From: Olsenella uli | GTDB lineage: Bacteria > Actinomycetota > Coriobacteriia > Coriobacteriales > Atopobiaceae | Direction: 5' to 3' | DNA: 64,000 bases | Assembly (NCBI RefSeq): GCF_016899935.1 | Contig: NZ_JACJJK010000005.1 | Location: forward strand, 62,001-126,000 | Part shown: positions 1 through 64,000 of the stretch, one piece after another | Position numbering within the stretch: position 1 is the first letter of the stretch | Layout: each line of letters opens with the position of its first letter | Program-made: the position numbers and the translations under genes | The notes under the pieces: generated by a model | Told to the model about the DNA's origin: nothing | Databases searched by the model: none | Seen by the model: the letters and a program-made list of their open reading frames with translations, nothing else

Positions 1-510
1 CTCGCCTGCGCGCGCGAGGCCGGCTGCACCCTCTCCTACGACCCCAACTACCGCGCGAACCTCTGGCCCTCGCGCGAGGCGGCCGTGGAGCAGATGCGCG
101 CCGTGGTGCCGCAGATGGACCTCATGAAGCTCTCCGACGAGGAGTGCGAGCTGCTCACGGGCGAGGCCGACCCCGAGGCCGCAGCGACAGCGCTCCTGGC
201 GGCCGGCCCCAAGGTCGTTGCCGTGACGCTCGGCGCGGGCGGCGCCTACGTGCGATGCGCCGACGGCGGCGCCGAGGTGACGGGCTTCCCGGCGGACGCC
301 GTGGACGCCACCGGCGCCGGCGACTCCTTCTGGGGCGGCTTCCTCGCGGGCTTCTGCGAGAGCGGCAAGGCGGCGGGCGACGTCACGGTCGAGGACGCCG
401 CGAGCTTCGCGCGGCTGGGCAACGCCGTGGCGTCCCTCTGCGTCCGCAAGCGCGGCGCCATCCCCGCGATGCCCGAGCGCTCCGAGGTGGAGGCCCTTCT
501 CGGCGCGTAA
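1..510 (+). CDS. PfkB-family sugar kinase, fructokinase-like (5' partial)
   Basis: This is the C-terminal 169 residues of a ribokinase/PfkB-family kinase; the frame is open from base 1, so the start lies outside the window. A DPNYR..LW segment near fragment residue 15 is typical of bacterial fructokinases. The anion-hole and catalytic signature DATGAGDSFWGGF sits about 65 residues from the end, with the catalytic Asp in GAGD. Members phosphorylate fructose or a related sugar with ATP in the cytoplasm. The substrate cannot be fixed from the C-terminal part alone. The gene ends in TAA at 508-510 and faces the glycosylase gene, with an AT-rich inverted repeat between them. Confidence 0.85.
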   Translation, partial: LACAREAGCTLSYDPNYRANLWPSREAAVEQMRAVVPQMDLMKLSDEECELLTGEADPEAAATALLAAGPKVVAVTLGAGGAYVRCADGGAEVTGFPADAVDATGAGDSFWGGFLAGFCESGKAAGDVTVEDAASFARLGNAVASLCVRKRGAIPAMPERSEVEALLGA

Positions 511-523
511 CGGTGACCCAGGG

Positions 524-601
524 AAATAACGCACATAATTCGACATGTACGTTATTTTCAACTGGGGATATACATATCTGAAGCAAATTCTGTACGTTAT
601 T
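524..601. repeat. AT-rich inverted repeat plus third half-copy
   Basis: AAATAACGCACAT (524-536) and ATGTACGTTATTT (545-557) form 13-base arms with one mismatch around an 8-base loop. The word TGTACGTTATT recurs at 591-601, overlapping the stop of the glycosylase gene. The sequence lies between two convergent genes. It could be a weak bidirectional terminator (the plus-strand stem ends in TTATTTT) or a protein-binding site. It contrasts with the GC-rich surroundings. Confidence 0.5.
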
Positions 602-1112
602 CGGGGGCAAGCGCGGCGAGAAGGGCCTCGCGCCAGCGTGCCTCAAGCCGCTCCGCGGACCAGGCGGCGTTCGCCGGGCTCGTGGACGGCAGCGTCCCGG
701 CCGCGATGCCCGTCACGGGCTCCAGCCAGCGGTGATAGAGGCGTGCCGCCGTCCCGCCGTTGCAGAGCACGGAGCGAATCGGCGCCACGGACGTGACGCG
801 TGCCACGTCCGCCGGGACCACGTTCCGGATGGAGGCGTCCGCCGACCCGCGCACGTCGCAGCTCTCGATCACGTCCCACAGTGCGACGCTGTGGCGCAGC
901 AGCAGCGCGCGCTTGCCGGCGATGTCGTCCGTCGCGGGCTCCGGCTCGCCCAGCACGTCGGCCACCACGTGCCAGAAGCGGTTGCGCGGGTTGCCGTAGT
1001 AGAAGCGGTTCTCGCGCGAGAGCACCGACGGGAACGACCCCAGCACGAGCACCCGACTGCGCTCGTCGAAGACCGGCTCAAATCCGTGGGCTATGTGCTG
1101 GTAGGCGTTCAT
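597..1112 (-). CDS. DNA-deoxyinosine glycosylase (UDG family 6 / Mug-like)
   Basis: This 171-residue protein belongs to the uracil-DNA glycosylase superfamily, most like the hypoxanthine/deoxyinosine glycosylases (family 6). It should excise deaminated bases from DNA to start base-excision repair. Visible motifs are LVLGSFPS near the N-terminus (motif I), then YGNPRNRFW, LLRHSVALWDVI, SIRNVVPAD and LPSTSPANAAW at the C-terminal DNA-binding loop. The order matches this family. I chose the ATG at 1112 (MNAYQHI) because homologues start near here; a longer frame reaches 1169 but adds only Arg-rich sequence. No strong Shine-Dalgarno is visible for either start. It stands alone and is convergent with the sugar kinase. 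Confidence 0.85.
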   Translation of the reverse strand: MNAYQHIAHGFEPVFDERSRVLVLGSFPSVLSRENRFYYGNPRNRFWHVVADVLGEPEPATDDIAGKRALLLRHSVALWDVIESCDVRGSADASIRNVVPADVARVTSVAPIRSVLCNGGTAARLYHRWLEPVTGIAAGTLPSTSPANAAWSAERLEARWREALLAALAPE

Positions 1113-1258
1113 GCGGTCATGGTAGCGCGCTCGCCGCGCCCGCGCTACCGTCCGCCGGCGGCCGCCCACGCGCTCGGCGACTTTCCCGTACCGGATGGCG
1201 CGCGCGAACGTAAGGTTTATGGAGATGGGCCGCCACCTCGACCCCCGGAGAGGAAGCC

Positions 1259-1513
1259 ATGCTCGAGATTCCCTGCACCATCACCGACCCGCTGGGGCTG
1301 CACGTGCAGCTCGCGGTCCTTCTCGCCAGCGAGGCGCAGCGCTGGCGCAGCCGCGTGACCCTCGAGCACGCCGGGCGCTCCGTCGGGGTCTCGCAGCCCA
1401 TGGACCTCATGATGCTCGGGGTCCGCTCCGGCGAGCAGATCATCGTGCGCGTGGACGGCCCCGACGAGGCCACCGCCGCCGAGGCCCTTCGCAAGATCAT
1501 GGCGACGTTCTAG
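1259..1513 (+). CDS. HPr-like phosphocarrier paralogue
   Basis: This 84-residue protein has the full length and fold pattern of HPr, the histidine phosphocarrier of the PTS. His15 is kept in the correct context (DPLGLH). The usual Arg17 is Gln, the following Pro is Leu (VQLA in place of ARPA), and the regulatory Ser46 is Gln46. Loss of Arg17 should weaken normal phosphotransfer from enzyme I, and loss of Ser46 removes HPr-kinase control. It may therefore be a specialised or regulatory HPr, like the Crh and NPr paralogues in other bacteria. GGAGAGG lies 5-6 bases before the ATG. No PTS enzyme is adjacent. The HPr fold is a confident call; the function is inferred. Confidence 0.8.
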   Translation: MLEIPCTITDPLGLHVQLAVLLASEAQRWRSRVTLEHAGRSVGVSQPMDLMMLGVRSGEQIIVRVDGPDEATAAEALRKIMATF

Positions 1514-1529
1514 CAGGCATGTCGCATCC

Positions 1530-1620
1530 GGCGGGAAGGGACCTATGCCCGCCGCGAGTTCTGCAGCCGCGTCCTTTGCGGCGAAGCTGTCTGAGCGCCG
1601 GGCATGGGTCCCGTCCCGCC
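1530..1620. repeat. 22-base inverted repeat (hairpin) between convergent genes
   Basis: The arms 1530-1551 and 1599-1620 match at 20 of 22 positions. The 47-base loop holds a smaller GCCGC/GCGGC hairpin. It lies between the stop of the HPr-like gene (1513) and the stop of the LOG-family gene (1633). A bidirectional terminator is the simplest reading, although no U-run follows the stem on either strand. A structured small RNA is the alternative. Confidence 0.6.
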
Positions 1621-1632
1621 CGACACCGCGCG

Positions 1633-2400
1633 CTACCGCCTGATCTCGCTCAGCGCCACGCGTACGGCCTCGTCCTCGTCGTCGGTCATCACGACGAGCT
1701 CCGGGTCGAGCGGCGAGATGTTGCCCGCGTCCAGCACGGTCCCCTCGAGCCAGTCCATGAGCCCGCCCCAGTACTCGGTCCCGAAGAGCACCACCGGCAT
1801 GCGCGCCACCTTGTGCGTCTGCACGAGGGTGAGCAGCTCAAACGCCTCGTCGAGCGTGCCGAAGCCGCCGGGGAACACGATGGTCCCGCTCGCGTACTTC
1901 ACGAACATCGTCTTGCGCACGAAGAAGTACCGGAAGGACATCCCCAGGTTGACCCACTTGTTGATGCCCTGCTCGTGCGGCAGCTCGATCCCCAGGCCCA
2001 CGGACTTGCCGCCCGCCCGGGCAGCGCCGCAGTTGGCCGCCTCCATGATGCCGGGCCCGCCGCCCGTGATCACGGCGACGCCGGCCTGCGCGAGCTTGCG
2101 CCCCACGTGCCGCGCGGCGCGATACAGCGGGTCCGTGCGCGGCGTGCGCGCCGAGCCAAAGACGGTCACGGCCGGCCCCAGCTCCGCGAGCGCGCCGAAG
2201 CCGTCCACGAACTCCGCCTGGATGCGCAGCACGCGCCACGGGTCCATGTGCAGCCAGTCGGTGGAGTCCTCCGGCGCGAGCAGGTTGCCGGTCGTCGTGT
2301 CCGAGGGGATCATCGGCCCGCGCAGGATCACCGGGCCGCGATGGTAGGTGGTGCCGAGCTCCTCGTACTTCTCGTCCCTCTCGCCCTTCTCGTCCGCCAT
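1633..2400 (-). CDS. LOG-family protein (nucleoside-monophosphate phosphoribohydrolase)
   Basis: This is a 255-residue Rossmann-fold protein of the LOG/TIGR00730 family. Members cleave the N-glycosidic bond of AMP or cytokinin-riboside monophosphates. The family hallmarks are visible: GGGPGIMEA in the middle and PGGFGTLDE further on, with the catalytic Arg/Glu context. An N-terminal extension of about 60 residues (YEELGTTYHRGPVILRGP) is typical of the longer actinobacterial forms. The ATG at 2400 is preceded by AGGAAGGAG. A longer open frame exists upstream, but it overlaps the neighbouring intergenic region and has no ribosome site. The gene lies downstream of the FeoAB fusion gene on the same strand. 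Confidence 0.88.
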   Translation of the reverse strand: MADEKGERDEKYEELGTTYHRGPVILRGPMIPSDTTTGNLLAPEDSTDWLHMDPWRVLRIQAEFVDGFGALAELGPAVTVFGSARTPRTDPLYRAARHVGRKLAQAGVAVITGGGPGIMEAANCGAARAGGKSVGLGIELPHEQGINKWVNLGMSFRYFFVRKTMFVKYASGTIVFPGGFGTLDEAFELLTLVQTHKVARMPVVLFGTEYWGGLMDWLEGTVLDAGNISPLDPELVVMTDDEDEAVRVALSEIRR

Positions 2401-2519
2401 GCTCTTCTCCTTCCTGTGGGAGAACCACGCTACGCCGCTCGGGTCAGCGGCAGGTAAGCGGCCCATGTGGTCCGTGTACCCGTTTTGCGCGCGGGCGAGA
2501 AGGACGTGCGGCCGACGGC

Positions 2520-4874
2520 CTACCCCAGCCCGAGCGCCATGCCCACGAGACGCACCGCGAGCGCCACGACCCACGCCACGCCGCACTGCATGGCGATCAC
2601 GGCCCACATCATGCGGGTGCCCAGCTCGCCGCGCACTGCGGAGACCGCGGCCACGCACGGCGTGTAGAGCAGCGTGAACGTGAGGAACGCGAACGCCGTG
2701 AGCGGCGTGAAGAGCTCCGGCAGGCCCGCCGTCGTGCCGCCCATGAGGACCGTCAGCGTGGCCACGACGTTCTCCTTGGCGCCAAAGCCGGCCGCCAGGG
2801 CCGCCGCCGCGCGCCAGTCGCCAAAGCCGAGCGGGGCGAAGAGCGGGGCCAGGAGCGCCCCCAGCGCGGCGAGCATGCTCTGAGCCTGGTCGTCCACCAC
2901 GTTGAGGCGCACGTCAAAGGTCTGCAGGAACCAGATCACCACGCTCGCCACAAAGATGACCGTGAACGCCTTGGTGGCAAAGCCCTTGGCCTTGTCCCAG
3001 GCCAGGCGCGCCACGGTGCGCGGCGCCGGCAGGCGGTAGTTGGGCAGCTCCATCACGAAGGGCACCGGGTCGCCCTTGAAGGCTGTCCCCTTGAGCACGA
3101 GCGCCACCAAGATCCCCACCACGATGCCCATCACGTACATCGCAATGGTCACGAGCGCCGCCTGCTCCGGGAAGAACGCGGCCGAGAAGAGCGCGTAGAC
3201 CGGCACCTTGGCCGAGCAGCTCATGAACGGCGTGAGCATGACCGTCATCTTGCGGTCATGCTCGGAGGGCAGGGTCCGCGTGGCCATGATCGCGGGCACG
3301 CTGCAGCCAAAGCCGATGAGCATCGGCACGAAGCTCCGCCCGGAGAGGCCCAGGCGCCGCAGCAGCTTGTCCATCACGAAGGCCACGCGCGCCATGTAGC
3401 CAGAGTCCTCGAGGATTGAGAGCAGGATGAAGAGCACCACGATGATCGGCAGGAAGGAGAGGACGCTCCCCACGCCGGCAAAGACGCCGTCGATGACCAG
3501 GCTATGCACCACGGGGTTGAGCCCAAAGGCGGTGAGCGCGGCGTCCACCTGCGCCGTCAGCCACTGGATGCCCAGGTCCAGAAGGTCGGAGAGCCGCTGG
3601 CCGATCACGTCGAACGTGAGCCAGAAGACGAGCGCCATGATGGCAATGAAGACCGGGATCGCGGTGTACTTGCCCGTGAGGATGCGGTCGGCGGCCACCG
3701 AGCGCGCGTGCTCGCGGCTCTCGCGCGGCTTGACCACGCACTCGGCGCAGACGCGCTCGATGAACGAGAAGCGCATGTCCGCGAGCGCCGCCATGCGGTC
3801 GCGCCCGGACTCCTCCTCCATCTGGGAGATGATGTGCTCCACCGCATCGAGCTCGTTGGGCTCCAGGCCGAGCGCGCGCTGGACGAGGTGGTCGCCCTCG
3901 ATGAGCTTGGTCGCCGCAAAGCGCACCGGGAGGCTCGCGGCGGCCGCGTGGTCCTCGATGATGTGGCAGATGCCGTGGATGCAGCGGTGGAGCGCACCGC
4001 CGTCCGGGCCGTCCGGCGAGCAGAAGTCAACGCGGCCCGGGTGCTCGCGGAAGCGCGCCACGTGTAGCACGTGCTCCACGAGCTCGGAGATGCCCTCCTC
4101 GCGCGCGGCCGAGATGGGCACCACGGGGATGCCGAGCGCCGCCTCCAGCCGGTTCACGCTCACCGTGCCGCCGCCGCCCGTGAGCTCGTCCATCATGTTG
4201 AGCGCGAGCACCATCGGCCGGTCCAGCTCCATGAGCTGCAGCGTCAGGTAGAGGTTGCGCTCGATGTTGGTGGCGTCCACGATGTCGATGATCGCGTCGG
4301 GGTCGTCCTCCAGGATGAAGCGGCGGGAGACCACCTCCTCGCTCGTGTACGGGGAGAGCGAGTAGATGCCTGGCAGGTCCGTGACCGTGACCTCGGGATG
4401 GCCCTTGATCTGGCCGTCCTTGCGGTCCACGGTGACGCCGGGGAAGTTGCCCACGTGCTGATTGGAGCCCGTGAGCGCGTTGAAGAGCGTGGTCTTGCCG
4501 CAGTTCTGGTTGCCGGCGAGCGCCAGCTTGAGCGGGCGGCCCTCCGGGATGGCCTTTCCGGTGGCGCGCGGCGCGTACTTCTCGCCGATGGCAGGGTGGT
4601 CGGAGGCCTCCAGGCGCTCGCGGCCCTGCGGGAGGTCGTGCATGTCGTGCACCTGGGTGAGCGCGATGTGCCGCGCGTCGTCACGGCGCAGCGTGAGCTC
4701 GTAGCCGCGCAGGCGGATCTCCAGCGGGTCGCCCATCGGGGCGCGCTTCATGAGCGTGACCTCCACGCCCGGCGTGAGCCCCATGTCCAGGATGTGCTGG
4801 CGCAGCGACGGCTCGTCGCAGTCCACCGACGCCACCACGGCGTCCTTGCCGATCTCCAGCTCGTCCAGGTTCAT
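2520..4874 (-). CDS. feoB: Ferrous iron transporter FeoB with fused N-terminal FeoA domain
   Basis: This 784-residue inner-membrane Fe2+ transporter carries a FeoA (SH3-like) domain at about residues 1-75 (DMGLTPGVEVTL, GDPLEIRLRGYEL), joined to a complete FeoB. The G-domain starts near residue 115 with the P-loop GNQNCGKTTLFN, then DLPGIYSLSPYTSEE (switch II) and NMMDE (G4). The Gate/core membrane region follows, with GFGCSVPAIMATRTL and the second-half Cys-containing motif YTPCVAA. The start at 4874 has GAGGAGG five bases upstream. A separate FeoB with two free FeoA proteins lies at 32.9-35.9 kb, so this genome has two Feo systems. No GTTA-N8-TAAC palindrome of the kind found at the second locus is visible here. 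Confidence 0.95.
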   Translation of the reverse strand: MNLDELEIGKDAVVASVDCDEPSLRQHILDMGLTPGVEVTLMKRAPMGDPLEIRLRGYELTLRRDDARHIALTQVHDMHDLPQGRERLEASDHPAIGEKYAPRATGKAIPEGRPLKLALAGNQNCGKTTLFNALTGSNQHVGNFPGVTVDRKDGQIKGHPEVTVTDLPGIYSLSPYTSEEVVSRRFILEDDPDAIIDIVDATNIERNLYLTLQLMELDRPMVLALNMMDELTGGGGTVSVNRLEAALGIPVVPISAAREEGISELVEHVLHVARFREHPGRVDFCSPDGPDGGALHRCIHGICHIIEDHAAAASLPVRFAATKLIEGDHLVQRALGLEPNELDAVEHIISQMEEESGRDRMAALADMRFSFIERVCAECVVKPRESREHARSVAADRILTGKYTAIPVFIAIMALVFWLTFDVIGQRLSDLLDLGIQWLTAQVDAALTAFGLNPVVHSLVIDGVFAGVGSVLSFLPIIVVLFILLSILEDSGYMARVAFVMDKLLRRLGLSGRSFVPMLIGFGCSVPAIMATRTLPSEHDRKMTVMLTPFMSCSAKVPVYALFSAAFFPEQAALVTIAMYVMGIVVGILVALVLKGTAFKGDPVPFVMELPNYRLPAPRTVARLAWDKAKGFATKAFTVIFVASVVIWFLQTFDVRLNVVDDQAQSMLAALGALLAPLFAPLGFGDWRAAAALAAGFGAKENVVATLTVLMGGTTAGLPELFTPLTAFAFLTFTLLYTPCVAAVSAVRGELGTRMMWAVIAMQCGVAWVVALAVRLVGMALGLG

Positions 4875-5001
4875 CTGTTCCTCCTCGCGCTGTGTCCGCA
4901 CGCAATTCTAGCGCGTGGCGACGCCGTGGGAGCCGAGCGCTACCGTAGGCCCGTGCTGGGCCGCGCCCGCCGCAACTGCGGCCAGCGGCATTTCCGCATA
5001 T

Positions 5002-5030
5002 GTGACACAACTCCGGACCCCAAATATGAG
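5002..5030 (+). promoter_or_regulatory. Candidate promoter of the DXS-like gene
   Basis: GTGACA at 5002-5007 and TATGAG at 5025-5030 are separated by 17 bases. They match a vegetative -35/-10 pair, about 45 bases before the ATG at 5073. GGGAGGAGGG at 5061-5070 is the ribosome site. Confidence 0.5.
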
Positions 5031-5072
5031 ATGCTGAAGAGCCATGGCGATCAGAGAGGAGGGAGGAGGGAC

Positions 5073-6842
5073 ATGCATCTCGAGCACATCGGCTCGCCCG
5101 AGGACGTGCGCGCCCTCCCCGCCTCCGAGCTCCCGGCCCTCGCCGACGAGATTCGCGCCGCGATCATCGAGAGCACCTCGGTGACCGGCGGCCACACCGG
5201 CTCCAACCTGGCCACCGTCGAGCTCACGATCGCCCTGCACCGCGTCTTCGAGACCCCACGCGACAAGATCGTCTTTGACGTCTCGCACCAGTCCTACGCG
5301 CACAAGATGCTCACCGGCCGCGCAGGCGCCTACCTCGACCCGGCGCGCTACGGCGAGGTCTCCGGCTTCTCCAACCCCTCCGAGTCCGAGCACGACCTCT
5401 TCTCGATGGGCCACACCTCCACCTCGGTGAGCCTCGCCTGCGGCCTGGCCGCCGCGCGCGACCTCGCGGGGGAGACGTACGACGTGGTGGCCGTCATCGG
5501 CGACGGGTCGCTCTCCGGCGGGCTCGCCTTCGAGGGCCTGGACAACGCCGCCGAGCTGGGCAGCGGCCTCATCGTCGTGGTCAACGACAACGAGTGGTCC
5601 ATCGCGCCCAACCACGGCGGGATCTATCGCAACCTCGCCGAGCTGCGGCGCACGCACGGCACGAGCCCGGACAACGTGTTCCGCTCCCTCGGGCTCGACT
5701 ACCGCTACCTCGAGGACGGCCACGACGTCGCCGCGCTTGAGGCCGCCCTCTCCGAGCTGCGCGGAACGGACCACCCGGTGGTTCTCCACGTTCACACCCA
5801 GAAGGGCCACGGCTATGCGCCGGCCGTCGCGAACCCGGAGGGCTGGCACCACGCCGTGCCGTTCGAGGTCGCCACGGGCACCGTCCTTCCCGGCGCGAAG
5901 GCCCACCCCGCAGACGAGAACTACGCCAACGTCACCGGCGCGCTCCTGCTCGACTGGATGCGCACCGACCCGCGCGTCGTCGCGGTGAACGCCGCCACGC
6001 CCTACATCATGGGCTTCACGCCAGAGCTGCGCGAGCGCGCGGGCAGGCGCTTCATTGACGTGGGCATCGCCGAGGAGCACGCCGTGAGCTTCGTGACGGG
6101 TCTCGCCCGCAGCGGCGCCCGCCCGGTGCTCGGCATCTACGCCACCTTCCTGCAGCGCGCCTACGACCAGCTCTGGCACGACCTCTGCCTGAACGACGTC
6201 CCCGTGACGATCCTGGTCTTCGGCGCCTCGGCCTTTGGCACCACCGACGTCACCCACCTGGGCTTCTTCGACATCCCCATGCTGGGGACCATGCCGCGCC
6301 TCACCTATCTCGCGCCCACCTGCATCGAGGAGTACCTCGACATGCTCTCCTGGTCGATCGAGCACGAGGGCGGCCCCGTGGCCATCCGCGTGCCGGTGGC
6401 GGGCGGCGTAACCTCCCGGCCGGACTTCGCGCAGGCAGAGGACTACGCGCACGGCTTCGAGGTCCTGCGCGAGGGCTCCGAGGTGGCGCTTCTCGCCCTC
6501 GGCGACTTCCTCCCGCTGGGCGAGAAGATCGCGGACGCCCTGGCCGCGTCCGGCGTGCGCGCGACCCTGGTGAACCCGCGCCTGGCCACTGCGCCGGACG
6601 AGGACCTGCTCGACCGCCTTGCGGCCGGCCACCGCGTGATCGTCACGCTCGAGGACGGCGTCCTGGACGGCGGCTTCGGCGAGCGCTGCGCCCGCGAGCT
6701 GGCCGCCGACGACGTGCGCGTCCTCTGCTACGGCCTGCCGCGCGCCTTCGTCGACCGCTACGACCCCGCCGATCTTCTCGCCCGCTGCGGCATCACGGTC
6801 GAGGGCGTCACGGCGGACGCCCTGGCTGCCCTGCGCGCGTAG
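5073..6842 (+). CDS. DXS-like thiamine-diphosphate synthase (short form)
   Basis: This 589-residue transketolase-superfamily enzyme is most similar in pattern to 1-deoxy-D-xylulose-5-phosphate synthase, the first step of the MEP isoprenoid pathway. Visible features are GGHTGSNLATVELTIALH, DVSHQSYAHKMLTGR, the SESEHDLFSMGHTSTS segment, the ThDP-binding GDGSLSGG...ND motif, and DVGIAEEHAVSF for the catalytic Glu region. It is shorter than the usual 620-640 residues, and several canonical DXS positions differ (NDNEWSIAPNHGG where classical enzymes have NDMSIS). It may be a second, divergent DXS or a related ketol transferase. GGGAGGAGGG precedes the ATG, and a terminator follows the stop. It is transcribed alone, divergently from feoB. 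Confidence 0.75.
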   Translation: MHLEHIGSPEDVRALPASELPALADEIRAAIIESTSVTGGHTGSNLATVELTIALHRVFETPRDKIVFDVSHQSYAHKMLTGRAGAYLDPARYGEVSGFSNPSESEHDLFSMGHTSTSVSLACGLAAARDLAGETYDVVAVIGDGSLSGGLAFEGLDNAAELGSGLIVVVNDNEWSIAPNHGGIYRNLAELRRTHGTSPDNVFRSLGLDYRYLEDGHDVAALEAALSELRGTDHPVVLHVHTQKGHGYAPAVANPEGWHHAVPFEVATGTVLPGAKAHPADENYANVTGALLLDWMRTDPRVVAVNAATPYIMGFTPELRERAGRRFIDVGIAEEHAVSFVTGLARSGARPVLGIYATFLQRAYDQLWHDLCLNDVPVTILVFGASAFGTTDVTHLGFFDIPMLGTMPRLTYLAPTCIEEYLDMLSWSIEHEGGPVAIRVPVAGGVTSRPDFAQAEDYAHGFEVLREGSEVALLALGDFLPLGEKIADALAASGVRATLVNPRLATAPDEDLLDRLAAGHRVIVTLEDGVLDGGFGERCARELAADDVRVLCYGLPRAFVDRYDPADLLARCGITVEGVTADALAALRA

Positions 6843-6866
6843 CGCGGTCAAGGCCTTATCTCTGTT

Positions 6867-6887
6867 CCCGCCCCGTCGGGCGGGTTT
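6867..6887 (+). terminator. Intrinsic terminator after the DXS-like gene
   Basis: CCCGCC (6867-6872) pairs with GGCGGG (6879-6884) over a 6-base loop and is followed by TTT. It begins 24 bases after the stop codon and overlaps the end of the convergent zinc-ribbon gene by two bases. Confidence 0.6.
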
Positions 6888-8097
6888 ACTCGGTTATGAC
6901 GGGATCGTAGGAGCCAGCCGGAGCGCTATAGCTAAAGAGCACGTCGCCCCTGTTGTTGACGATGGTGTACTCGACGGAGCGGTCCGTGCAGGCGGTGAGG
7001 AAGTCGGCCGTCTGCTCGTATACCCCCTCCGTTCCGTTCGTGCTGAGCTTGGTGGGCCAGGCCGATCCATCAAAGTCGCCACGCTCGGTGATGCGCACGC
7101 TCGTGTCGTCCAGCTCGTAGCTGACCGTCACCTCGCCGGAACCGGAGGCGCCAAGACTCGAGAGCGATCCCTGAAGCAAATCCGTATCCGTCTGCGCTAT
7201 GTAGGGACAGAGCTGCGAGAGCAGGTCATCGGCGGAGTCATGGGCACTCTGCTTGGCGTCGTCCAGAATCTGCTGGGCGCGATTGCGTGTGCGGTTGGCC
7301 TCCTCCTCATCCGCCTCGTCGCGAACGCTCGTGTAGAGGGCGACGAGCGTGCCGTCCGTCGAGTAGACGGAGCTTACCACCGACGTGCCGAGCTGATTGG
7401 CCAGGTCCTGGTAGTAAGCAACACTCGGGTCCTCCGTGCCATCGTCATAGCACCACTCCCATTGGCGCGCGTCCACCCCCATGGTGGACGTGAACTCCAC
7501 GTAGCATCCCTGGTCGGAGCAGGTCTCGTTCGTCACGTTGTTGAGAGGCCCTCGGTCAATCTCCCCTTGGATCAGATGCTCGCGCTCGAGCTGGCGCTGC
7601 GTCTTGTCAAGCGTCACGACAACGCCCTGGCTTTCGTCGGCGGCGTTCAGGACCGACCCGGGTTCGGGGCTCACGGAGCCCACCTCGTAGAACTGGTACG
7701 AGAACTCGTCCGTCACCTCGACGGCCTGCCCACCCTCGTCCAGGAGCGTGACCTGCCAGGCGTCCGACGCGGACCTGAGGTCCTGCAGCGCATCATAGGG
7801 CTTCTCGCCCACGACGTCTGGCACGCTCACGCGCCCGAGCATCCCGTTGAGGGCCCCGCTGAAGTAGAGCCCCGCGCCTGCTGCGGCAACAATCGCCACC
7901 ACGGCAACAATCACAACGGCGACGACGGCACCCCGTCGACCCTTGCGCCGGGCGGGCGCCGACGGCGACTGGGCGGCGGACTGCGAAGCCGGCGGCACGG
8001 ACGCCGGTCCCGAGCTCCCGTCAGCGACTCTCTGTCCGCAGTTCCGGCAGAACGCGCTCCCGTCGGGAATCTGAGCGCCGCAGTTTCGACAAAACAT
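6886..8097 (-). CDS. Zinc-ribbon membrane protein with PASTA-like extracellular domain
   Basis: This protein has 403 residues. A cytoplasmic zinc ribbon opens it (Cys3, Cys6, Cys17, Cys20; FCRNCGAQIPDG...). A Ser/Pro/Ala-rich linker and one transmembrane helix follow at about residues 50-72. The rest is probably extracellular. Its first part (VSVPDVVGEKPYDALQDL) resembles a PASTA domain, the module that senses cell-wall fragments in Ser/Thr kinases. The remaining 250 residues match no family I recognise. The start at 8097 has GAGAGGGGG upstream; a longer frame to 8124 is less likely. It is the last of three leftward zinc-ribbon membrane genes and probably shares their transcript. Function is unknown; a role at the cell surface is inferred from layout. 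Confidence 0.75.
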   Translation of the reverse strand: MFCRNCGAQIPDGSAFCRNCGQRVADGSSGPASVPPASQSAAQSPSAPARRKGRRGAVVAVVIVAVVAIVAAAGAGLYFSGALNGMLGRVSVPDVVGEKPYDALQDLRSASDAWQVTLLDEGGQAVEVTDEFSYQFYEVGSVSPEPGSVLNAADESQGVVVTLDKTQRQLEREHLIQGEIDRGPLNNVTNETCSDQGCYVEFTSTMGVDARQWEWCYDDGTEDPSVAYYQDLANQLGTSVVSSVYSTDGTLVALYTSVRDEADEEEANRTRNRAQQILDDAKQSAHDSADDLLSQLCPYIAQTDTDLLQGSLSSLGASGSGEVTVSYELDDTSVRITERGDFDGSAWPTKLSTNGTEGVYEQTADFLTACTDRSVEYTIVNNRGDVLFSYSAPAGSYDPVITE

Positions 8098-8158
8098 CAG
8101 GGCCCCCTCTCTTCGCCAGCCCAATCCGTCTCTATCCCGTCAGAGTCGTCCGATTGTC

Positions 8159-11100
8159 CTAGGCAGCCTTCCTCCGACGGCGCACGAGCGAGCGGACCCG
8201 GAGCGCGGCGAGCCCTCCCGCAACGACGACGCACCCGACGGTCGTGGCCCAGGCCACGCCCGAGTTGTCCACCCGGCTCGCCGTCCCGCCGGCCGTCGCG
8301 CGCCAGACGGTGTCCGTCACGCCGTCCCCGTCCTCGTCGACGCGCAGCGTGGTCTCGTCGGCACGCACCGCCGTCGTCTCCATCCTGGTGGAGCCCGTGA
8401 CGCCGATCTGCGAGAAGGTCCTGCTGTCGGTGTAGTCGCCGTACTCGTCCATGAAGCCGATCGTGTAGTCCATCGTGCCTACGCCGGTCCCCTCGATCTG
8501 GATGTCGTAAGGCTCGCCCTCGCGCAGGCGCAGGACCTTCGTCGTGGTCCCGTCCCCCCCGGGGTCCTCCTCCAGGGTGAGCGTCCCGAAGGACGTCCTC
8601 GTGCACAGGCTCTCGGGACGCGAAGAGAGCGTCTCCCCGTTCAGGGTCACCGTGACGTCGACGGGGCAGGCGACCTCGGCCCGGATGAACGCGGTCCCGC
8701 TGATCTCCTCCGCGATGTCGTTGAAGAATCCCTCGAGCTCGTCGGTGTTGTTCGCGTTGAAGTTGCACCCCTGGCTGGCGAGTTGGGCGAGAAGGGCGCG
8801 CCCTCCCTCGTCGTCGCCGAAGCTCAGGGTGTAGACCTTGACGCCGTCCTCCTTGAGGCCGTCGACGTAGCTCACGAGCTCCTCGTCCGTCCGCCCCGTG
8901 TTGGGCAGGCCGTCGGACATGAGCACCACGATGCGCCTCCGGTCCCCCGAGGCCGACCCCAGGAGCTGCATGCCGTCCTGGATGCCGGCGTCCATGTTGG
9001 TGTCTCCTCCGCTCGTAAGCTCGGATATCGACGTCCCGAGCGAGCCGAGGTTGGACGAGAGGGGCGAGAGGGTCGTCGAGGTGCTGGAGTACGCCACGAG
9101 ACCCACACGGACGTTCGGGGAGGCTGCCCGGCTCACAAATTCGCTCGCCGCCGTGCGCATGCTCTCGATGGGCTCGCCGTCCATGCTGCCGGAGCAGTCG
9201 AGCACGAGCGCGACGTCGCGGCTGCCCTTGATCGTGGTCACGGCCTCCTGGACCTCGCCCTCGGAGTTCTCCTTCATGTAGTCGTTGTTGTCGGCACGAC
9301 CGATGTTCACCTCGTCGAACGCGGCGGAGATGCGCGTGAGGTTCTCCGAGGAGAGGTAGCCCTCCTCGATCATGATGTTCGCCGTGAGCTCCATGCAGTT
9401 GCGGTACTGCGAGAACGTGCTGTCGGGAGTGAGCGAGAAGAACGTCGCGTAGACGAGCCGCGCCATCTGCTCGGTGTCGAGCGCCTCGCCGGCGAGCTCC
9501 TCGTCCGTGTCGTTGCACATCAGATACGCCGCATGGCTGACAACGGTGCAGTTCGTGTGCACGCCACCATGATCGTTGCCGTCGCTCGTGTCGTCGGTGC
9601 TCTTCCAGTGGTCGCCTTGGTACCTGGCGGGGTACTTCTTGCTCATGGGGTCAACCATGCTGCGGTCTCCGTGCAGCCACTCCACGTCGTTGTCGAGGCT
9701 GCCGTCGTTCTCGTAGTCCTCGGCAATCTCGCCCATGATGTCGGACGTGGCCTCCTTGAGCGCGCCGGCCTCACCCTCGTAGACCATACCAGAGATCGTT
9801 GCCTCCACGCTGTGGGTGTACTCGTGGCCAATCACATCGATGCGGCCCTCGTTCTTGGAGCCGATGGACAGAAGCGTCGTCCCGTACACAGGGAACGTCT
9901 GCGAGGAGGCGTTGGCCGAGTCGATGCTCCAACCGTACCAGCGATAGTCATTCACCACCAGGTCCACGTGACCGCCCTCGTCATCAAAGCCGTCGCGCCC
10001 GAGCACGCTGTCATACAGGTCAATTGCCGACGAGAGCCTCAGGTAGGCGGACACCGCGACGTCGTTGTCAAACTCGGGTGTGTCGCTCGTCACGGCGTTG
10101 ATGCGCCCGAAGATGTTGTTGACGTCAAACGACAGGTCGACGAAGGGCATGTCCTTGGGAACGTCCTCCGCGTCGACCTTCCCCTCATCCGTGCGCCACG
10201 AGACGGGGTCAGTGGAATTGTCCGCGTAGTACTTCGTGCCGTCAGTGTCCTCAAAGACGAACTCGTACGTCATCGTGCAGCCGTTGGCGTCGTAGACGTC
10301 CACGTTGCGTTCGTCATCGAACATCCGGTATCCGCCGTCGTCATCGTGCCAGACGTTGAACGAGACCTCCTCGTCATCGTTCTTGTTGTCGCGTCCGCGC
10401 CCGGTGGCCCGCTCGTTGATGACCAGCGGCTCGCTCGCCACGGCATCGCCGGTCTCTGCGTTGACGAAGACGATTGTGGGCCCGCTGGCGCCGCTCGAGA
10501 CAACCTGCCAGGCCAAGCACGGCTCCTCCCCGATCGAGTACACGACGACGCCACCTGCGAACGCCCGGCTCTCCCCGCCCAGGTAGTCGCCCGCCGCAGC
10601 CTCGGCGTCCTCGGCGGAGACCGTCGGCTCGGTGGGGACGCCCTCCATGTCCTCGAAGTTGCTCGAGAGGAACAGCACCTCGCCGTCCTCGTCGGCGCCG
10701 ACCACCACGTCGCGCCCGTAGACGGGAATCCCCTCGTAGCTCTGGGAGAAGCGCCAGTAGCGGTTGTCGAACGCCTCGCCCTCCTGGCAGTCGACGAGCT
10801 CCGTCTCCACGTCATCAATCCCGAGCTTGGAGGCAACTCCGGCGATGACCGAGCGCGCTCCCGCCTCGCTCGTGACCTTCTCGGAGGTGAAGCCCGGCTG
10901 CAGCAGGACGAAGGGGTCGTCGGACCCGCCGTCGTCGGACGCCTCCTCGACGGGGCTTCCTCCCCCGCCCGCCGGGCCGAGGGGCGAGCCCGGACTCCCG
11001 CCGATGACGCCCGTCGCCCACAGCGCGCACACGACGCCGCAGCCAACGATCGCGACCAGCGAGAGCACGAGGACCACGATCGGCCACCGCCGACGCCTCG

Positions 11101-11176
11101 TGACGGGAGCTCCGCAGCTCGGGCACGTGGCCTCCCCCTTGGGGACGCGCTTCCCGCATCGCTTGCACGTGCTCAT
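8159..11176 (-). CDS. Membrane-anchored M4 (thermolysin-like) metalloprotease with vWA domain and zinc ribbon
   Basis: The protein has 1005 residues. In order: a cytoplasmic zinc ribbon (CKRCG...CPSCG, residues 4-21), a transmembrane helix (about 31-52), an FTP/PepSY-like propeptide (about 85-190), an M4 peptidase domain, a vWA domain (about 655-840), a beta-rich region and a C-terminal transmembrane helix with Arg-rich tail (about 970-1005). The M4 zinc site HEYTH lies near residue 451, with the third ligand Glu in KEATSDIMGE about 20 residues later and GGVHTN further on. The vWA MIDAS motif DCSGS is intact. The core should sit outside the cell, tethered at both ends. A GGCGGTGA site precedes the ATG. 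A subtilisin of mirrored design is at 57.1-60.0 kb. Confidence 0.85.
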   Translation of the reverse strand: MSTCKRCGKRVPKGEATCPSCGAPVTRRRRWPIVVLVLSLVAIVGCGVVCALWATGVIGGSPGSPLGPAGGGGSPVEEASDDGGSDDPFVLLQPGFTSEKVTSEAGARSVIAGVASKLGIDDVETELVDCQEGEAFDNRYWRFSQSYEGIPVYGRDVVVGADEDGEVLFLSSNFEDMEGVPTEPTVSAEDAEAAAGDYLGGESRAFAGGVVVYSIGEEPCLAWQVVSSGASGPTIVFVNAETGDAVASEPLVINERATGRGRDNKNDDEEVSFNVWHDDDGGYRMFDDERNVDVYDANGCTMTYEFVFEDTDGTKYYADNSTDPVSWRTDEGKVDAEDVPKDMPFVDLSFDVNNIFGRINAVTSDTPEFDNDVAVSAYLRLSSAIDLYDSVLGRDGFDDEGGHVDLVVNDYRWYGWSIDSANASSQTFPVYGTTLLSIGSKNEGRIDVIGHEYTHSVEATISGMVYEGEAGALKEATSDIMGEIAEDYENDGSLDNDVEWLHGDRSMVDPMSKKYPARYQGDHWKSTDDTSDGNDHGGVHTNCTVVSHAAYLMCNDTDEELAGEALDTEQMARLVYATFFSLTPDSTFSQYRNCMELTANIMIEEGYLSSENLTRISAAFDEVNIGRADNNDYMKENSEGEVQEAVTTIKGSRDVALVLDCSGSMDGEPIESMRTAASEFVSRAASPNVRVGLVAYSSTSTTLSPLSSNLGSLGTSISELTSGGDTNMDAGIQDGMQLLGSASGDRRRIVVLMSDGLPNTGRTDEELVSYVDGLKEDGVKVYTLSFGDDEGGRALLAQLASQGCNFNANNTDELEGFFNDIAEEISGTAFIRAEVACPVDVTVTLNGETLSSRPESLCTRTSFGTLTLEEDPGGDGTTTKVLRLREGEPYDIQIEGTGVGTMDYTIGFMDEYGDYTDSRTFSQIGVTGSTRMETTAVRADETTLRVDEDGDGVTDTVWRATAGGTASRVDNSGVAWATTVGCVVVAGGLAALRVRSLVRRRRKAA

Positions 11177-11189
11177 GGAATCACCGCCC

Positions 11190-11780
11190 TCAGACGCCCG
11201 CGCGGGACGTCTCGTCCCTGCGGCCGCAGACAAAGAGATAGACGAGAAGGACGCTCGCGGCCGAGAGCACGGCCGCGGACACGGCCGCCCAGGGCACCAC
11301 GAAGTGGAGCGCCGAGAAGCAGACGACCTGCACGGACGTCACGGAGGGGCCGAGCTCGACGAACGCGAACGACCCCAGCGCCCACACGGCAATCGCCGCC
11401 ACGGAGAGCGCCACGGCGAGGGCGCACCTTCCCCGCGTCGCACCCGTGCGGGGAACGAGCAGGCCGCGCGCGCAGAACATGAGCGGGCCCAGAGAGAGCA
11501 GCAGCGACGAGGCCGCGTACAGGAGCGCCGAGACAAAGGCCGGCAGGGCCTCGAGCAGGCCGATGGCGCGCATCGCGTCGGAGAGGCTCCCGAGGAAGCT
11601 GACCAGGCCGAACGCCCCCGCCGCGCCAAAGACGACGGCGTCCAGGGCGAGGAGGGCCGAGCCGGAGCGCGCCCCGCTCGCAGGCGCGGCCGCCGGAGCG
11701 CTCCCCCTCAGGGACGACCCGCAGCTCCCGCAGAACGCCGCTCCGTCCGGCAGCTGCGCCCCGCATCGCGGACAGAACAT
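11190..11780 (-). CDS. Zinc-ribbon multi-pass membrane protein
   Basis: This 196-residue protein begins with a zinc ribbon (MFCPRCGAQLPDGAAFCGSCG). A short Ala-rich linker and about four or five hydrophobic segments follow, with a charged C-terminus (CGRRDETS). It ends 13 bases before the M4-vWA gene starts, so the two are almost certainly cotranscribed. The start at 11780 has AAGGGGGCG upstream. The zinc ribbon is of the same type as in the other two proteins of the cluster. No enzyme motif is visible. It may be a membrane partner of the protease-vWA protein, as the 166-residue membrane protein at 56.6 kb may be for the subtilisin-vWA protein. Confidence 0.65.
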   Translation of the reverse strand: MFCPRCGAQLPDGAAFCGSCGSSLRGSAPAAAPASGARSGSALLALDAVVFGAAGAFGLVSFLGSLSDAMRAIGLLEALPAFVSALLYAASSLLLSLGPLMFCARGLLVPRTGATRGRCALAVALSVAAIAVWALGSFAFVELGPSVTSVQVVCFSALHFVVPWAAVSAAVLSAASVLLVYLFVCGRRDETSRAGV

Positions 11781-11892
11781 ACCCGCCCCCTTCTCCCTCG
11801 CATCACGAAAGCAATCTTTTGCCATTCTCGCACGAATCGGGGCGAAGGCACGCCACGGACCGGGCGAGCGGGGAGGGACGCTCCGCGAGGGC

Positions 11893-13287
11893 CTACATCA
11901 TGCTCGCGAGCTTGTCGGCCACCGTGAGGGTGCCGGCGAGCGAGATGTTGTTCACGAACACCACGTTCTGGATGCCGTGCTCGCGCACGAACGCCGGGAT
12001 GTTCTCGTCCGAGTAGCGGAAGTCGATCACCCAGACGTCCTCGAAGTTGTCCACGAGCAGGGGCGTGAACGCACAACCGTAGGAGTCCTTGATCACGAGC
12101 ACGGAGCTCCCGTCGTCCTTCTTAGGGTTGTGAATGTGCTCGAGCGGCTGGTCGCCAGCGATGAAGGTGTTGTAGAGCGAGGCCTGGTTCCAGCCCGTCA
12201 CGTCGGTGATGACGTTGGCCTGGACCTCGGTGCCGTTCTTGTCCCAGTAGGTCATGTCGTTGGTGCCGTTGGGGACGTGCGCCTCCACGTAGTCGGGGTT
12301 GGCCGCCATAGCGGCGTCGCGGATCTGGGAGTAGTAGGTGCCGAGGAACCCGTCAAAGCGCATGGTCTCCTGGTCGGCCAGATCCACCGGCTCGATACCC
12401 ATCTGCTCGCACAGCTCGACATAGACGTAGTAGGCGCCGAGCTGGGTCCAGTGGTGGTCGGTGCGGAAGTAGACGTACTCGTCCCGGTGATTCCGGATGG
12501 CGCCCCAGGAGTCCAGCGTCCCCACCGACGGGTCGTAGAGGCTGTTGAAGTAGGCGATCGCCTGCTGCTGGTCGGTCCCGCCCAGCTTGGCCAGGGTCTC
12601 GTCGTCGAGCACGGCGGAGTTGTTGGGCGCGAGCACCGAGTAGACCTTGGCCTCCCCGTCGAGCGCGCGGGCGCAGGCGTTGATCGCGCCCGTGTAGCCC
12701 TCGACCGCCTCCTGGCTGAAGTAGTAGATGCTGTAGGCGGCCCCGTTGTTCACGTAGAGCCCGCTCATGATCTGGTTCTGGATGTCGGCCGCCATGGCGT
12801 CCTCGGTGGGCACCTCGACCTGCTCGCGCTCGGCGGGGGCGGCGTCCGCCCCGGAGCCCGTCTCTCCCTCGGGCGGCAGCTCGTCCGCGACGACGTTGCC
12901 GCCGATCATCTTGGTCCCGGTGTCTATGCCGTAGCGCGCCTCGAGCCACTGGTCCGCCGCCACGAGCGGCTCGCGCAGCGGATAGGTGTCGGCGTACCAC
13001 AGGGAGAGGTCGCTCGTGAACGAGCCGTCGAGAAACCCCTCGAGCGAGAAGGACGGGAAGGGCGTGAGCTCGCGCATCTCCACCCCCGAGGTGCTCGGGC
13101 GGGCGAAGAACGCCAGCCCTACCACGAACCCGGCGGCGAGCAGCAGGTTGACGGCGTCGACGGAGGCCTGGCGCCAGCGCGCCAGCGAGCGCGAGCGGGA
13201 CGCGCGGGTCGGACGGGTCGAGCGGGCGGGACGGGCGCCGGGGCGGCCCTGCGGGCGGTCGGTTCTTCTCGGCTCTCTCTTGGACAT
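11893..13287 (-). CDS. DHHW/AlgX-type SGNH hydrolase-like protein (surface O-acylation)
   Basis: This protein has 464 residues with a basic N-terminus and one transmembrane helix at about residues 45-65; the rest is extracytoplasmic. It carries the family motif TDHHWTQLGAYY in the middle and a VIKDSYGCAFTPLL motif near the end, as in AlgJ/AlgX and DHHW proteins that pass acetyl groups to polysaccharides. It starts 12 bases after the stop of the MBOAT gene, which normally supplies the acyl group across the membrane. The pair probably acetylates a cell-surface glycan. GGGGGTG lies six bases before the ATG at 13287; a GTG at 13296 is an alternative. The target glycan cannot be told from sequence. 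Confidence 0.85.
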   Translation of the reverse strand: MSKREPRRTDRPQGRPGARPARSTRPTRASRSRSLARWRQASVDAVNLLLAAGFVVGLAFFARPSTSGVEMRELTPFPSFSLEGFLDGSFTSDLSLWYADTYPLREPLVAADQWLEARYGIDTGTKMIGGNVVADELPPEGETGSGADAAPAEREQVEVPTEDAMAADIQNQIMSGLYVNNGAAYSIYYFSQEAVEGYTGAINACARALDGEAKVYSVLAPNNSAVLDDETLAKLGGTDQQQAIAYFNSLYDPSVGTLDSWGAIRNHRDEYVYFRTDHHWTQLGAYYVYVELCEQMGIEPVDLADQETMRFDGFLGTYYSQIRDAAMAANPDYVEAHVPNGTNDMTYWDKNGTEVQANVITDVTGWNQASLYNTFIAGDQPLEHIHNPKKDDGSSVLVIKDSYGCAFTPLLVDNFEDVWVIDFRYSDENIPAFVREHGIQNVVFVNNISLAGTLTVADKLASMM

Positions 13288-13299
13288 GCGCGGCACCCC

Positions 13300-14721
13300 C
13301 TAGAACTGGAAGTAGATGAACGGGTTGTAGCTCGCGCCGGTCAGCGCGACGACGGAGACCGCCAGCAGCAGGACCGGCACCGCGAACTCGGTGACGGCAA
13401 AGACCCTGAGCGCCACGGTCGAGCTGCGCGAGAGCTCGTGGAGGGCGTCGCGCAGCTGCCGGCCGAGGTTCGTGCAGGCCACGACGCAGAAGGCGAGCAG
13501 GAAGACGTTCTGGAGGAAGAGCGTCTGCACCTCCATGCTCATGAGGCCGCCCGAGGAGAAGCCGAGCATGCCGGCGAGGACCGAGCCCAGCTCCGGGAAG
13601 CTCTCGAACTTGAAGAGCACCCAGCCGAAGTAGACCACCACGAGCGCGTAGACGTGCGCGAGCGCGCGCGGCAGGCGGTCGCGGATGACAAAGCGCTCGA
13701 GCAGCAGGAACACGAAGAAGTAGAGGCCCCACAGGATGTAGTTCCAGCTCGCGCCGTGCCAGAGCCCCGTGAGGAACCACACCACCAGCATGTTGCGCAC
13801 CCACCGGAGCGTGGAGCAGCGGCTCCCGCCGAGCGGGATGTAGACGTAGTCGCGGAAGAACGTGGAGAGCGAGATGTGCCAGCGCCGCCAGAAGTCCTTG
13901 ACCGAGGTGCACTGGTACGGGTAGTCGAAGTTCTCGAGGAAGCGGAAGCCCACCATGCGGCCCATGCCGATGGCCATGTCCGAGTAGGCCGAGAAGTCAA
14001 AGTAGATCTGCAGCATGTAGAAGGCCATGCCGAGCCACAGTCCCGCCGTCACCTGGGTGTAGATCCCCTCCGTGCCCACCGGCAGCAGGGTGTCCGCCAC
14101 GCTCGCGCACGCGTTGGCGAGGACCGCCTTCTTGGCCAGCCCGATGCAGAACCGACGCGTGCCCTCGTAGACGTCCATCTGGCGCACGCTGCGGTGGTCG
14201 ATCTCGTCGGCGACGGTCTCGTAGCGCACGATCGGGCCCGCGATGCACTGGAAGAAGAGCGAGGAGTAGAGCAGCAGCTTCCAGTAGGTGGGCTGGTAGG
14301 CGACCTTGTCGGTGTAGACGTCGACCGTGTAGGAGATCAGCTGGAACGTGTAGAACGAGATGCCGATCGGCAGCACGATGTTGGGCACGGCCTCCGGCAC
14401 GCCAAAGAGCCCCTGCAGCGTGCCCGCGATCCACATGGCGTACTTGAAGTAGGCCAAAAGGCCCAGCATGATCACGAGGTCGGCAGCGAGCCAGGCCCGG
14501 CGCGTCCCGCGCGACTCCGACCGCCCGATCCCGAGCGCGGTGAGCCAGCTCACGAAGGTCTCCCCCACGAGCAGGACGAGGAACTCGGGGCCGCCCCACG
14601 CGTAGAACACGAGGGACACGACGAGAAGGACCATGTTCTTGTGGCGGTCGTCCACCAGGCGGTAGACCGTCAGATAGATGACGAAGAACACGAATACGAA
14701 TATCAGGCTCGAGAAGACCAT
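13300..14721 (-). CDS. MBOAT-family O-acyltransferase (AlgI/DltB-like)
   Basis: This is a 473-residue multi-pass membrane protein of the MBOAT family. The catalytic His lies in GLWHGASWNYILWGLYF, preceded by the conserved FWRRWHISLS and FRDYVYIPLGG segments. It moves acyl groups from a cytoplasmic donor to the outer face of the membrane. The DHHW/SGNH protein directly downstream would complete transfer to a polysaccharide. The ATG at 14721 has only a weak GAGAG ribosome site. It lies 30 bases downstream of the DUF2130 gene on the same strand. Confidence 0.92.
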   Translation of the reverse strand: MVFSSLIFVFVFFVIYLTVYRLVDDRHKNMVLLVVSLVFYAWGGPEFLVLLVGETFVSWLTALGIGRSESRGTRRAWLAADLVIMLGLLAYFKYAMWIAGTLQGLFGVPEAVPNIVLPIGISFYTFQLISYTVDVYTDKVAYQPTYWKLLLYSSLFFQCIAGPIVRYETVADEIDHRSVRQMDVYEGTRRFCIGLAKKAVLANACASVADTLLPVGTEGIYTQVTAGLWLGMAFYMLQIYFDFSAYSDMAIGMGRMVGFRFLENFDYPYQCTSVKDFWRRWHISLSTFFRDYVYIPLGGSRCSTLRWVRNMLVVWFLTGLWHGASWNYILWGLYFFVFLLLERFVIRDRLPRALAHVYALVVVYFGWVLFKFESFPELGSVLAGMLGFSSGGLMSMEVQTLFLQNVFLLAFCVVACTNLGRQLRDALHELSRSSTVALRVFAVTEFAVPVLLLAVSVVALTGASYNPFIYFQF

Positions 14722-14751
14722 GCGCCGTCCGCTCTCTTGTTCGCTTTTAAG

Positions 14752-16134
14752 CTACTCTATCGCATCGGGCTCGACGGCGCCCTCGCCGGCGCCCGCCTCT
14801 CCCCGCGCGGCGCGCGCCTCGTTGAACTTCTCGCGCATCGTGGGGTTCTTCCACGTGAGCTTGCGGATCGTGAGCTCGTCGGCCTTCTTGTTGGCCAGGC
14901 GCAGCTGGTTCTCGGACGAGGTGAGGTTCTCCTTCACCTTCTGCAGGTGCGCGATGGTCTTGTCGATCTCGTCGATCGCGGTCTGGAACTTGCGGCTCGC
15001 CGTCTCGTAGTTCTTGCCGAACTTGTCCTTGAAGTCCTCGAGCGCGTCCTCGAAGCGCGTGATGTCGAGGTTCTGCTGGCGGACCTCCGCGAGCTCGCGC
15101 CGATACGCGTGCGAGCTCTCGGCGGCGTTTCTGAGCAGCGTGATCATAGGAATGAAGAACTGCGGCCGGATGACGTACATCTTCTCGTAGGCGTACGAGA
15201 CGTCCACGATGCCGGCGTTGTAGAGCTCGCTCTCGGGCTCGAGCAGCGAGACCAGCACCGCGTACTCGCAGCCCTTGTTGCGACGGTCCTGGTCCAGCTT
15301 CTTGAAGAAGTCCGCGTTCTTGTGGCGGTTGACGGCGGCCGAGGCGTCGTCCTCGTTCTTCATCTCAAACATGATGGAGACGATCTCCACGCCGCCCTCG
15401 TCCGTCTCGCGGAAGACGTAGTCCCCCTTGGAGCCGCCCACGACCTCGTTGTCCTTGTGGAACTCGGCGTTCCTGAACGCGGTGGCGCGCCAGCGGTTGA
15501 ACTCCGTCTCGCAGTGCTGCTCGAGCGTCTCGCCGATGAGCTTGGTGGACAGGCGCGCCCGCTGGTTGCGCAGGCGCTCGATCTCATCCTCGCGGTCGCG
15601 GATGGTCTGGTCCTTGAACTGGGCCTGCTCGGCCATCTGCTGGCGCAGCGACGCCTCCGTCTGCTCGCGCTCCAGCTGAGCCGCGCGCAGGCTCCCCTCC
15701 AGCTCGGCGATGCGCCGGTCCTGCTCACCGGTGGCCTGCGTGACGGCAAGGTCGCGCTCCGTGGCAAAGGCCGCCTCGCGCGCCTTGAGCTGCGCCCTGA
15801 GCTCCGCGATCTGGCGCTCCCGACCGGAGACCTGCTCCGCGAGGCTCTTCTCGGCCTGGGCCCGTTCGAGCGCGAGGGCGTCCGACCCTTCCTTGACGCG
15901 TGTCTTGAGCTGCGCGATCTCCGAGTCCTTGCGCGCGGCGTCCGCCAGCGCCTCCTGACGGGCGCGCGCCACCGCCGCCTCCACGGCGCTCGCGCGCTCG
16001 CGCTCGGCGCTCCGCTCGCGCGCCTCGAGCTCGCGTCGGAACTCCGCGTCGCGCACCTGGCGCACGATCTGCGCGTACTCCGTCTCGTCAACCTGGAACA
16101 CCTCGCCGCAGTGCGGGCACCTGATCTCTGCCAT
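14752..16134 (-). CDS. DUF2130 coiled-coil protein
   Basis: The protein has 460 residues. It opens with a zinc-finger-like CPHCG segment (residues 5-9). A long charged coiled coil follows to about residue 205, then a globular DUF2130 domain, and a second helical region near the end. The domain contains GDYVF and EMKNE, which resemble the acidic residues of PD-(D/E)XK nucleases, and FEDALEDFKDKFG, typical of the family. The biochemical role of DUF2130 proteins is not established; a nucleic-acid role is often suspected. GGAGGG precedes the ATG at 16134. It lies downstream of the HtrA terminator. Confidence 0.82.
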   Translation of the reverse strand: MAEIRCPHCGEVFQVDETEYAQIVRQVRDAEFRRELEARERSAERERASAVEAAVARARQEALADAARKDSEIAQLKTRVKEGSDALALERAQAEKSLAEQVSGRERQIAELRAQLKAREAAFATERDLAVTQATGEQDRRIAELEGSLRAAQLEREQTEASLRQQMAEQAQFKDQTIRDREDEIERLRNQRARLSTKLIGETLEQHCETEFNRWRATAFRNAEFHKDNEVVGGSKGDYVFRETDEGGVEIVSIMFEMKNEDDASAAVNRHKNADFFKKLDQDRRNKGCEYAVLVSLLEPESELYNAGIVDVSYAYEKMYVIRPQFFIPMITLLRNAAESSHAYRRELAEVRQQNLDITRFEDALEDFKDKFGKNYETASRKFQTAIDEIDKTIAHLQKVKENLTSSENQLRLANKKADELTIRKLTWKNPTMREKFNEARAARGEAGAGEGAVEPDAIE

Positions 16135-16225
16135 CGGACCCTCCGTCCTTCTCGCCTGAGACCAGCTTACCGTTCGCACCGGACAACAATGGGCGAGAAG
16201 AACCGCGCCGCCGTCCCCGCAACGC

Positions 16226-16256
16226 AAAAAGGCCCCGCGACGTGTGTCGCGGGGCC
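16226..16256 (-). terminator. Strong intrinsic terminator of the HtrA gene
   Basis: GGCCCCGCGAC (16231-16241) pairs perfectly with GTCGCGGGGCC (16246-16256) over a 4-base loop. On the minus strand it is followed by TTTTT. It lies 24 bases downstream of the htrA stop codon. Confidence 0.9.
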
Positions 16257-16279
16257 CCGAGTCGATGTTCTTCTCGGCG

Positions 16280-17683
16280 TTAGCGTCCGCCGAAGGGACT
16301 CTCCTGCTGTTGCTGGTACTGCTCGTAGAGGCGGATGAGGTCCTCGACGCTGATCTCCTGTCCGTTGACGTTCACGGTCTCGTCCTCCTGCTCCTGCCGC
16401 TCCTGGAGCGCCTCATCGGAGCCGAGCGTGACCTCGAAGGTCTTCTGCTCGTCGCCGCGCATGACCTGCACCTCCACGGTGTCGCCGATGTCGTGGGAGC
16501 GCACGGCGAGAAGGGCGGTGTCGGCCGAGGTGATGGCCTCGTCACCGATGCTGGTAATGACGTCGCCCACCTGGATGCCCGCCTCGTCGGCCGGGCTGCC
16601 GTCGTCGACCTCGACCACGTAGGCGCCCTGGTCGACCGAGAGGCCGTTGCGCAGCGCGTTGGCGGGGGTCACGGTCTGCATGCTGAGGCCGATGTAGGCG
16701 TGGGTGACGGTCTCACCGGAGATGATCATGTCGGCGATCTGCGTGGCGTAGTTGCCCGGGATGGCGTAGCCGATGCCCGCGAAGCTCTGCGTGTCGGACG
16801 AGAAGAGCGTGCAGATGCCCACGAGCTTGCCCTCGGCGTCCACGAGCGCGCCGCCGGAGTTGCCGGGGTTGATCGTGGCGTCGGTCTGGATGAGGTTGGT
16901 GTAGAGGGTGTTGCCGCTCGAGTTCTCGAGCAGGGTCGAGCGCGAGAGCGCCGAGACGATGCCCTGCGAGACGGAGTTCTCCAGGCCAAAGGGGCTTCCC
17001 ACGCTCATGACCCAGTCGCCAACCTGCAGCGCGTCGGAGTCGCCGACCTCCATCGGCGTGACCTCGTCGCCGCCAAAGTCCACGTGGATCACGGCCACGT
17101 CGCTCGACGGGTCGGTGCCCACGAGGGTGGCGTCGTAGCTCTTGCCGTTGTAGTTGACCGAGATGCTCTCCGCGTTCTCGATCACGTGGTTGTTGGTGAT
17201 GATGTTGCCGTCCGTGTCGTAGATGACGCCGGAGCCCATGCCCTCGCCGTCCGGGAACGTGCAGTAGATCGTGGCGACGGACGGGAGCGCCTTGGCGGCC
17301 ACGGCGTTGGCGACGGTGGTGTCCTCGTCGGCGGGGTCGATCGTGATCTGCTGCGCGGCGTCGCCGCCCACGACCTGCGTGGACGTGGGGCCCACGACGC
17401 CCGAGAGCGTCAGCGCGCCCACGATCGCCCCCGCGCCCACAACGCCGCCGAGCAGGCCAAAGAGGGCCGCCTTCAGCGTGGTGTGGGGGCGCTTCTCCTT
17501 CTTGGACTTCTCGGGCGAGAAGTCCGGCGGGGTCTGCGGGTTGGGCGGGGTCTGCGGGTTCTGGGGGGCAGCCCCGGGCGTCCGGCCGGGGATCGGGGGC
17601 GTCTGCGCGGTCGGCTGCTGGCCGGCCTGGGCGCTCGGCCCTTGCGGCGCGGGGGCGCCGGTTCCGTAGGGATAGTCGCTCAT
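16280..17683 (-). CDS. HtrA/DegP-type serine protease with PDZ domain
   Basis: This is a 467-residue membrane-anchored S1C protease. Residues 1-70 are Pro/Gln-rich and cytoplasmic, and one transmembrane helix lies at about 70-97. The trypsin-like domain has catalytic His166 (TNNHVI), Asp195 (SSDVAV) and Ser276 (NPGNSGGAL). A PDZ domain spans about 330-440, with a Gln-rich tail (YQQQQESPFGGR). Such proteins degrade or refold misfolded exported proteins. AGAAGG precedes the ATG at 17683; a longer frame upstream lacks support. The OmpR-type regulator gene lies just upstream on the same strand, and TGACAC direct repeats at 17780-17796 lie in the gap between them. A strong terminator follows. Confidence 0.93.
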   Translation of the reverse strand: MSDYPYGTGAPAPQGPSAQAGQQPTAQTPPIPGRTPGAAPQNPQTPPNPQTPPDFSPEKSKKEKRPHTTLKAALFGLLGGVVGAGAIVGALTLSGVVGPTSTQVVGGDAAQQITIDPADEDTTVANAVAAKALPSVATIYCTFPDGEGMGSGVIYDTDGNIITNNHVIENAESISVNYNGKSYDATLVGTDPSSDVAVIHVDFGGDEVTPMEVGDSDALQVGDWVMSVGSPFGLENSVSQGIVSALSRSTLLENSSGNTLYTNLIQTDATINPGNSGGALVDAEGKLVGICTLFSSDTQSFAGIGYAIPGNYATQIADMIISGETVTHAYIGLSMQTVTPANALRNGLSVDQGAYVVEVDDGSPADEAGIQVGDVITSIGDEAITSADTALLAVRSHDIGDTVEVQVMRGDEQKTFEVTLGSDEALQERQEQEDETVNVNGQEISVEDLIRLYEQYQQQQESPFGGR

Positions 17684-17779
17684 GCTTGCCTTCTTTCCCG
17701 TGAGCCGCAGCGTGGCGGCGGTTTTCCTTCCGTCGAGAATGTACCCAAACCACGGGACGGCGCGCGGTCGCCGGCGCTT

Positions 17780-17796
17780 TGACACCCAGCTGACAC
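17780..17796. promoter_or_regulatory. TGACAC direct repeat, 11-base period
   Basis: TGACAC occurs at 17780-17785 and 17791-17796, an 11-base period that matches the binding geometry of OmpR/PhoB regulators. It lies about 100 bases upstream of the htrA start and just downstream of the regulator gene. On the minus strand it reads GTGTCA twice. Confidence 0.4.
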
Positions 17797-17831
17797 GTTG
17801 CTTTCCGCAAGCTGAAAGACGGCACCTTCGA

Positions 17832-18506
17832 CTAGATGCGGAAGAGGTACCCCACGCCGCGGATGGTGACGATGTGGCTCGCGACCTGCGGGCCCACCTT
17901 GGAACGGACGCGGCGGATGTGGACGTCCACCGTGCGGGTGCCGCCGCAGTACTCGAAGCCCCAGACGCGGTGCAGCAGCGTCTCGCGCGAGTAGGCGCGG
18001 CTGGGGTGCGTGGCGAGGAAGCTCAGCAGCGAGTACTCCATGAGCGTGAGGTCCACGGGATGCTCGTCGATGTAGACCTGGTAGGTGGCCAGGTTGATCG
18101 TCATATTGTCGATCGTGACGATGTCGGCCGGCGCGCTCTCCTCCCCCGGCCAGAGCAGCAGCGTGCAGCGTAGCTCGAACTCCGCCGTGCCCGCCGTGGA
18201 GAGGATGAAGTCATTGGTGCCCTGCGTGGGCATGCGAAGCATGGCGAGCTTGTCCGGGTCCTGGACCAGGAGGCGCGGGATGAAGCCGTTCTCCGCAACG
18301 AAGGAGTCCACGGCGTTGAGCAGGTCCTGGCTCATGCCCTCGCCGTCGAGAATGACGAGGTCGAACTCGTGACCGGACGAGACGGCCTGGGGGAAGGTCT
18401 CCTCGTTCGCGAGCGCGATGGAGACGTCGATGGCGTGCGAGAGCTCGCGCATGCGGTCATGCAGGCGCGTGGTTGCCGATATGAGCAGGATGTTCTTGTG
18501 ATGCAT
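17832..18506 (-). CDS. OmpR/PhoB-family response regulator, atypical receiver, orphan
   Basis: This 224-residue protein has an N-terminal receiver-like domain (about 1-115) and a C-terminal winged-helix DNA-binding domain (about 130-224). The latter has the family pattern LTLMEYSLLSFLATHPSRAYSRETLL...RTVDVHIRRVRSKVG. In the receiver, an Asp remains in LVILDGEG, but the usual pair of acidic residues at the start of the domain is missing (ISATTRLHD). Phosphorylation may therefore be absent or different. No histidine kinase is nearby. GGGAGGGG precedes the ATG. It may control the adjacent htrA gene through the TGACAC direct repeat. Confidence 0.85.
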   Translation of the reverse strand: MHHKNILLISATTRLHDRMRELSHAIDVSIALANEETFPQAVSSGHEFDLVILDGEGMSQDLLNAVDSFVAENGFIPRLLVQDPDKLAMLRMPTQGTNDFILSTAGTAEFELRCTLLLWPGEESAPADIVTIDNMTINLATYQVYIDEHPVDLTLMEYSLLSFLATHPSRAYSRETLLHRVWGFEYCGGTRTVDVHIRRVRSKVGPQVASHIVTIRGVGYLFRI

Positions 18507-18597
18507 CCTGAGGCCCCTCCCAAAGCTTCAGCACGAACACGTGAATGTTACCACAACGTCCAACCATCCTCATACGCACACGAGGAGGTCCCTCGGG

Positions 18598-18661
18598 GGC
18601 CCTTCGGCGTTCCTCCAGGGAGTGCGCTGCGCGGAACTCCCTTCCGGAACGCCGAAGGGCC
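18598..18661. repeat. Large hairpin element, copy 1
   Basis: A perfect 16-base stem (arms 18598-18613 and 18646-18661) encloses a second stem, GGGAGT/ACTCCC, capped by GCGCTGCGCGGA at 18624-18635. Read on the minus strand the cap is TCCGCGCAGCGC, almost identical to that of copy 2. It lies between the ABC operon end and the regulator gene. Confidence 0.8.
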
Positions 18662-18666
18662 ACGCA

Positions 18667-18734
18667 GGGCTGCCCCGATGTTCCGGAGAGAAGTTCCGCG
18701 AAGCGCACTTCTCGGAGGAACATCGGGGCAGCCC
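18667..18734. repeat. Large hairpin element, copy 2 (opposite orientation)
   Basis: A perfect 18-base stem (arms 18667-18684 and 18717-18734) encloses GAGAAGT/ACTTCTC, capped by TCCGCGAAGCGC at 18695-18706. The stems differ in sequence from copy 1 but pair perfectly, while the cap differs at one base (after reversal). It ends 33 bases from the stop of the ATP-binding protein gene, so it could also end that operon's transcription. Confidence 0.8.
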
Positions 18735-18767
18735 GAACAGCATGACCGCTGCGTTCGCGGACAGAGG

Positions 18768-19547
<780 letters not shown>

Positions 19548-19556
19548 CTTGTCCTC

Positions 19557-20876
19557 CTACATTCCGGACTCGTGGGCCGAGGGGGTCTGCGCCACGTCGA
19601 GACGGCGCTCGCGGCGGTCGGAGCCGCGTCCGCCGCCGTTGAGGCGCGCCTCGAGCATGCTGACCACGCGCGCGAGCGGAAGCGTGATCACCAGGTAGAA
19701 CAGGGCGGCCACGATGTAGGGCGTGATCGAGCCGGTGGAGGCCACGATCGTCTTGGCGTACATGACGACCTCCATGACGCCCACGGCGGCCAGAAGCGAC
19801 GTGTCCTTGTAGAGCAGGATGAACTCGCTCGTCATCGTGGGGATCACGTTGCGGAACATCTGCGGGATGATCACGTAGAGCATGGTCTGCACGCCGTTCA
19901 TGCCGAGCGAGCGCGCCGCCTCGAACTGGCCCTTGGGGATGGACTGGATGCCCGCGCGGAAGATCTCGCAGAGGTAGGCCGACGAGTTGAGCGCCATCAC
20001 CACGACGCCGAGCGGGTAGGTGGGCACCTGGATGCCGGCGAGCGGCAGGCCGAAGAACGCGATGTAGATCTGCAGGAACGCCGGCGTGCCGCGCACGATG
20101 TTCACGTAGACGCTCGCGATGGCGCGCAGCAGGCGCAGCTTGGACGTGCGCATGAGCGCGAGCAGGAAGCCCAGCGGAATCGCCAGCGGGAAGGCGAGCA
20201 GCACGATGGCGAGCGCCATGAGAAATCCGTTGAAGACGATCGGCACGCTCGACACCAAGATCGGCGGGTTGAGGAAGAGGCGCAGGAACTTGTTGGAGTT
20301 CCAGGCCTGGACCCACTCCTGCTGCTCGAGGTCGCTCACGAAGGCGTCGAGCGGCGAGACGCTCGTGACGGCGATCGTGGGCATGTCGGCGAGCGGCTGC
20401 TCGGCGCCGTCCGCAGTCGCGTAGCTGCCCGTCAGCGCGAGGTCGCCGCCCGACGCGGGGAACTTCACGCCGTAGATCTCAAGACGCAGGTAGCTGCCCT
20501 CGGGCAGGGCCTCGGAGAAGTCCGCCGTCACGGTCTGGCCGTCTGCCGAGAAGGACGCGTCCACCGGGACGCGGTCCATGAGGTCGGCGCCCGCGAGCAC
20601 GGTGGCCCGGGCGTCGTCCAGCTCGAAGGCGGTGCCATCCGGCAGCTTGAGGCTGACCGACGTGAGCGACTCGCCGTCGTCCGCCTGGGCCTCCCAGGTG
20701 ATGCGGGTCTCGGTGGCGCCGAGGACGTCGTTGCCGGCGTCGGCGTTGGGGCGGGCGGAGAGCTTCTCCACGGTGAGGGCCTCGGCCGTGGCCGGCAGCG
20801 CGAGCGCGCAGACGAGCGCGGCGAGCAGCGCGAGCAGGCGCGGCGCGCGGCGCGGGTGGCGGATGGGGTCTGACAC
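19557..20876 (-). CDS. Amino-acid ABC permease with extra N-terminal extracytoplasmic domain
   Basis: The protein has 439 residues. The C-terminal half is a standard His/Glu/Gln-type permease with five or so helices and the EAA loop ARSLGMNGVQTMLYVIIPQ. The first half is unusual: a signal-like hydrophobic segment (LLALLAALVCALALPATAEA) and then about 150 residues of probable beta-rich, exported sequence (VEKLSARPNADAG..., FPASGGDLALTGSYA). The GTG at 20876 has GAGGAA just upstream; a longer frame exists but lacks a ribosome site. It follows the binding-protein gene after a 138-base gap with a hairpin. The extra domain may help capture substrate or dock the binding protein. Confidence 0.88.
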   Translation of the reverse strand: MSDPIRHPRRAPRLLALLAALVCALALPATAEALTVEKLSARPNADAGNDVLGATETRITWEAQADDGESLTSVSLKLPDGTAFELDDARATVLAGADLMDRVPVDASFSADGQTVTADFSEALPEGSYLRLEIYGVKFPASGGDLALTGSYATADGAEQPLADMPTIAVTSVSPLDAFVSDLEQQEWVQAWNSNKFLRLFLNPPILVSSVPIVFNGFLMALAIVLLAFPLAIPLGFLLALMRTSKLRLLRAIASVYVNIVRGTPAFLQIYIAFFGLPLAGIQVPTYPLGVVVMALNSSAYLCEIFRAGIQSIPKGQFEAARSLGMNGVQTMLYVIIPQMFRNVIPTMTSEFILLYKDTSLLAAVGVMEVVMYAKTIVASTGSITPYIVAALFYLVITLPLARVVSMLEARLNGGGRGSDRRERRLDVAQTPSAHESGM

Positions 20877-20933
20877 GGTTCCTCGATTCGACGTTCTTCT
20901 CGCCCCGTGGGCCGAAGCCCTTGGACGCGAGAA

Positions 20934-20960
20934 CCCTTCCCCGCACATGGCGAGGAAGGG
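20934..20960 (-). other. Hairpin between binding-protein and permease genes
   Basis: CCCTTCC (20934-20940) pairs with GGAAGGG (20954-20960). It sits in the 138-base gap inside the ABC operon and lacks a U-run. It may act as an attenuator or mRNA stabiliser that lets the binding protein be made in excess. Confidence 0.4.
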
Positions 20961-21014
20961 CCTGCTGTTCATGTCATGCTCGGGCGCGGGCGCGCCGTCT
21001 TCTTGGGGTGCGGC

Positions 21015-21824
21015 CTAGCCCATCCAGGTGGTGGTGAGCTCGTCGATCGTGCCGTTCTCGTCGAGCGCGGCGAGCGCGTCGTTGACGGCGGAGAGCAGCG
21101 CGGGGTTGTCCTTGGAGACGGCGACGCCGTACTCCTCGCCCGTGGCGCTCTTGCCCACGATCTGGGCGTCAGTGTAGGCCTCGGCAATCATCTTCTCGCC
21201 GACGGCGAGGTTGGTGACCACGGCGACGGTGCCGTCGGTGCCGGCCTGCATGGCCGCGAAGCAGTCGGTGGCGTTGCCGTAGCCCACGACCTTGGCGTTG
21301 GGGAAGTTCTCCTGCGCGAAGGTCTCGCCGGTGGTGCCGGACTGGACGGCGATGACGACGCCCTCCTGGTTGAGCGCGTCGGCGTAGGTGTCAGCGGTAA
21401 CGTCGGCGTTGTCGGTCATCGCGACGACGCACTGGTCGTCGATGTAGTAGGACGTGGAGAAGTCGACCTGCTCCTCGCGCTCGGGGTCGATCGTGATGCC
21501 GGAGCAGCCCACGTCGGCCTGGCCGCCGGCCTGGATGGCCGGGACGATGGCGTCGAACTGCAGGTTCTTGAACTCGACCTCGAGGCCCATCTGCTCGGCG
21601 ACGGCCTTCATGAGGTCGACGTCAAAGCCCACGTACTCGTCTCCGTCGAGGTTCTCGAAGGGGGGGAAGTCCGGGGAGACGGCCACGGTCAGCGTGCCGT
21701 CCTTGATGAGACCGAGGTCGTCCGTGGCGTCCTGCTCGCCACCGGCGTTGCAGCCGGCAAGCGCGACGGTAGACGCGAGCGCACCCGCGACGGTCAGGAA
21801 GTTCCTTCTGGTCATGCTCTTCAT
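21015..21824 (-). CDS. Amino-acid ABC transporter substrate-binding lipoprotein
   Basis: This 269-residue periplasmic-binding-protein family 3 lipoprotein begins MKSMTRRNFLTVAG and has the lipobox LAGC, so it is a lipid-anchored extracellular protein; the twin Arg suggests possible Tat export. The mature domain shows the SBP3 pattern: GTLTVAVSPDFPPFE, YVGFDVDLMKAVAEQMG, FDAIVPAIQAGQAD-type and QSGTTGE. GGAGGAG precedes the ATG at 21824. It is the first gene of the operon with the permease and ATPase. A C7 run inside FPPF is in frame and intact. Confidence 0.94.
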   Translation of the reverse strand: MKSMTRRNFLTVAGALASTVALAGCNAGGEQDATDDLGLIKDGTLTVAVSPDFPPFENLDGDEYVGFDVDLMKAVAEQMGLEVEFKNLQFDAIVPAIQAGGQADVGCSGITIDPEREEQVDFSTSYYIDDQCVVAMTDNADVTADTYADALNQEGVVIAVQSGTTGETFAQENFPNAKVVGYGNATDCFAAMQAGTDGTVAVVTNLAVGEKMIAEAYTDAQIVGKSATGEEYGVAVSKDNPALLSAVNDALAALDENGTIDELTTTWMG

Positions 21825-22020
21825 GTCTGGGTTCTCCTCCCCATTGGTTTGGCGCGTGGTCACGCCCTTTCCCGACGGAGGCACGGGTCTTCCCGTGTCA
21901 GGGCACACGCCCCGCCCGTCGCCAGATGCCAAGTCTGATGCAAGGCGCGCCATGCGCCCGGCACCTTCAGATTTCTTTACAAGATGGACACGCCGAGGGG
22001 GCGTCCTTCTCGTCCGCGCC

Positions 22021-23361
22021 CTACACGCCGCCGTAGTAGTGCTCGCGCTCCCAGTCCGTCACGGATGTGCAGAACTCCTCCCACTCGCGGCGCTTCTCGC
22101 GCACGAAGTAGGTGAAGATGTGGTCGCCGAGGACCTCGCGCATGAGGTCGGACGCCTCAAAGCGGTCGATGGCCTCGCCGAGGGTGCGCGGCAGGCGCCG
22201 GATGCCCTTGGCCTCGAGCTCACGGTCTGGCGCGGCGAAGGTGTCGATCGTGGACTCCTCCGGCATCGGCAGCTCCTCCTCGATGCCCTTGAGGCCGGCC
22301 GCGATCGTGACGGCGAGCGCCAGGTACGGGTTGGCCGTGGGGTCGGGGCTGCGCAGCTCGATGCGCGTGGCAACGTGCTTGCCCGGCTTGTGCGTGGGGA
22401 TGCGCACGAGCGCGGAGCGGTTCTTGCGGCCCCAGGTGGCGTGCGTGGGGACCTCGCCGGTGGAGACGAAGCGCTTGTAGGAGTTGACCGTGGGGTTGGT
22501 GACCAGGGTGAACTCCGGCGCGTACTTAAGCAGGCCCGCCACGTAGTGCTGCGCGAGGTCGGAGAGGTGCGCCGGGTGGTGCTCCTTGGGCGCCCAGAAG
22601 AGGTTCTCGCCGTCGTGGTCGAGCAGGGACTGGTAGAGGTACATCGCCGAGCCCGGGGCGCTCGTGATGGGCTTGGGCATGAACGAGGCGTACATGCCCT
22701 GGCCAGCGGCCTCCTGCTTGATGACGAGGCGCGCCGTCATGATGTTGTCCGCGCAGCTCACGGCCTCGGTGAAGCGCAGCTCCACGCCGTTTTGGGTCGG
22801 GCCGGCCGCGTGATAGGAGTACTGCACCGGGATGGACATCTTCTCCAGGGTGAGCGTGGTCATGCGACGCAGGTCGTTGGCGCGGTCCATCGGCGTGAGG
22901 TCAAAGTAGCCGGCGGTGTCCAGCGGCACGGGGTCGAGGTCGTTGTCGAAGTAGAAGTACTCGATCTTGGGACCCACGTTGGGCACGAGGCCCTGCTCGT
23001 CGGCACGGGCGAAGACCTTGCGCAGGCAGCGGCGCGGGTCGCCGTCGAAGGGCTCGCGCGACGGGGTGTAGACGTCGCAGAAGACGCGCGCCACGCCGGA
23101 CTCCTTGGGACGCCACGGGAGCAGCGCGAAGGTAGCCGGGTCCGGGAAGGCCAGCATGTCCGACTCCTCGAGCGAGGCGAAGCCGTCCACCGCCGAGCCG
23201 TCGAAGCCGATGCCCTCCTCGAAGGCCTCCTCGAGCTCCTCGGGAGAGATCGCGAAGCACTTGAGGTTGCCCAGGACGTCCGTGAACCACAGCTGCACGA
23301 AGCGGATGTCGCGCTTCTCGACGGTGCGCAGGACGAAGTCGATGTCTTTCTCGCTGCTCAT
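22021..23361 (-). CDS. glnA: Glutamine synthetase, type I
   Basis: This 446-residue cytoplasmic enzyme makes glutamine from glutamate, ammonia and ATP. The beta-grasp domain has VQLWFTDVLGNLK and GFDGSAVDGFASLEESDM. The catalytic domain has SYHAAGPTQNGVELRF, VSTGEVPTHATWGRKNRSALVR and IELRSPDPTANPYLALA. Its length and C-terminus (EWEEFCTSVTDWEREHYY) are like the GSI-alpha, Bacillus-type enzymes, which are feedback-regulated rather than adenylylated. GGAGAGG precedes the ATG. A GlnR-type box lies 60 bases upstream. The next operon on this strand is an amino-acid ABC importer. Confidence 0.95.
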   Translation of the reverse strand: MSSEKDIDFVLRTVEKRDIRFVQLWFTDVLGNLKCFAISPEELEEAFEEGIGFDGSAVDGFASLEESDMLAFPDPATFALLPWRPKESGVARVFCDVYTPSREPFDGDPRRCLRKVFARADEQGLVPNVGPKIEYFYFDNDLDPVPLDTAGYFDLTPMDRANDLRRMTTLTLEKMSIPVQYSYHAAGPTQNGVELRFTEAVSCADNIMTARLVIKQEAAGQGMYASFMPKPITSAPGSAMYLYQSLLDHDGENLFWAPKEHHPAHLSDLAQHYVAGLLKYAPEFTLVTNPTVNSYKRFVSTGEVPTHATWGRKNRSALVRIPTHKPGKHVATRIELRSPDPTANPYLALAVTIAAGLKGIEEELPMPEESTIDTFAAPDRELEAKGIRRLPRTLGEAIDRFEASDLMREVLGDHIFTYFVREKRREWEEFCTSVTDWEREHYYGGV

Positions 23362-23742
23362 GCGAATTCCTCTCCGATGCCGGCGAAGACCATAGTCCGT
23401 TACAGGTTGGCACATATGTGTTTCGCGGCGGTTACCCGTTGCCCGCCGAGCGTGTCCCTCGTGAGGCGAAGCGGCTGAAGCGCGCGGAAAGTCCTTCGGA
23501 GCTCTGCAAAACAGCCGCTCGTGTGATAATCGAGGAGCCCGAGCTGCAAAACGCCCTCTCGTGTGATAGCTTTTCTTGCTCCAAATCCCGTATTGATTCG
23601 ATATTTGATTTCTCAACTGGACTTTTGCGATGGGCGCCTCTGCTCCGTTCCCAAAAAGGAATCACACGAACGGGCTTTTTGTTTCCCAGTCGGCCTTTTC
23701 ATCACACGAGCGACCGTTTTGCAGGGCGGAAGCCGCGCAGAG
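23362..23742. other. 381-base intergenic region with four 24-base repeats
   Basis: There is no gene. The GlnR-like box is at 23420-23435. A 24-base motif, consensus CTGCAAAACGSYC followed by GCTCGTGTGAT, occurs at 23504-23527 and 23544-23567 (plus) and at 23661-23684 (degenerate) and 23701-23724 (minus). Each pair is offset by exactly 40 bases and the pairs face each other. The 93 bases between the pairs are AT-rich and featureless to me. Confidence 0.8.
23420..23435 (-). promoter_or_regulatory. GlnR-like box upstream of glnA
   Basis: On the minus strand this reads GTAAC-CGCCGC-GAAAC, an exact match to the actinobacterial GlnR half-box pattern gTnAc-n6-GaAAc. It ends about 60 bases before the glnA ATG, where a regulator could act. 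The second half of a double box is not clear. Confidence 0.5.
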
Positions 23743-23940
23743 TCACGCGTCGAGCTTCCTCTCGACGTTCTTGAGCATGTCGTGCGCAACCGGGCAGGGC
23801 GCGCCCGCAGCGTGCGCGGCGCAGCCTTCCTTGCTCCCGCAGCCCGCACAGCCATCCTTGCGGGAACGAATGACCGCGCGCACGGCCAGCACGAGCAGCA
23901 CCGCCACTACGGCAAGGACGAGATAGTCGACAGGACCCAT
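23743..23940 (-). CDS. FeoB-associated Cys-rich membrane protein
   Basis: This 65-residue protein has one N-terminal transmembrane helix (DYLVLAVVAVLLVLAVRAVI) and a Cys-rich tail (DGCAGCGSKEGCAAH...PCPVAHDM). This is the layout of the FeoB-associated Cys-rich family (PF12669), usually encoded next to feoB and thought to help Fe2+ uptake. Here it stands alone, about 9 kb from the nearer feoB. GAGGGAG lies five bases before the ATG at 23940; an upstream ATG at 23982 is less likely. Confidence 0.85.
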   Translation of the reverse strand: MGPVDYLVLAVVAVLLVLAVRAVIRSRKDGCAGCGSKEGCAAHAAGAPCPVAHDMLKNVERKLDA

Positions 23941-24056
23941 ATGGACTCCCTCGGAAAAACTTTCTGTGTTAACCAAGGTCAACTATACCCGTTGCAGCTA
24001 CTATATGTGTTGTGCGGCACCCGCCGCACAAACTCCGCATCGAGAAGGGAAGTCAC

Positions 24057-24821
24057 ATGTCCGACGACCAGACCATGCAGCTCGTCATCGTCCGCCACGG
24101 CGAGTCCGAGTGGAACAAGCTCAACCTCTTCACCGGTTGGACCGACGTCGACCTCACCGACACCGGCCGCGAGGAGGCCCACGCGGGCGGCAAGGCCCTC
24201 AAGGAGGCCGGCTACGACTTCGACGTCTGCTACACGTCGCTGCTCAAGCGCGCCATCCACACGCTCAACTGCGTGCTCGACGAGCTCGACCGCAACTGGC
24301 TGCCCGTTCACAAGGCCTGGCAGCTCAACGAGCGCCACTACGGCGCCCTTCAGGGCCTGAACAAGGCCGACGCCGCCGCCGAGCACGGCGAGGAGCAGGT
24401 CAAGATCTGGCGTCGCTCCTTTGACGTGCAGCCGCCCGCCCTCGAGCCCGGCGACGAGCGCGACCCGCACGTCCAGGAGATGTTCCGCGACGTCCCCAAG
24501 GAGGACCTCCCCTACACCGAGTGCCTCAAGGACACCATCGCCCGCGCCTGGCCGTACTTTGAGCAGGAGATCAAGCCGCAGATGGAGGCTGGCAAGCGCG
24601 TGCTGATCGCCGCCCACGGCAACTCGCTGCGCGCCCTCGTCATGCAGTTCGAGAAGCTGACCCCCGAGCAGATCCTCGAGGTCAACATCCCGACCGGCGT
24701 GCCGTGCGCCTACACCTTCGACAAGGACTGGAACGTCGTCGACAAGCACTACATCGGCGACCCCGCCACCATCGAGGCCAAGATCAACGCCGTCGCCAAC
24801 CAGGGCAAGGCCAAGAAGTAA
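24057..24821 (+). CDS. gpmA: 2,3-bisphosphoglycerate-dependent phosphoglycerate mutase
   Basis: This is a 254-residue glycolytic enzyme that interconverts 3- and 2-phosphoglycerate. The histidine-phosphatase signature VIVRHGESEWN lies at the N-terminus (phospho-His in RHG), followed by LFTGWTDVDLTDTG, SLLKRAIHT, ERHYGALQGLNK and the second catalytic His in IAAHGNSLRAL. The length is that of the family. GAAGGGAAG precedes the ATG at 24057; an in-frame ATG at 24012 lies too close to the upstream AT-rich promoter region. A strong terminator follows 26 bases after the stop. Confidence 0.96.
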   Translation: MSDDQTMQLVIVRHGESEWNKLNLFTGWTDVDLTDTGREEAHAGGKALKEAGYDFDVCYTSLLKRAIHTLNCVLDELDRNWLPVHKAWQLNERHYGALQGLNKADAAAEHGEEQVKIWRRSFDVQPPALEPGDERDPHVQEMFRDVPKEDLPYTECLKDTIARAWPYFEQEIKPQMEAGKRVLIAAHGNSLRALVMQFEKLTPEQILEVNIPTGVPCAYTFDKDWNVVDKHYIGDPATIEAKINAVANQGKAKK

Positions 24822-24847
24822 GACTCGCCAACGGCGCGAAAGCAGAA

Positions 24848-24874
24848 GGCCCCCGGTCCCGCCGGGGGCCTTTT
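24848..24874 (+). terminator. Intrinsic terminator of gpmA
   Basis: GGCCCCCGG (24848-24856) pairs perfectly with CCGGGGGCC (24862-24870) over a 5-base loop, followed by TTTTCTT. Confidence 0.92.
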
Positions 24875-24896
24875 CTTGCCGACGGGAAATGTTGTA

Positions 24897-24927
24897 TCAA
24901 CGTTATCTGAAAACGTGCGCTCACAAT
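24897..24927 (+). promoter_or_regulatory. Promoter with shared 16-base spacer word (lipoprotein gene)
   Basis: The word TTATCTGAAAACGTGC (24903-24918) is followed after three bases by CACAAT (24922-24927), a possible -10 box. The identical 16-mer, with a -10 at the same distance, occurs in the promoter of the pilin at 51.2 kb. This points to a common regulator for the two genes. Confidence 0.55.
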
Positions 24928-24964
24928 GGGTCGCAGCAGCATCGCCCATCGAGAGGAGCACGAA

Positions 24965-25651
24965 ATGGCCCGTCGGCTGACGCGAAGGAACTTCCTGTTC
25001 GCAGGGTCTCTCGGTCTGATTGGAACTCTTAGCTCAGTTGGTTGCGGAGGCGCCCCCACCACCGAGCAGGAGGAGCCCGAGAAGGCCGAGCAGCCGGAAG
25101 AAATCGAGAAGCACGCAGTTGGAGAGACCGTCGAGACAGACCTCGTGAAGCTCACGCTCAACGATGCTGCATTCACAATCGCCCTCAACAACTCGCTTCC
25201 GATTGGAGCGGATTTCAACATCGACAACGATTACTTCTGCCCAAAGGAATACGTGGCAGAGGAGGACGCGAACAACGCCTTTGTGGCTCCAAAGGGGAGC
25301 ACACTCGTGTTCTATGAGCTCGTGATCGAGAATCTGGACAGGGACTATCTTGACCTTGACGGTTTTGGAACGAAGAGCGAGTTCGTTGCCGTTGCCTACG
25401 AAGGAGAGACGTACACGGAGTTCGAGGAGCGGGAGTACGGCTGGGCGATCAGAGATCTCGATGGAGAGCAGGATTGGGACAGCACCCCAGTAACTAACAT
25501 ACTCGCGAGCGTCGGAGTAAGGGACCTGTATCGCGCATACGCAACAGTTCCCTTCGAGCCAGCATCGCTCAGCGACCCCTTCGATATATCCTTTACGCTC
25601 CCATGCTCAGACGACACCACCCAGACCTTCACTTTTGCCATCAACCAGTGA
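24965..25651 (+). CDS. Putative lipoprotein (Tat-type signal), DUF4352-like fold possible
   Basis: This 228-residue exported protein begins MARRLTRRNFLFAGSLG and has a lipobox ending VGCGG, so it should be a lipid-anchored surface protein; the twin-Arg start suggests Tat export. A Glu/Pro-rich linker follows (about residues 30-50). The mature domain looks beta-rich (VKLTLNDAAFTIALN, LVFYELVIENLDRDYLDLDGF) and resembles the DUF4352-type immunoglobulin-like fold, though this is tentative. GAGAGGAG precedes the ATG at 24965. Base composition is lower in GC than the neighbours. Its promoter shares a 16-base word with a pilin promoter. No enzyme motif is seen. Confidence 0.75.
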   Translation: MARRLTRRNFLFAGSLGLIGTLSSVGCGGAPTTEQEEPEKAEQPEEIEKHAVGETVETDLVKLTLNDAAFTIALNNSLPIGADFNIDNDYFCPKEYVAEEDANNAFVAPKGSTLVFYELVIENLDRDYLDLDGFGTKSEFVAVAYEGETYTEFEEREYGWAIRDLDGEQDWDSTPVTNILASVGVRDLYRAYATVPFEPASLSDPFDISFTLPCSDDTTQTFTFAINQ

Positions 25652-25850
25652 CAAACCTCAATTCGCGCACAACACGATCGCTTGGGTTGCAACTTATCAC
25701 GACCTTTGCAGACGCCTCACCTGAACAACATCTCGTCGCGTCATGCGCAACCCCCGGATGTCTAAGCACACAAATCCCGTTGTGCTCAACGGCACTTTCT
25801 ATCAGACGGTTTTACCCGACGATTCAACGTCAAAGCGAAAGGACCCCGCC

Positions 25851-26069
25851 ATGAAGGAACGAGCCCCCATCAAGTGCCCGTCGTGTGGGGATATGTTTGG
25901 ATGGAAGTATATCGGGACTGACCAGGGTGGATTCAGCGCCGGTAAGGCGGCCGCCGGCGCCGTCCTCGTCGGCCCAATCGGACTTGCTGCTGGAGCACTT
26001 GGACGAAAGAAGTACACCTACCGCTGCAGCAAGTGCGGTTTCATGCGGTCGTACGATTTAGGCCAGTAA
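25851..26069 (+). CDS. Small zinc-ribbon protein
   Basis: This 72-residue protein has two zinc-binding knuckles, CPSCG near residue 9 and CSKCG near residue 60. They flank a Gly/Ala-rich hydrophobic stretch (AGKAAAGAVLVGPIGLAAGALG) that may dip into a membrane. The ATG at 25851 has AAAGGA upstream; the open frame extends back to 25743 without a ribosome site. It lies nine bases upstream of the 678-residue zinc-ribbon protein and is probably cotranscribed with it. Function unknown. Confidence 0.65.
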   Translation: MKERAPIKCPSCGDMFGWKYIGTDQGGFSAGKAAAGAVLVGPIGLAAGALGRKKYTYRCSKCGFMRSYDLGQ

Positions 26070-26078
26070 AGAGGAAGC

Positions 26079-28115
26079 ATGCTGGATAATCCCCGCGGTT
26101 TTTTTGACCCCATGCCGGTCTTGCTGCTCTCCTCGACCCCAGAGGAAGTCGTCTCCACTCTGGAGGGGGCGTGCTCGTCCAGCATGTTAATCAGCTACGA
26201 ATGCAAGGACGAGTCAAGTCCGTTCCGCTATCCCTCGGACCCTGAAACCGAGAATCATAACTGGGTCTATGAAATAACGATTGGAGCATACGCCTGCAAG
26301 CCGAGTGACCTGCCAAAAGAGCCCAACGAGCTTGAATATGAGCAGCTTTACCGTCAAGTAGGCTTACATCCCTCAACGGCACGAGAACTCTGGCTGTTCA
26401 ACGTCAGGCAGTTTCTCCGCAAGCATCAGCCAAAGGGACATCTCGTTCTCAATCTCGCGCGCCATTCTACGGGAGCGTGCATCGTCTGCATGAGAAGACG
26501 AGGCCGCTCCTACGACATGACTCCCATCACGCCTCAAGACCTCGATGCCATGCCTTACACGGATCCGCTGTTCGAGCCGATGAAACTCGTTCGAAAGCAT
26601 CTGTTTATGTGCTCGCCCTCCATCTCATGCTTTAGATGCGACTCCCCCGTTCGATACTCGCTTTGCTGCCCCACGTGCCAAGCGGCGCACGAGGAGATAG
26701 AGCGCGAGCACAGACTCGAGCTCGCTCGAAAAAAGGCTGAGATCGTCCATTCCGTGAGGGAGTACCTGTCATCGTCACCGTACGCGGAGCCGCTCATCGC
26801 TGTTGTAGCAGCTCTCAAGCTCCCAAGCAGAAAGTATGAGCTTGGGAGAAACGTTGCCCTCAGGTCCGAGCTAAACAGACCGCTCACGAACATGACAGCG
26901 TGCCACGCCCCCGATCAGGAGATCTCCCTTGAGGATGTGCTCGAATCGGCACCAGCATTTAGCTTGATAACACCGGATGACGCGGTCGGAACGTGGGTCG
27001 GTCTTTCTGGTGAGGAGAAGCCCCTCGGAACGGTCGCCCCTCAATTTGACGCCAGGCCATTCGAATCGTTTGACATTACGCCTGGGACGCCGCTTATCCC
27101 GAACGGACTTACAGCAGCGTCGCAGGATAAACAAACGGGCTATCACTTTGAGCTCGCAACATGCAGCTTGTGTGGCAGGACCTACTGCGCGCTGACCTCG
27201 AACGAGGCTGACTGTGTCTGCGACGAGTGCAAGGTTCCTCAGCTGGAAAGGTACTATCTGCCACAAGTGTGGGATGCAATCGTCGAGGACGCGGAGAGCT
27301 CCAACGGAGACGGGAGAATAATCTTTGATATTCCCTTTGGAGGGACTTCGTGGCAGCTTGAATTCTATGCCACAAAGCTATCAAACGCCTATCTCGACTA
27401 TCAAACAAAAAGTCCTATCGTATGCGACGCAACCAAAGAGTACCCGTTCAAGGAGTCGTCTCTCACACTCCCGTTCTACACGCTCTCGTCCATCATCGAC
27501 AAAACCGTCTCGTCCTTCGTTGCAGCAGGCTATCTCAAAAGACAATCCAACAATCGGATGGTCAGAAAGTACCTCACCCTCGCCAAGGACGGGGGCAACC
27601 AATTGAAACTCGATATGACAAAGCGCGATATCTTGTCCCTCCTCGACTCGGGCGAGCAGAGCTTTCTCGACATAAGACGGTCCCTAAGCAAGATTCCCGA
27701 GCAGACCGTTAAGGATGCGGTCATCGGCCTCTTGATTGAAGGGAGAATCTATTACGCAAGGGGCTCAGAGACATATGTGACCGACAATGCCTTGTTCTCC
27801 CTCACCAACTGGGTGCAAGATTTTTGGAACTCCCACGAACATCTCAAGGCTCCCTATGAGAGTGCCAAGAGGATCCTGAGCTCCAAGAAAGCCTATATCA
27901 ACGCACAAATCGACGGGGTGACCAAGATGAAGCTTCCGCTGCTCGGTCGCGGTAAAGCAGAAGCGGAGCGACAAAAGAGGCTTTCGGACCTAGAGGAGCA
28001 ATATAACGCGCTCATCGGTTATGAAAAGAGACTTTCGACACTTTCGCAGAACCCGACGCAAGAGGAAGTCGTCAGATTCATTGAGGAGATGGACTATCTC
28101 GAGAAACAGCTCTAG
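26079..28115 (+). CDS. Large unknown zinc-ribbon protein in a low-GC segment
   Basis: I do not recognise this 678-residue protein. It has two Cys clusters: CFRCDSPVRYSLCCPTC near residue 187 and CSLCGRTYC...CVCDEC near residue 365. A charged helical stretch follows the first. The region at about residues 465-580 (KYLTLAKDGGNQLKLDMTKRD..., two repeats of a winged-helix-like pattern with IEGRIYYARG) may bind nucleic acid. The C-terminus is a Lys/Glu-rich helix. GAGGAAGC precedes the ATG. Codon use is less GC-biased than in the flanking genes, which suggests transfer. It ends four bases from the convergent FHA gene. No signal peptide or membrane segment is evident. Confidence 0.6.
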   Translation: MLDNPRGFFDPMPVLLLSSTPEEVVSTLEGACSSSMLISYECKDESSPFRYPSDPETENHNWVYEITIGAYACKPSDLPKEPNELEYEQLYRQVGLHPSTARELWLFNVRQFLRKHQPKGHLVLNLARHSTGACIVCMRRRGRSYDMTPITPQDLDAMPYTDPLFEPMKLVRKHLFMCSPSISCFRCDSPVRYSLCCPTCQAAHEEIEREHRLELARKKAEIVHSVREYLSSSPYAEPLIAVVAALKLPSRKYELGRNVALRSELNRPLTNMTACHAPDQEISLEDVLESAPAFSLITPDDAVGTWVGLSGEEKPLGTVAPQFDARPFESFDITPGTPLIPNGLTAASQDKQTGYHFELATCSLCGRTYCALTSNEADCVCDECKVPQLERYYLPQVWDAIVEDAESSNGDGRIIFDIPFGGTSWQLEFYATKLSNAYLDYQTKSPIVCDATKEYPFKESSLTLPFYTLSSIIDKTVSSFVAAGYLKRQSNNRMVRKYLTLAKDGGNQLKLDMTKRDILSLLDSGEQSFLDIRRSLSKIPEQTVKDAVIGLLIEGRIYYARGSETYVTDNALFSLTNWVQDFWNSHEHLKAPYESAKRILSSKKAYINAQIDGVTKMKLPLLGRGKAEAERQKRLSDLEEQYNALIGYEKRLSTLSQNPTQEEVVRFIEEMDYLEKQL

Positions 28116-28119
28116 ACCC

Positions 28120-29058
28120 CTACCCCACCACGCCCTCGATTGCGACGAGCGTGGTTTCGCCGGCGAGCACGAGCTCGTCGGCGGGGCGCAGCGGAACCGG
28201 CACGCCGGACTCCAGCCACACGCGCTCGTGGCTCGCGCCGTCGATGCGCTCCGTCCCGTTCTTGGAGCCCAAATCCTCGACGAGCCAGCCGTCCCTCTCG
28301 TCATGCCAGACGCGAAGATGCCTTCCGGAGACACCGGGGCCCACGTCGGTGATGTCACCGTCACCCATCGCGAGCGCCCCTATCTCGACGCCACCATCGG
28401 AGCTGGAGAGCCAATGAGGACCGCCCGCGACATAACCGTCTTGGATGCGGATGAGGCCGAGCCTGGTCCTCACCTCGGTGCACTCCCCCTCTACCGCCCG
28501 CACGGGACTCGCCGTCGGCGTGGAGGCACGACGCCTCAGGGTGTCGTTCACGTAGCCCATGGCGTAGGACACGGCCTCGCACGCGTCCGAGGAGCAGCCC
28601 GCCGCCACGAAGAGCACGAGCAACGCCTCGGCGCGCTCACCTGGGGCGAGCCCCTCTCCCTGAGCCAGCCGATCGACGGCGTTGCGGTAGAGCGTAGCAT
28701 CCTGTCGGCACAGCTCGAGCGCGCGGTCCATGGCACGCCCCCGCTCGCCGACAAGCAGGGAGACCACCTCCTCGGCGGTCATGGCCTTGCCCCTCCGAGA
28801 CTTCAGGCGACCCAGGACGCACGTCGCCGCACTCCCCCAGTCCCGGAAATAACGTGGCGAGAGCGTACCCGCCGGCGCGTGGACCACAGAGTGGGAGAGC
28901 CAGGAGCGGTCGCGGGCGAGGTCGCGCGGACTTTTGCCGCTCGGCAGGGGGCGCCTGGAGAGGACGATGTCCGCAAGCTCTCGATGCGTGATGCCGCCGG
29001 CCCGCTTGAGCAGGTCAAACATCACCCCGCAGGGAGTGGGCTCGTCGACGATCAGCAA
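28120..29058 (-). CDS. FHA-domain protein
   Basis: The protein has about 312 residues. The C-terminal 90 residues form a forkhead-associated domain, which binds phosphothreonine: GPGVSGRHLRVWHDERDGWLVEDLGSKNGT shows the conserved Ser-x-x-His and Ser-Lys-Asn-Gly positions. The N-terminal 200 residues are mostly helical and unknown. The start is uncertain: I prefer the TTG at 29058, which has GGGAGG nine bases upstream and lies downstream of a possible -10 box; an ATG at 29106 is the alternative. It is divergent from an acidic membrane protein and a Ser/Thr kinase, its likely partner. Confidence 0.8.
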   Translation of the reverse strand: MLIVDEPTPCGVMFDLLKRAGGITHRELADIVLSRRPLPSGKSPRDLARDRSWLSHSVVHAPAGTLSPRYFRDWGSAATCVLGRLKSRRGKAMTAEEVVSLLVGERGRAMDRALELCRQDATLYRNAVDRLAQGEGLAPGERAEALLVLFVAAGCSSDACEAVSYAMGYVNDTLRRRASTPTASPVRAVEGECTEVRTRLGLIRIQDGYVAGGPHWLSSSDGGVEIGALAMGDGDITDVGPGVSGRHLRVWHDERDGWLVEDLGSKNGTERIDGASHERVWLESGVPVPLRPADELVLAGETTLVAIEGVVG

Positions 29059-29182
29059 CTCCGGACACCTCCCAGTCCGTCGGCACCAGCGTTCGTGCCG
29101 TATCATTTTACACGACGGGAAAGGGCGCGCCCCACGCATGGCACCCTGACCGGCCGACACGCGATGAAGGTAGGAAACGACG

Positions 29183-30070
29183 ATGCCGCGCACGCACCAT
29201 AGAGGACCCAGGACCGGTTGGTCAGCCAGCCTCCCGCCGCGAGCGGTCGCCCTGGTCGCCACCTCGATCGTGCTTCTCGTCGGAAGCGCGGCCGTCTATC
29301 TGACGGAGCTTCCGAACCTCATGGCTCCGCTTGCCCCCGCAGAGCAGAGGGCCACCGGGTCGGCGTCGGAGCCAAACGGAAGCGGGAACGAGAGCGGGAC
29401 CCCTGCGAATCAGGGGGACACCGCCGAGGGCGAGACGGACGAGAGCGCTGCGTCCGTGGACAATGGCGAGAAGGACGGCTCGGCGCCACCGAAGGCCTCT
29501 TCCGAAGAGGAGGCCTCGTCTCCCGAGGAAGGCGACGAAGCCAGCACGGGCAGCCCCGACGAGGAGGCTCCCGCCCCCTCCACGCCCGAAGACCCCAGCG
29601 CCACGGAACCCGATGGGGCCGACAGCATCTTCTCCTCCACCCCGAGCGCCGCCGAGGAGGAGGCCTTCAGGTCGTTCCTCTCGGGCAAGGCGTCTTCGAT
29701 TCCGGGATACGTAAGCCAGGCAAGCGCCTGCGCGAGCTCCTTCGAAGCGGACAGCGTGGGCGCAAGCCTTTCCGTCCGCCGTTCTCATCGGGGCACCTGC
29801 GCGGCCCTTGCCCAGCAGCTCTTCTCCGAGTACGTGGCCGTTCGCGACTACGTTCGATCCAACAACTCCCAGTACTGTGACGAACAGGAGCGGCTAATCG
29901 GCTCGTATCGCTGCCTCATGAGCTACGTCGGCTGCTATGCCGACGCCTGGGACATCAACGTGAGCTACGACGATCCAGGCAGCCACGTCGGCGAGTTTTC
30001 GGGCCCGCTCTCCTCGAGCGGGGGCTACCTGTCTGAGTTCCACTCCTACTACGACGGGCTGGCGATATGA
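29183..30070 (+). CDS. Single-pass membrane protein with acidic Ser/Glu/Pro-rich stalk
   Basis: The protein has 295 residues. A basic N-terminus leads into one transmembrane helix (about 19-42). A low-complexity Glu/Ser/Ala/Pro-rich stalk follows to about residue 155, then a 140-residue globular C-terminus with five Cys, probably outside the cell. No family is recognised. AGGTAGGAA precedes the ATG. Its stop codon overlaps the kinase start (ATGA), so the two are translationally coupled. It may be a sensor or substrate for the kinase. Confidence 0.7.
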   Translation: MPRTHHRGPRTGWSASLPPRAVALVATSIVLLVGSAAVYLTELPNLMAPLAPAEQRATGSASEPNGSGNESGTPANQGDTAEGETDESAASVDNGEKDGSAPPKASSEEEASSPEEGDEASTGSPDEEAPAPSTPEDPSATEPDGADSIFSSTPSAAEEEAFRSFLSGKASSIPGYVSQASACASSFEADSVGASLSVRRSHRGTCAALAQQLFSEYVAVRDYVRSNNSQYCDEQERLIGSYRCLMSYVGCYADAWDINVSYDDPGSHVGEFSGPLSSSGGYLSEFHSYYDGLAI

Positions 30071-31761
30071 GCACGCCAGGCGATTGCAGGCTTGCGGCTT
30101 CGGGCGCAGGTCCCTCTCGAATCATGAGAATCGAGAAGTTCGAGGCGCCGTTCACCCTCGCGGAGTCCGAGCGCGACGCCTATCTCAGGCGCCTCTCGAC
30201 GCTTTTCGTTGACGAGCGTCGGAGCCGGCGCGGGGGCCTTGGCAGAGTGTATCACGCGACGAACGCGCTCGACGAGCAGCTTGCCGTCAAGAAGCTGATA
30301 CTGCCAGAAGACAACCGGAACGGCTTGGACGAGGAGTCGCTGCGCGCTGCCTTCAGGCGTGAGTACGAGAGCCACCGCGAGCTCGGTGCCCTCCGCGGGT
30401 TTCCGCGGCTCTTTGGGTTTGGTTCGAGCGAGGGCGTCCCCGTCATAGTCATGGAGTGGGTCGAGGGAGTGACACTCGCGGAGGCGCGTCACGAGCTCGC
30501 GGTCGACGACGAGGGACGCATCTCGCCCCTCACCGTCGCGCGACTGGGCCGAGACCTCCTCGAGCTCGTCTCGAGGCTCTCGCTCGTGGGCACGGGCATC
30601 GTGCATCGCGACATCTCGCCGGCAAACGTCATCGTCAGGACAACCCATCGCTCGCTTGAGGCTCAGCGGGGAGAGGGGGCGTTCGACCTCTGTCTCGTCG
30701 ACTTTGGATCGGCGGAGCCCGTCTCTGCAGCAGGCGGCTCGTTCACCGCAACAAACGGCGCGCTGCGACATGCGACGGTGGACTATGCGCCACCGGAGAT
30801 GCTGAGCGATGACATTCCGTCCGTCGAGCGGCGGCGGCACTCCCCTGCGGTGGACGTCTATGCCGTGGGAAGCGTGCTGTGCCAACTCATTGGCGGCCGC
30901 CCGCCGTTTCCCGGCGCGACTCGGACGGCCTCTCCCTACCGGCTCAAGACCGAACGAGAGCCCGAAAGGCCCGTTCCGGCGCACGTCGCGACGGATGACC
31001 TCGCGGCGGTCCTCTCGCGCGAAGGCGAGGTGTCCGTCATCGTTGCCCCGATCGCGCTCGAGCGGGACCTTTCCCCTCGTAACAGCGAGCTCAAGCGGGC
31101 ACTCGCGCTCGCGGACGAGCAGATAGTGGACGCCATCATGGCATGTCTCGCCTCGGACCAGGGCCGTCGCCCCGCACCGAGCGTCATGCGCGATGAACTC
31201 GACGGGTTCGCGTCTCGCTACGGCGAGAACGTGCGCCGGGCCCTGAGCGGCGACCCCCTCACCCCCTGCATGACGGGGGCTCCCTGGCTGGTCGTGGAAT
31301 CGCCGCTCTCTGTGCGGCGCCTGCTGCGCGGCGGGGGACGGCTCGTTGGCCTGCTCGTGTGGGCGGCAACCTCTCTCACGACGGCCTGGCTAGTCGGAAG
31401 GGGCAACCCGGCTCAGGCCGTACTCGTGGGGTCCGCGCTCATGGCACCTGCGTTCACCGCCCTTCTCGCACGATGGCGCGACACCTCGAGCGCGTCTGGG
31501 CTCATCCGGGGAAGCGCGGCGCTTCTCTTCTCGTCTGTCGCGAGCGGTCTGCTGCTCTGGCGTGTGCTCGAGCCTGGCGGTAGGCTGACCGGCTTGCTCG
31601 CAGCCGAGCTTCTCTGTGCAAGCGCCGCGTGGCTGCCGCTGGTGACGGACTACGCGTGCGCCTGCGTTCCCGGCATCATCCGCGAGAGGCGACGTCGGCT
31701 CCCGGAAGAGGCGGACACGTCCCACGGAAGAGTGTCGACAAGAGCGCGCCGCCTGCCCTGA
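30067..31761 (+). CDS. Ser/Thr protein kinase with C-terminal membrane domain
   Basis: This 564-residue protein has a eukaryotic-like kinase domain at about residues 35-355. The ATP-anchoring Lys lies in EQLAVKKLIL, the catalytic loop is HRDISPANVIV, the metal-binding motif is VDFGSAE, and APPEM follows the activation loop. The Gly-rich loop (RRGGLGRVY) is present. Four hydrophobic segments follow from about residue 420 (LLVWAATSLTTAWLVG onward), ending with a basic tail. There is no PASTA domain. It overlaps the preceding gene by four bases and is divergent from the FHA gene. The set looks like a phospho-signalling module; substrates are unknown. A terminator follows and overlaps the last codons. 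Confidence 0.88.
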   Translation: MSTPGDCRLAASGAGPSRIMRIEKFEAPFTLAESERDAYLRRLSTLFVDERRSRRGGLGRVYHATNALDEQLAVKKLILPEDNRNGLDEESLRAAFRREYESHRELGALRGFPRLFGFGSSEGVPVIVMEWVEGVTLAEARHELAVDDEGRISPLTVARLGRDLLELVSRLSLVGTGIVHRDISPANVIVRTTHRSLEAQRGEGAFDLCLVDFGSAEPVSAAGGSFTATNGALRHATVDYAPPEMLSDDIPSVERRRHSPAVDVYAVGSVLCQLIGGRPPFPGATRTASPYRLKTEREPERPVPAHVATDDLAAVLSREGEVSVIVAPIALERDLSPRNSELKRALALADEQIVDAIMACLASDQGRRPAPSVMRDELDGFASRYGENVRRALSGDPLTPCMTGAPWLVVESPLSVRRLLRGGGRLVGLLVWAATSLTTAWLVGRGNPAQAVLVGSALMAPAFTALLARWRDTSSASGLIRGSAALLFSSVASGLLLWRVLEPGGRLTGLLAAELLCASAAWLPLVTDYACACVPGIIRERRRRLPEEADTSHGRVSTRARRLP

Positions 31762-31789
31762 GGGGGTGGGCAGGCGGCGCTTGGGTTTT
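31746..31789 (+). terminator. Intrinsic terminator of the kinase gene
   Basis: GCGCCGCCTGCCC (31746-31758) pairs perfectly with GGGCAGGCGGCGC (31768-31780) and is followed by TTGGGTTTT. The 5' arm overlaps the end of the coding region. Confidence 0.88.
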
Positions 31790-31877
31790 GCCGTTCGCAA
31801 CGGGGAGAGGGTCCGTCGCTCGGGCAGGGTTCAACGTGTCGTGCCGGGGTTCCGAGTCACTGTTCTTCTCGGCACGG

Positions 31878-31897
31878 TTGTTAGTATAGGGTAACTC
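31878..31897. promoter_or_regulatory. GTTA-N8-TAAC palindrome (candidate metal-regulator site)
   Basis: TTGTTA-gtataggg-TAACTC matches the pattern repeated around feoA/feoB. It lies downstream of the ZIP gene, in a convergent gap, which is an odd place for an operator. No gene starts here. Confidence 0.4.
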
Positions 31898-31903
31898 AAT
31901 GTT

Positions 31904-31965
31904 AATCCCACCAGCGCAGTGGGATTCACGGGGTCTCCATAAGTCAACCTAGGTTTACAACCTAG
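31904..31965 (-). other. Two small hairpins at the end of the ZIP gene
   Basis: CTAGGTT/AACCTAG (31949-31965, 3-base loop) overlaps the ZIP stop codon, and AATCCCAC/GTGGGATT (31904-31926) lies beyond it. They probably terminate the leftward transcript, although no clear U-run follows. Confidence 0.5.
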
Positions 31966-32771
31966 CCGAGCGCCACGTCGAGGACCATCATCACCACGAA
32001 GCCGGCGATGAAGCCGAGCGTACCCACGTTGGAGTGCTCGCCGAGGTGGGCCTCGGGGATGAGCTCCTCAACCACCACGTAGATCATCGCGCCGGCGGCG
32101 AAGGACAGCAGCCACGGCATGTACGGCGCGATCCAGCCGCTGGCAAGCACCACGAGCACGCCGAAGATGGGCTCCACGATGCCGGAGAGGCTGCCCATCG
32201 CGAAGGCGCGCCGGCGGCTCATGCCCTCGCGCGCGAGCGGCAGCGCAACAGCGGCGCCCTCCGGGAAGTTCTGTAGGCCTATGCCCACGGCGAGCGCCAC
32301 GGCCATGCCGAGGTAGGCCTCCCCCGCCGCGCCCGCCGACTGCGCCGCCATCGCAAAGAGCAGACCGACGGACATGCCCTCGGGAATGTTGTGCAGCGTC
32401 ACCGCCGAGACCATGAGCGTCGTGCGCTTCCAGCCGGAGGGGACGCCCTCGGGCTCGTCGGCGTCCGCGTGGAGGTGCGGGAGGAACGTGTCAAGCGCCA
32501 TGAGGAAGGCGACGCCCAAAAGGAAGCCGCCCGCAGCGGGAAGCCAGCCGGGAACGCCGAGGCCCTCGGCCTGTTCGATCGCCGGGTTGAGCAGCGACCA
32601 CACGCTCGCCGCCACCATCACGCCCGCAGCGAAGCCGAGGAAGATGTGATGCATGAGCTTGCGGTCGGAGCGGAAGAAGAACACCACGGCCGAGCCGGCC
32701 GTGGTCATGAGCCAGGTGAAGCCGCAGCCGAGCGCGGCCCACGAAAGCGCCTGGGGGATGTTGTCGATCAT
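31962..32771 (-). CDS. ZIP-family metal transporter
   Basis: This 269-residue inner-membrane protein of the ZIP family imports divalent metals such as Zn2+, Fe2+ or Mn2+. About eight helices are predicted. The metal-binding motifs are HNIPEGMSVG in helix 4 and QNFPEGAAVA plus VEELIPEAH in helices 5 and after. A His-containing loop (HLHADADEPEG) between helices 3 and 4 is typical. GAGGGGCC-type sequence upstream of the ATG is a modest ribosome site. It lies next to the feoB-feoA operon on the same strand and has a GTTA-N8-TATC palindrome-like site upstream. Confidence 0.92.
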   Translation of the reverse strand: MIDNIPQALSWAALGCGFTWLMTTAGSAVVFFFRSDRKLMHHIFLGFAAGVMVAASVWSLLNPAIEQAEGLGVPGWLPAAGGFLLGVAFLMALDTFLPHLHADADEPEGVPSGWKRTTLMVSAVTLHNIPEGMSVGLLFAMAAQSAGAAGEAYLGMAVALAVGIGLQNFPEGAAVALPLAREGMSRRRAFAMGSLSGIVEPIFGVLVVLASGWIAPYMPWLLSFAAGAMIYVVVEELIPEAHLGEHSNVGTLGFIAGFVVMMVLDVALG

Positions 32772-32798
32772 GAGGGGCCTCCGAACGACTCGAGCTCA

Positions 32799-32921
32799 TC
32801 GAGTCTGTAGTTTTTGGACGACCCTTCAAGTATCACCCAGTTAGTATCAATTATCTACCTGCAGTTTTACAAACGAAATCGAGTCTGTACTTGAGGCAAG
32901 GGCCAAAAAGTACAGACTCGA
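32799..32921. repeat. Three copies of a TCGAGTCTGTACTT-type repeat
   Basis: The repeat occurs at 32799-32817 (plus), 32879-32896 (plus) and 32903-32921 (minus). The last two form a perfect 14-base inverted repeat. The first and third agree at 18 of 19 positions, including a TTTTTGG tail. They lie in the 207-base gap between the ZIP and feoB genes. Confidence 0.75.
32838..32857 (-). promoter_or_regulatory. Candidate metal-regulator site upstream of the ZIP gene
   Basis: CAGTTA-gtatcaat-TATCTA is an imperfect GTTA-N8-TAAC palindrome, 67 bases upstream of the ZIP start. Confidence 0.4.
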
Positions 32922-32928
32922 CGCAGAT

Positions 32929-32964
32929 GCCCCTCTTCCAGTGCGCATCGGCCGGAAGAGGGGC
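32929..32964 (-). other. Hairpin downstream of feoB
   Basis: GCCCCTCTTCC (32929-32939) pairs perfectly with GGAAGAGGGGC (32954-32964), 15 bases after the feoB stop. It is a likely terminator stem, though no U-run follows on the minus strand. Confidence 0.6.
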
Positions 32965-32978
32965 GCCAAAACCGCCCG

Positions 32979-35228
32979 CTACGCCAGCTGAGCGAGGACC
33001 TTCTCGTCCGCGCGCTCCTCACGCGGCATCGGGCGCGCGATCTGGAAGATCATGCCCGCGAGCAGCACGAACGCCACCACGGTCCACGCGCCGAAATTCC
33101 CCAGCACGAAGAGCTCCCAGAGCTGGTTGATGATCAGACCCACGCACCAAGCAAAGACGCACTGGTAGGCGATCGCGAACCAGAACCACTTGGGCGAGTC
33201 CATCTGCTTGCGGATCGTGCCGATGGCCGCAAAGCACGGCGCGTCGAGCATGTTGAACGCCACGAACGCGCACATCGCACCCGCGTGCATGACGCCTGCC
33301 CCGTCGGTGAACATGGCCGCGAAGGCCTGCCACATGACGGGGTCGCCCTCGGTGGCCTCACCCAGGCCGAAGATCGTGCCAAAGGTGGAGACCAGGTTCT
33401 CCTTGGCGATGAGGGCGTTGATGGAAGCGGCGGTCGCCTGCCAGCTATCGGCGCCGAGCGGCGCGAAGATCCACGAGATGGCACCGGCCACGATGGCGAG
33501 CAGCGAGTAGTCAGCGCTGTACTCGGGCGCGCCCGGCAGCGAGGCGAGGAAGCCGAAGGAGCCGTCGCCACCCTCCCACGAGGCAAAGCCGAAGTTCGAG
33601 AGGAACCACACGATCACGCACGCGGCAAAGATGATCGTCGCGGCCTTCTTGAGGTACGCGGAGATGCGCTCCCACACGTGCAGCCACCAGCTCTTGAGCG
33701 CGGGCAGGTGGTAGTCCGGAAGCTCCATCACAAAGGGGGCGGGCTCGCCAGCGAACATCCGCGTCTTCTTGAGCATGAGCGCGGAGACCACGATCGCCGC
33801 GAGGCCCAGGAAGTAGAACATCGGCGCTACCCACCAGGCGTCCGCACCGCCCACGAGCACGCCCATCACGAGTGCGATGATCGGCGTCTTGGCGCCGCAC
33901 GGGATCATCGTGGTGAGCATGGCCGTCATACGACGGTCCTTCTCGTTCTCAATGGTCTTGGTGGCCATGACGCCGGGAACGCCGCAGCCGGACGAGATGA
34001 GGAACGGGATGAAGCTCTTGCCGGAGAGGCCAAAGCGGCGGAACAGTCGGTCCATGACAAAGGCCACGCGGCTCATGTAGCCGCAGTCCTCGAGGAATGC
34101 GAGCATCATGAACAGCACGAGCATCTGCGGAATGAAGCCCAGGACGGATCCCACGCCGCCCACGATGCCGTCGAGCACGAGCGAGCTCACCATGTCAGAG
34201 GCGCCCGCCGCAGCGAGCCACCCCTCGACCACCGCGGGGATGGACGGGATCGCCACACCAAAGAGCTCCCAGCCCTCGCCGAAGACCTGGTCGTTGGCCC
34301 AGACGGTGCCCCAGTCGCCCACCGTGGAGACCGCGATGTAGTACACGATGAACATGACCGCCACAAAGATCGGCAGGCCCAGCACGCGGCTGGTCACGAC
34401 CTTGTCGATCCTCTCGGACATGCTGAGCTTCTTGGGAGCCTTCTTGACGCAGGTATCCATGACGGAGGCGATCCAGTCGTAACGGTCGGAGGTGATGATG
34501 GACTCGGCGTCGTCGTCGCGGGACGTCTCGACGGCCTTGATGATCTTCTCGGCCTGGTTGAGCTGGGCGGAGGTGAGGTGCAGGGCCTTCACGGCCTCGG
34601 CGTCGCGCTCAAAGACCTTGACGGAATACCAGCGCACGAGGCTGGCGTCGCAACTGCCGGAGACGATGGCCGCAATCTTGCCGAGCGCGTCCTCAACCTC
34701 GGGCGAGAAGCAGGGCACCCCAGGCTGGACCCTGCCCGCCCGACCGGCGGCCACGGCCTTGTTGACCAGCGCGTCCAGGTTGGTGTTGCGCAGCGCGGAG
34801 ACCTCCACGACCGGCACACCCAGGCGCTGGGACAGCGCGGCGGAATCGACGACGTCCCCCCGCTCCTTGAGCAGGTCGCACATGTTGAGGCCCACCACCA
34901 CCGGGCGGCCCGCCTCGAGCAGCTGCGTGGTGAGGTAGAGGTTTCGCTCGAGGTTGGTCACGTCAACGAGGTTGATGACCGCGTCGGGGCGCTCGCCCAC
35001 GATGTAGTCGCGCGAGACGACCTCCTCGGGCGTGTACGGGGAGAGCGAGTAGATGCCGGGAAGGTCCACGAACGTCACGCTCTTGTCGGCCCGCCAGGCA
35101 GCCTGCTTCTTCTCAACGGTGACGCCCGGCCAGTTGCCGACGTACCCGTTTGAGCCCGTGAGCTCGTTGAACAGCGTGGTCTTGCCGCAGTTTGGGTTGC
35201 CTGCGAGACCAATCATGGTTTCTGCCAT
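32979..35228 (-). CDS. feoB: Ferrous iron transporter FeoB (second copy)
   Basis: This 749-residue Fe2+ transporter lacks the FeoA fusion. The G-domain opens with GLAGNPNCGKTTLFNELTG at residue 7, then DLPGIYSLSPYTPEE and NMCD (G4). The membrane half carries the Gate motif SSGCGVPGVMATKTI and LDAPCFAAIGTI, then a hydrophobic C-terminus. It is about 60 residues shorter at the N-terminus than the fused copy at 2.5-4.9 kb. AAGG precedes the ATG at 35228. Two free feoA genes lie upstream on the same strand; the nearer ends 127 bases away, with GTTA-N8-TAAC palindromes in the gap. It is probably the main or differently regulated ferrous uptake system. Confidence 0.96.
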   Translation of the reverse strand: MAETMIGLAGNPNCGKTTLFNELTGSNGYVGNWPGVTVEKKQAAWRADKSVTFVDLPGIYSLSPYTPEEVVSRDYIVGERPDAVINLVDVTNLERNLYLTTQLLEAGRPVVVGLNMCDLLKERGDVVDSAALSQRLGVPVVEVSALRNTNLDALVNKAVAAGRAGRVQPGVPCFSPEVEDALGKIAAIVSGSCDASLVRWYSVKVFERDAEAVKALHLTSAQLNQAEKIIKAVETSRDDDAESIITSDRYDWIASVMDTCVKKAPKKLSMSERIDKVVTSRVLGLPIFVAVMFIVYYIAVSTVGDWGTVWANDQVFGEGWELFGVAIPSIPAVVEGWLAAAGASDMVSSLVLDGIVGGVGSVLGFIPQMLVLFMMLAFLEDCGYMSRVAFVMDRLFRRFGLSGKSFIPFLISSGCGVPGVMATKTIENEKDRRMTAMLTTMIPCGAKTPIIALVMGVLVGGADAWWVAPMFYFLGLAAIVVSALMLKKTRMFAGEPAPFVMELPDYHLPALKSWWLHVWERISAYLKKAATIIFAACVIVWFLSNFGFASWEGGDGSFGFLASLPGAPEYSADYSLLAIVAGAISWIFAPLGADSWQATAASINALIAKENLVSTFGTIFGLGEATEGDPVMWQAFAAMFTDGAGVMHAGAMCAFVAFNMLDAPCFAAIGTIRKQMDSPKWFWFAIAYQCVFAWCVGLIINQLWELFVLGNFGAWTVVAFVLLAGMIFQIARPMPREERADEKVLAQLA

Positions 35229-35242
35229 ACCTTGCCTTTCTC

Positions 35243-35294
35243 AAGTTAGCCAATTGCTACTTGTGTGGTGCCATTTGTTAGATTCGGTTAACTA
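35243..35294 (-). promoter_or_regulatory. Two GTTA-N8-TAAC sites upstream of feoB
   Basis: TTGTTA-gattcggt-TAACTA at 35275-35294 is a good match. AAGTTA-gccaattg-CTACTT at 35243-35262 is weaker. Both lie in the AT-rich gap before the feoB start, and they suggest control by a DtxR/MntR-type metal repressor. Confidence 0.5.
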
Positions 35295-35355
35295 TTGGGT
35301 CGAGAAAAACGGCCGTTCCCGGCCGCGTCCGCAGCGCGCATCCTTCCTGCCCGCG

Positions 35356-35595
35356 CTACTCGCCCCGCGCCACGTTGGTGACCTCGATGGAGGACGCCTC
35401 GTCCCTGCGGATCGAGAGCTCGTAACCGCGCACCGTGAGCTCGAGCGGGTCGCCGAGCGGCGCGACCTTGCGCACGTAGACGCGCGTGCCCTTGGTGAGG
35501 CCCATGTCCATGATGCGGCGCTTGAGGGCGCCGGTGCCCGTGAGGGCCGACACGGTCGCGCTCTCCCCCACCTTCACATCCTTGAGTGTTGCCAT
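35356..35595 (-). CDS. feoA: FeoA-family protein
   Basis: This is a 79-residue SH3-like FeoA protein with the standard pattern: RRIMDMGLTKGTRVYVRKVAPLGDPLELTVRGYELSIRR is split here by eye into the DMGLT turn and the GDPLE...GYELSIRR strand. It assists FeoB in Fe2+ uptake. AAAGGAAGG lies just before the ATG. It is transcribed with the second feoA upstream and feoB downstream. It resembles the FeoA domain fused to the other FeoB. Confidence 0.93.
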   Translation of the reverse strand: MATLKDVKVGESATVSALTGTGALKRRIMDMGLTKGTRVYVRKVAPLGDPLELTVRGYELSIRRDEASSIEVTNVARGE

Positions 35596-35644
35596 AGCCT
35601 TCCTTTCTTCTCTATCCCAAAGTCGCCGGCGGCTCGCCGACGGC

Positions 35645-35875
35645 TCAGAGCGTCACGGTGATGTGGCTCGCCATCGCGCGGTTGAGCGCCAGGCGCGCAC
35701 CCTTGACGGTCACGATGACGTCTCCCGCCGCGCGCGAGACGACCTTGACCTCGGTGCCTTCCACAAAGCCGAGCTCCGCGAGGTGTTGCCGCAGCTCGGC
35801 GGCGCCGCGCACGCGCGCCACGCGAACGACCTCCTCTGTGCCCGCCATCGCCAGCGGAAGCTGGGGTGATGCCAT
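35645..35875 (-). CDS. feoA: FeoA-family protein, divergent second copy
   Basis: This 76-residue FeoA-like protein keeps the turn LAELGFVEGTEVKVV and the strand GDVIVTVKGARLALNRAMA, which is less like canonical FeoA than its neighbour. Two different FeoA proteins before one FeoB is a known arrangement in Firmicutes and Actinobacteria. GGGAGGCAG precedes the ATG. It is the first gene of the feo operon, with two palindromic sites just upstream. Confidence 0.9.
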   Translation of the reverse strand: MASPQLPLAMAGTEEVVRVARVRGAAELRQHLAELGFVEGTEVKVVSRAAGDVIVTVKGARLALNRAMASHITVTL

Positions 35876-35893
35876 GTGAGCTGCCTCCCATAG

Positions 35894-35938
35894 AGTTACC
35901 GTCCACTAACTCAACACAAAGTAATATACGACTAACTT
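35894..35938 (-). promoter_or_regulatory. Two GTTA-N8-TAAC operator-like sites at the feo promoter
   Basis: GAGTTA-ccgtccac-TAACTC at 35894-35913 has perfect 6-base arms. AGTAA-tatacgac-TAACT at 35921-35938 has one mismatch. They lie in the divergent gap between feoA and the PPK2 gene, 19-63 bases upstream of the first feoA start. Confidence 0.55.
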
Positions 35939-36052
35939 GCGGAGGCGCAAGTACCGTTCGCCGATTGGGGTGCGCCCGTGGCATCTCTTGGCATCGAGGC
36001 GCACCGCGAAAAACGGGAACAAGGAGACAAGGCCGACTCGAGGGGAGCGCGC

Positions 36053-36946
36053 ATGGACAAGAGCATTCGTGACTTCACGGTAACGGGCGAGAAGGACTTC
36101 AGGCTGGACCGCTTCCCCACCTCGCTCAAGGTGGACGGCGACGAGCGTCCCGCCTGGGAGGAGCGGCTCGCGCGCAACAAGGCGCGCATCGAGGAGCTCC
36201 AGGACCGCCTCTACGCGGAGGCGCGCGAGAGCGTCATCGTGATCCTGCAGGCCATGGACGCGGCCGGCAAGGACTCGACGATCCGCCACGTCCTCGGCGG
36301 CATCAACCCCACGGGCATCGACGTGCGCAGCTTCAAGCAGCCGACCAGCGTGGACCGCGAGCACGGATTTCTCTGGCGCAGCTTCTCCGCGCTGCCCGCG
36401 CGCGGCAAGATCGCCGTCTTCAACCGCTCCTACTACGAGGAGTGCCTGGTCGTGCGCGTCCGCGGGCTCTGGCGTGACTACCGACTGCCGGGCCGCTGCC
36501 TGGACATGAGCGAGAAGCGCTACTTCCAGGAACGCTTCGAGGACATCCGGGGCTTCGAGCGCTACCTCTGGCGCACCGGCAACCGCGTGGTCAAGATCTT
36601 CCTCAACGTGAGCGCGGACAAGCAGCGCGAGCGCTTCCTCGAGCGCATCGACGACCCGGCCAAGAACTGGAAGTTCTCCGAGAGCGACCTCAAGGAGCGC
36701 ATGGAGTGGGACGACTACCAGCACGCCTACGAGGACATGATCGCCGCGACCGCGACCGAGCGTGCGCCGTGGCTCGTGATTCCCGCCGACCAGAAGTGGG
36801 TCGCGCGCACGCTGGTCTCCGAGGCGCTGCGCTCGGTGCTGGAGGACATCGACCCCCGCTACCCCGAGCTGCCGCGCGAGCAGCAGAGCCGCCTCGCCGC
36901 TTGCCGCGACGCCCTCACGGACGGCCCCGCCGCAGACGTGGACTGA
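36053..36946 (+). CDS. Polyphosphate kinase 2 family protein
   Basis: This 297-residue PPK2 protein uses polyphosphate to phosphorylate nucleotides (AMP/ADP, or GDP in related forms). The Walker A-like motif QAMDAAGKDSTIRHV lies near residue 70, followed by SVDREHGFLWR, the Walker B-like FNRSYYEECLVVRV, and KIFLNVSADKQRERFLER in the lid. The C-terminus APWLVIPADQKWVARTLVSE is typical of single-domain class members. GAGGGGAG precedes the ATG at 36053; an in-frame GTG at 35978 reaches into the feo promoter region and is unlikely. Confidence 0.93.
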   Translation: MDKSIRDFTVTGEKDFRLDRFPTSLKVDGDERPAWEERLARNKARIEELQDRLYAEARESVIVILQAMDAAGKDSTIRHVLGGINPTGIDVRSFKQPTSVDREHGFLWRSFSALPARGKIAVFNRSYYEECLVVRVRGLWRDYRLPGRCLDMSEKRYFQERFEDIRGFERYLWRTGNRVVKIFLNVSADKQRERFLERIDDPAKNWKFSESDLKERMEWDDYQHAYEDMIAATATERAPWLVIPADQKWVARTLVSEALRSVLEDIDPRYPELPREQQSRLAACRDALTDGPAADVD

Positions 36947-36999
36947 CGACCGGGCGAGAAGGGCGGCCGAGAAAAACAGCCGAAAAGCCCTAGCGCGCG

Positions 37000-37254
37000 T
37001 CACGCCACCCGTTCCACGGCGACCGCCGCACGCTTGCCCGAGAACGCCACGCCGTAGCGCAGGCGCCCAGAGGCACATCCCGGCAGCGCATCGGCGTCGT
37101 AGGAGCGCTCGGCAATCTGCGCCAGGGCCTCGCGCGCCAGCTCGCTCAGCTCCTCGTCCGATGCGTCGCGCGCGAACTTGAGCTCAACGGTTATGCGAGG
37201 CCGCTTGAACGCCACACCGTAACGTCCGCCCTCCGCCGGAATCGGGTTATGTTG
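37000..37254 (-). pseudogene. C-terminal remnant of an AAA/PD-(D/E)XK nuclease-family protein (DUF1703-like)
   Basis: The 71-residue end of a larger protein is visible (TVELKFARDASDEELSELAREALAQIAERSYDA...RYGVAFSGKRAAVAVERV). This is the usual C-terminus of the ATPase + PD-(D/E)XK family common in gut anaerobes. The frame stays open upstream only to about 37255, exactly where an insertion-sequence end begins, and then meets a stop. The gene seems to have been cut by an IS insertion and lost its 5' part. Confidence 0.65.
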
Positions 37255-37359
37255 CAGAAAGTGTGTCTGTCACAGCGCCGTCCCCGCAGCCAGGGCGCAG
37301 AAAACCACCCTCCCGAGTTGGCTCGCCCCGACTTCCCGGTGTTTCAGAAAGTGTGTCCG
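37255..37359 (+). repeat. Two direct copies of an IS-end-like word
   Basis: CAGAAAGTGTGTCTG at 37255-37269 and CAGAAAGTGTGTCCG at 37345-37359 are offset by 90 bases. They resemble termini of IS256/IS1249-type elements. The first marks the break of the nuclease remnant; the second precedes a TTGACA box (37370-37375) and the IS1249-like transposase fragment. Confidence 0.55.
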
Positions 37360-37429
37360 GGCATCCCTTGACACCCCAGCTCAGGCAACCTTTTCCGCGA
37401 GAGGAGTTACCTCGAGACGGGATGGGCCT

Positions 37430-37745
37430 GTGGCGAATCCGAAATGCGCCGTGTGCGGCGGCACGATAAAGAGGGACGGCAAGACGAAGGCGGGCACGCG
37501 GCGCTGGCGCTGCCCCGCGTGCGGGGCCTCCTCCGTGCGCAGGATCGACACCAGGGCCAAGGAGCTCGGGGCGTTCCTGCGGCGGCTGCTCTCGAAGCGC
37601 ACGACCTCCGAGCTCCCGGGGAGCCGCACCAGCTTCCGGAGAAGGACCTCCTGGGTCTGGGGAATCTGGCCCATAGCCCACGCGACCGGCGAGGTCCATG
37701 ACGTCGTGCGCCTCGACGGCATCTGGATGCGACGAGACGCGGTGG
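37430..37745 (+). pseudogene. IS1249-type transposase, 5' fragment
   Basis: The start of a transposase is visible from a GTG at 37430: CAVCGGTIKRDGKTKAGTRRW, then CPACGASSVRRIDTRAKELGAFLRRLLSKRTTSELPG, and LDGIWMRRDAVVV. This zinc-knuckle start and following segment are characteristic of IS1249-like transposases. Similarity stops near 37745, where the end of a second element reads in. The rest of the protein is missing. Confidence 0.75.
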
Positions 37746-38820
37746 TGGTACCGTCAAGATTCTTGCGCACTTTCGGACAGCCCCTAGGCCCGCCCCGTGC
37801 AGCTACTCCTCCAGCAGCGTCACGTCCAGGTAGCGGCGGGAGCCCCACTCGCTCTCGGCGACGTACTTGAGCCTCGCGGTCACGAGCATGAGGGCGGAGC
37901 TCCCGTCGGGGAAGGCGCCGACCACGCGGGTCCGCCTGCGGATCTCGCGGTCGGGCCGCTCGATGGCGTCGTTGGTGCGTATGCGCCGCCAGCGCTCGCG
38001 GGGGAGGCGCGTGTGGGTCAGGGTCTCGGCGAAGCCCCCGCGCACCACCCTGGCGGCCCCCCCTGAGCCTCGAGGCCTCCAGCTCGGACGCGACCTCGAG
38101 CGCCTTGGCCTCGGCCGCCCCGCGCGACTCCATCGCATGGATGGCCCTCGGCATCGCGGCGACCCCCGGCCGCCTGGACTTGGGCACCCTGGCCAGCACG
38201 TTGCGGTAGAAGCGGGCGGCGCGCCTCTGGTGCGCCGCCCCCGGGAACACCTCGGCGATCGAGCCGACCATGCCGGCGGCCCCGTCGCCGGCGGACATGC
38301 GGACGCCGCGCGGCCCGCGCGACCTCAGCCACGAGAGGAGCCCCCGCCAGCGCTCCGAGGACTCGGCGTGGCCCCCGGCGGCGCCGACGGCCTCGCGGCA
38401 GCCGTCGTCGTTCACGCCGATGGCGACCATCACGGCGACGTTCTCGCATGAGCCTCCCCAGCCGCGCCTGAGGTAGATCCCGTCGACGCAGGCGTAGGGG
38501 CAGGCGCGCTCGAGGGGGCGGTTCCTCCACTCCTCGACCGAGGCGAAGGCCTTCTCGTTGAGGTTCGAGACGGCGGCGGCCGAGACGCCGGGGCCCCGGA
38601 GGATCTCGGAGACGTCCTCCATCCTGCGGGTCGAGACCCCGGCGAGGCACGTCTCGATCATGGCCTCCTCGACGCTCGTCTCCCGGCGCCGGGCAGCGCT
38701 CGACGACCGCCGTGGTGAACCTCATGCCCTCGGGCTTGGGCATATGAATCGTTGCCTCGCCGGACGACGCGGCCGGGCTCCTGTCGTAGCGCCCGGCGCG
38801 GTAGGCCTCCCGCGCGCGGG
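37746..38820 (-). mobile_element. Degenerate IS256-family element (mutator-type transposase)
   Basis: The minus strand encodes an IS256-type transposase in three frames. The N-terminal piece REAYRAGRYDRSP...GEATIHMPKPEGMRF lies near 38800-38690. The core runs from VSTRRMEDVSEILRG through VDGIYLRRGWGGSCENVAVM to ALEVASELEASRLRGG (38665 to about 38060). The C-terminus ERWRRIRTNDAIERPDREIRRRTRVVG ends at a stop at 37803. Frameshifts lie near 38690 and at a seven-G run near 38060, and the 5' end is lost near 38820. It seems to have inserted into the IS1249-type fragment. It is inactive as read. Confidence 0.8.
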
Positions 38821-38866
38821 CAGCGGCGCAGACAAAAGCGAGAAGGACGCGGCCCTCGGCCCCGAC

Positions 38867-39844
38867 TCACTCCCGCCGCGGTCGGCGGCGCGCCCGCCGC
38901 GCGATCGTCACCACCAGCATCACCGCAACGACCACGAACAGCGCGAGCCCCACCAGCTTGAGCACGAACTCCACCGTGAGTTCGGGCGAGTCGGCGGCCG
39001 GCGCGGGCAGGAACGCGCGCACCACCCGCTCGGCGGAGCTCGACGCGGGCTGCGCCTCCGCGTTGTCTACGCGCTCGCAGTACACCAGGTAGCGCTGGTA
39101 GTTGTGCCCGTACGGATGGCACGTGAACAGCGTAACCAGGTCGCGCCCCGGCTGGACGCGCACCGCGTCCACGTCGCTGGGGTCGATCACGCACGTCTCG
39201 TATGCCCGGTAGGTGAGCACGTCCCACGGCGTCGTGATGGTGAGCGTGTCCCCCACCTTCATCTGCTCGATGTCCCGGAAGATCGGCACGCCGTACCACA
39301 CGCCCCGGTGCCCCGCGATCACGCAGTTGGACTCGCCCCCGATGGGCATCGACGTCCCCGCGATCACCGTGGCCCCGTGCGCCATGTTGTCGTACGTCGC
39401 CCCTAGGTAGAGCGGCAGCGACACGCCCATGCTCGGGATGTCGATGGACCCGATGATCCCGTCCGGCAGCCCCAGCTCGGCGAGGTCCTCTCCCGAGAAC
39501 GCGAACGGGTCGTTGATCGTGTCGCCCGTCCCCTCGCGGACGGCCTCGTTGTACTCGACCAGCTTCTGGTAGGTGGGGTCGTTCTCCTTGGAGCGGAACT
39601 GCGCGTCGGAGTCCCCCGTGGCGCCCTCGTCCTCGACGACCTCCTCGCGGTGCGCGTCGAGCGCCCGCTCCATCTCCTGCTGCTGCACGATGGCCACGAC
39701 GCTCGGGGCGATCAGCAGCGCCCCGCCCGCAAGGAGAAGGACCAGCGCGATCACCAGCGGCACGACCCCGCCCCGCCGGGCGGGCCGTCGCGCGGGCCGT
39801 CGCGCGCCGCGGCGCCCATCGGGTTCCGAGAGGTGGCTAGCCAT
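38867..39844 (-). CDS. Class C (pilin-polymerising) sortase
   Basis: This 325-residue membrane-anchored sortase has a transmembrane helix at about residues 26-48, the sortase core, and a second C-terminal helix (ELTVEFVLKLVGLALFVVVAVMLVV) with a basic tail. The catalytic residues are visible: His in VIAGHRG, Cys in LFTCHPYG and Arg in YQRYLVYCER. An N-terminal lid (DTINDPFAFSGED) is present. Class C sortases link pilin subunits by isopeptide bonds. It overlaps the preceding sortase gene by eight bases, so they are coupled. Its 3' end lies about 46 bases from the IS remnant. Confidence 0.93.
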   Translation of the reverse strand: MASHLSEPDGRRGARRPARRPARRGGVVPLVIALVLLLAGGALLIAPSVVAIVQQQEMERALDAHREEVVEDEGATGDSDAQFRSKENDPTYQKLVEYNEAVREGTGDTINDPFAFSGEDLAELGLPDGIIGSIDIPSMGVSLPLYLGATYDNMAHGATVIAGTSMPIGGESNCVIAGHRGVWYGVPIFRDIEQMKVGDTLTITTPWDVLTYRAYETCVIDPSDVDAVRVQPGRDLVTLFTCHPYGHNYQRYLVYCERVDNAEAQPASSSAERVVRAFLPAPAADSPELTVEFVLKLVGLALFVVVAVMLVVTIARRARRRPRRE

Positions 39845-41063
39845 GACGGCCCCCTCGCCGGCCTTGGTGCCTGCCGCGCGGCACCGGCCTCGCGCCCGCT
39901 GTCCCACCGGGCCGCCTGGCCGTGAAGCGAGAAGTGCCGGGGCCGGCAGCGTCCTCCGTACGGTAGTGCTTCGGCCCGCCTCCCCGCGCGGAGCTGGTCG
40001 GTAGCGTGGGCGTGGAGCCGGTCGGGGGCGTGGGCGCGGCGGCGCGCTTGCTTCTGACTCGCTGGATCGCGGTGTACCCGCCGATGATGAGCGCCGCCAG
40101 CAGCAGCCCGATGAGGATGCTCGGCAGGAGCGCCTTGTCGGGCGGGTTGGAGTAGCCGGCCGGGAAGGCGGCGTCGCCCTTGTTGAGCCACTCGTCCGGC
40201 ACGTCGCAGCGCTCCGCGTGCACGAGCAGGCGGTGCGTGTTGATGCCGTACGGCGTGCAGGTGACGAGCGTGCACAGGTCCTTGCCCGGCTGGATCACCA
40301 GCGAATCCGTCTCATCCGGCAGCACGACCTCGGTGGAGGTCACGCGGTAGGCGTGGTCCTCGCCGAGCACGGTGATGATGAAGTAGTCGCCGACCTCGAG
40401 CTGGTCCAGGTTGTCGAAGATCTTCGCCGAGGGCAGCCCCGTGTGCCCGGAGAGCACCGCGTGGGTGGACTCCCCGCCGATGGGCACCGACGTCTCCTGC
40501 AGGTGGCCCACGCCCTGCTCCAGCACCTCGCTCGAGGTGCCGTGGTAGATGGGCATCTGGACCTGGATCTTGGGGATGGTGATGGTGCCCATGACGCCGT
40601 CGCCAGCCAGGTTGAGGACCGACTCGTACTCCTCGTTGGTCACGCGCTGGGCGTTGGGGTCAAACGGGTCCGTGACCACCGTGCGGCTGTCCAGGAGCTT
40701 CTGGTTGTAGGCGATGGCCACCTGGCGCGCCGCCTCGAGCGTCGCCTCGTCCTCGGCGGAGACGGTGGAGGCCTGCTCCGCCACCACGTGGCTCGTGTTC
40801 TGCTCGTGCAGGTAGTTGCTCACCATGGGGTAGCAGAAGACGGCGACGCCAACAAGCAGGGCGATCACTGCGACGATGATGTTGCGGCGGTTAGCGTTTT
40901 TGCCCTTGCCCGAGCCTCGGCGACCGCGGGGGCGAGAAGGACCGTGCGGCATACCGCCGCCACCACCCGGACCGCGCCGGGAGAACGAGGACGAGAGCGC
41001 ATGGGGCACCGGCCTCACGCCCTGCGCCCCCGTATGACCTTGCTTGTGCGGCATGTCAGCCAC
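39837..41063 (-). CDS. Class C sortase with long charged tail
   Basis: This 408-residue sortase has a Gly/Arg-rich N-terminal extension, a transmembrane helix (IIVAVIALLVGVAVFCYPMV), the lid motif TDPFDPN, and catalytic His (LSGHTGL), Cys (LVTCTPYG) and Arg (HRLLVHAER). A C-terminal transmembrane helix follows, then a long Pro/Arg/Gly-rich cytoplasmic tail. The GTG at 41063 gives MADMPHKQG; the exact start is uncertain. It lies downstream of the backbone pilin after a hairpin that may lower its expression. With the next sortase it should assemble this pilus. Confidence 0.9.
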   Translation of the reverse strand: MADMPHKQGHTGAQGVRPVPHALSSSFSRRGPGGGGGMPHGPSRPRGRRGSGKGKNANRRNIIVAVIALLVGVAVFCYPMVSNYLHEQNTSHVVAEQASTVSAEDEATLEAARQVAIAYNQKLLDSRTVVTDPFDPNAQRVTNEEYESVLNLAGDGVMGTITIPKIQVQMPIYHGTSSEVLEQGVGHLQETSVPIGGESTHAVLSGHTGLPSAKIFDNLDQLEVGDYFIITVLGEDHAYRVTSTEVVLPDETDSLVIQPGKDLCTLVTCTPYGINTHRLLVHAERCDVPDEWLNKGDAAFPAGYSNPPDKALLPSILIGLLLAALIIGGYTAIQRVRSKRAAAPTPPTGSTPTLPTSSARGGGPKHYRTEDAAGPGTSRFTARRPGGTAGARPVPRGRHQGRRGGRHG

Positions 41064-41092
41064 GCTGCCACCAGCCCTTCTTCGTAGAAAGC

Positions 41093-41119
41093 GGCCCGGC
41101 TCCGCGAGGGAGCCGGGCC
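41093..41119 (-). terminator. Hairpin between pilin and sortase genes (likely attenuator)
   Basis: GGCCCGGCTCC (41093-41103) pairs perfectly with GGAGCCGGGCC (41109-41119) and is followed on the minus strand by GCTTTCT. Its place after the abundant backbone pilin gene fits a partial terminator that keeps sortase levels low. Confidence 0.7.
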
Positions 41120-41163
41120 TGGGGCCAGGTCCTAGACCCGGCCTGCGTCATCGGGAGAGCCGA

Positions 41164-42588
41164 TTACGCGTTGTCGTTGTTCTTGCGGGAGCGGACGATG
41201 AACGCCGCAGCACCAGCGATGATCACGACGCCCGCGGCGGTGAAGGCGACGGTGCCCGCGCCACCGGTGGTCGGGAGGTTCACGCCATCACTAGTAGTGG
41301 AAGGAGTGTTCTTAAGGGCAAACGTCTTGTCGAGCTGCTGGGTCTCGTTGTTCCAAGTCACCGTAATCTCAAACGGGTCCTTAGGGAGCGTGTAGCCCGC
41401 CGGGGCCTTCGTCTCTTTCAGATAGTAGGTCGTGCCGGCCTCAAGGAGCGTATCGGCGTCAGTCGAAGCCTTGCCATCAACAGTGGTCAAGGTAACAGGA
41501 GTCGTCCCGTCCTTCTTATACACAGGCTTCGTGCAATCCTCGTCGTAATAAAGCGCAAACTCGGCGCCGTCGAGGAGCTGATCGCCAGCGTTATAGGAGC
41601 CGCTGTTGTTCGAATCGGCATACTTGACAATGTCGAAACCCGTGAACTTGACGGTAACGTCGCTCTTTCTATCGGTCACGTTCGAGGAGGTAACCTCGTT
41701 GCTCACGCCGTCGAGAGTTGCGTCCTTGGTGATGGTGCCCTTGTACTCGAGAGTGTAAGCACCAGCATGAGCGGAAGTACCGTTCTCATTCTTCTCGGCG
41801 AGCCAATCCTCATCAAAGGTGACCACAAGCTGTGGATCACCATTGTTGGCGCTAACAGAATACGCGGTTTTAGGAACAACGGTGCCACCAGCATCCTTAA
41901 TCACCAGCTGGTCGATGCTGCTCAGCACAAGACCCGTGCTCATCGTATCGGTAAGGGTAAGCTCGGTGTCGGTCGCGTTGATCGCAAACTTGACCGTAAA
42001 GGTGAGCTCGTCGCCAACCTCAGCGTAATCCTGGCCGTTGACCTTGATGGAACCGCCCGTAACGGTCTTGTCGAGGATATCGGACTCCTTCTTCAGGTCA
42101 ACTGCGACGTTGTCGATCGTCCAGCCCGAACCGTCCGTGTCCGGTACGGCGTTCAGCGCGACGACAGTCTGCTGATAGGTGTAGCCCTCCACACCATCAA
42201 CGTCAACGTAATACAGACCAGCCTGAAGATCGTTGAACGTCAGCGAGGAACCGGTCGCCTCGATAGGGCCACCAACGGGCACGCCCTCGCCATCGAAAGC
42301 AGCTGCAGTGGTTTCACTCTGATCTGCGAGATACGCGGTAATCTCAGCCTGGTCAACTCCAGTCTCGGGGACAAGCGTCGTCGTGTTGTCATCATTGAGC
42401 TGAACATGAGCCACACGATACAGAGAGACCGTATCGCCCTCACTAAGGTTATTAATGGTGATCGACGCAGTCTGGCTTCCTGTCCATTCCACGGCGAACG
42501 CCATCGTCGGGACAAGCGCAAGGGTGGCAACGAGCGCGACGAGCGCGGTCATCATCCCCTTGAGCTTGCTTCTAATACTGTGAGCCAT
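41164..42588 (-). CDS. LPxTG backbone pilin
   Basis: This 474-residue fimbrial subunit has a signal peptide (about 1-30, ending MAFAVEW), an N-terminal domain with the pilin-type Lys region (VAVDLKKESDILDKTV), central isopeptide-forming domains and a SpaA/CnaB-like last domain with the E-box YYLKETKAPAGYTL. The sorting signal NLPTTGGAGT is followed by a hydrophobic helix and RSRKNNDNA. GGAGGAAAAC precedes the ATG. It lies between the tip adhesin upstream and two sortases downstream, as in the FCT/spa pilus operons. Codon use is a little less GC-rich than in the neighbours. Confidence 0.93.
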   Translation of the reverse strand: MAHSIRSKLKGMMTALVALVATLALVPTMAFAVEWTGSQTASITINNLSEGDTVSLYRVAHVQLNDDNTTTLVPETGVDQAEITAYLADQSETTAAAFDGEGVPVGGPIEATGSSLTFNDLQAGLYYVDVDGVEGYTYQQTVVALNAVPDTDGSGWTIDNVAVDLKKESDILDKTVTGGSIKVNGQDYAEVGDELTFTVKFAINATDTELTLTDTMSTGLVLSSIDQLVIKDAGGTVVPKTAYSVSANNGDPQLVVTFDEDWLAEKNENGTSAHAGAYTLEYKGTITKDATLDGVSNEVTSSNVTDRKSDVTVKFTGFDIVKYADSNNSGSYNAGDQLLDGAEFALYYDEDCTKPVYKKDGTTPVTLTTVDGKASTDADTLLEAGTTYYLKETKAPAGYTLPKDPFEITVTWNNETQQLDKTFALKNTPSTTSDGVNLPTTGGAGTVAFTAAGVVIIAGAAAFIVRSRKNNDNA

Positions 42589-42724
42589 GTTTTCCTCCTT
42601 CTCGCCGATCTGGTTCGGCATCGCCCACATACCTACTTGCCTGCTATAACCTCCGGGCGGTCGCCCGGCTGTTACCGTGATGGGGCTACCGCCCGCCCTC
42701 TGCGGGCGGCAGCCAATCGATTAG

Positions 42725-45700
42725 TTAGTGCTGAAAACCCTTGCGCTTCTGGAAGAGGTAGACACCTGCAAGCGCAGCGGTGGCGACGCCAGCCGCGGAC
42801 ATCGCGATGGTTCCCGACGAGCCCGTGCTCGGAAGCGTGTCTATGCCGGTGTTCTCAACGGTCACGCGGAAGGTGGCCTCCGCCCCCTCAACGGCGGTCG
42901 CGTTCTCAAGATTCGGGTAGGTAACGCTATCGTCCTCGTCAACGCTCGGAAGCGCCGCTTGGATGGTGCCATCGTCGGTCACGACGATCTTGAGCGGGTT
43001 CTCGAGCTTGGTGTAGCCAGCGGGGACGCTCGTCTCTACGAGCCAGTAGGTGCCGGGCTCGAGGTCGGAGAAGGTCGCGAGACCATCTTCACTCGTAGTC
43101 TGGGCTGTGCCAAACATGGCAGTATCGGTATCAGGGTTGTACGTCGGGTTCTGCTCGGTAGAGGTCTCCTCGTACAGCTGGAACGTAGCGCCCTGCAGGG
43201 TCTTGTCGCCGCTGTCCGGGTCACCCTCGGTCGGCTCGGTGTAGCAATCGTCATTTACCGTGTCCTCGTACTTCAGGACCTGGAGATTGGCGGTGTTCTT
43301 TCCATATGTGTTGGTCAGAGTGATTGTCTCGATACCGTCGCCACTTGTGGCGCTACCGTTAACTAGTTGGACAACACCTGCGGGAGTTTCCTCATCGGTG
43401 TCAGCCGCCGTCACACCACGCCACGGCAGCGCGTCGGTCCCGCCATCGTCGTCTCCCTCGCCGAAAGACTCGGCGATGTAGTAGTTCTTGTTCGGTTCCA
43501 GCCAGAAGGTGTAGGAGTGGTCATCGTCCATCTGGCTGTACTTGATGGAGCCGTTGTTGCCAACCTGGGTAAGCTCGCCGTCGTCTACGACGTTGTCATA
43601 ATCAGAGTCAGTCCACTCGTAAAGCGTGTAGGTAGCCTGGAAGTCTGCCGGAGCCGTGTTGCCCTCGGTGCCGGAGAACTGCTTCACGAGCTTGAGCGGG
43701 CGGGTGAAGGTAGCCTTGTTCGTGACGTTGACCACGATGCTACCGTAGCCGGGCATCGTCGCAGAAGCGACGCCGTTCTCAACACTGCTCCCCGGTATGT
43801 CCTCCCCCGCGCCGTCCGTCACGGTGCAACTCATGTCGTACTTATCGCTGATATGAGCTCCCGGCTCTGTTATGTCCGAGGTGCCGACCTCCTGTACCGT
43901 GACCTTGTCGTCCACCTGGAGATCGGGGAAGACCGCGGTCTGGTCGTTTTTCAGCGTGAGGTAGCCGTTCTCGTCTGTGGTGCCCGTGATGCTCGTGCCC
44001 TGGATGGTGTACTGCTGGTTCGCATAAGGCTGACCGCCAACCTTCACCTGCATGGTGTAGGTGACGTCCGCGAGCTGCGGGGCGTAGTAGTTCTCGACCT
44101 CCTTGTGGACGGCGAGCTGGCCGTCGGGGATGGTCTTGAGGTTGAAGCTGATCTTGAGGTTCGAGGCACCCTCGCCGCGCTCCATGTAGAAGATCTGGAT
44201 GCGGTGGTTGGAGCCGTCGGCGAAGGTGTCGCCGTTCCAGTCGACCGAGCCCTCCTGGCGCGCGGCCTCGTACTGGGCCTTGATCGTGGTCGAGTGCCAC
44301 TCGGGCGTGTTCGGCCGATCGGTGTGGTCCTGGTCGATCGTCGTGTCGGTGTAGCGCACCTCGCCGGTGGCGAAGTTGATCGTGCCGCTCTGCGCGTCGT
44401 GGATGCCGCCGAGGTCGAGCACGAGGACGCCGTCGATGTAGACCCACATGTCGTCGTCGCCCGTGAACTCGAAGACCATGTCCTTCGGATCACCGTCCGG
44501 CTGGCCGTCCCCGTTTTGGTCGTTGGCCTCGACTTGACCGCCCTGCGGCTGGTAGAAGTCGGCCCACACGTACATGCCGAAGTGGAAGTCGTTGCTGCCC
44601 TGGAGCCCGTAGATGGGGTCGTTGTAGCCCGGGTCGCCCTCATGCAGCTCCTCGCCCTCCGCAGTGTAGTGGTTGCGGCTGATCACGTTGCTCGTGTCGA
44701 GGTCGTTGTACGGCATGAAGTTGCCGCGCTGGAAGTAGTACGGGGTGCCGCCGGCGGGGGATCCGAGCGCGTTGTAGAGGGTGAAGTTGTCATCGTCGTC
44801 GTTGGCGAGCGTCGCGAAGTTCTCGAAGGAGCTGTAGTAGAAGGTGCCGTCCTCGTTGTACTTGTCCAAGCGGAAGAGGTGGTTCACGGCATGGGAGTTG
44901 TCGACGCTGAAGGCGTTTTGGGAGCTGCCGAAGAGCCAACTGAGTGATCGATTTGGGGTCTCATACTGCCCGGTCAGGCTCGGCCAACCGTTCGTAGTGG
45001 TGGGGGTGGTCATGCCCTCCTTGACGTCGCCCGTGCGGCCGTTCTCGGTGTACTCGCCGCCGTTGAACTGGCGCACGTTGTCGGCGTAGTCGAACATGTA
45101 CATATGGACGCCCTTGTCAGCGCTGTCCACAGTGTCGACGGTCTCCAGTTCGGCGTTCGGCGTATACACCAAGTAAACGGTGTTGTTGCCAACGTTTGTC
45201 CATTTGCCACTGATTTGATTCCTGTACTGCCACCTATTGCTGCTATTTTGCAGCTGCACTAGGTCAGCTTTTCCATCCAACGAATTGGCATTTCGAGCAA
45301 GCTCAGCATGCTGATACGTATAGCCAGGAATTTGAGGGGCAATTTCGGACAGCGTAATCCAGTTGTTGCGCACGATGTCACTTAGACTTGAACCTATTTC
45401 GGCCCCGGATTCGTCAACACAGTGAATCTGAATTTCTGGCCTGTATCCAGAATAATAGCCCCACGTAATCGTGAAGGTGGAGAAGCTATCCACGGAAAAG
45501 TCGGCCGTCACGTTGTCGGCCTTGGCCTCGACGGTTCCCGCGCCCTTCTCGGCATCGGCCGCCTTAGCCTTGCCGGCATCGGCGGTCTGGGCCACGGTCT
45601 CGACCTTCTCGACCCCCCCCCTTGTCGTTCTCCGCCAGGTGCTGCACGGCGAGGGTGGAGGCGTCCACGTCGTCGCCCAGCGCGCCCTGGGGGAGCTCGA

Positions 45701-46085
45701 ACCTCACGTCCACGGCCTCGGACGGCTCGACCTCGTTGCCGTCGGCGTCGGTGAAGTACACGTCGAGCGCCGTGAAGCCGTCGTAGGAGACCTCGGCCTT
45801 GTCGAGCTCGTCGGCCACGGCCTGGGTGTCGGCGTCGTCGCTCAGGAGCTTGGCGCACAGCTCGGCGCCCTCGGGCAGCGCGCCGTTCGGCGCGTTCACG
45901 GTCACCTTGACGTCACCGCCCACAGCGGCACGCGCCTCGTCGGACATGTCCGCCGTAGTGGTGTACTCGCTTCCGCCATCAGCGGCATACGCCCTCTGCG
46001 TGCCCAAGCCCACGGCAAGGACGCCAAGAAGGACGACCGCCGAGAGGATTCCAAGAACCAGCCCTCTCCTTCGTCTTTTGTTCAT
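42725..46085 (-). CDS. Pilus tip adhesin with fibro-slime domain, split by a G9 tract
   Basis: As read, the gene is in two frames. Frame A (46085 to about 45621) encodes a signal peptide (MNKRRRRGLVLGILSAVVLLG...AYA) and about 155 residues, ending NDKGGG; it then stops at 45564. Frame B continues after nine G (45613-45621): VEKVETVAQTADAG, a region to about 45000, a fibro-slime/PA14-like domain (FTGDDDMWVYIDGVLVLDLGGIHD...), CnaB-like repeats (ATFQLYEETST...LVETSVPAGY) and the sorting signal LPSTGSSGT. Removing one G joins both into a 1119-residue protein. It is the first gene before the backbone pilin. GGGGGCTG precedes the ATG. A sequencing error is possible but phase variation is more likely. 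Confidence 0.88.
45613..45621 (-). repeat. Nine-G homopolymer in the adhesin gene
   Basis: The plus strand has nine consecutive C, so the coding strand has G9 right after codons for Glu-Asn-Asp. The two reading frames of the adhesin meet here. G8 (or G11) would restore the frame. It is the longest single-base run I noticed in the window. Confidence 0.9.
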
Positions 46086-46386
46086 TGGGCAGCCCCCAAA
46101 CTCGTCTGCGTTCCGAAACATCCCGTGCATGGGCACAGGACGCCCCTCACTTTTAAGCTCGAGTTTAGGTTTGGCTGTGTTTCAGCTTTTCCGCTGGTAG
46201 AGGGGGTGGAGGTATCTATTTCACATCACACATACAACTTCATAGGGAGGGGGTATCATCTCATTACCATACAGGTATGGTAGTGAGACCGCGAATCCGC
46301 ACCGTACGGAACGCGCCCCAGCGCCACGCCGGACCATCGCCGCGCGAGCTTGGGGGGAGGGGCCAGAACGGGCCTTTCACAAGTCT
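46086..46386. promoter_or_regulatory. 301-base regulatory gap upstream of the adhesin gene
   Basis: There is no gene here. An inverted repeat with 13-base arms and one mismatch lies at 46260-46272 and 46275-46287 (core TACCATAC-AG-GTATGGTA), about 175 bases before the adhesin start. A possible minus-strand -35 box TTGTAT lies at about 46238, with a weak TACCTC 17 bases later. The region is AT-rich between 46150 and 46290, as expected for a promoter. Confidence 0.6.
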
Positions 46387-46716
46387 TTACATTTCCTCGG
46401 TTGCCCACTTGGTGAGGCGGTAGACGTTCGCCAGCTGGGCGCCGTTCTCCGAGTGGACGGCCTGCGAGATCACCAGCTGGTCGCGCCGCATGCGGCTGAG
46501 CAGCCGGTTCACGGTCTTCTCGTTTCTCCCTATGGCGGCGGCAATCTGCGCCTTGGAGCAGGGATGGCCCTCGTGACGCTCCAGGAACTTGATAATCTGC
46601 AGCTCAGAGGGGGTCAGGCGAATCGGCCCGTTGGGCGTGTTGCGAATCCGGGACGAGGGCGGGGTGCGCAGCGTCCTGATGTCAGACTCCTCGAACATGG
46701 CAGAACCATCGACCAT
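46387..46716 (-). CDS. Winged-helix DNA-binding regulator
   Basis: This 109-residue protein has a winged helix-turn-helix core: LTPSELQIIKFLERHEGHPCSKAQIAAAIGRNEKTVNRLLSRMRRDQLVIS resembles MarR/LexA-like domains, here quoted in parts (SELQIIKFLERHEG, SKAQIAAAIGRNEKTVNRLL). An N-terminal arm of about 35 residues precedes it. GGGAGG lies upstream of the ATG at 46716. It is divergent from an XRE regulator across a perfect palindrome and lies upstream of the pilus adhesin, so a role in pilus control is likely. The family assignment beyond wHTH is not certain. Confidence 0.75.
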   Translation of the reverse strand: MVDGSAMFEESDIRTLRTPPSSRIRNTPNGPIRLTPSELQIIKFLERHEGHPCSKAQIAAAIGRNEKTVNRLLSRMRRDQLVISQAVHSENGAQLANVYRLTKWATEEM

Positions 46717-46780
46717 TGGTGACCTCCCCCGCTGCCGCGACCCCCGGCGCGCCGTCCGACTTGCTTCGATGGCTGTTGAG

Positions 46781-46800
46781 TGTACGTCTATAGACGTACA
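46781..46800. promoter_or_regulatory. Perfect 20-base palindrome between two regulator genes
   Basis: TGTACGTCTA is followed directly by its mirror TAGACGTACA. It lies 65 bases upstream of the wHTH gene (minus) and 36 bases upstream of the XRE gene (plus), overlapping where their promoters should be. It is a strong candidate operator for one of the two proteins. Confidence 0.75.
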
Positions 46801-46835
46801 TTCGCAAGAAGAGGGCCTATACGCTGCAATACACT

Positions 46836-47153
46836 ATGAGCAGCGCAACGCGACAAGCCTTTGGCAAACGGGTCCGCCAGCTTCGTGCTGAGCGCGGCCT
46901 CTCGTTGAGGAAATTTGCGCTCATCATCGGGACCAACAAGTCATATCTGGTGGACGTGGAGTACGGACGCAAGTCGCCCACGCTCGACACCATCGAGCGG
47001 ATCGCGCGCGGGCTCGACGTGACGATCTCCTTCTTGGTGCAGGGCATCGACGCCGCCGGCGGCATCGAGTACGACGGCGGCGAGCCCTGCGTCGTCGTGG
47101 ACGGCCGGGGCGCCTATCGCCCTCCCGAGCGTCTGGATGAAGAGGCCCGGTGA
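46836..47153 (+). CDS. XRE-family helix-turn-helix regulator
   Basis: This 105-residue protein begins with an HTH_3/XRE domain (FGKRVRQLRAERGLSLRKFALIIGTNKSYLVDVEYGRKSPTLDTIERIARGLDV, shown by RQLRAERGLS and SYLVDVEYGRKSPTLDTI). A short 40-residue tail follows. It has no clear ribosome site and might be leaderless or start from the ATG close to its own promoter. It is the only plus-strand gene inside the pilus region. Its last 40 bases overlap the end of the sortase gene on the other strand. Confidence 0.88.
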   Translation: MSSATRQAFGKRVRQLRAERGLSLRKFALIIGTNKSYLVDVEYGRKSPTLDTIERIARGLDVTISFLVQGIDAAGGIEYDGGEPCVVVDGRGAYRPPERLDEEAR

Positions 47154-48046
47154 TCGTCTCCTGAGAAGTGCCTGCCGCCGCGCGCCCTCCGGGCCCGCGT
47201 GCGGCGCACGTGTCGCGCGACCAGAGCGCATGCCGCCACGACAGCGATGCCCGCGACCGTGAGGGCGGTGAGCGGCACGCCCGGCGCCGCCTCGGCGGCA
47301 GTCGGCTCCCCCGCCGCGCCCGCTCCCCGCTCCGTCCACTCGGCGGGCAGCTCGCAGCGCTCGGCATGGACGAGCAGGCGGTGCGAGTTCACGCCGTACG
47401 GGACGCAGGTGACCAGGGTCACCAGGTCCCTCCCCTCCTGGACGGCCACGCTCTCGGTCTCGTCGGGCAGCACGGTCTCCGTGCTGGTGACGCGGTAGGC
47501 CAGTTCCTTCCCCAGCGTCTCGATTACGAAGTAGTCGCCCGGCTTCAGCTCGTCCAGCCGGTCGAAGATCTTCACGGCCGGCAGGCCGTTGTGCCCGGCG
47601 AGGACGGCGTGCGTGGAGGGGCCGCCCACCGGCAGGGAGGTTCCGGGCTCGTGGCCGACTCCCTGCTGGAGGTCGGCGGCGTCGGTGTAGTGGTAGATCG
47701 GGACGCGCAGGTCGATCTTGGGGATGGAGAGGGTGCCCATGACGCCGTCGCCGCCGAGGTTGAGCAGGCTCTCGTACGCCTCGTCGGAGCCTGCGGAGCC
47801 GTCGGAGCCCTCGGGAATCACAGCGGAAGAACCGCCTGCGGCGACCTGCTCGTTGTAGTCCTGCGCGCGGTCCGTCTCCTCGGCGAGCCTCTGCTCGCCG
47901 GCCTCGTCCACGATCTGGTCCTGGACGGAGATGACCTCGTGCTGGCGCTGCTTGTACACATAGTCGCTGACGTAGGGATAGGCGATGAGGCCCACGCCCA
48001 TGACAAACGCGACCGCCGCGATGGCGAGACGAACCCTCTTCACCAC
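47114..48046 (-). CDS. Class C sortase of the second pilus locus
   Basis: This 310-residue sortase has an N-terminal helix (LAIAAVAFVMGVGLIAYPYV), catalytic His (LAGHNGL), Cys (LVTCVPYG) and Arg (HRLLVHAER), a C-terminal helix and a basic tail. The start is probably GTG at 48046 with GAGGGGG-type sequence just upstream. It follows two pilin genes on the same strand and should polymerise them. It overlaps the convergent XRE gene by 40 bases at the 3' end. It closely resembles the 408-residue sortase of the other locus. Confidence 0.92.
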   Translation of the reverse strand: MVKRVRLAIAAVAFVMGVGLIAYPYVSDYVYKQRQHEVISVQDQIVDEAGEQRLAEETDRAQDYNEQVAAGGSSAVIPEGSDGSAGSDEAYESLLNLGGDGVMGTLSIPKIDLRVPIYHYTDAADLQQGVGHEPGTSLPVGGPSTHAVLAGHNGLPAVKIFDRLDELKPGDYFVIETLGKELAYRVTSTETVLPDETESVAVQEGRDLVTLVTCVPYGVNSHRLLVHAERCELPAEWTERGAGAAGEPTAAEAAPGVPLTALTVAGIAVVAACALVARHVRRTRARRARGGRHFSGDDHRASSSRRSGGR

Positions 48047-48075
48047 ACCCCCTCGGACCCGAAACCAACGCGCGC

Positions 48076-48143
48076 GGGGCGGAGGGCGCCGCAGCCCCTC
48101 CGCCCCGTCTCATGTGGAAAAGGGACTGTCCCTTTTCCACATG
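48076..48143. repeat. Two hairpins between pilin and sortase genes
   Basis: A near-perfect palindrome with 16-base arms and a single central base lies at 48111-48126 and 48128-48143 (CATGTGGAAAAGGGAC and its complement). A second hairpin, GGGGCGGAGGG/CCCTCCGCCCC, is at 48076-48106. The first has the look of a REP-like mobile palindrome; both may attenuate pilin-to-sortase transcription. Confidence 0.8.
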
Positions 48144-48147
48144 TCGG

Positions 48148-49602
48148 CTAGCTGTCCTTGCGAGCGCGCGCGACGAGGTACGCCGCACCGGCAACGAGGC
48201 CGGCGCCCGCAGCCGTCAGCGCCACCGCACCGATGCCGCCGGTCGAGGGCAGCGAGGAGAGCGGGGTCTTCGGGAGGTCGCCGAAGTAGGAGGCCTCGAC
48301 GTTCTTGGCCTCGTTCTCGCCGTCGCCGAGCACGAACTCGAGGGGCGTCTCGTTGAGCTGGTAGCCGTCGGGCGCCACGGTCTCGGTCCAGCGGTAGGTG
48401 CCAGCGCCGAGGGAGAGCTGGTCGGCCGTGGTCGCCTTGTCGGCGCCCTTGTTGGCGGCGATGCTGCCCCCGCCGTACGTGGTCTCCCACGCCTGGGTGT
48501 CCTCGTTCCACTTCTCGAGCCTGAAGCTGGCGCCGGAGAGCTTCTCGGCGTCGGCGGAGCCGACGACCGCGCCATCCTGCTCGGTACCGACGACCTTGGT
48601 GACGTTCGCGCCGTAGAGGACGACGTCCGCCTCGGTCTTCTCGGTCGCCGTGGTCGTGGTGGGATCGTCGTCCGTCACGTGGCGGTACCACTCGACGTAG
48701 GTCTCGTCGGTGAGGGTGCCCACCTGGCCGCCGTCGACGGTAGCCTCGAGCGTGAGCACGAGCTGGTCGCCCGCCTCGACCTTCATGAGGTCGGAGGAGC
48801 TCAGGGAGACGCGCGTCTGGAAGGTGCCGTCGGACTGCTTGTTGTTGGTGAGCATGCCGACCTTCTCGCCGTTGACCGTGCGGGAGTCGGAGTCATCCAC
48901 GAAGCTCAGGCCCTCGGGCAGGGAGTTGTACAGCACGAAGTTGATGCCCGAGTCCTTGGTGAGGCCGTTGTAGGTCGGCAGGTCCACCGTGACCTTGACG
49001 TACACGGTGTCGCCACGGTCGAGCGTATCGACCGAGTCGGTCCAGGTCTCCCCGTCGTCGGACACCTGCACGGTGAGGGAGCTGTTGACGGTGTCGTCGT
49101 TCTTCTTGAGCTCCACGGTGCCGCTCGGCTTGCCCCAGTTGCCGCTCGAGGGGTCCTGAGCGCGCGGCACGCACGAGAGAATCGTGGTTTGCCAGCTCAC
49201 GCCGGCCTTTTCGGACGTGGCCTTCACCAGGTAGAGACCGGCGTCGATGTCCCAGAAGTTGGCGGTGGTGGAGAATCCGGCGGACTTGGAGTACGTGGGC
49301 TCCTGGTCGCCGAGCTGCTTGGCAATCTGGTTGGCCACGACCTCCGGGTCGTCCATGTAGTCCTGGATGTCAAAGTCAAAGCCGGGCTCAAGTTCGTAGT
49401 CGAGCTCGTTGTCCTCGCCGATGAAGACCGACGCGACCTTGTAGAGCTCGATGGTCCCGGCGCCGTTCACGCCGGTGACCGTGGCGTTGCCCTTCTGGAG
49501 CGGCGTGCCCGCCGCCAGCGCCGTGACCGGCGCGACCGAGAGGGCCAGCGCCGCTGCCGCGACGGCCGCGACGACGCCTCTCAGCCTCTCCTTCAACCTC
49601 AT
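48148..49602 (-). CDS. LPxTG pilin, second locus, copy B
   Basis: This 484-residue surface protein has a signal peptide (about 1-31), beta-rich domains with the pilin-type Lys in GTVELKKNDDTV, an E-box-like YRWTETVAPDGYQLNE and the sorting signal LSSLPSTGGIGA followed by a helix and ARARKDS. It is a paralogue of the pilin encoded just upstream: they share APV-A-AA signal ends, LNETPLEFVLGDG and the DLP-LPSTGG end. GAAGGGGG precedes the ATG. It is followed by two hairpins and the sortase gene. Confidence 0.92.
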   Translation of the reverse strand: MRLKERLRGVVAAVAAAALALSVAPVTALAAGTPLQKGNATVTGVNGAGTIELYKVASVFIGEDNELDYELEPGFDFDIQDYMDDPEVVANQIAKQLGDQEPTYSKSAGFSTTANFWDIDAGLYLVKATSEKAGVSWQTTILSCVPRAQDPSSGNWGKPSGTVELKKNDDTVNSSLTVQVSDDGETWTDSVDTLDRGDTVYVKVTVDLPTYNGLTKDSGINFVLYNSLPEGLSFVDDSDSRTVNGEKVGMLTNNKQSDGTFQTRVSLSSSDLMKVEAGDQLVLTLEATVDGGQVGTLTDETYVEWYRHVTDDDPTTTTATEKTEADVVLYGANVTKVVGTEQDGAVVGSADAEKLSGASFRLEKWNEDTQAWETTYGGGSIAANKGADKATTADQLSLGAGTYRWTETVAPDGYQLNETPLEFVLGDGENEAKNVEASYFGDLPKTPLSSLPSTGGIGAVALTAAGAGLVAGAAYLVARARKDS

Positions 49603-49619
49603 AGAAACCCCCTTCTCAC

Positions 49620-49654
49620 TGCCGCACGTGCGGCACCCAGGGCGCAGCGCGCCC
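49620..49654 (-). other. Hairpins between the two pilin genes
   Basis: A perfect 16-base palindrome (TGCCGCACGTGCGGCA, 49620-49635) lies beside GGGCGC/GCGCCC (49640-49654), in the 99-base gap upstream of the pilin at 49602. They may terminate or process the upstream pilin mRNA. Confidence 0.5.
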
Positions 49655-49701
49655 GCTTACAAAGCCGTTCATCGGCATCTCTGCCGAGAAGAACCGTGTG
49701 C

Positions 49702-51168
49702 TCAGTGCTCCCTGCGCGCGCGGGCCGTCAGGGCGACCGCCGCGACCACGAGGCCGGAGCCCGCCGCGCTCAGCACGACCGTGCCGGCGCCGCCGGTCGA
49801 CGGCAGCGACGGGAGGTTGGGAACCTCCTCGAGGTCACCGAAGTAGCGCGCGTCCACGAAGCCCTGCTCGTCCCCGTCGCCGAGGACAAACTCGAGCGGC
49901 GTCTCGTTGAGCTGGTAGCCCTCGGGCGCCTCGAGCTCGACCCAGCGGTAGGAGCCGGCGGGAAGCGCGCGGACCGTCGCCGTGGGTGAGGCGTCGAGAG
50001 CGTCCGCGACGCGGACGTACTCGCCGTCGACCAGCCGCTCCAGGGCGAACACGGCGCCGTCGAGGCGCTCGTCGTCGGAGGAGCCCACGACCGCGTCGTC
50101 GCGCAGCTCGCCGGCAACCTTGGTCACGCTCGCGCCATACAGGGTCACGCTCGCCGAGACGGCGTCGGTCGTGACGAGGTCGTCCGAGCCGGCGGAGAAG
50201 TCGTCGGTGGCGTGCTTGTAGTACTCGACGTGGGCGTCTCCCCCGAGCGTCCCGCACAGGTCGTCGGCGGTGAGCCGGGCCTGGTAGACAAGCGAGAGGG
50301 TCCCGCCGCCTGCGTTCTTGATGTCCTTCGCGCCGAGGGAGCCCTTGATGCGCGCACCGTCCGCGCCGGAGAGGACGCTGACGCCCCTGCTGGAGGAGAA
50401 GCCCTCGCCGTCGAGCTGGAGGCGCGCCGAGCCGCTCACGTACTCCAGCCCGGCCGGCAGGCTGTCCACGACGTCGAACGTGATGTCCGCGTTATCGGAG
50501 AGGCCCTGGTAGGTGGGCACGGCCACGCTCACCCGGAAGGAGACCGTGTCGCCGACGGAGGCCGTGTCGAGGTCGCCGTCCTCCTCCCAGCTCTCGCCGT
50601 CCGCGGAGACCTCCTTCGCGAGCGTGGTGCCCACGAGGTCCGGGTTCTTCTTGAGCGCGACCTCGCCCACGGGAGCGCCCCAGGCCTCCCCCGCCTCGGG
50701 CTTTGGCGGCGCCACGCCGAGAATCGTCGTCTGGAAGCACCAGCCTGCCTCATCAGCGTCCACCCGCACCACGTAGAGGCCCGCGTCGATGCCCGTGAAC
50801 GTGGCAACGTCGCCCTCGATCGAGCAGCCCTCCGTGCCGGGGGCAGCGTAGCTGGGCCGGGCGTCGTCGGGAACGAGGTTGGCGATCTGGTTGGCCATCC
50901 GCTCCCGCGTCGCCTCGTCCCCGTTCAGGTACGAGTCAAAGATGAAGTTGTACCCGGGCTCGTTGGTGTAGACGAGCTCGTTGTCCGGGCCCACGCTCAC
51001 CGACGTCACCTTGTAGAGGCTGACGCTTGTGGCGCCCGCGACCCCGGTGACCCGCGCCGTGCCCGTCCCGAGGGAGGCGGCCGGCGCGGCCACGGGCGCG
51101 ACCGAGAGGACCATCAGGGCCGCGGCGACCGTCGCCACAATGGCGCGAAATCTCTTCCACCGTGTCAT
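49702..51168 (-). CDS. LPxTG pilin, second locus, copy A
   Basis: This 488-residue surface protein has a signal peptide (about 1-31), SpaA/isopeptide-type domains, the Lys-containing GEVALKKNPDLVG segment, an E-box-like YRWVELEAPEGYQLNE and the sorting signal SLPSTGGAGT with a C-terminal helix and ARARREH. It is paralogous to the next pilin. GGGGGGACAG precedes the ATG. The promoter at 51201-51231 is the clearest in the window and carries the 16-base word also found at 24.9 kb. Confidence 0.92.
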   Translation of the reverse strand: MTRWKRFRAIVATVAAALMVLSVAPVAAPAASLGTGTARVTGVAGATSVSLYKVTSVSVGPDNELVYTNEPGYNFIFDSYLNGDEATRERMANQIANLVPDDARPSYAAPGTEGCSIEGDVATFTGIDAGLYVVRVDADEAGWCFQTTILGVAPPKPEAGEAWGAPVGEVALKKNPDLVGTTLAKEVSADGESWEEDGDLDTASVGDTVSFRVSVAVPTYQGLSDNADITFDVVDSLPAGLEYVSGSARLQLDGEGFSSSRGVSVLSGADGARIKGSLGAKDIKNAGGGTLSLVYQARLTADDLCGTLGGDAHVEYYKHATDDFSAGSDDLVTTDAVSASVTLYGASVTKVAGELRDDAVVGSSDDERLDGAVFALERLVDGEYVRVADALDASPTATVRALPAGSYRWVELEAPEGYQLNETPLEFVLGDGDEQGFVDARYFGDLEEVPNLPSLPSTGGAGTVVLSAAGSGLVVAAVALTARARREH

Positions 51169-51200
51169 CTCTGTCCCCCCTATGCTGCGGCAAAAATTGG

Positions 51201-51231
51201 ATTATACCTGCACGTTTTCAGATAAGGTCAA
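51201..51231 (-). promoter_or_regulatory. Promoter of the second pilus locus
   Basis: On the minus strand TTGACC (51226-51231) and TATAAT (51201-51206) are 19 bases apart. The spacer holds TTATCTGAAAACGTGC (51210-51225), identical to the word at 24903-24918. The long spacer suggests that a protein binding the word helps or blocks RNA polymerase. Confidence 0.7.
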
Positions 51232-51435
51232 GCTAGACCCATCCTAAAAGCATGGGGGGAGGGATGGTCATAATCGGGGGTCGTCGGTCCCGGGCGAGCG
51301 TCGGGATTCTCTCGGCGACCGGACGTGTGACGGGCTTGAGGGTCGTGCTTCTCGGCCCTTCTCGCATAAACATCCGGATGTGAATTCATATAAACGGCCC
51401 GGTGACGTGCGGGGTTCCTCACGTCCTCACCGGAG

Positions 51436-51478
51436 AAATAGAACACATGTTTCTATTTTGCAGAAAAGGTGTTACGAT
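51436..51478 (+). promoter_or_regulatory. Palindrome and possible promoter of a tiny peptide gene
   Basis: AAATAGAA (51436-51443) and TTCTATTT (51451-51458) form a perfect inverted repeat. TTTCTA (51450-51455) and TACGAT (51473-51478) are 17 bases apart and could be -35/-10 boxes, with the palindrome overlapping the -35. The stretch from 51240 to 51430 holds nothing else I can name. Confidence 0.35.
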
Positions 51479-51535
51479 AAGAACAGCGGACAGGCGGCGC
51501 CCTCCGAGTCTCGCAGGAAGATTGGAGGGTTCCCA

Positions 51536-51616
51536 TTGACCAAGTTCACTGTGCTTGTTCTCTCATGCGCCGTGCTTCTGGCGACGCTGAGCGCCCTCAT
51601 CCTGATCGTTAGGTAG
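51536..51616 (+). CDS. Possible 26-residue membrane peptide
   Basis: A TTG at 51536 with GGAGGG seven bases upstream starts MTKFTVLVLSCAVLLATL followed by SALILIVR and a stop. The peptide is one hydrophobic helix with a Lys near the start and an Arg at the end. This is the form of small holin-like or type I toxin peptides, but also of harmless small membrane proteins. A palindromic promoter lies upstream and a strong RNA fold directly downstream. The coding call rests on the ribosome site and composition only. Confidence 0.4.
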   Translation: MTKFTVLVLSCAVLLATLSALILIVR

Positions 51617-51624
51617 GACCGCCC

Positions 51625-51727
51625 GTGAGCTTAGGTCGCGTTACATGGGAACAGCCGCCCCGTCAGACGGCTGTCCCTGAGCCTAAGCTCATACTGCCCG
51701 TTAAACAGGAGGGCTTACGCCCCTGTT
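51625..51727 (+). ncRNA. Candidate structured RNA
   Basis: GTGAGCTTAGG (51625-51635) pairs with CCTAAGCTCAT (51682-51692, last pair G-U). Inside it GGG-A-ACAGCCG pairs with CGGCTGTCCC (51647-51657 and 51668-51677), with loop CCCCGTCAGA. A second hairpin, AACAG-GA-GGGC/GCCC-CTGTT, follows at 51704-51727. It matches no RNA family I recognise. The strand is not certain; the palindromes read on both. It may simply end the ppc transcript. Confidence 0.45.
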
Positions 51728-51837
51728 CGCCACCGATTGTACCCGTTCGCAGGCCTGCATGCACGGGATTTCGGGGGAGCGGGGTCCGGGACGGGCCTCG
51801 TCTCCCCCACGATCGGCGAGAAGAACGCCCGCTCGCG

Positions 51838-54540
51838 TCACCCCGTGTTCTGCAGGCCGGCGGCCACGCCGGAGACGGTGCAGAGGATAAGGTAGGTGAG
51901 CCGCTCGAGCTCCTCCGGCGCGAGGCCGCCCGCGCGCAGGCGACGCAGCGCGAGCGCCTGCGTCACGGAGAGCACGTTCACGAACGGCAGGCGCATGCGG
52001 ATCACGGGCCCCAGCACGCGGCGGTTCTGCAGCGGCCAGTCATCGCCGGCGATCGCGAGGACCCAGCGCCGCGTGAGCTCCATCTCCTCCAGAACCTTGG
52101 CCGCCAGGTCGTCGCGGTCGCCGAGCGCGAGGTAGAGCCGCGCGATCCGCTCGTCCACCTTGGAGAGCGACATCTCGATGTTGTCGACGAACGTCTGGAA
52201 GAGCGGCCACTCGGCGTAGGCCGCGCGCAGGCGCGCGAGGTCGCCCACGCGCTCGCAGGCGGTGCCGAGGCCGTACCACGCGGCCAAGTTCACACGCGCC
52301 TGGCTCCACGAGAAGATCCACGGAATCGCGCGCAGGTCGTCCAGGGAGGCGGCGCCCAGGCCACGCTTGGCCGGGCGGCTGCCGATCGGCATGAGGCCCA
52401 CCTCGGCGAGCGGCGTCACGGTGGAGAACCACGACGCAAAGCCCTCGGTGTGCAGCAGGTCCAGGTAGCGCTCGCGGCTGGCGGCGTCCAGCTCGGCCGC
52501 GAGGTCCGCGTACTTCTCGGTCATCTCGGTGTTGGTGAGCTCGACCGAGGGCGCGCTCGACAAAAGCGTGGCGCCCGCGACCGACTCCACGTGCCGGCGC
52601 GCCAGCGTGGGGTTGCCGTAGCGCGCGAAGATGACCTCGCCCTGCTCGGTAAGCTTGAAGCGGCCGTTCACCGAGCCCGCCGGCTGCGAGAGCACCGCGC
52701 GGTTGGCCGGCCCGCCGCCGCGCCCGACCGCGCCGCCGCGGCCGTGCATGAGGACGAGGTCGATGTCGTTGTCCTCCGCCCAGCGCGCGATCGCGCCCTG
52801 CGCGGCGTGCAGCACGAGCGTGGCCGCCGTGGGGCCCACGTCCTTGGAGGAGTCCGAGTAGCCCAGCATGACCTCCAGCCGGCGGCCCGTCTGGGCCAGG
52901 CGGCGCTGGACCTCGGGCAGGCGGACGATCTGGTCGAGCGTCTCCACCGCGTGCTCGAGGTCGGTGGCCTGCTCGAAGAGCGGGATCACGTCCAGCACGG
53001 GCACGTCCGCCTCGTGCGCGAAGGCCAGATGCGCGAGCTCGTAGACCGCAGCCACGTCCTCGGCCGAGCGCGTGAACGAGATGATGTAGCGGCGCGCCGC
53101 GTCCACGCCGTTCCTGCGCTGGATCTGCGAGATCGCGCGGAAGGTGTCCAGCACCTCGCGCGTCATGGGCGCGAGCTCCCCGCGCTCGCCCCAGCGGCCG
53201 TGCTCGCGGATGTCCGCCAGCGCGCGGGCGTGCACGAGCGAGTGCTGGCGGAACTCCATCTCCACGAGGTGGAAGCCAAAGGTCTGGGCCTGCCAGATCA
53301 GGCGCTGCACCGGGCCGTACGCCGCGCGGGCGGCACCGGCGCGGGCGAGCGAGTCCTGGACCACGCGCAGGTCGGCGAGGTAGTCGTCCACGCTGCGATA
53401 CATCACGTCGGCCGTGCGGGCCACGGTGGCGTGCAGGCGCTCGGCAATGACGAGCATCGCGGCGCGGTGCAGCTCGCTCGCGGAGATCCCGAGGGCGCGC
53501 GCCGTGAGCTCCTCGCTCATCTCGACCTGGTGGTTCCAGAGGTTGACCAGGGCGTCGGAGGGCGGCGTGGACACGGCGTCGAGCGTGAGGTTGCGCCCGC
53601 AGGTCTGCGTGGCGTCGGCCAGGCGCTCCAGCACGTGGACGCGGAACTTCTCGGCCACCTGCCGGCTCACGCGGGCGGTGACGTTGGGGTTGCCGTCGCG
53701 GTCCGAGCCAATCCAGCTGCCGGGGTGGAAGAACGCCGGGCAGACGGGCGGCACGGTGCCGGCGCGCTCTCCGAGCTCCCAGTCGTCAAAGCGCCGATAG
53801 ACGTCCGGCACCATGTCAAAGAGCGTGCTGTCAAAGATCTCGACGATCGTGTCCGCCTCCTCGACGGGCGTCGGCTTCTTGTGCGCGATCGGCGAGGTGC
53901 GCAGGAGGGCGTCGATCTCCTGCAGCAGGCGCCGCTCGTTCTCCGCGAGCGCGAGGCCGCCCAGACGCGAGCGCTCCTCCAGCAGCGCGGAGATGCGGCG
54001 AATCTTGCCCTCGACGGCCTTTCGGCGCGCCTCGGTAGGGTGCGCGGTGAAGACCGGGCGAAACTCCAGGCGCTGGAGCAGCGCGGCCGCCTTGCCGCGC
54101 CCGCACTCGTCCACCAGGCGGCGGTAGGCCACGGTGAGGTCGTTGATCGGGTCGGCGTCCGCGGCAGGGTCCACGGCCGACTCGCGCTCGCGCAGCGAGG
54201 TCACGCGGTAGTGCTCCTCGCAGATGTTGGCCAGGTGGAAGTAGGCCACGAAGGCGCGCATGAGCAGCGTGGCACCGCGCTCGTCCAGCGCGTCAATCGT
54301 GCGCTCGAGCTCGTCGAAGGCGGCGCGCTCGTCGGGCGTCTCCGCGGCGGAGTCCGCGCTCGCGCGGAAGGCGTCGGAGAGCAGGACGTCAAAGGTCTCG
54401 AGCAGAGACGGGTCAAACTCCTCGAGCACCGTGCGCACCAGCCGCAGGAACAGGTCGAGGTTCGCGGCGATGCTCTCGGGGACGTTGAGGGACGGCATGG
54501 TATCGGTCAGGTCTGCCGTGCGCACGTTCTTCTCGGCCAA
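51838..54540 (-). CDS. ppc: Phosphoenolpyruvate carboxylase
   Basis: This 900-residue enzyme adds bicarbonate to PEP to make oxaloacetate and refill the citric-acid pathway. The catalytic motifs are FTAHPTEARR near residue 165 (catalytic His), GSDRDGNPNVT, GYSDSSKDVG, and HGRGGAVGRGGGP (the flexible Gly loop). It ends LQNTG, the conserved C-terminal Gly. Length is normal. The best start is TTG at 54540, with GGAG five bases upstream; the frame is open further to an ATG at 54573 and 54591. It is transcribed alone. Confidence 0.95.
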   Translation of the reverse strand: MAEKNVRTADLTDTMPSLNVPESIAANLDLFLRLVRTVLEEFDPSLLETFDVLLSDAFRASADSAAETPDERAAFDELERTIDALDERGATLLMRAFVAYFHLANICEEHYRVTSLRERESAVDPAADADPINDLTVAYRRLVDECGRGKAAALLQRLEFRPVFTAHPTEARRKAVEGKIRRISALLEERSRLGGLALAENERRLLQEIDALLRTSPIAHKKPTPVEEADTIVEIFDSTLFDMVPDVYRRFDDWELGERAGTVPPVCPAFFHPGSWIGSDRDGNPNVTARVSRQVAEKFRVHVLERLADATQTCGRNLTLDAVSTPPSDALVNLWNHQVEMSEELTARALGISASELHRAAMLVIAERLHATVARTADVMYRSVDDYLADLRVVQDSLARAGAARAAYGPVQRLIWQAQTFGFHLVEMEFRQHSLVHARALADIREHGRWGERGELAPMTREVLDTFRAISQIQRRNGVDAARRYIISFTRSAEDVAAVYELAHLAFAHEADVPVLDVIPLFEQATDLEHAVETLDQIVRLPEVQRRLAQTGRRLEVMLGYSDSSKDVGPTAATLVLHAAQGAIARWAEDNDIDLVLMHGRGGAVGRGGGPANRAVLSQPAGSVNGRFKLTEQGEVIFARYGNPTLARRHVESVAGATLLSSAPSVELTNTEMTEKYADLAAELDAASRERYLDLLHTEGFASWFSTVTPLAEVGLMPIGSRPAKRGLGAASLDDLRAIPWIFSWSQARVNLAAWYGLGTACERVGDLARLRAAYAEWPLFQTFVDNIEMSLSKVDERIARLYLALGDRDDLAAKVLEEMELTRRWVLAIAGDDWPLQNRRVLGPVIRMRLPFVNVLSVTQALALRRLRAGGLAPEELERLTYLILCTVSGVAAGLQNTG

Positions 54541-54900
54541 CGTTGCTCCTTTGCCGGACGGACGGTCACCCATACGATACCCCGAGCGCACGGGAACGCG
54601 GAAGCCCGCTCAAGAAAGACCCACGCGAGAAACGCGATGTTCACGTGCGGGCGGGACGAGGGCAGGCCGATCCGGGAATTGCTGCCCTTGTTCCGGTGGC
54701 TTCCGGGAAATCGCGCCCGTGTACCAAAATGGGGCCCATCGCCGTGACAAGGTCGCCGATTGCTAGAACCTGGGCGACAAGAACCCGGATTCTTAGAAGA
54801 TTTTGCGACAAGGGCGGCGATTCCCGGACGCCCCCGGAACAACCCCGCGCTTTCCCGGACGGCGCGACCCAAACAAGGCCCGCTCCCGTGTTGCGCCCCC
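54541..54900. repeat. Intergenic region with degenerate repeats
   Basis: There is no gene. An 18-base motif GYGACAAGRNCSSCGATT occurs at 54744-54761, 54774-54791 and 54805-54822, offsets of 30 and 31 bases. A longer inverted relative lies at 54671-54693 and pairs with the last copy (TCCGGGAATTGCTGCCCTTG against its complement). I see no promoter in this part. Confidence 0.6.
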
Positions 54901-54938
54901 GCGACAGAATCGTTCCTGTCGCCCCTCGGCGCTACAAT
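54901..54938 (+). promoter_or_regulatory. Promoter region of the flippase gene with inverted repeat
   Basis: GCGACAG (54901-54907) and CTGTCGC (54916-54922) form a perfect inverted repeat around where the -35 box should be. TACAAT (54933-54938) is a good -10 box. The start codon follows 36 bases later. Confidence 0.5.
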
Positions 54939-54973
54939 CAGGACCCGAGAAGAACGAGAGGAGTCCCAACAGC

Positions 54974-56452
54974 ATGGCCTTCAATCCGCTCAGCCATCTG
55001 AGGCGCAAGGACCCGACGCCGGTGCGACCCGCCCCGGGCGCGCAGGTGAGCCCGCGCACCCCGCGCTACGGCGTGGTGACCAAGGGCCGGCGCGACCGGC
55101 GGGCGCAGCCGGGCCCCGACCGGCAGCCCACCTTCCTCGCCCGCGTGGCCAACGACTGGTGGAACCGGCTCATCTCGGCCGTCTTTGGCGGCAAGTTCTC
55201 CGAGCAGACCGAGCAGTACCTCGCGCACCAGACCAAGCGCGACTACATCTGCAACACGCTCGGCCAGGCCGCGTGGGGCATGCTCTTCCCGGTGCTCACG
55301 ATGGTGGCCACGTGGCTCGTGGGCGCCGAGCAGGCAGGCCTCTTCTCGATGGCCTTCACGGTGGGCACGCTGCTGCTCTTCCTGGCCAACTACGGCGTGC
55401 GGACCTACCAGGTCTCGGACCTGGACGACATGCGCTCCTTCCTGGACTACCAGATCAACCGCTTCCTCACCTGCGCCCTGATGCTGCTGGTGGGGTGGCT
55501 GTGGTGCCGCTTCCGCGGCTATGACGCCCACATGTTCTCGATCTGCATGGGCGTGCTGGTGTTTCGCGCGGTGGACGGCCTCGCGGACGTCTACGAGGGG
55601 CGCCTCCAGCAGAAGGACAAGCTCTACCTCGCCGGCCTCTCGCAGGCGGTCCGGTGCGTGCTGGGGCTCGCGGCCTTCTCGCTCGTGCTGCTCGTGACGC
55701 GCGACCTCGCGGTGGCGAGCTTTGGCATGGCCGTGGGCGCCGTGGCCTCGCTCGTCCTGCTCACCGTGCCGCTCGCGTACTTTGAGACCGAGAAGAGCAT
55801 GCCCGCCACGCTGCGCGGCGTGAGGGAGCTCTTCGTGGAGTGCTTCCCGCTCTTCGTGGCGCTCTTCCTCTACAACCTGATTGACTCGGTGCCCAAGTTC
55901 GCGATGGAGGGCGCGCTCTCCTACGACAACCAGCTCTACTACAACGCCATGTACTTCCCGGCGCACTCGATCCTCATGGTCGCGGGCTTCATCTACAAGC
56001 CGCAGCTCGTGCGCCTGGCGCGCATCTGGGACGACCCCGAGAAGCACCGGCGCTTCGACCTTTTGGTGCTGGCGATGGTGGGCGTGATCGCGCTGGTCAC
56101 GGGCGCGATGGCGCTCTTCATGGGCACCGTGGGCATCCCGGTCATGAGCTTCATGTACGGCCTGGACTTCGAGCAGTTCCGGGGGCTGTGCCTGGTAATG
56201 GTTGGCACGGGTGGCGTGTGCGCGTGCATCGACTTCCTCTACCAGATCGTCACGGTGCTGCGCGCGCAGGGCGACGTCTCCAAGCTCTACCTCATCGCCT
56301 TCGCGTTCTCCGTGCCGGTGGCGATGCTGCTCGTCAACTTCGCGGGGCTCGCGGGGGCCGTGGTGGGCTCGCTCGTCTCCATGGCGATCCTGCTGACGCT
56401 GCTCGTGATGGAGTACTTTGGCATCCGCAAGCGGATGAGCCGCGGGTACTAG
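54974..56452 (+). CDS. Oligosaccharide flippase-type membrane protein (MOP superfamily)
   Basis: This 492-residue protein has about 85 hydrophilic residues at the N-terminus (Pro/Arg-rich), then 12 or so transmembrane helices. It resembles Wzx/MATE-type exporters: QTKRDYICNTLGQAAWGMLFPVLTMVATWLVG, then GLFSMAFTVGTLLLFLANYGVRTYQVSD, quoted in parts as NTLGQAAWG and ANYGVRTYQVSD. Such proteins flip lipid-linked sugars for surface polysaccharide. No glycosyltransferase genes are adjacent. AGAGGAG lies ten bases before the ATG. The substrate is unknown. Confidence 0.82.
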   Translation: MAFNPLSHLRRKDPTPVRPAPGAQVSPRTPRYGVVTKGRRDRRAQPGPDRQPTFLARVANDWWNRLISAVFGGKFSEQTEQYLAHQTKRDYICNTLGQAAWGMLFPVLTMVATWLVGAEQAGLFSMAFTVGTLLLFLANYGVRTYQVSDLDDMRSFLDYQINRFLTCALMLLVGWLWCRFRGYDAHMFSICMGVLVFRAVDGLADVYEGRLQQKDKLYLAGLSQAVRCVLGLAAFSLVLLVTRDLAVASFGMAVGAVASLVLLTVPLAYFETEKSMPATLRGVRELFVECFPLFVALFLYNLIDSVPKFAMEGALSYDNQLYYNAMYFPAHSILMVAGFIYKPQLVRLARIWDDPEKHRRFDLLVLAMVGVIALVTGAMALFMGTVGIPVMSFMYGLDFEQFRGLCLVMVGTGGVCACIDFLYQIVTVLRAQGDVSKLYLIAFAFSVPVAMLLVNFAGLAGAVVGSLVSMAILLTLLVMEYFGIRKRMSRGY

Positions 56453-56453
56453 C

Positions 56454-56513
56454 GGCGCCGGCGCAGGCGCGCGTCGGCCGCTCCGGCGCCCGGCGCCCGT
56501 TTTCCGCCGCTGC
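56454..56513 (+). terminator. Possible terminator after the flippase gene
   Basis: GGCGCCGG just after the stop (56454 onward) can pair with CCGGCGCC near 56490, followed by CGGCGCCCGTTTTCC. The stem is GC-rich and a TTTT run is present, but the fold is only approximate. Confidence 0.35.
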
Positions 56514-56589
56514 CAGGCTTCTGGGCCCGCGCGCCACCCGTCACGCGTATGCTTGAGCATATCTGTTCGTACCATCTCCGGGAGGCGCC

Positions 56590-57090
56590 ATGACACAGGG
56601 AGCCAACGCGCGCGGCGGCGGGGCGGCTGCCGCGCTCTTCTCCTGCACCTTCGTCCTGCTCGCAGCGCTGCTCGTGCCCCTCGCCTACCTGAGCGCGCTC
56701 ATGGGCGGGGTGCTCGTCCCGTCCGGCGGGCCGCTCGGCACGAGCCGCCTCGACGCGGCGCTCTGCTCGCCCGTCACGCTCGCCATCCTCGCCGTGCTGG
56801 CGCTGCTCGCCGCAGGCGGCGTCGTCCTCGCGTGCGCGCGGCGACTCCGGGGCGTCCTGCTCGCGCTCGGCCTGTCGCTGGTCGCGGTCGCCGCGCTGAC
56901 GACGCTCGTCGCCCTCCTGTGGGCGCCGATCACCGGCCTTCTCGGCGACGCCTGGGGGCAGGCCCTCGCCGGGACCTCCGACTTCTACGCGTCCTGGGCG
57001 CTGCCATGCGCCTGCGTCCTTGCGGCCGTGGGGGCGGTGCTCCTCTCGGCCTACGTGAGCGTCAGACTCGTTGAGAGGAGCCGCGCATGA
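56590..57090 (+). CDS. Small multi-pass membrane protein, partner of the S8-vWA protease
   Basis: This 166-residue protein has four probable transmembrane helices and no recognised family. GGGAGGCG precedes the ATG. Its stop overlaps the start of the next gene (ATGA), so translation is coupled and a shared function is likely. The M4-vWA cluster at 8-12 kb also has a small multi-pass membrane protein directly upstream of its protease, there with a zinc ribbon. Confidence 0.7.
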   Translation: MTQGANARGGGAAAALFSCTFVLLAALLVPLAYLSALMGGVLVPSGGPLGTSRLDAALCSPVTLAILAVLALLAAGGVVLACARRLRGVLLALGLSLVAVAALTTLVALLWAPITGLLGDAWGQALAGTSDFYASWALPCACVLAAVGAVLLSAYVSVRLVERSRA

Positions 57091-59999
57091 GCGGGCAGCG
57101 GAAGGGCAGCGGCGCGCGTCGCGGCAGAAGGGGCCCCGTCGTCGCGATCGTGGTGGTGGCCTCGGTCGTTATTGTCGCGTGCGCGGCGGTGGCGATCGCC
57201 GTCGGCATCGACCGGAGGAGCGGGTCCAACACGGTCACCACGCCCCTGGAGGAGCTCGCCGAGCAGAGCGAGCGCGTGGACATCGACGAGTCGAGCGGCA
57301 TCGTCTACGTGAACAACGAGATCCTCGTCTACACGACCACGGACGCCGACCCCGACGAGGCCAAGGCGCTCTTCTCGTCCGTCGGCGCCTCGGACGTGGA
57401 CGAGACGATGGCCGACATCGGCCTCTATCGTCTGGTCTTCTCGGACGCGATGAGCTACGAGGAGCTCAACTCCGTCGTGGAGACCCTCTCGGAGAGCCCG
57501 CTCGTCGACACCGCCTCGATCGACCCGGTCTCCACCCTCGAGAACGACGACGCCGGTGCCGAGGGCGGCGAGGGCGAGGCCGCCGCGCCGCAGCCCGTGA
57601 CGCCCGACGACCCGTGGAACAACGCCTCGTGGGACGTCGACGTGCCCCGTGACGAGAACTGGGGCATGGAGGCGATCGACGCCCCCGGCGCCTGGGCCTA
57701 CCTCGACCAGCTCTCCGACGTGCGCCTGGGCCTCATCGACACGCCCCCCAAGACCGACCACCCCGACCTCGACGGCTCGCTGGCGGACTGCACGTACCTG
57801 CTGGTCGACGACGACGCGGGCACGATCAGCGAGGCGCCCGCCTTCGCTGCGGAGGACCACGGCACGCACGTCGCGGGCATCATGGCCGCCGAGTACAACA
57901 ACGGGAGCGGCGTCTCGGGCGTGACGGGTGGAAAGGGGTCCGTCTCCTACTGCGCGGTCTTCTACCAGGCCGAGGGAGGAGCCGAGCAACGCTACGGGAC
58001 GGCGTACAGCTACCTGCTCGAGGTCGACCGGCTGCTCGACCAGAACGTGCGGGCGATCAACATCAGCCAGAACACCAACCGCCTCATCGGCTTTGCCGCG
58101 AGCCGCGGCAACCAGAACGCGCTCAACTACCTCCAGAAGCAGGCCGACCTCTTTGGGAAGGGCCTCGCGCGCATCGTCGCCCAGCGCCAGGCGGCGGGCC
58201 TTCCCGACTTCGTAATCTGCGTCGCGGCCGGCAACAGCAACACCATCACCTACTATCCCGACGCGAACGAGACCTACGGCTACCGCACGGAGCCCAAGTG
58301 GTCGGAGTCCCCCGCCAACGGCGAGGTCGGCAACTCGCTCGCGGTCTACAACAACTTCATCAGCCTCGCGGACGAGGAGAGCGTGCGGGACCGCGTCATC
58401 GTCGTGGGCTCCGTCGACATAGACCCCAACGCCTCCACCTCCTCCCAGACGCGCCTCGAGTACTCGGACTACTCCTGCGTCGGTGATCGCGTTGACGTCG
58501 TGGCGCCGGGCGGCAACAACAACGGGAGCCTCGTCTACAGCTGCGGCGTGAGCCAGGAGTACCTCGGCGCGGCCGGGACGTCCATGGCGACCCCGCACGT
58601 CACGGGCGTGGCGGGCCTCGTCTTTGCCGCGAACCCGGAGCTCTCCGGACCGGACGTCAAGCGCATCGTCGTGGCGTCGGGGGACGCCACGAGCCGCTAC
58701 TACCACGGCAGCAGCTGGAGCACCCTCGTCGACGCGCGCACCGCCGTGGAGAGCGCCCTCAGGACCCGCGAGGAGTCCGTGAGCCGCGTCGTCGCCAACA
58801 ACCAGACCAACGGGCTCGACCTGTGCTTCGTCGTGGACACCACCGGCTCCATGGGAGACGACATCGACAACGCGCGCCAGAACATGGAGCAGATCCTCTC
58901 GAACCTCGCCACGCGGACCGAGAACTACCGCGTCGCCCTCGTCGACTACCGCGACTTTGCCTCCCGGACCAGAGATTCGGACGACTACGCGAGCAAGGTG
59001 CAGCTCGACTTCACCAACGACGATGCGGCCATCACGGCGGCCATCGACCAGCTCGACCTGGGCTACGGCGGAGACAACGAGGAGACCGTCTACTCGGGCC
59101 TCATGCAGGCCGTCAACCTGGGCTGGCGCGACGACGCAAAGAAGGTGGTCATCATCCTCGGCGACGCGGCGCCACTCGACCCGGAGCCCTCGACCGGCTA
59201 CACCTACGAGGACGTCGCGCTGGCGCTGTTCAACGGCGGCATCGGCATCGACTACACGAGCTCGGACTCCCGCGTGCTCGGGACGCCGGACGAGAGCCTC
59301 ATCAACGTCTATTCCATCGGCGCGGATGCGAGCTCGGACGCGCTGGACTTCTTCGAGGACATCTCCTCCTCGACGGGCGGCAGCAGCGCCGACATCGACG
59401 ACGCCTCGGGCGTGAGCGACGCCATCACGAGCTCCATCGACCAGATCGAGGTCGAGGCGGGCGTCACGGCGGAGCTCGACTTCGGCGGCGACATGGCGGG
59501 CCACCGCGTCGACCTCTACGCGGCGACGGGGACGGCCGACGCCGTCACCGATTCCACCGATTCCACGGGCGCGGGCGAGAAGGACGACGGCCCAACGGCG
59601 GGCACCTACCTCTTCTCGTTCACGACCGACGAGTCCGGCCGCTTCACCCTCGACGCGCTGCCCGCCGGCAGCTACGTGTGGACGACCGACGGCCCCTCGG
59701 GCGGCGGCACGCTGAGCGTGGCGACCGGCGGCACCGCTCCGGCGCTCAGCACCTCCGGCTCGTTCTGGTTCTCGCCCGTCACGCGAGCCTGGGACCGTGC
59801 GGCCCCGCTCATCGTCAGCGGGCTGCTCGTTCTTCTTGCCCTCTGTGTGGCCGCGCCGCTCGTGATCGTGCGGCTCGCCGCGCCGCACAGGCCCGGCAGG
59901 CCCGGCGGGGGCGGCGGCCCGAGGCGCTGCCCGTACTGCGGCGGCGAGATCCCGGCCGGCGCCCGCTTCTGCCGGCACTGCGGCCGGACCCTCGGCTGA
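57087..59999 (+). CDS. Membrane-anchored subtilisin with vWA domain and C-terminal zinc ribbon
   Basis: The protein has 970 residues. In order: an N-terminal transmembrane helix (about 17-40), a propeptide-like region (about 60-165), an S8 peptidase domain, a vWA domain (about 575-770), a CnaB/beta-rich region, a second transmembrane helix (about 905-930) and a cytoplasmic zinc ribbon CPYCGGEIPAGARFCRHCG at the end. The catalytic triad is intact: Asp218 (LGLIDTP), His258 (DHGTHVAG), Ser499 (GTSMATPHV), with oxyanion Asn383 (AAGNSN). The vWA MIDAS motif is DTTGS at residue 584. The core should be outside the cell. The mirror of this design, with the ribbon at the N-terminus and an M4 protease, lies at 8.2-11.2 kb. 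Confidence 0.88.
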   Translation: MSGQRKGSGARRGRRGPVVAIVVVASVVIVACAAVAIAVGIDRRSGSNTVTTPLEELAEQSERVDIDESSGIVYVNNEILVYTTTDADPDEAKALFSSVGASDVDETMADIGLYRLVFSDAMSYEELNSVVETLSESPLVDTASIDPVSTLENDDAGAEGGEGEAAAPQPVTPDDPWNNASWDVDVPRDENWGMEAIDAPGAWAYLDQLSDVRLGLIDTPPKTDHPDLDGSLADCTYLLVDDDAGTISEAPAFAAEDHGTHVAGIMAAEYNNGSGVSGVTGGKGSVSYCAVFYQAEGGAEQRYGTAYSYLLEVDRLLDQNVRAINISQNTNRLIGFAASRGNQNALNYLQKQADLFGKGLARIVAQRQAAGLPDFVICVAAGNSNTITYYPDANETYGYRTEPKWSESPANGEVGNSLAVYNNFISLADEESVRDRVIVVGSVDIDPNASTSSQTRLEYSDYSCVGDRVDVVAPGGNNNGSLVYSCGVSQEYLGAAGTSMATPHVTGVAGLVFAANPELSGPDVKRIVVASGDATSRYYHGSSWSTLVDARTAVESALRTREESVSRVVANNQTNGLDLCFVVDTTGSMGDDIDNARQNMEQILSNLATRTENYRVALVDYRDFASRTRDSDDYASKVQLDFTNDDAAITAAIDQLDLGYGGDNEETVYSGLMQAVNLGWRDDAKKVVIILGDAAPLDPEPSTGYTYEDVALALFNGGIGIDYTSSDSRVLGTPDESLINVYSIGADASSDALDFFEDISSSTGGSSADIDDASGVSDAITSSIDQIEVEAGVTAELDFGGDMAGHRVDLYAATGTADAVTDSTDSTGAGEKDDGPTAGTYLFSFTTDESGRFTLDALPAGSYVWTTDGPSGGGTLSVATGGTAPALSTSGSFWFSPVTRAWDRAAPLIVSGLLVLLALCVAAPLVIVRLAAPHRPGRPGGGGGPRRCPYCGGEIPAGARFCRHCGRTLG

Positions 60000-60019
60000 G
60001 GCCCGCGCGGCGGACGGCG

Positions 60020-60616
60020 CTACCGGCGCCGGCGTCCCCTCCCCTTGGGCGGGCGCCGGCGCACGGAGTAGCCAAAGCTCCCGATGCGCCGTCCCAGCTC
60101 GAAGTACTCCCCGTGGCTGTAGGCGGTGAGGTTGGCGCGCGCCAGGTCCAGCCGGCCGCCCTCGTCGAGCAGCGCCTCCTCCACCTGCACCGCCAGGACG
60201 TCGGCCAGAAACAGGTGATGGCTCCCCAGCTCCAGCACGTCGCGCACGCGGCACTCGATGCTCACCGGGCTCTCGGCGATCGCGGGCGCCAGCTCGAGCG
60301 CCGTGGCCGGCGCGGGCGTGAGGCGGCACTCCGTGAACTTGTCGTGGTCACGCCCGGAGCGCACGCCGCACCAGTCGCACGCGCGCTGCAGGCGCGCGGT
60401 CACGAGGTTCACCACGAACTCGCCTGACTCGCGCACGATGTGGTAGCTGTGCCGCTCCGGGCGCAGGGAGATCGAGAGCATCGGCGGGTTGGTGCAGACG
60501 GTCCCCGCCCACGCCACCGTGACGATGTCCTTCTCGCCCGCCGCGTTTGCGCAGCTCACCATCACGGCGGGCAGCGGGTAGAGCATGTTGCCGCCCTTCC
60601 AGGCCTGCTTTGCCAC
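60020..60616 (-). CDS. Flavin reductase-like FMN-binding protein
   Basis: This 198-residue protein belongs to the flavin reductase-like family: YPLPAVMVSCANAAGEKDIVTVAWAGTVCTNPPMLSISLRPERHSYHIV is the family's FMN-binding half, seen here as CTNPPMLSISLRPERHS, then EFVVNLVT. It may reduce flavins or act as a flavoprotein redox carrier. The start is GTG at 60616 with GGGAG upstream. The C-terminus is Arg-rich (RRRPPKGRGRRRR), longer than usual. It is convergent with the S8-vWA gene and downstream of the ABC exporter pair. Confidence 0.85.
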   Translation of the reverse strand: MAKQAWKGGNMLYPLPAVMVSCANAAGEKDIVTVAWAGTVCTNPPMLSISLRPERHSYHIVRESGEFVVNLVTARLQRACDWCGVRSGRDHDKFTECRLTPAPATALELAPAIAESPVSIECRVRDVLELGSHHLFLADVLAVQVEEALLDEGGRLDLARANLTAYSHGEYFELGRRIGSFGYSVRRRPPKGRGRRRR

Positions 60617-60658
60617 GTTGTTCTCCCTGCGTCAATGAACCCGAACCGGGTGCCCAGT

Positions 60659-62497
60659 CTAGTCCAGCTCCTTGGCGCCGGTCCAGAGCTGCCAGTACTC
60701 GCCGCGCTGGGCGAGAAGCTCCTCGTGCGTGCCGCGCTCCACGATCCGGCCGTGCTCCAGCACCATGATGGCGTCGGCGTTGCGCACGGTCGAGAGCCGG
60801 TGCGCGATCACGAAGACTGTGCGCCCCGCCATGAGGGCGTCCATGCCGCGCTGGATGAGCGCCTCGGTGCGCGTGTCGATGCTCGAGGTGGCCTCGTCGA
60901 GGATCAGCACCGGCGGGTCCGCCACGGCTGCCCGCGCGATGGCCAACAGCTGCCGCTGGCCCTGGGAGAGGTTGGCGCCGTCGGCCACCACCGGCGTGTC
61001 GTAGCCGCGCGGCAGGCGCGAGATGAAGCCGTCCGCGCAGGCCAGCCGCGCCGCCGCGCGCACCTCGTCGTCCGTGGCGTCGAGCTTGCCAAAGCGGATG
61101 TTGTCCGCGATCGAGCCCGAGAAGAGGTGCGTGTCCTGCAGCACGATGCCGAGCGAGCGGCGCAGGCTTGCCTTCTCGATGTCACGCACGTCGATGCCGT
61201 CGTAGGTGATCACGCCGGAGCGCACCTCGTAGAAGCGGTTGATGAGGTTGGTGATCGTAGTCTTGCCGGCGCCCGTGGAGCCCACGAAGGCGATCTTCTG
61301 GCCCGGCTTGGCGTAGAGCGAGAGGTCCGCGAGCACGGTCTGCCCCTCCTCGTAGCCAAAGTCCACGTGGTAGAACTGCACGTCGCCCTGGAGCGGCACG
61401 TGCTCTCCGCAGATCTCCCATGCCCAGCCCGCGGCTCCCGCCGCCGCGCGGGCGGCCTCCACGTCGTCGGCGTGGACGAGGCGCACCTTGCCCTCGTCCA
61501 CCTCGCCCTCACGCCGCATCACGGCGAAGATCCGCTCCGCGCCCGCGAGCGCCGTGAGCAGGAAGTTCCCCTGCTGCGTGAACTGGTTGAGCGGTGCCGC
61601 CGCCTGCCGCACGAAGACCAGGTAGCTAGCGAGCGAGCCCACGTCCGTGAGCCCCCGCACCGCAAGCAGCGCCCCCAGCACGCACACGATCGCGTAGTTC
61701 ACGTAGCCCACGCAGACCGTGACCGGCACCATCGTGGAGGCGTAGGCCTGCGCCGTGGTGCCCGCCGCGCGCAGCCGCTCGTTGAGCTGCCCAAAGCGCG
61801 CGAGGTTGGCCGCCTCGTGATTGAAGACCTTGACGACCTTCTGCCCGGCGATCATCTCCTCCACGTAGCCGTCGAGCCCGGCGAGCTCCGCCTGCTGGCG
61901 CGAGAAGAACCGCCCGCTGCGCCCGCCCGAGAAGCGCACGTAGAGCGCGATCGCCGCGTCGCACGCGACCGTGACCAGCGTGAGCCGCCAGTCAAGCACC
62001 AGGAGCAGCACGAGCGTGCCCACGATCTGCACCGCCGCCTGCACGAGGTTGGCAAAGCTGTTGTTGAGCGCCTCGGAGACCGTGTCCACGTCGTTGGTGA
62101 AGTAGCTCATCACGTCACCATGGCGCGCCCGGTCGAAGAACGAGAGCGGCAGCCGCTCGATGTGCGCGAAGAGGTCGCGCCGGATGTCCAGCACCACGCG
62201 CTGCGCCGCGCGCACCATGAGCTGCGTGTAGCCGGCGGCCGAGGCCACACCCACCACGTAGATTACGGCGGCCACGGCCACCCCGCGCAGAAACGCCGCC
62301 TGGTCGCCCGCGCCCACCGCGTTCACCACGGGCTTGATCATGTAGGTGCCGAGCAGGTTGGCGAGTCCCGCCAGCGTGACCAGCACCGCCACCATGAGCA
62401 TGAGCCAGCGGGCGTGGCTCATGTAGGACAGCAGCTCGCGCAGCGTGGCGAGAAGGTCGTGCGGCCGCGACGGGGCGGCGTTTCCGCGAGCGGGCAT
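60659..62497 (-). CDS. ABC exporter subunit (canonical catalytic half)
   Basis: This 612-residue half-transporter has six transmembrane helices (about 30-330) and a nucleotide-binding domain. Walker A is GSTGAGKTT, Walker B is VLILDEATSSID with the catalytic Glu, and the switch His lies in VIAHRLSTVRNAD. The signature is LSQGQ in place of LSGGQ. Its start follows directly on the stop of the neighbouring half, so they are cotranscribed and very likely form a heterodimer. Substrates (drug, lipid or peptide) cannot be told. Confidence 0.93.
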   Translation of the reverse strand: MPARGNAAPSRPHDLLATLRELLSYMSHARWLMLMVAVLVTLAGLANLLGTYMIKPVVNAVGAGDQAAFLRGVAVAAVIYVVGVASAAGYTQLMVRAAQRVVLDIRRDLFAHIERLPLSFFDRARHGDVMSYFTNDVDTVSEALNNSFANLVQAAVQIVGTLVLLLVLDWRLTLVTVACDAAIALYVRFSGGRSGRFFSRQQAELAGLDGYVEEMIAGQKVVKVFNHEAANLARFGQLNERLRAAGTTAQAYASTMVPVTVCVGYVNYAIVCVLGALLAVRGLTDVGSLASYLVFVRQAAAPLNQFTQQGNFLLTALAGAERIFAVMRREGEVDEGKVRLVHADDVEAARAAAGAAGWAWEICGEHVPLQGDVQFYHVDFGYEEGQTVLADLSLYAKPGQKIAFVGSTGAGKTTITNLINRFYEVRSGVITYDGIDVRDIEKASLRRSLGIVLQDTHLFSGSIADNIRFGKLDATDDEVRAAARLACADGFISRLPRGYDTPVVADGANLSQGQRQLLAIARAAVADPPVLILDEATSSIDTRTEALIQRGMDALMAGRTVFVIAHRLSTVRNADAIMVLEHGRIVERGTHEELLAQRGEYWQLWTGAKELD

Positions 62498-64000
62498 CTA
62501 GGCCACCTCCCCGCTGATCCCCGAGCCCACCTGGGACGCGTAGATCTCCTGGTAGATGGGGTCGGTCGCAAGCAGCTCCTCGTGCGTGCCGCACGCGTGG
62601 ACGCGCCCGTCGTCGAGCACCACGATCTTGTCGGCGTCCATCACGGAGGCCACGCGCTGCGCGATCACGATCTTGGTCACGTCGGTGAGGCGAGCCAGGT
62701 TCGCCCAGATCGTGGCGTCCGTGGCCATGTCCACGGCGCTCGTGGAGTCGTCCAGGATGAGGACACGCGGGTGCTTGAGCAGGGCGCGCGCAATGCAGAG
62801 GCGCTGGCGCTGCCCGCCGGAGACGCCGGCGCCGCCCTGGCCCAGTGACCCGTCCAGCCCGCCGATGCGCTCCAGAAACTCGTCCGCGCGCGCGAGCCGG
62901 CACGCCTCGAGCATCTGCTCGTCCGTGGCTGCCGCGTCCCCCCAGGCTAGGTTCTCGCGCACCGTGCCGCTAAAGAGCACGTTCTTCTGCAGGACCACGG
63001 CCACGGCGTCGCGCAGGGCCGCCAGGTCGTAGGCGCGCACGTCGTGGCCGCCCACGCGCACCGCGCCCGAGGTCACGTCGTAGAGCCGCGCCACGAGCTG
63101 CACGAGCGTCGTCTTGCCCGAGCCCGTGCCGCCGAGCACGCCCACGGTGGAGCCGGCCGCAATCTCCAGGCAGACGTCCGAGAGCACGTCCTTCTCGGCC
63201 TCCTGGGCGTACTTGAAGCAGACGTGGTCGAAGACCACCGAGCCGTCCGGCACCTCCGTGAGCGCGTCCGGCGGCGAGACCAGCGTGGGCCTCTCGTCCA
63301 GCACCTCGCGCACACGCTCCACGCTGGTCACGGCGCGCGCGAGCATGAGAAAGACGTTGGAGATCATCATCAGCGAGTTCACGATCTGCAGAACGTAGCT
63401 CATGAAGCCCGTGAACGCGCCCACGGTGAGCGTCCCCGCCAGGATCATCTGCCCGCCAAAGAGCAGGATCGCCACGCTGGTGGCGTACATCGCGCCCTGG
63501 AGGATGGGGACGTTGAGGACCGCAGTGCGGAAGGTGCGCGTGGCCGTGTCCGCCAGGTGCTCGTTCACCTGGGCAAAGCGCGCAGCGACGTGGCCCTCGC
63601 GCACGTAGGCCTTGATCACACGAATGGCGGCGAGGTCCTCCTGCAGGGCGTCGTTCAGCTGGTCCATCGCGCGCTGCAGCACGCGGTAGCGCGGCGCCAC
63701 GCGGGCCACCACGGAGAGCATGGCCACCGCGAGCAGCGGCACCACCACGCAGAACACCACCGCGAGCTCCGGCGACATGAGAAACGCGTAGACGATGCCC
63801 GCCACGAGCGCCGAGGGGCCGCGCACGAGCGGGCGCGTGCCCGTGACCAGGGCGTTCTGCACCACGGTGACGTCCGTGGTGAGGCGCGTCACGAGCGAGG
63901 AGGCCTCGAAGTCGTCGATGTTGGCGAAGGAGAAGGTCTGGAGGTGCGCGTACTCGGCCTCGCGCAGGCGCGCGCCCAGGCCCATCGCCGCGCGGGCCGA
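62498..64000 (-). CDS. ABC exporter subunit with degenerate Walker B (5' partial)
   Basis: At least 500 residues are visible; the start lies beyond the right edge. It has transmembrane helices and an ATPase domain with Walker A GGTGSGKTT, signature VSGGQRQR and Walker B VLILDDSTSAVD, where the catalytic Glu is Asp. The switch region reads VIAQRVASV, with Gln in place of His. This marks the degenerate half of a heterodimeric exporter, as in TM287/288 and BmrCD. The partner half starts right after its stop. Confidence 0.92.
   Translation of the reverse strand, partial: SARAAMGLGARLREAEYAHLQTFSFANIDDFEASSLVTRLTTDVTVVQNALVTGTRPLVRGPSALVAGIVYAFLMSPELAVVFCVVVPLLAVAMLSVVARVAPRYRVLQRAMDQLNDALQEDLAAIRVIKAYVREGHVAARFAQVNEHLADTATRTFRTAVLNVPILQGAMYATSVAILLFGGQMILAGTLTVGAFTGFMSYVLQIVNSLMMISNVFLMLARAVTSVERVREVLDERPTLVSPPDALTEVPDGSVVFDHVCFKYAQEAEKDVLSDVCLEIAAGSTVGVLGGTGSGKTTLVQLVARLYDVTSGAVRVGGHDVRAYDLAALRDAVAVVLQKNVLFSGTVRENLAWGDAAATDEQMLEACRLARADEFLERIGGLDGSLGQGGAGVSGGQRQRLCIARALLKHPRVLILDDSTSAVDMATDATIWANLARLTDVTKIVIAQRVASVMDADKIVVLDDGRVHACGTHEELLATDPIYQEIYASQVGSGISGEVA

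What the first reader, a model, noticed from the sequence alone, without database searches (positions are those of the whole stretch)
18598..18734. Two facing hairpins with covarying stems and a conserved cap
Copy 1 and copy 2 are in opposite orientation. The outer stems (16 and 18 perfect pairs) and inner stems (GGGAGT and GAGAAGT) differ between copies yet stay fully paired. The caps TCCGCGCAGCGC and TCCGCGAAGCGC differ by one base. Conserved loop with covarying stems is the signature of a structured RNA or of a palindrome recognised by a protein, such as REP-like elements. I know no named family with this cap.
Basis: seen in the sequence. Interest (0 to 1): 0.75.

Follow-up and report, generated by a model that had tools for sequence, protein, structure and literature searches.

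The report
Gene-end hairpins with a conserved cap
The two hairpins belong to a previously undescribed family of large palindromes that mark the ends of genes in Coriobacteriales gut bacteria; their stems change freely but stay paired, while a small cap, known to be a very stable DNA mini-hairpin, stays the same.

Summary
The two hairpins (18598-18661, 18667-18734) belong to a family with at least 17 copies in this genome, present in all 31 sampled genomes of the genus (Thermophilibacter-like Atopobiaceae), and rarer in other genera of the order. On 42 representative copies, 23 of 26 stem pairs covary (233 double changes against 7 single). Fixed parts are the loops: a GNA/GNA 3x3 loop, a TY/C loop and a GNA triloop, d(GCGNAGC). 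Position is strict. Of 82 elements none lies between divergent promoters. In 61 the cap-sense strand runs into a stop codon (median 24 nt away), over 22 gene families; in 21 it runs into a gene start or promoter. Pairs always point outward, as in the window. At rplX, relatives carry a plain U-tailed terminator at the same place, or the same stem without the cap module. Stop-adjacent copies have a T-rich tail on the mRNA strand. I conclude that most are terminator-type hairpins with an added structured cap, organised like REP/BIME repeats but without a GTAG tag, conserved stems or dependence on a RAYT gene. What the cap does is unknown; DNA-level recognition is plausible and unproven. The window pair itself lacks a T tail, so its termination role is inferred.

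The parts
18598..18661 (-). Hairpin 1 (S strand = minus): outer stem 16 bp, 3x3 loop GGA/GGA, inner stem 7 bp, cap TCCGCGCAGCGC; sense orientation, 91 nt upstream of the start of the OmpR/GlnR-like regulator gene
   Evidence: R2 87.1 bits
18667..18734 (+). Hairpin 2 (S strand = plus): outer stem 18 bp, 3x3 loop GGA/GGA, inner stem 7 bp, cap TCCGCGAAGCGC; antisense to the upstream ABC ATPase gene, whose stop is about 34 nt away
   Evidence: R2 88.6 bits
18624..18635 (-). Cap of hairpin 1, containing d(GCGCAGC) (GNA triloop, N = C)
18695..18706 (+). Cap of hairpin 2, containing d(GCGAAGC) (GNA triloop, N = A)
18545..18550 (-). Likely -10 box TAACAT (after TGTGG) of the regulator gene, 47 nt after hairpin 1
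   Evidence: sequence; aligned in relatives; consensus only
18768..19547 (-). Glutamine-type ABC transporter ATPase whose 3' end the pair follows
   Evidence: Pfam ABC_tran 5.4e-36
17832..18506 (-). OmpR/GlnR-like transcriptional regulator, downstream of the pair
   Evidence: Pfam Trans_reg_C 1.6e-22; GlnR_1st weak, below cut-off

Best explanation
The hairpins are gene-boundary (terminator-type) palindromes carrying an extra structured cap. The variable outer stem is a transcription terminator stem placed about 24 nt after a stop codon. The inner part (GNA/GNA loop, 7-bp helix, TY/C loop, 3-bp helix, GNA triloop) is a conserved module on top of it. In single copies the mRNA-side strand ends in a pyrimidine/T-rich tail and probably terminates the upstream gene as an intrinsic terminator. 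In outward-pointing pairs, as in the window, the first hairpin closes the upstream gene and the second lies directly upstream of the next promoter, separating the two units. Shown: positions, polarity, covariation, replacement by ordinary terminators at one orthologous site. Inferred: termination and insulation. Unknown: the cap's role; conserved G and A on one strand suggest that this strand folds, as DNA or RNA, and is recognised.
For: (1) 0 of 77 elements with both neighbours known lie in divergent intergenic regions, although 7 of 34 sizeable window gaps are divergent. (2) 61 elements next to a stop codon all have the same polarity, over 22 gene families; median distance 24 nt. (3) At the rplX 3' end most genomes carry the capped hairpin, three carry a plain U-tailed terminator at the same place, and one carries the same outer stem as a relative's without the module. 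(4) T in the 8-nt mRNA-side tail: 2.85 against 1.12 on the other side, Wilcoxon p = 1e-9. (5) 23 of 26 pairs covary, 99.2% of cells pair, no shuffle reaches this. (6) At the window's own locus relatives keep paired hairpins with compensated stem changes. (7) In the start context a -10-like box follows the element, in many copies within 7-47 nt.
Against: The window pair and other paired copies are less T-rich in the tail (2.17 against 3.14 for singles), and the window copies have no U-tract. A plain terminator needs no conserved cap. About 17 copies cannot serve a whole genome, so the family is at most a subset of terminators. Long perfect stems with hardly any wobble (2079 of 2132 Watson-Crick; G.T 17 against A.C 13) are not typical of RNA-level selection. 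No expression data were available.
Confidence: 0.62

Rival explanations
1. REP/BIME-type repeats: small palindromes once spread by a transposase acting on folded single-stranded DNA, now sitting at gene ends, with incidental effects on termination and mRNA stability.
For: Dimers in opposite orientation, location between co-directional or convergent genes and downstream of coding regions match published REPs (PMC3733652). Several enterobacterial REPs carry the same GCGNAGC cap (PMC2817692 Table 1). G192 has 35 similar copies, many as outward pairs 1.7-2 kb apart bounding non-coding inverted-repeat units. Presence/absence varies at rplX and glnQ.
Against: No GTAG/GTGG head in the flanks (0 of 55). 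Stems are not conserved in sequence. Two of three near-complete genomes without any Y1_Tnp protein (G004, G019) still hold about 7-11 matches. Orthologous copies diverge by compensated changes, so they are old.
Confidence: 0.35
2. A polar DNA-level element: the S strand extrudes as a DNA hairpin with GNA loops and is bound by a dedicated protein that blocks transcription or another process from entering genes.
For: G and A of all three GNA sites are nearly invariant while N takes all four bases. d(GCGNAGC) is an extraordinarily stable DNA mini-hairpin (PMC4686876). Every element points outward from the intergenic interior. No strand bias in wobble pairs and near-absence of wobble pairs. Collinsella-type relatives have perfect stems of about 30 bp or more.
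Against: No partner protein identified. T-rich tails on the mRNA side point to ordinary RNA-based termination in single copies.
Confidence: 0.2
3. A structured regulatory RNA (cis-element or sRNA).
For: Very strong covariation with a conserved loop.
Against: Both polarities relative to neighbouring transcripts, no common gene function, no Rfam match, about 33 two-sided changes per one-sided change.
Confidence: 0.08
4. A double-stranded operator recognised by a transcription factor.
For: Palindromic; some copies lie just upstream of promoters.
Against: Stem bases are not conserved, so there is no base-specific site apart from the cap; most copies are at stop codons of unrelated genes.
Confidence: 0.03

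Closest known systems
REP / BIME / REPIN repeats with RAYT transposases (GTAG super-family)
   Same: Intergenic palindromes, downstream of genes, in inverted pairs; some enterobacterial REPs share the GCGNAGC cap
   Different: No GTAG head, stems 26 bp or more and freely covarying, strict polarity to gene ends, not dependent on a Y1 transposase today
CGTC-tagged palindromic repeats (PMC3733652)
   Same: Inverted dimers at gene ends, no dedicated transposase; CGTC/TGTC is somewhat enriched in the mRNA-side tail (23 of 55 against about 9 expected)
   Different: Stems of 8-9 bp there against 26 or more here; in our copies the motif is not fixed next to the stem
Intrinsic (Rho-independent) terminators
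   Same: Position after the stop codon, GC-rich stem, T-rich tail in single copies; direct replacement at the rplX site
   Different: A conserved multi-loop cap module and much longer stem; paired copies without U-tract
attC sites of integrons
   Same: Structure rather than sequence conserved; one strand favoured; fixed orientation at gene 3' ends (from general knowledge)
   Different: Not gene cassettes; housekeeping genes; no recombination tested or shown

Membership tests
Intrinsic terminator | Hairpin shortly after a stop codon | tested here: met
   61 elements, median 24 nt from stop; the window's hairpin 2 about 34 nt
Intrinsic terminator | U-rich tract directly after the stem | tested here: inconclusive
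   T-rich in single copies (3.14 of 8), weaker in pairs (2.17), absent in the window pair
Intrinsic terminator | Stops transcription | not testable with these tools
   No transcript data
GTAG REP (RAYT-associated) | GTAG/GTGG head next to the palindrome | tested here: not met
   0 of 55 in the S 5' flank of stop-context copies; at most chance level in the other flanks
GTAG REP (RAYT-associated) | Associated RAYT/Y1 transposase | tested here: not met
   Elements present in G004 and G019, which lack Y1_Tnp; no Y1 gene was found flanked by the elements, though this was not searched systematically
REP/BIME organisation | Inverted pairs outside divergent promoter regions | tested here: met
   18 of 18 pairs outward; 0 of 77 divergent
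CGTC repeats | CGTC at one end, stem 8-9 bp | tested here: not met
   Stem 26 bp or more; motif enriched but not fixed in place
Rfam RNA families | Score above gathering threshold | tested here: not met
   only miRNA models far below threshold

The most novel reading that the evidence does not exclude
A lineage-wide gene punctuation system in Coriobacteriales: outward-pointing palindromes at gene borders that are read as a folded DNA strand through a GNA-capped hairpin by a dedicated protein, with stems kept perfect by arm-to-arm copying rather than by RNA pairing.
Probability: 0.18. Interest if true: 0.88.

Novelty: new variant of a known kind. Interest (0 to 1): 0.6.

Why it matters
It is, as far as the held literature shows, an undescribed family of structured gene-end palindromes in a poorly studied gut lineage. 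It offers a clean case for asking whether a conserved hairpin cap acts at RNA or DNA level, how long palindromes stay perfect while their sequence turns over, and how terminators and REP repeats are related.

Tried and rejected
Rfam at gathering and permissive thresholds: nothing real. BLAST against phages and plasmids: none. Pattern scans of public genomes and viral contigs: mostly chance matches in GC-rich DNA; of the loci checked with the model only Olsenella/Thermophilibacter ones were strong. A RAYT source: genomes without Y1_Tnp keep the elements. Wobble-strand test to decide between the strands: 17 against 13, undecided. RNA and DNA folding energies of the two strands differ little (S lower by 0.9 and 0.5 kcal/mol). 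The gene caller was a simple codon-usage script, so single neighbour assignments can be wrong (two start calls overlap the element).

Full report
Observation. The window holds two imperfect hairpins of identical architecture in opposite orientation. I call the strand with the cap TYCGCGNAGCGC the S strand and its complement the A strand. Layout on S: outer stem (16 bp and 18 bp here), 3x3 loop GGA/GGA, 7-bp inner stem, TC/C loop, 3-bp stem, triloop. Copy 1 has S on the minus strand (18598-18661), copy 2 on the plus strand (18667-18734). They lie between the stop of an ABC transporter ATPase gene (18768-19547, minus) and the start of an OmpR/GlnR-like regulator gene (17832-18506, minus).

Family. 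The cap pattern has 16 hits in the genome against 3 for the reversed control; nine of them are true hairpins by folding. A covariance model from six copies finds 17 elements in this genome and matches in all 31 genomes of the genus; the family and order searches show few or weak matches elsewhere. Contig lengths identify some genomes of the genus as Thermophilibacter provencensis, Olsenella uli An733 and O. profusa An794. Matches also occur in other genera of the family and in a second family of the order, where the stems are longer and the cap is GTTYGCGNAGCCCAC. A second form replaces the 3x3 loop by YAA/GT (for example gatB and gdhA).

Structure. On 42 representative copies 99.2% of cells pair, 23 of 26 pairs have double changes, 233 cells change on both sides and only about 7 on one; no shuffle or slid control comes near (representatives were chosen with at most two non-Watson-Crick pairs). 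In the looser set of 82 copies 2079 of 2132 pairs are Watson-Crick, with 17 G.T and 13 A.C on the S strand. The loops are the fixed part: GNA at the triloop and on both sides of the 3x3 loop, N taking all four bases, while the 3-bp closing stem itself covaries. d(GCGNAGC) is known as an extraordinarily stable DNA mini-hairpin with a G-A pair in the loop (PMC4686876). The invariant G and A would make sheared pairs on S but only pyrimidine mismatches on A (inference), so S looks like the folded strand. This does not decide between DNA and RNA.

Position and polarity. With a codon-usage gene caller on about 60 loci, 82 elements were placed. Neighbour classes relative to S are (-,-) 48, (+,+) 20, (+,-) 9 and divergent (-,+) 0, although 7 of 34 window gaps of at least 70 nt are divergent. 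In 61 cases the gene on the 3' side of S ends there: its stop codon is a median 24 nt away. These cover 22 gene families including groEL, rplX, pnp, leuS, truB, ftsX, gatB, gdhA and the window's ABC ATPase. In 21 cases S leads into a gene start, and a -10-like hexamer often follows, TACAAT at 7-9 nt at uvrA. All 18 pairs seen point outward. The rule is therefore that S always points from the intergenic interior into the nearest gene.

What occupies the site elsewhere. At the rplX stop the same place carries the capped hairpin in most genomes, with several different outer stems; plain U-tailed terminators in G026, G021 and G007; and in G020 the same outer stem as a capped relative but a 5-nt loop. 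At the window's locus eight genomes keep the pair with stem changes that are compensated, G004 has a single recombinant hairpin, and roughly half of the genomes have an unrelated simple hairpin just before the regulator's promoter. Stop-adjacent copies carry a T-rich A-strand tail (2.85 against 1.12 T in 8, p = 1e-9), more so in singles than in pairs. Hence the outer stem behaves as a terminator stem and the inner part is an add-on.

Mechanism. Most likely single copies terminate the upstream gene and pairs fence off two transcription units. The window pair has no T tail, so this is inferred from the family for the window itself. Why the cap is kept is open: binding of a protein to a folded strand, resistance to nucleases, or descent from a mobile palindrome. 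The near absence of wobble intermediates suggests arm-to-arm copying of the palindrome (inference), but the 3x3 mismatches are retained, which argues that they are selected.

Comparison with known families. The arrangement resembles REP repeats, which are reported as opposite-oriented dimers, downstream of genes and between co-directional or convergent genes (PMC3733652). Several enterobacterial REPs contain the same GCGNAGC cap (PMC2817692). But the GTAG head is absent, stems are not conserved, and genomes without any Y1 transposase keep the elements. CGTC repeats have 8-9 bp stems. I therefore do not file it as a REP; it works like a mixture of terminator and BIME. Literature searches found no description in these bacteria, within the limits of an open-access library.

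Limits. There are no transcript data. Many copies are orthologous, so counts by gene family (22 stop, 6 start) are the honest unit. Copy numbers are lower bounds for the other structural forms.

Noticed in passing
window 16192-16203 (+), 20893-20904 (-), 51815-51826 (+): The 12-mer GGCGAGAAGAAC occurs 233 times in this genome (0 for the reversed control), about 80-360 times in every other genome of the genus tested, and only 0-7 times in other families of the order. It is found after stop codons, before promoters, in some genes and as tail GTTCTTCTCGCC of terminator-like hairpins; it could be an uptake-type or terminator motif.
   Followed up: partly
L374 about 785-3010 and similar units in L375-L385 (genome G192): A related complete genome has many non-coding units of about 2 kb with long imperfect terminal inverted repeats and nested hairpins of this family, all pointing outward; no long ORF inside the unit examined. 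Possibly a non-autonomous mobile element.
   Followed up: partly
L273-L300, rplX-rplE junction: The ribosomal spc operon seems to be interrupted between rplX and rplE by a terminator-type hairpin and a gap of about 265-680 nt in this genus.
   Followed up: no
L308-L331, upstream of the GlnR-like regulator: Many genomes of the genus have a simple hairpin, about CAACGCCCCCGT-loop-ACGGGGGCGTTG, directly abutting the -10 box of the regulator gene, where the window genome has hairpin 1.
   Followed up: no
L310 (genome G004): A single hairpin joins the left arm of one partner with the right arm of the other, a visible recombination product of the pair.
   Followed up: no

Follow-up and report, generated by a model that had tools for sequence, protein, structure and literature searches.

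A 678-residue protein encoded in a low-GC segment of Olsenella uli is probably the second product of a horizontally moving two-gene cassette

What kind of gene encodes the isolated 678-residue protein found in a low-GC segment of the O. uli genome, and does it travel alone or together with its neighbours? The window, i.e. the whole 64 000-nucleotide stretch of DNA that was analysed, comes from an assembly of 2.1 Mb in 131 contigs. The initial annotation had reported low GC at 24.9–28.1 kb, an ORF of 678 codons at the end of that segment and a small zinc-ribbon gene closely ahead of it, and these points were borne out. The GC content of 24901–28115 is 54.5% versus 66.9% for the whole window; when 3.2-kb windows were moved along the DNA by 50-base steps, the lowest value was obtained for the one starting at 24901, and no other start was as low. 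The ORF has exactly the coordinates and length that had been given (Table 1), and the small gene ends 9 nt before it, a ribosome-binding-like AGAGGAAG preceding the larger gene. Three genes make up the segment, for a lipoprotein, the 72-aa zinc-ribbon protein and the 678-aa protein, and all are co-directional. The largest has 53.7% GC and a GC3 of 0.65, which is even along its length (0.64–0.68); GC3 elsewhere is 0.92–0.97 (gpmA, FeoB and the gene at 21015, three nearby genes) or 0.79–0.82 (the adjacent FHA/kinase block). The longest stop-free run in 24901–28120 is 681 codons; when this stretch was resampled 1000 times with a first-order Markov model, the longest run averaged 169 codons and was 494 at most.

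Table 1. Coordinates, strand and supporting basis of the features discussed (positions in the window)
Feature	Coordinates	Strand	Basis
GTTGTATCAAC, left boundary of the conserved flank that follows gpmA; candidate promoter or other element	24891..24901	+	variable among relatives to its right
228-aa protein with twin-arginine-like signal and lipobox	24965..25651	+	sequence; no Pfam family
72-aa zinc-ribbon protein, first gene of the pair	25851..26069	+	PHROG matches, aligned relatives, hydropathy
678-aa protein, second gene of the pair	26079..28115	+	ORF, codon composition
First four-Cys cluster, residues 184–200 (CFRC...CPTC)	26628..26678	+	sequence; sub-threshold Pfam TRASH-type zinc finger, E 0.0095
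Second Cys cluster, residues 362–384 (CSLC...C...C.CDEC)	27162..27230	+	sequence; sub-threshold adenylate-kinase-lid-type match, E 0.068
Possible winged helix-turn-helix, residues 508–571	27600..27791	+	weak matches; low-confidence model with helices followed by three strands
FWNSH, start of a C-terminal helical module possibly common to the G443 (YWEAN) and G754 (YWSAH) partners	27822..27836	+	chosen post hoc
Right junction, where common sequence resumes at about the stop codon of the FHA gene	28116..28122	.	alignment of five genomes

Both Cys clusters claimed for the protein are present. Of its 19 cysteines, those of the first cluster form CxxC motifs at residues 184 and 197, and those of the second form CxxC motifs at 362 and 381 with extra Cys at 370 and 379; an additional CxxC is located at residue 134. 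The statement that there is no recognised domain also holds, since no Pfam, NCBIfam, PHROGs or PADLOC family was matched at a meaningful score. Homologues belonging to a known housekeeping family had been named as the finding that would speak against the initial view, and the profile searches yielded no known family. The 'winged-helix-like parts' of the initial annotation survive in part: several weak matches (a PADLOC CARF model, a GntR-type regulator, Pfam RPA_C and PDB regulators) converge on residues ~508–571, none being significant in either profile or fold comparison, and together with the low-confidence model they suggest that a winged helix may lie in this region. Single-sequence structure models were made, as had been proposed, and none was usable (pLDDT 36.4 for the whole protein and 42.0 for residues 466–612). 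A PDB fold search with the 466–612 model (pLDDT 42) returned nothing at E 0.001; the best rows, prolyl-tRNA synthetases (E ~0.06, TM ~0.3), were not taken as evidence.

Direct relatives of the 678-aa protein were sought at several taxonomic depths. It has no relative besides itself in its own genome and none in the 139 other genomes of the family sample (140 with its own), and the 396 phylum, 396 class and 395 order genomes, which are overlapping samples, gave solely matches at the level of chance or of helix-turn-helix similarity. One phylum match (G368) is, by eye, a GntR-type regulator and hence was not taken as a relative. The order search at E 2 gave weak matches in 37 further genomes; the frames of 8 of these loci were inspected and none had the look of a relative. 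Scans of genome contigs, and of viral contigs with the whole protein and with four pieces of it, found no relative, nor did tblastn of plasmids and phages; the contig scans depend on short identical peptides and overlook remote homologues.

The segment lies between a gene which we take to be gpmA and, on the other strand, an FHA-domain gene (PF00498), followed by an uncharacterised protein and a protein kinase (PF00069). gpmA was found in 19/19 genomes searched (its own and 18 of its genus), and the regions to its right were examined for 17 of the 18 other genus genomes. The FHA/kinase block occurs there in four (G094, G096, G106 and G110). In 12 of the other 13 regions the gene next to gpmA is presumably ZIP-type, with an intervening space of 0.35–1.9 kb in the 11 measured, and G084 has neither the FHA/kinase block nor the ZIP-type gene in the stretch examined. 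The slot between gpmA and the FHA gene is empty in G106 (a space of ~0.2 kb), contains a DUF2752 ORF in G096 and a lipoprotein ORF in G094, and holds a lipoprotein ORF, an AAA_14/DUF4143 ORF and a SHOCT protein in G110. Because its contents differ among five genomes with common junctions, the segment in the window is replaceable cargo of a slot whose contents turn over between species. At the left edge, GTTGTATCAAC is found at the same place in the window, G094, G096 and G106; G110 and the 13 other regions lack it. That it could be a dispersed site was ruled out by its single copy in the whole own genome, and a promoter scan gave no more than expected by chance. Signs of a mobile element were looked for at the segment, where there is no tRNA, no Rfam match and no long flanking direct repeat.

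Several further observations were made at this slot and in the window. In the G110 slot (L038) the same peptide start occurs at 180 and 2357, flanking the AAA_14/DUF4143 ORF, possibly as a trace of duplication or insertion. The block at 28120–31761 of the window comprises the FHA gene, a membrane-type protein and a Ser/Thr kinase, and the kinase scores well against the PD-T4-6 and mad6 models; such good scores may be general among protein kinases. A second low-GC stretch (41164–45595, minus strand) contains two genes for LPXTG-anchored pilins or adhesins of SpaA type, and its low GC probably has an ordinary explanation.

The first gene of the segment encodes a 228-aa protein, presumably a lipoprotein, as named from its signal. 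A relative with 56% identity occurs in a different context in another genus (G008), without the pair beside it, and because it is found elsewhere without the pair we regard the lipoprotein as slot cargo outside the recurrent pair. The G008 gene (L087, reverse complement 5984–7255) lies in a low-GC patch, near another lipoprotein and beside an endonuclease ORF which we assume to be Vsr-like.

The small gene most likely starts at the ATG at 25851 (72 aa) and not at 25743, because its relatives begin there. Its product consists of a CPxCG motif, a glycine-rich hydrophobic stretch and a CxxCGF motif; the four cysteines are predicted to bind zinc, and the hydropathy of residues 33–51 is borderline hydrophobic (1.75). 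It matches PHROG 2546 and six further PHROGs (E 8.4e-6 or better) and has the feature typical of PHROG 2546, i.e. two CxxC pairs around a glycine-rich hydrophobic stretch. PHROG 2546, 6837 and 24502 are phage-protein families whose C-terminal region the small protein matches (E 2e-13 to 2e-11), the alignment spanning the glycine-rich stretch together with the two CxxC pairs. In these families, however, the match is at the end of a longer protein (109–175 of 180, 58–130 of 134 and 103–171 of 177, respectively), whereas in the window the small protein is stand-alone and coupled to a large partner. PHROG 2546, mostly through its N-terminal zinc ribbon, has 30 matches in the own genome, and each of the other 30 genus genomes has between 2 and 28; the repertoire of zinc-ribbon proteins in the genus is large and uneven between genomes.

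The 72-aa protein was matched in 19 of 392 order genomes, its own included. From 17 of the other 18 (all but G063), 18 stretches were examined, and gene order was tabulated for 14 of them, leaving out G640 (no tblastn match), G071 (a 3-kb contig), and G761 and a second G072 stretch (partial matches). A co-directional gene of at least 150 aa lies within 10 nt of the small gene, or overlaps it, in 3/14. In G443 (L152) the small protein is 71.8% identical to that of the window and its partner of 375 aa follows after 4 nt; in G754 (L153) the identity is 62.0% and the partner, at 7 nt, has 344 aa (350 aa, overlapping the small gene, if an earlier ATG is used); in G080 the small protein is more distant (39% identical) and a 422-aa partner is located 9 nt downstream. 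The remaining 11 have no partner closer than 60 nt, the next ORF being 62–63 nt after the small gene in G021 and G709, and a stand-alone relative was also found in a Myxococcota record (L086).

G443 and G754 carry the closest small-gene relatives of the window among the 392 order genomes, and both have the downstream partner. The two partners are homologous (BLAST E ~2.5e-18) with 24.5% identity, and the two small proteins are 71.8% identical. The G443 partner has a GC3 of 0.62 and the pair stands alone between genes of GC3 0.85–0.90, namely a UvrD-type helicase gene (PADLOC helicase models), presumably AddA, and a second high-GC3 gene, which we take to be dnaE. The G754 pair is preceded by a gene for a 328-aa membrane-type protein. 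A comparison of the DNA around the pairs in the window, G443 and G754 found nothing in common upstream or downstream. The G443 and G754 partners have no relative in plasmids or phages and, searched as a profile, none in viral contigs; the G080 partner has none in plasmids. A related small gene followed by a larger co-directional gene at 9, 4 and 7 nt recurs at three unrelated sites. We consider it a recurrent two-gene cassette because the closest small-gene relatives both carry coupled and mutually homologous partners, and because one of these pairs stands alone between high-GC genes. It is read as a transferred unit for three reasons: its foreign composition, a slot that relatives leave empty or fill differently, and the recurrence of the pair at unrelated sites. 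The initial annotation had suggested both that a transferred unit is present and that the pair should be sought in other genomes; the search found the small gene with a coupled larger gene in G443 and G754, and the unit is now narrowed to the pair, excluding the lipoprotein. A literature search among open-licence papers did not find the pair described.

By position, the 678-aa protein is the longest known partner in such a cassette. The evidence for its homology to the G443 and G754 partners is suggestive, not proven. A profile of these two partners gave an E-value of 240 with the 678-aa protein, no better than shuffles, and the C-terminal profiles were not above shuffles either (the score was reached by 593 and 336 of 5000). 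hhalign gave one weak alignment (E 0.24), which pairs residues 65–106 with profile positions 70–106, i.e. at the same N-terminal place. Two out of seven local comparisons fell below 3% of shuffles: the first 200 residues against the G754 partner (score reached by 61/3000) and the C-terminus against the G443 partner (31/3000); the other five were unremarkable. A pattern picked after looking, [FY]Wx[AS][NH], occurs once each in the window, G443 and G754 proteins, 97, 89 and 82 residues from the end, respectively. It is apparently absent from the rest of 301 background ORFs, a set which includes the three partner proteins; the rest is read as zero because the first two pattern counts (2 and 3) equal the partners' own matches. 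The 422-aa G080 partner does not contain it. A hydrophobic break was seen by eye in the C-terminal coil (GFFKGRK, GFKLFGNG and GFFKFSRK; LPLLGRGK in the window). At 375 and ~344 aa, the partners in G443 and G754 lack the length to accommodate all of the middle part of the 678-aa protein.

We favour the reading that the 678-aa gene probably occupies the second position in a two-gene cassette that moves horizontally, its first gene being conserved and its second diverging rapidly. The first would supply a conserved 71–72-aa zinc-ribbon protein with a glycine-rich hydrophobic stretch, and the second, 4–9 nt behind, a larger and rapidly diverging protein with a helical C-terminal module. The two proteins may act together: the Cys clusters of the larger one would bind zinc, and it would recognise a ligand (either a nucleic acid or a protein), perhaps by means of the winged helix, with the small protein as a membrane- or partner-docking module.

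Other origins of the locus have to be weighed against this. Unrelated accessory genes may have arrived singly in a hotspot of gene content, the 678-aa ORF being a lineage-specific ORFan, perhaps derived from a phage or plasmid, that sits behind a common stand-alone zinc-ribbon gene. We judge this rather unlikely, while noting that the zinc-ribbon gene is often alone (the 11/14 relatives and the Myxococcota record above), that the slot takes varied single genes and that no significant homology links the 678-aa protein to the other partners. However, both of the closest small-gene relatives carry tightly coupled, mutually homologous partners, and the 678-aa gene itself is coupled at 9 nt, with AGAGGAAG before it. 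That the ORF is spurious, or decaying within a low-GC relic, would fit with the lack of a relative in any collection searched but is most unlikely in view of the 681 open codons (none of the resamples exceeded 494), the steady GC3 and the close coupling to the small gene.

The lipoprotein, the zinc-ribbon protein and the large protein could also form an envelope or signalling unit that works with the FHA protein and the Ser/Thr kinase encoded next to it, for example as kinase substrates or regulators. All are in one slot beside the FHA gene and the kinase, and in G094 and G110 the slot likewise holds lipoproteins whose signal is of this type. Yet the FHA/kinase block exists without the window cargo in G094, G096, G106 and G110, no such block was seen around the G443 and G754 pairs (first 110 residues per ORF, by eye), and the cargo and the FHA gene are transcribed towards each other, so that the cargo lies outside the operon of the FHA gene, which makes such a unit very unlikely.

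As for the use of the cassette, an accessory function in conflicts, e.g. defence against phages or plasmids, is our best guess, if a doubtful one. The initial annotation had raised defence or nucleic-acid handling as possible roles. The winged helix is weakly indicated. PADLOC 2.0.0 found nothing meaningful in the window pair (one model at E 0.057 for the 678-aa protein, two at ~0.08 for a 108-aa form of the small protein), and neither the window pair nor that of G443 was found to have a defence gene next to it. The G443 and G080 partners match a few models weakly, in helical parts (LmuB, JetC). A type II methyltransferase and a Fic-type protein are encoded within the same 12 kb as the G754 pair, and next to the G080 pair there is an AAA_14-like ATPase (PADLOC candidate PDC-S01). 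Distant small zinc-ribbon genes lie, in G021 (L164 5438–5620), between BrxA/BrxC genes and a gene, presumably McrB-like, which PADLOC matches to restriction enzymes and, in G060, next to a type I specificity gene. The window pair resembles the CoCoNuT and TerY-P systems, which have zinc ribbons beside coiled coils and are proposed to handle nucleic acid (PMC11090510). It differs from them in that the pair and its surroundings showed no recognisable McrB GTPase, McrC, kinase-fused ribbon or nuclease; specifically, Pfam and PADLOC detected no McrB-type GTPase, as in type IV restriction or CoCoNuT, among the segment ORFs and their neighbours. A more specific version is unlikely: a new type of two-gene immune or anti-plasmid module in which the conserved zinc-ribbon protein with its glycine-zipper-like stretch would serve throughout as the effector or membrane component, and the second protein, which diversifies rapidly and ranges from 344 to 678 aa (the longest with added zinc fingers and winged helix), would be the sensor switching it on. 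The faster divergence of the second gene could reflect weak constraint and not an arms race.

The pair is a real transferred unit without a description in the family libraries searched (Pfam, NCBIfam, PHROGs and PADLOC). Through its link to the small gene the isolated 678-aa protein becomes a testable object, and the small gene is usable as bait for a fast-evolving partner that is beyond the reach of sequence search alone. If the pair is a conflict system, the gap in divergence between its halves (72% versus 24% identity between G443 and G754) would show which of them faces a changing target.
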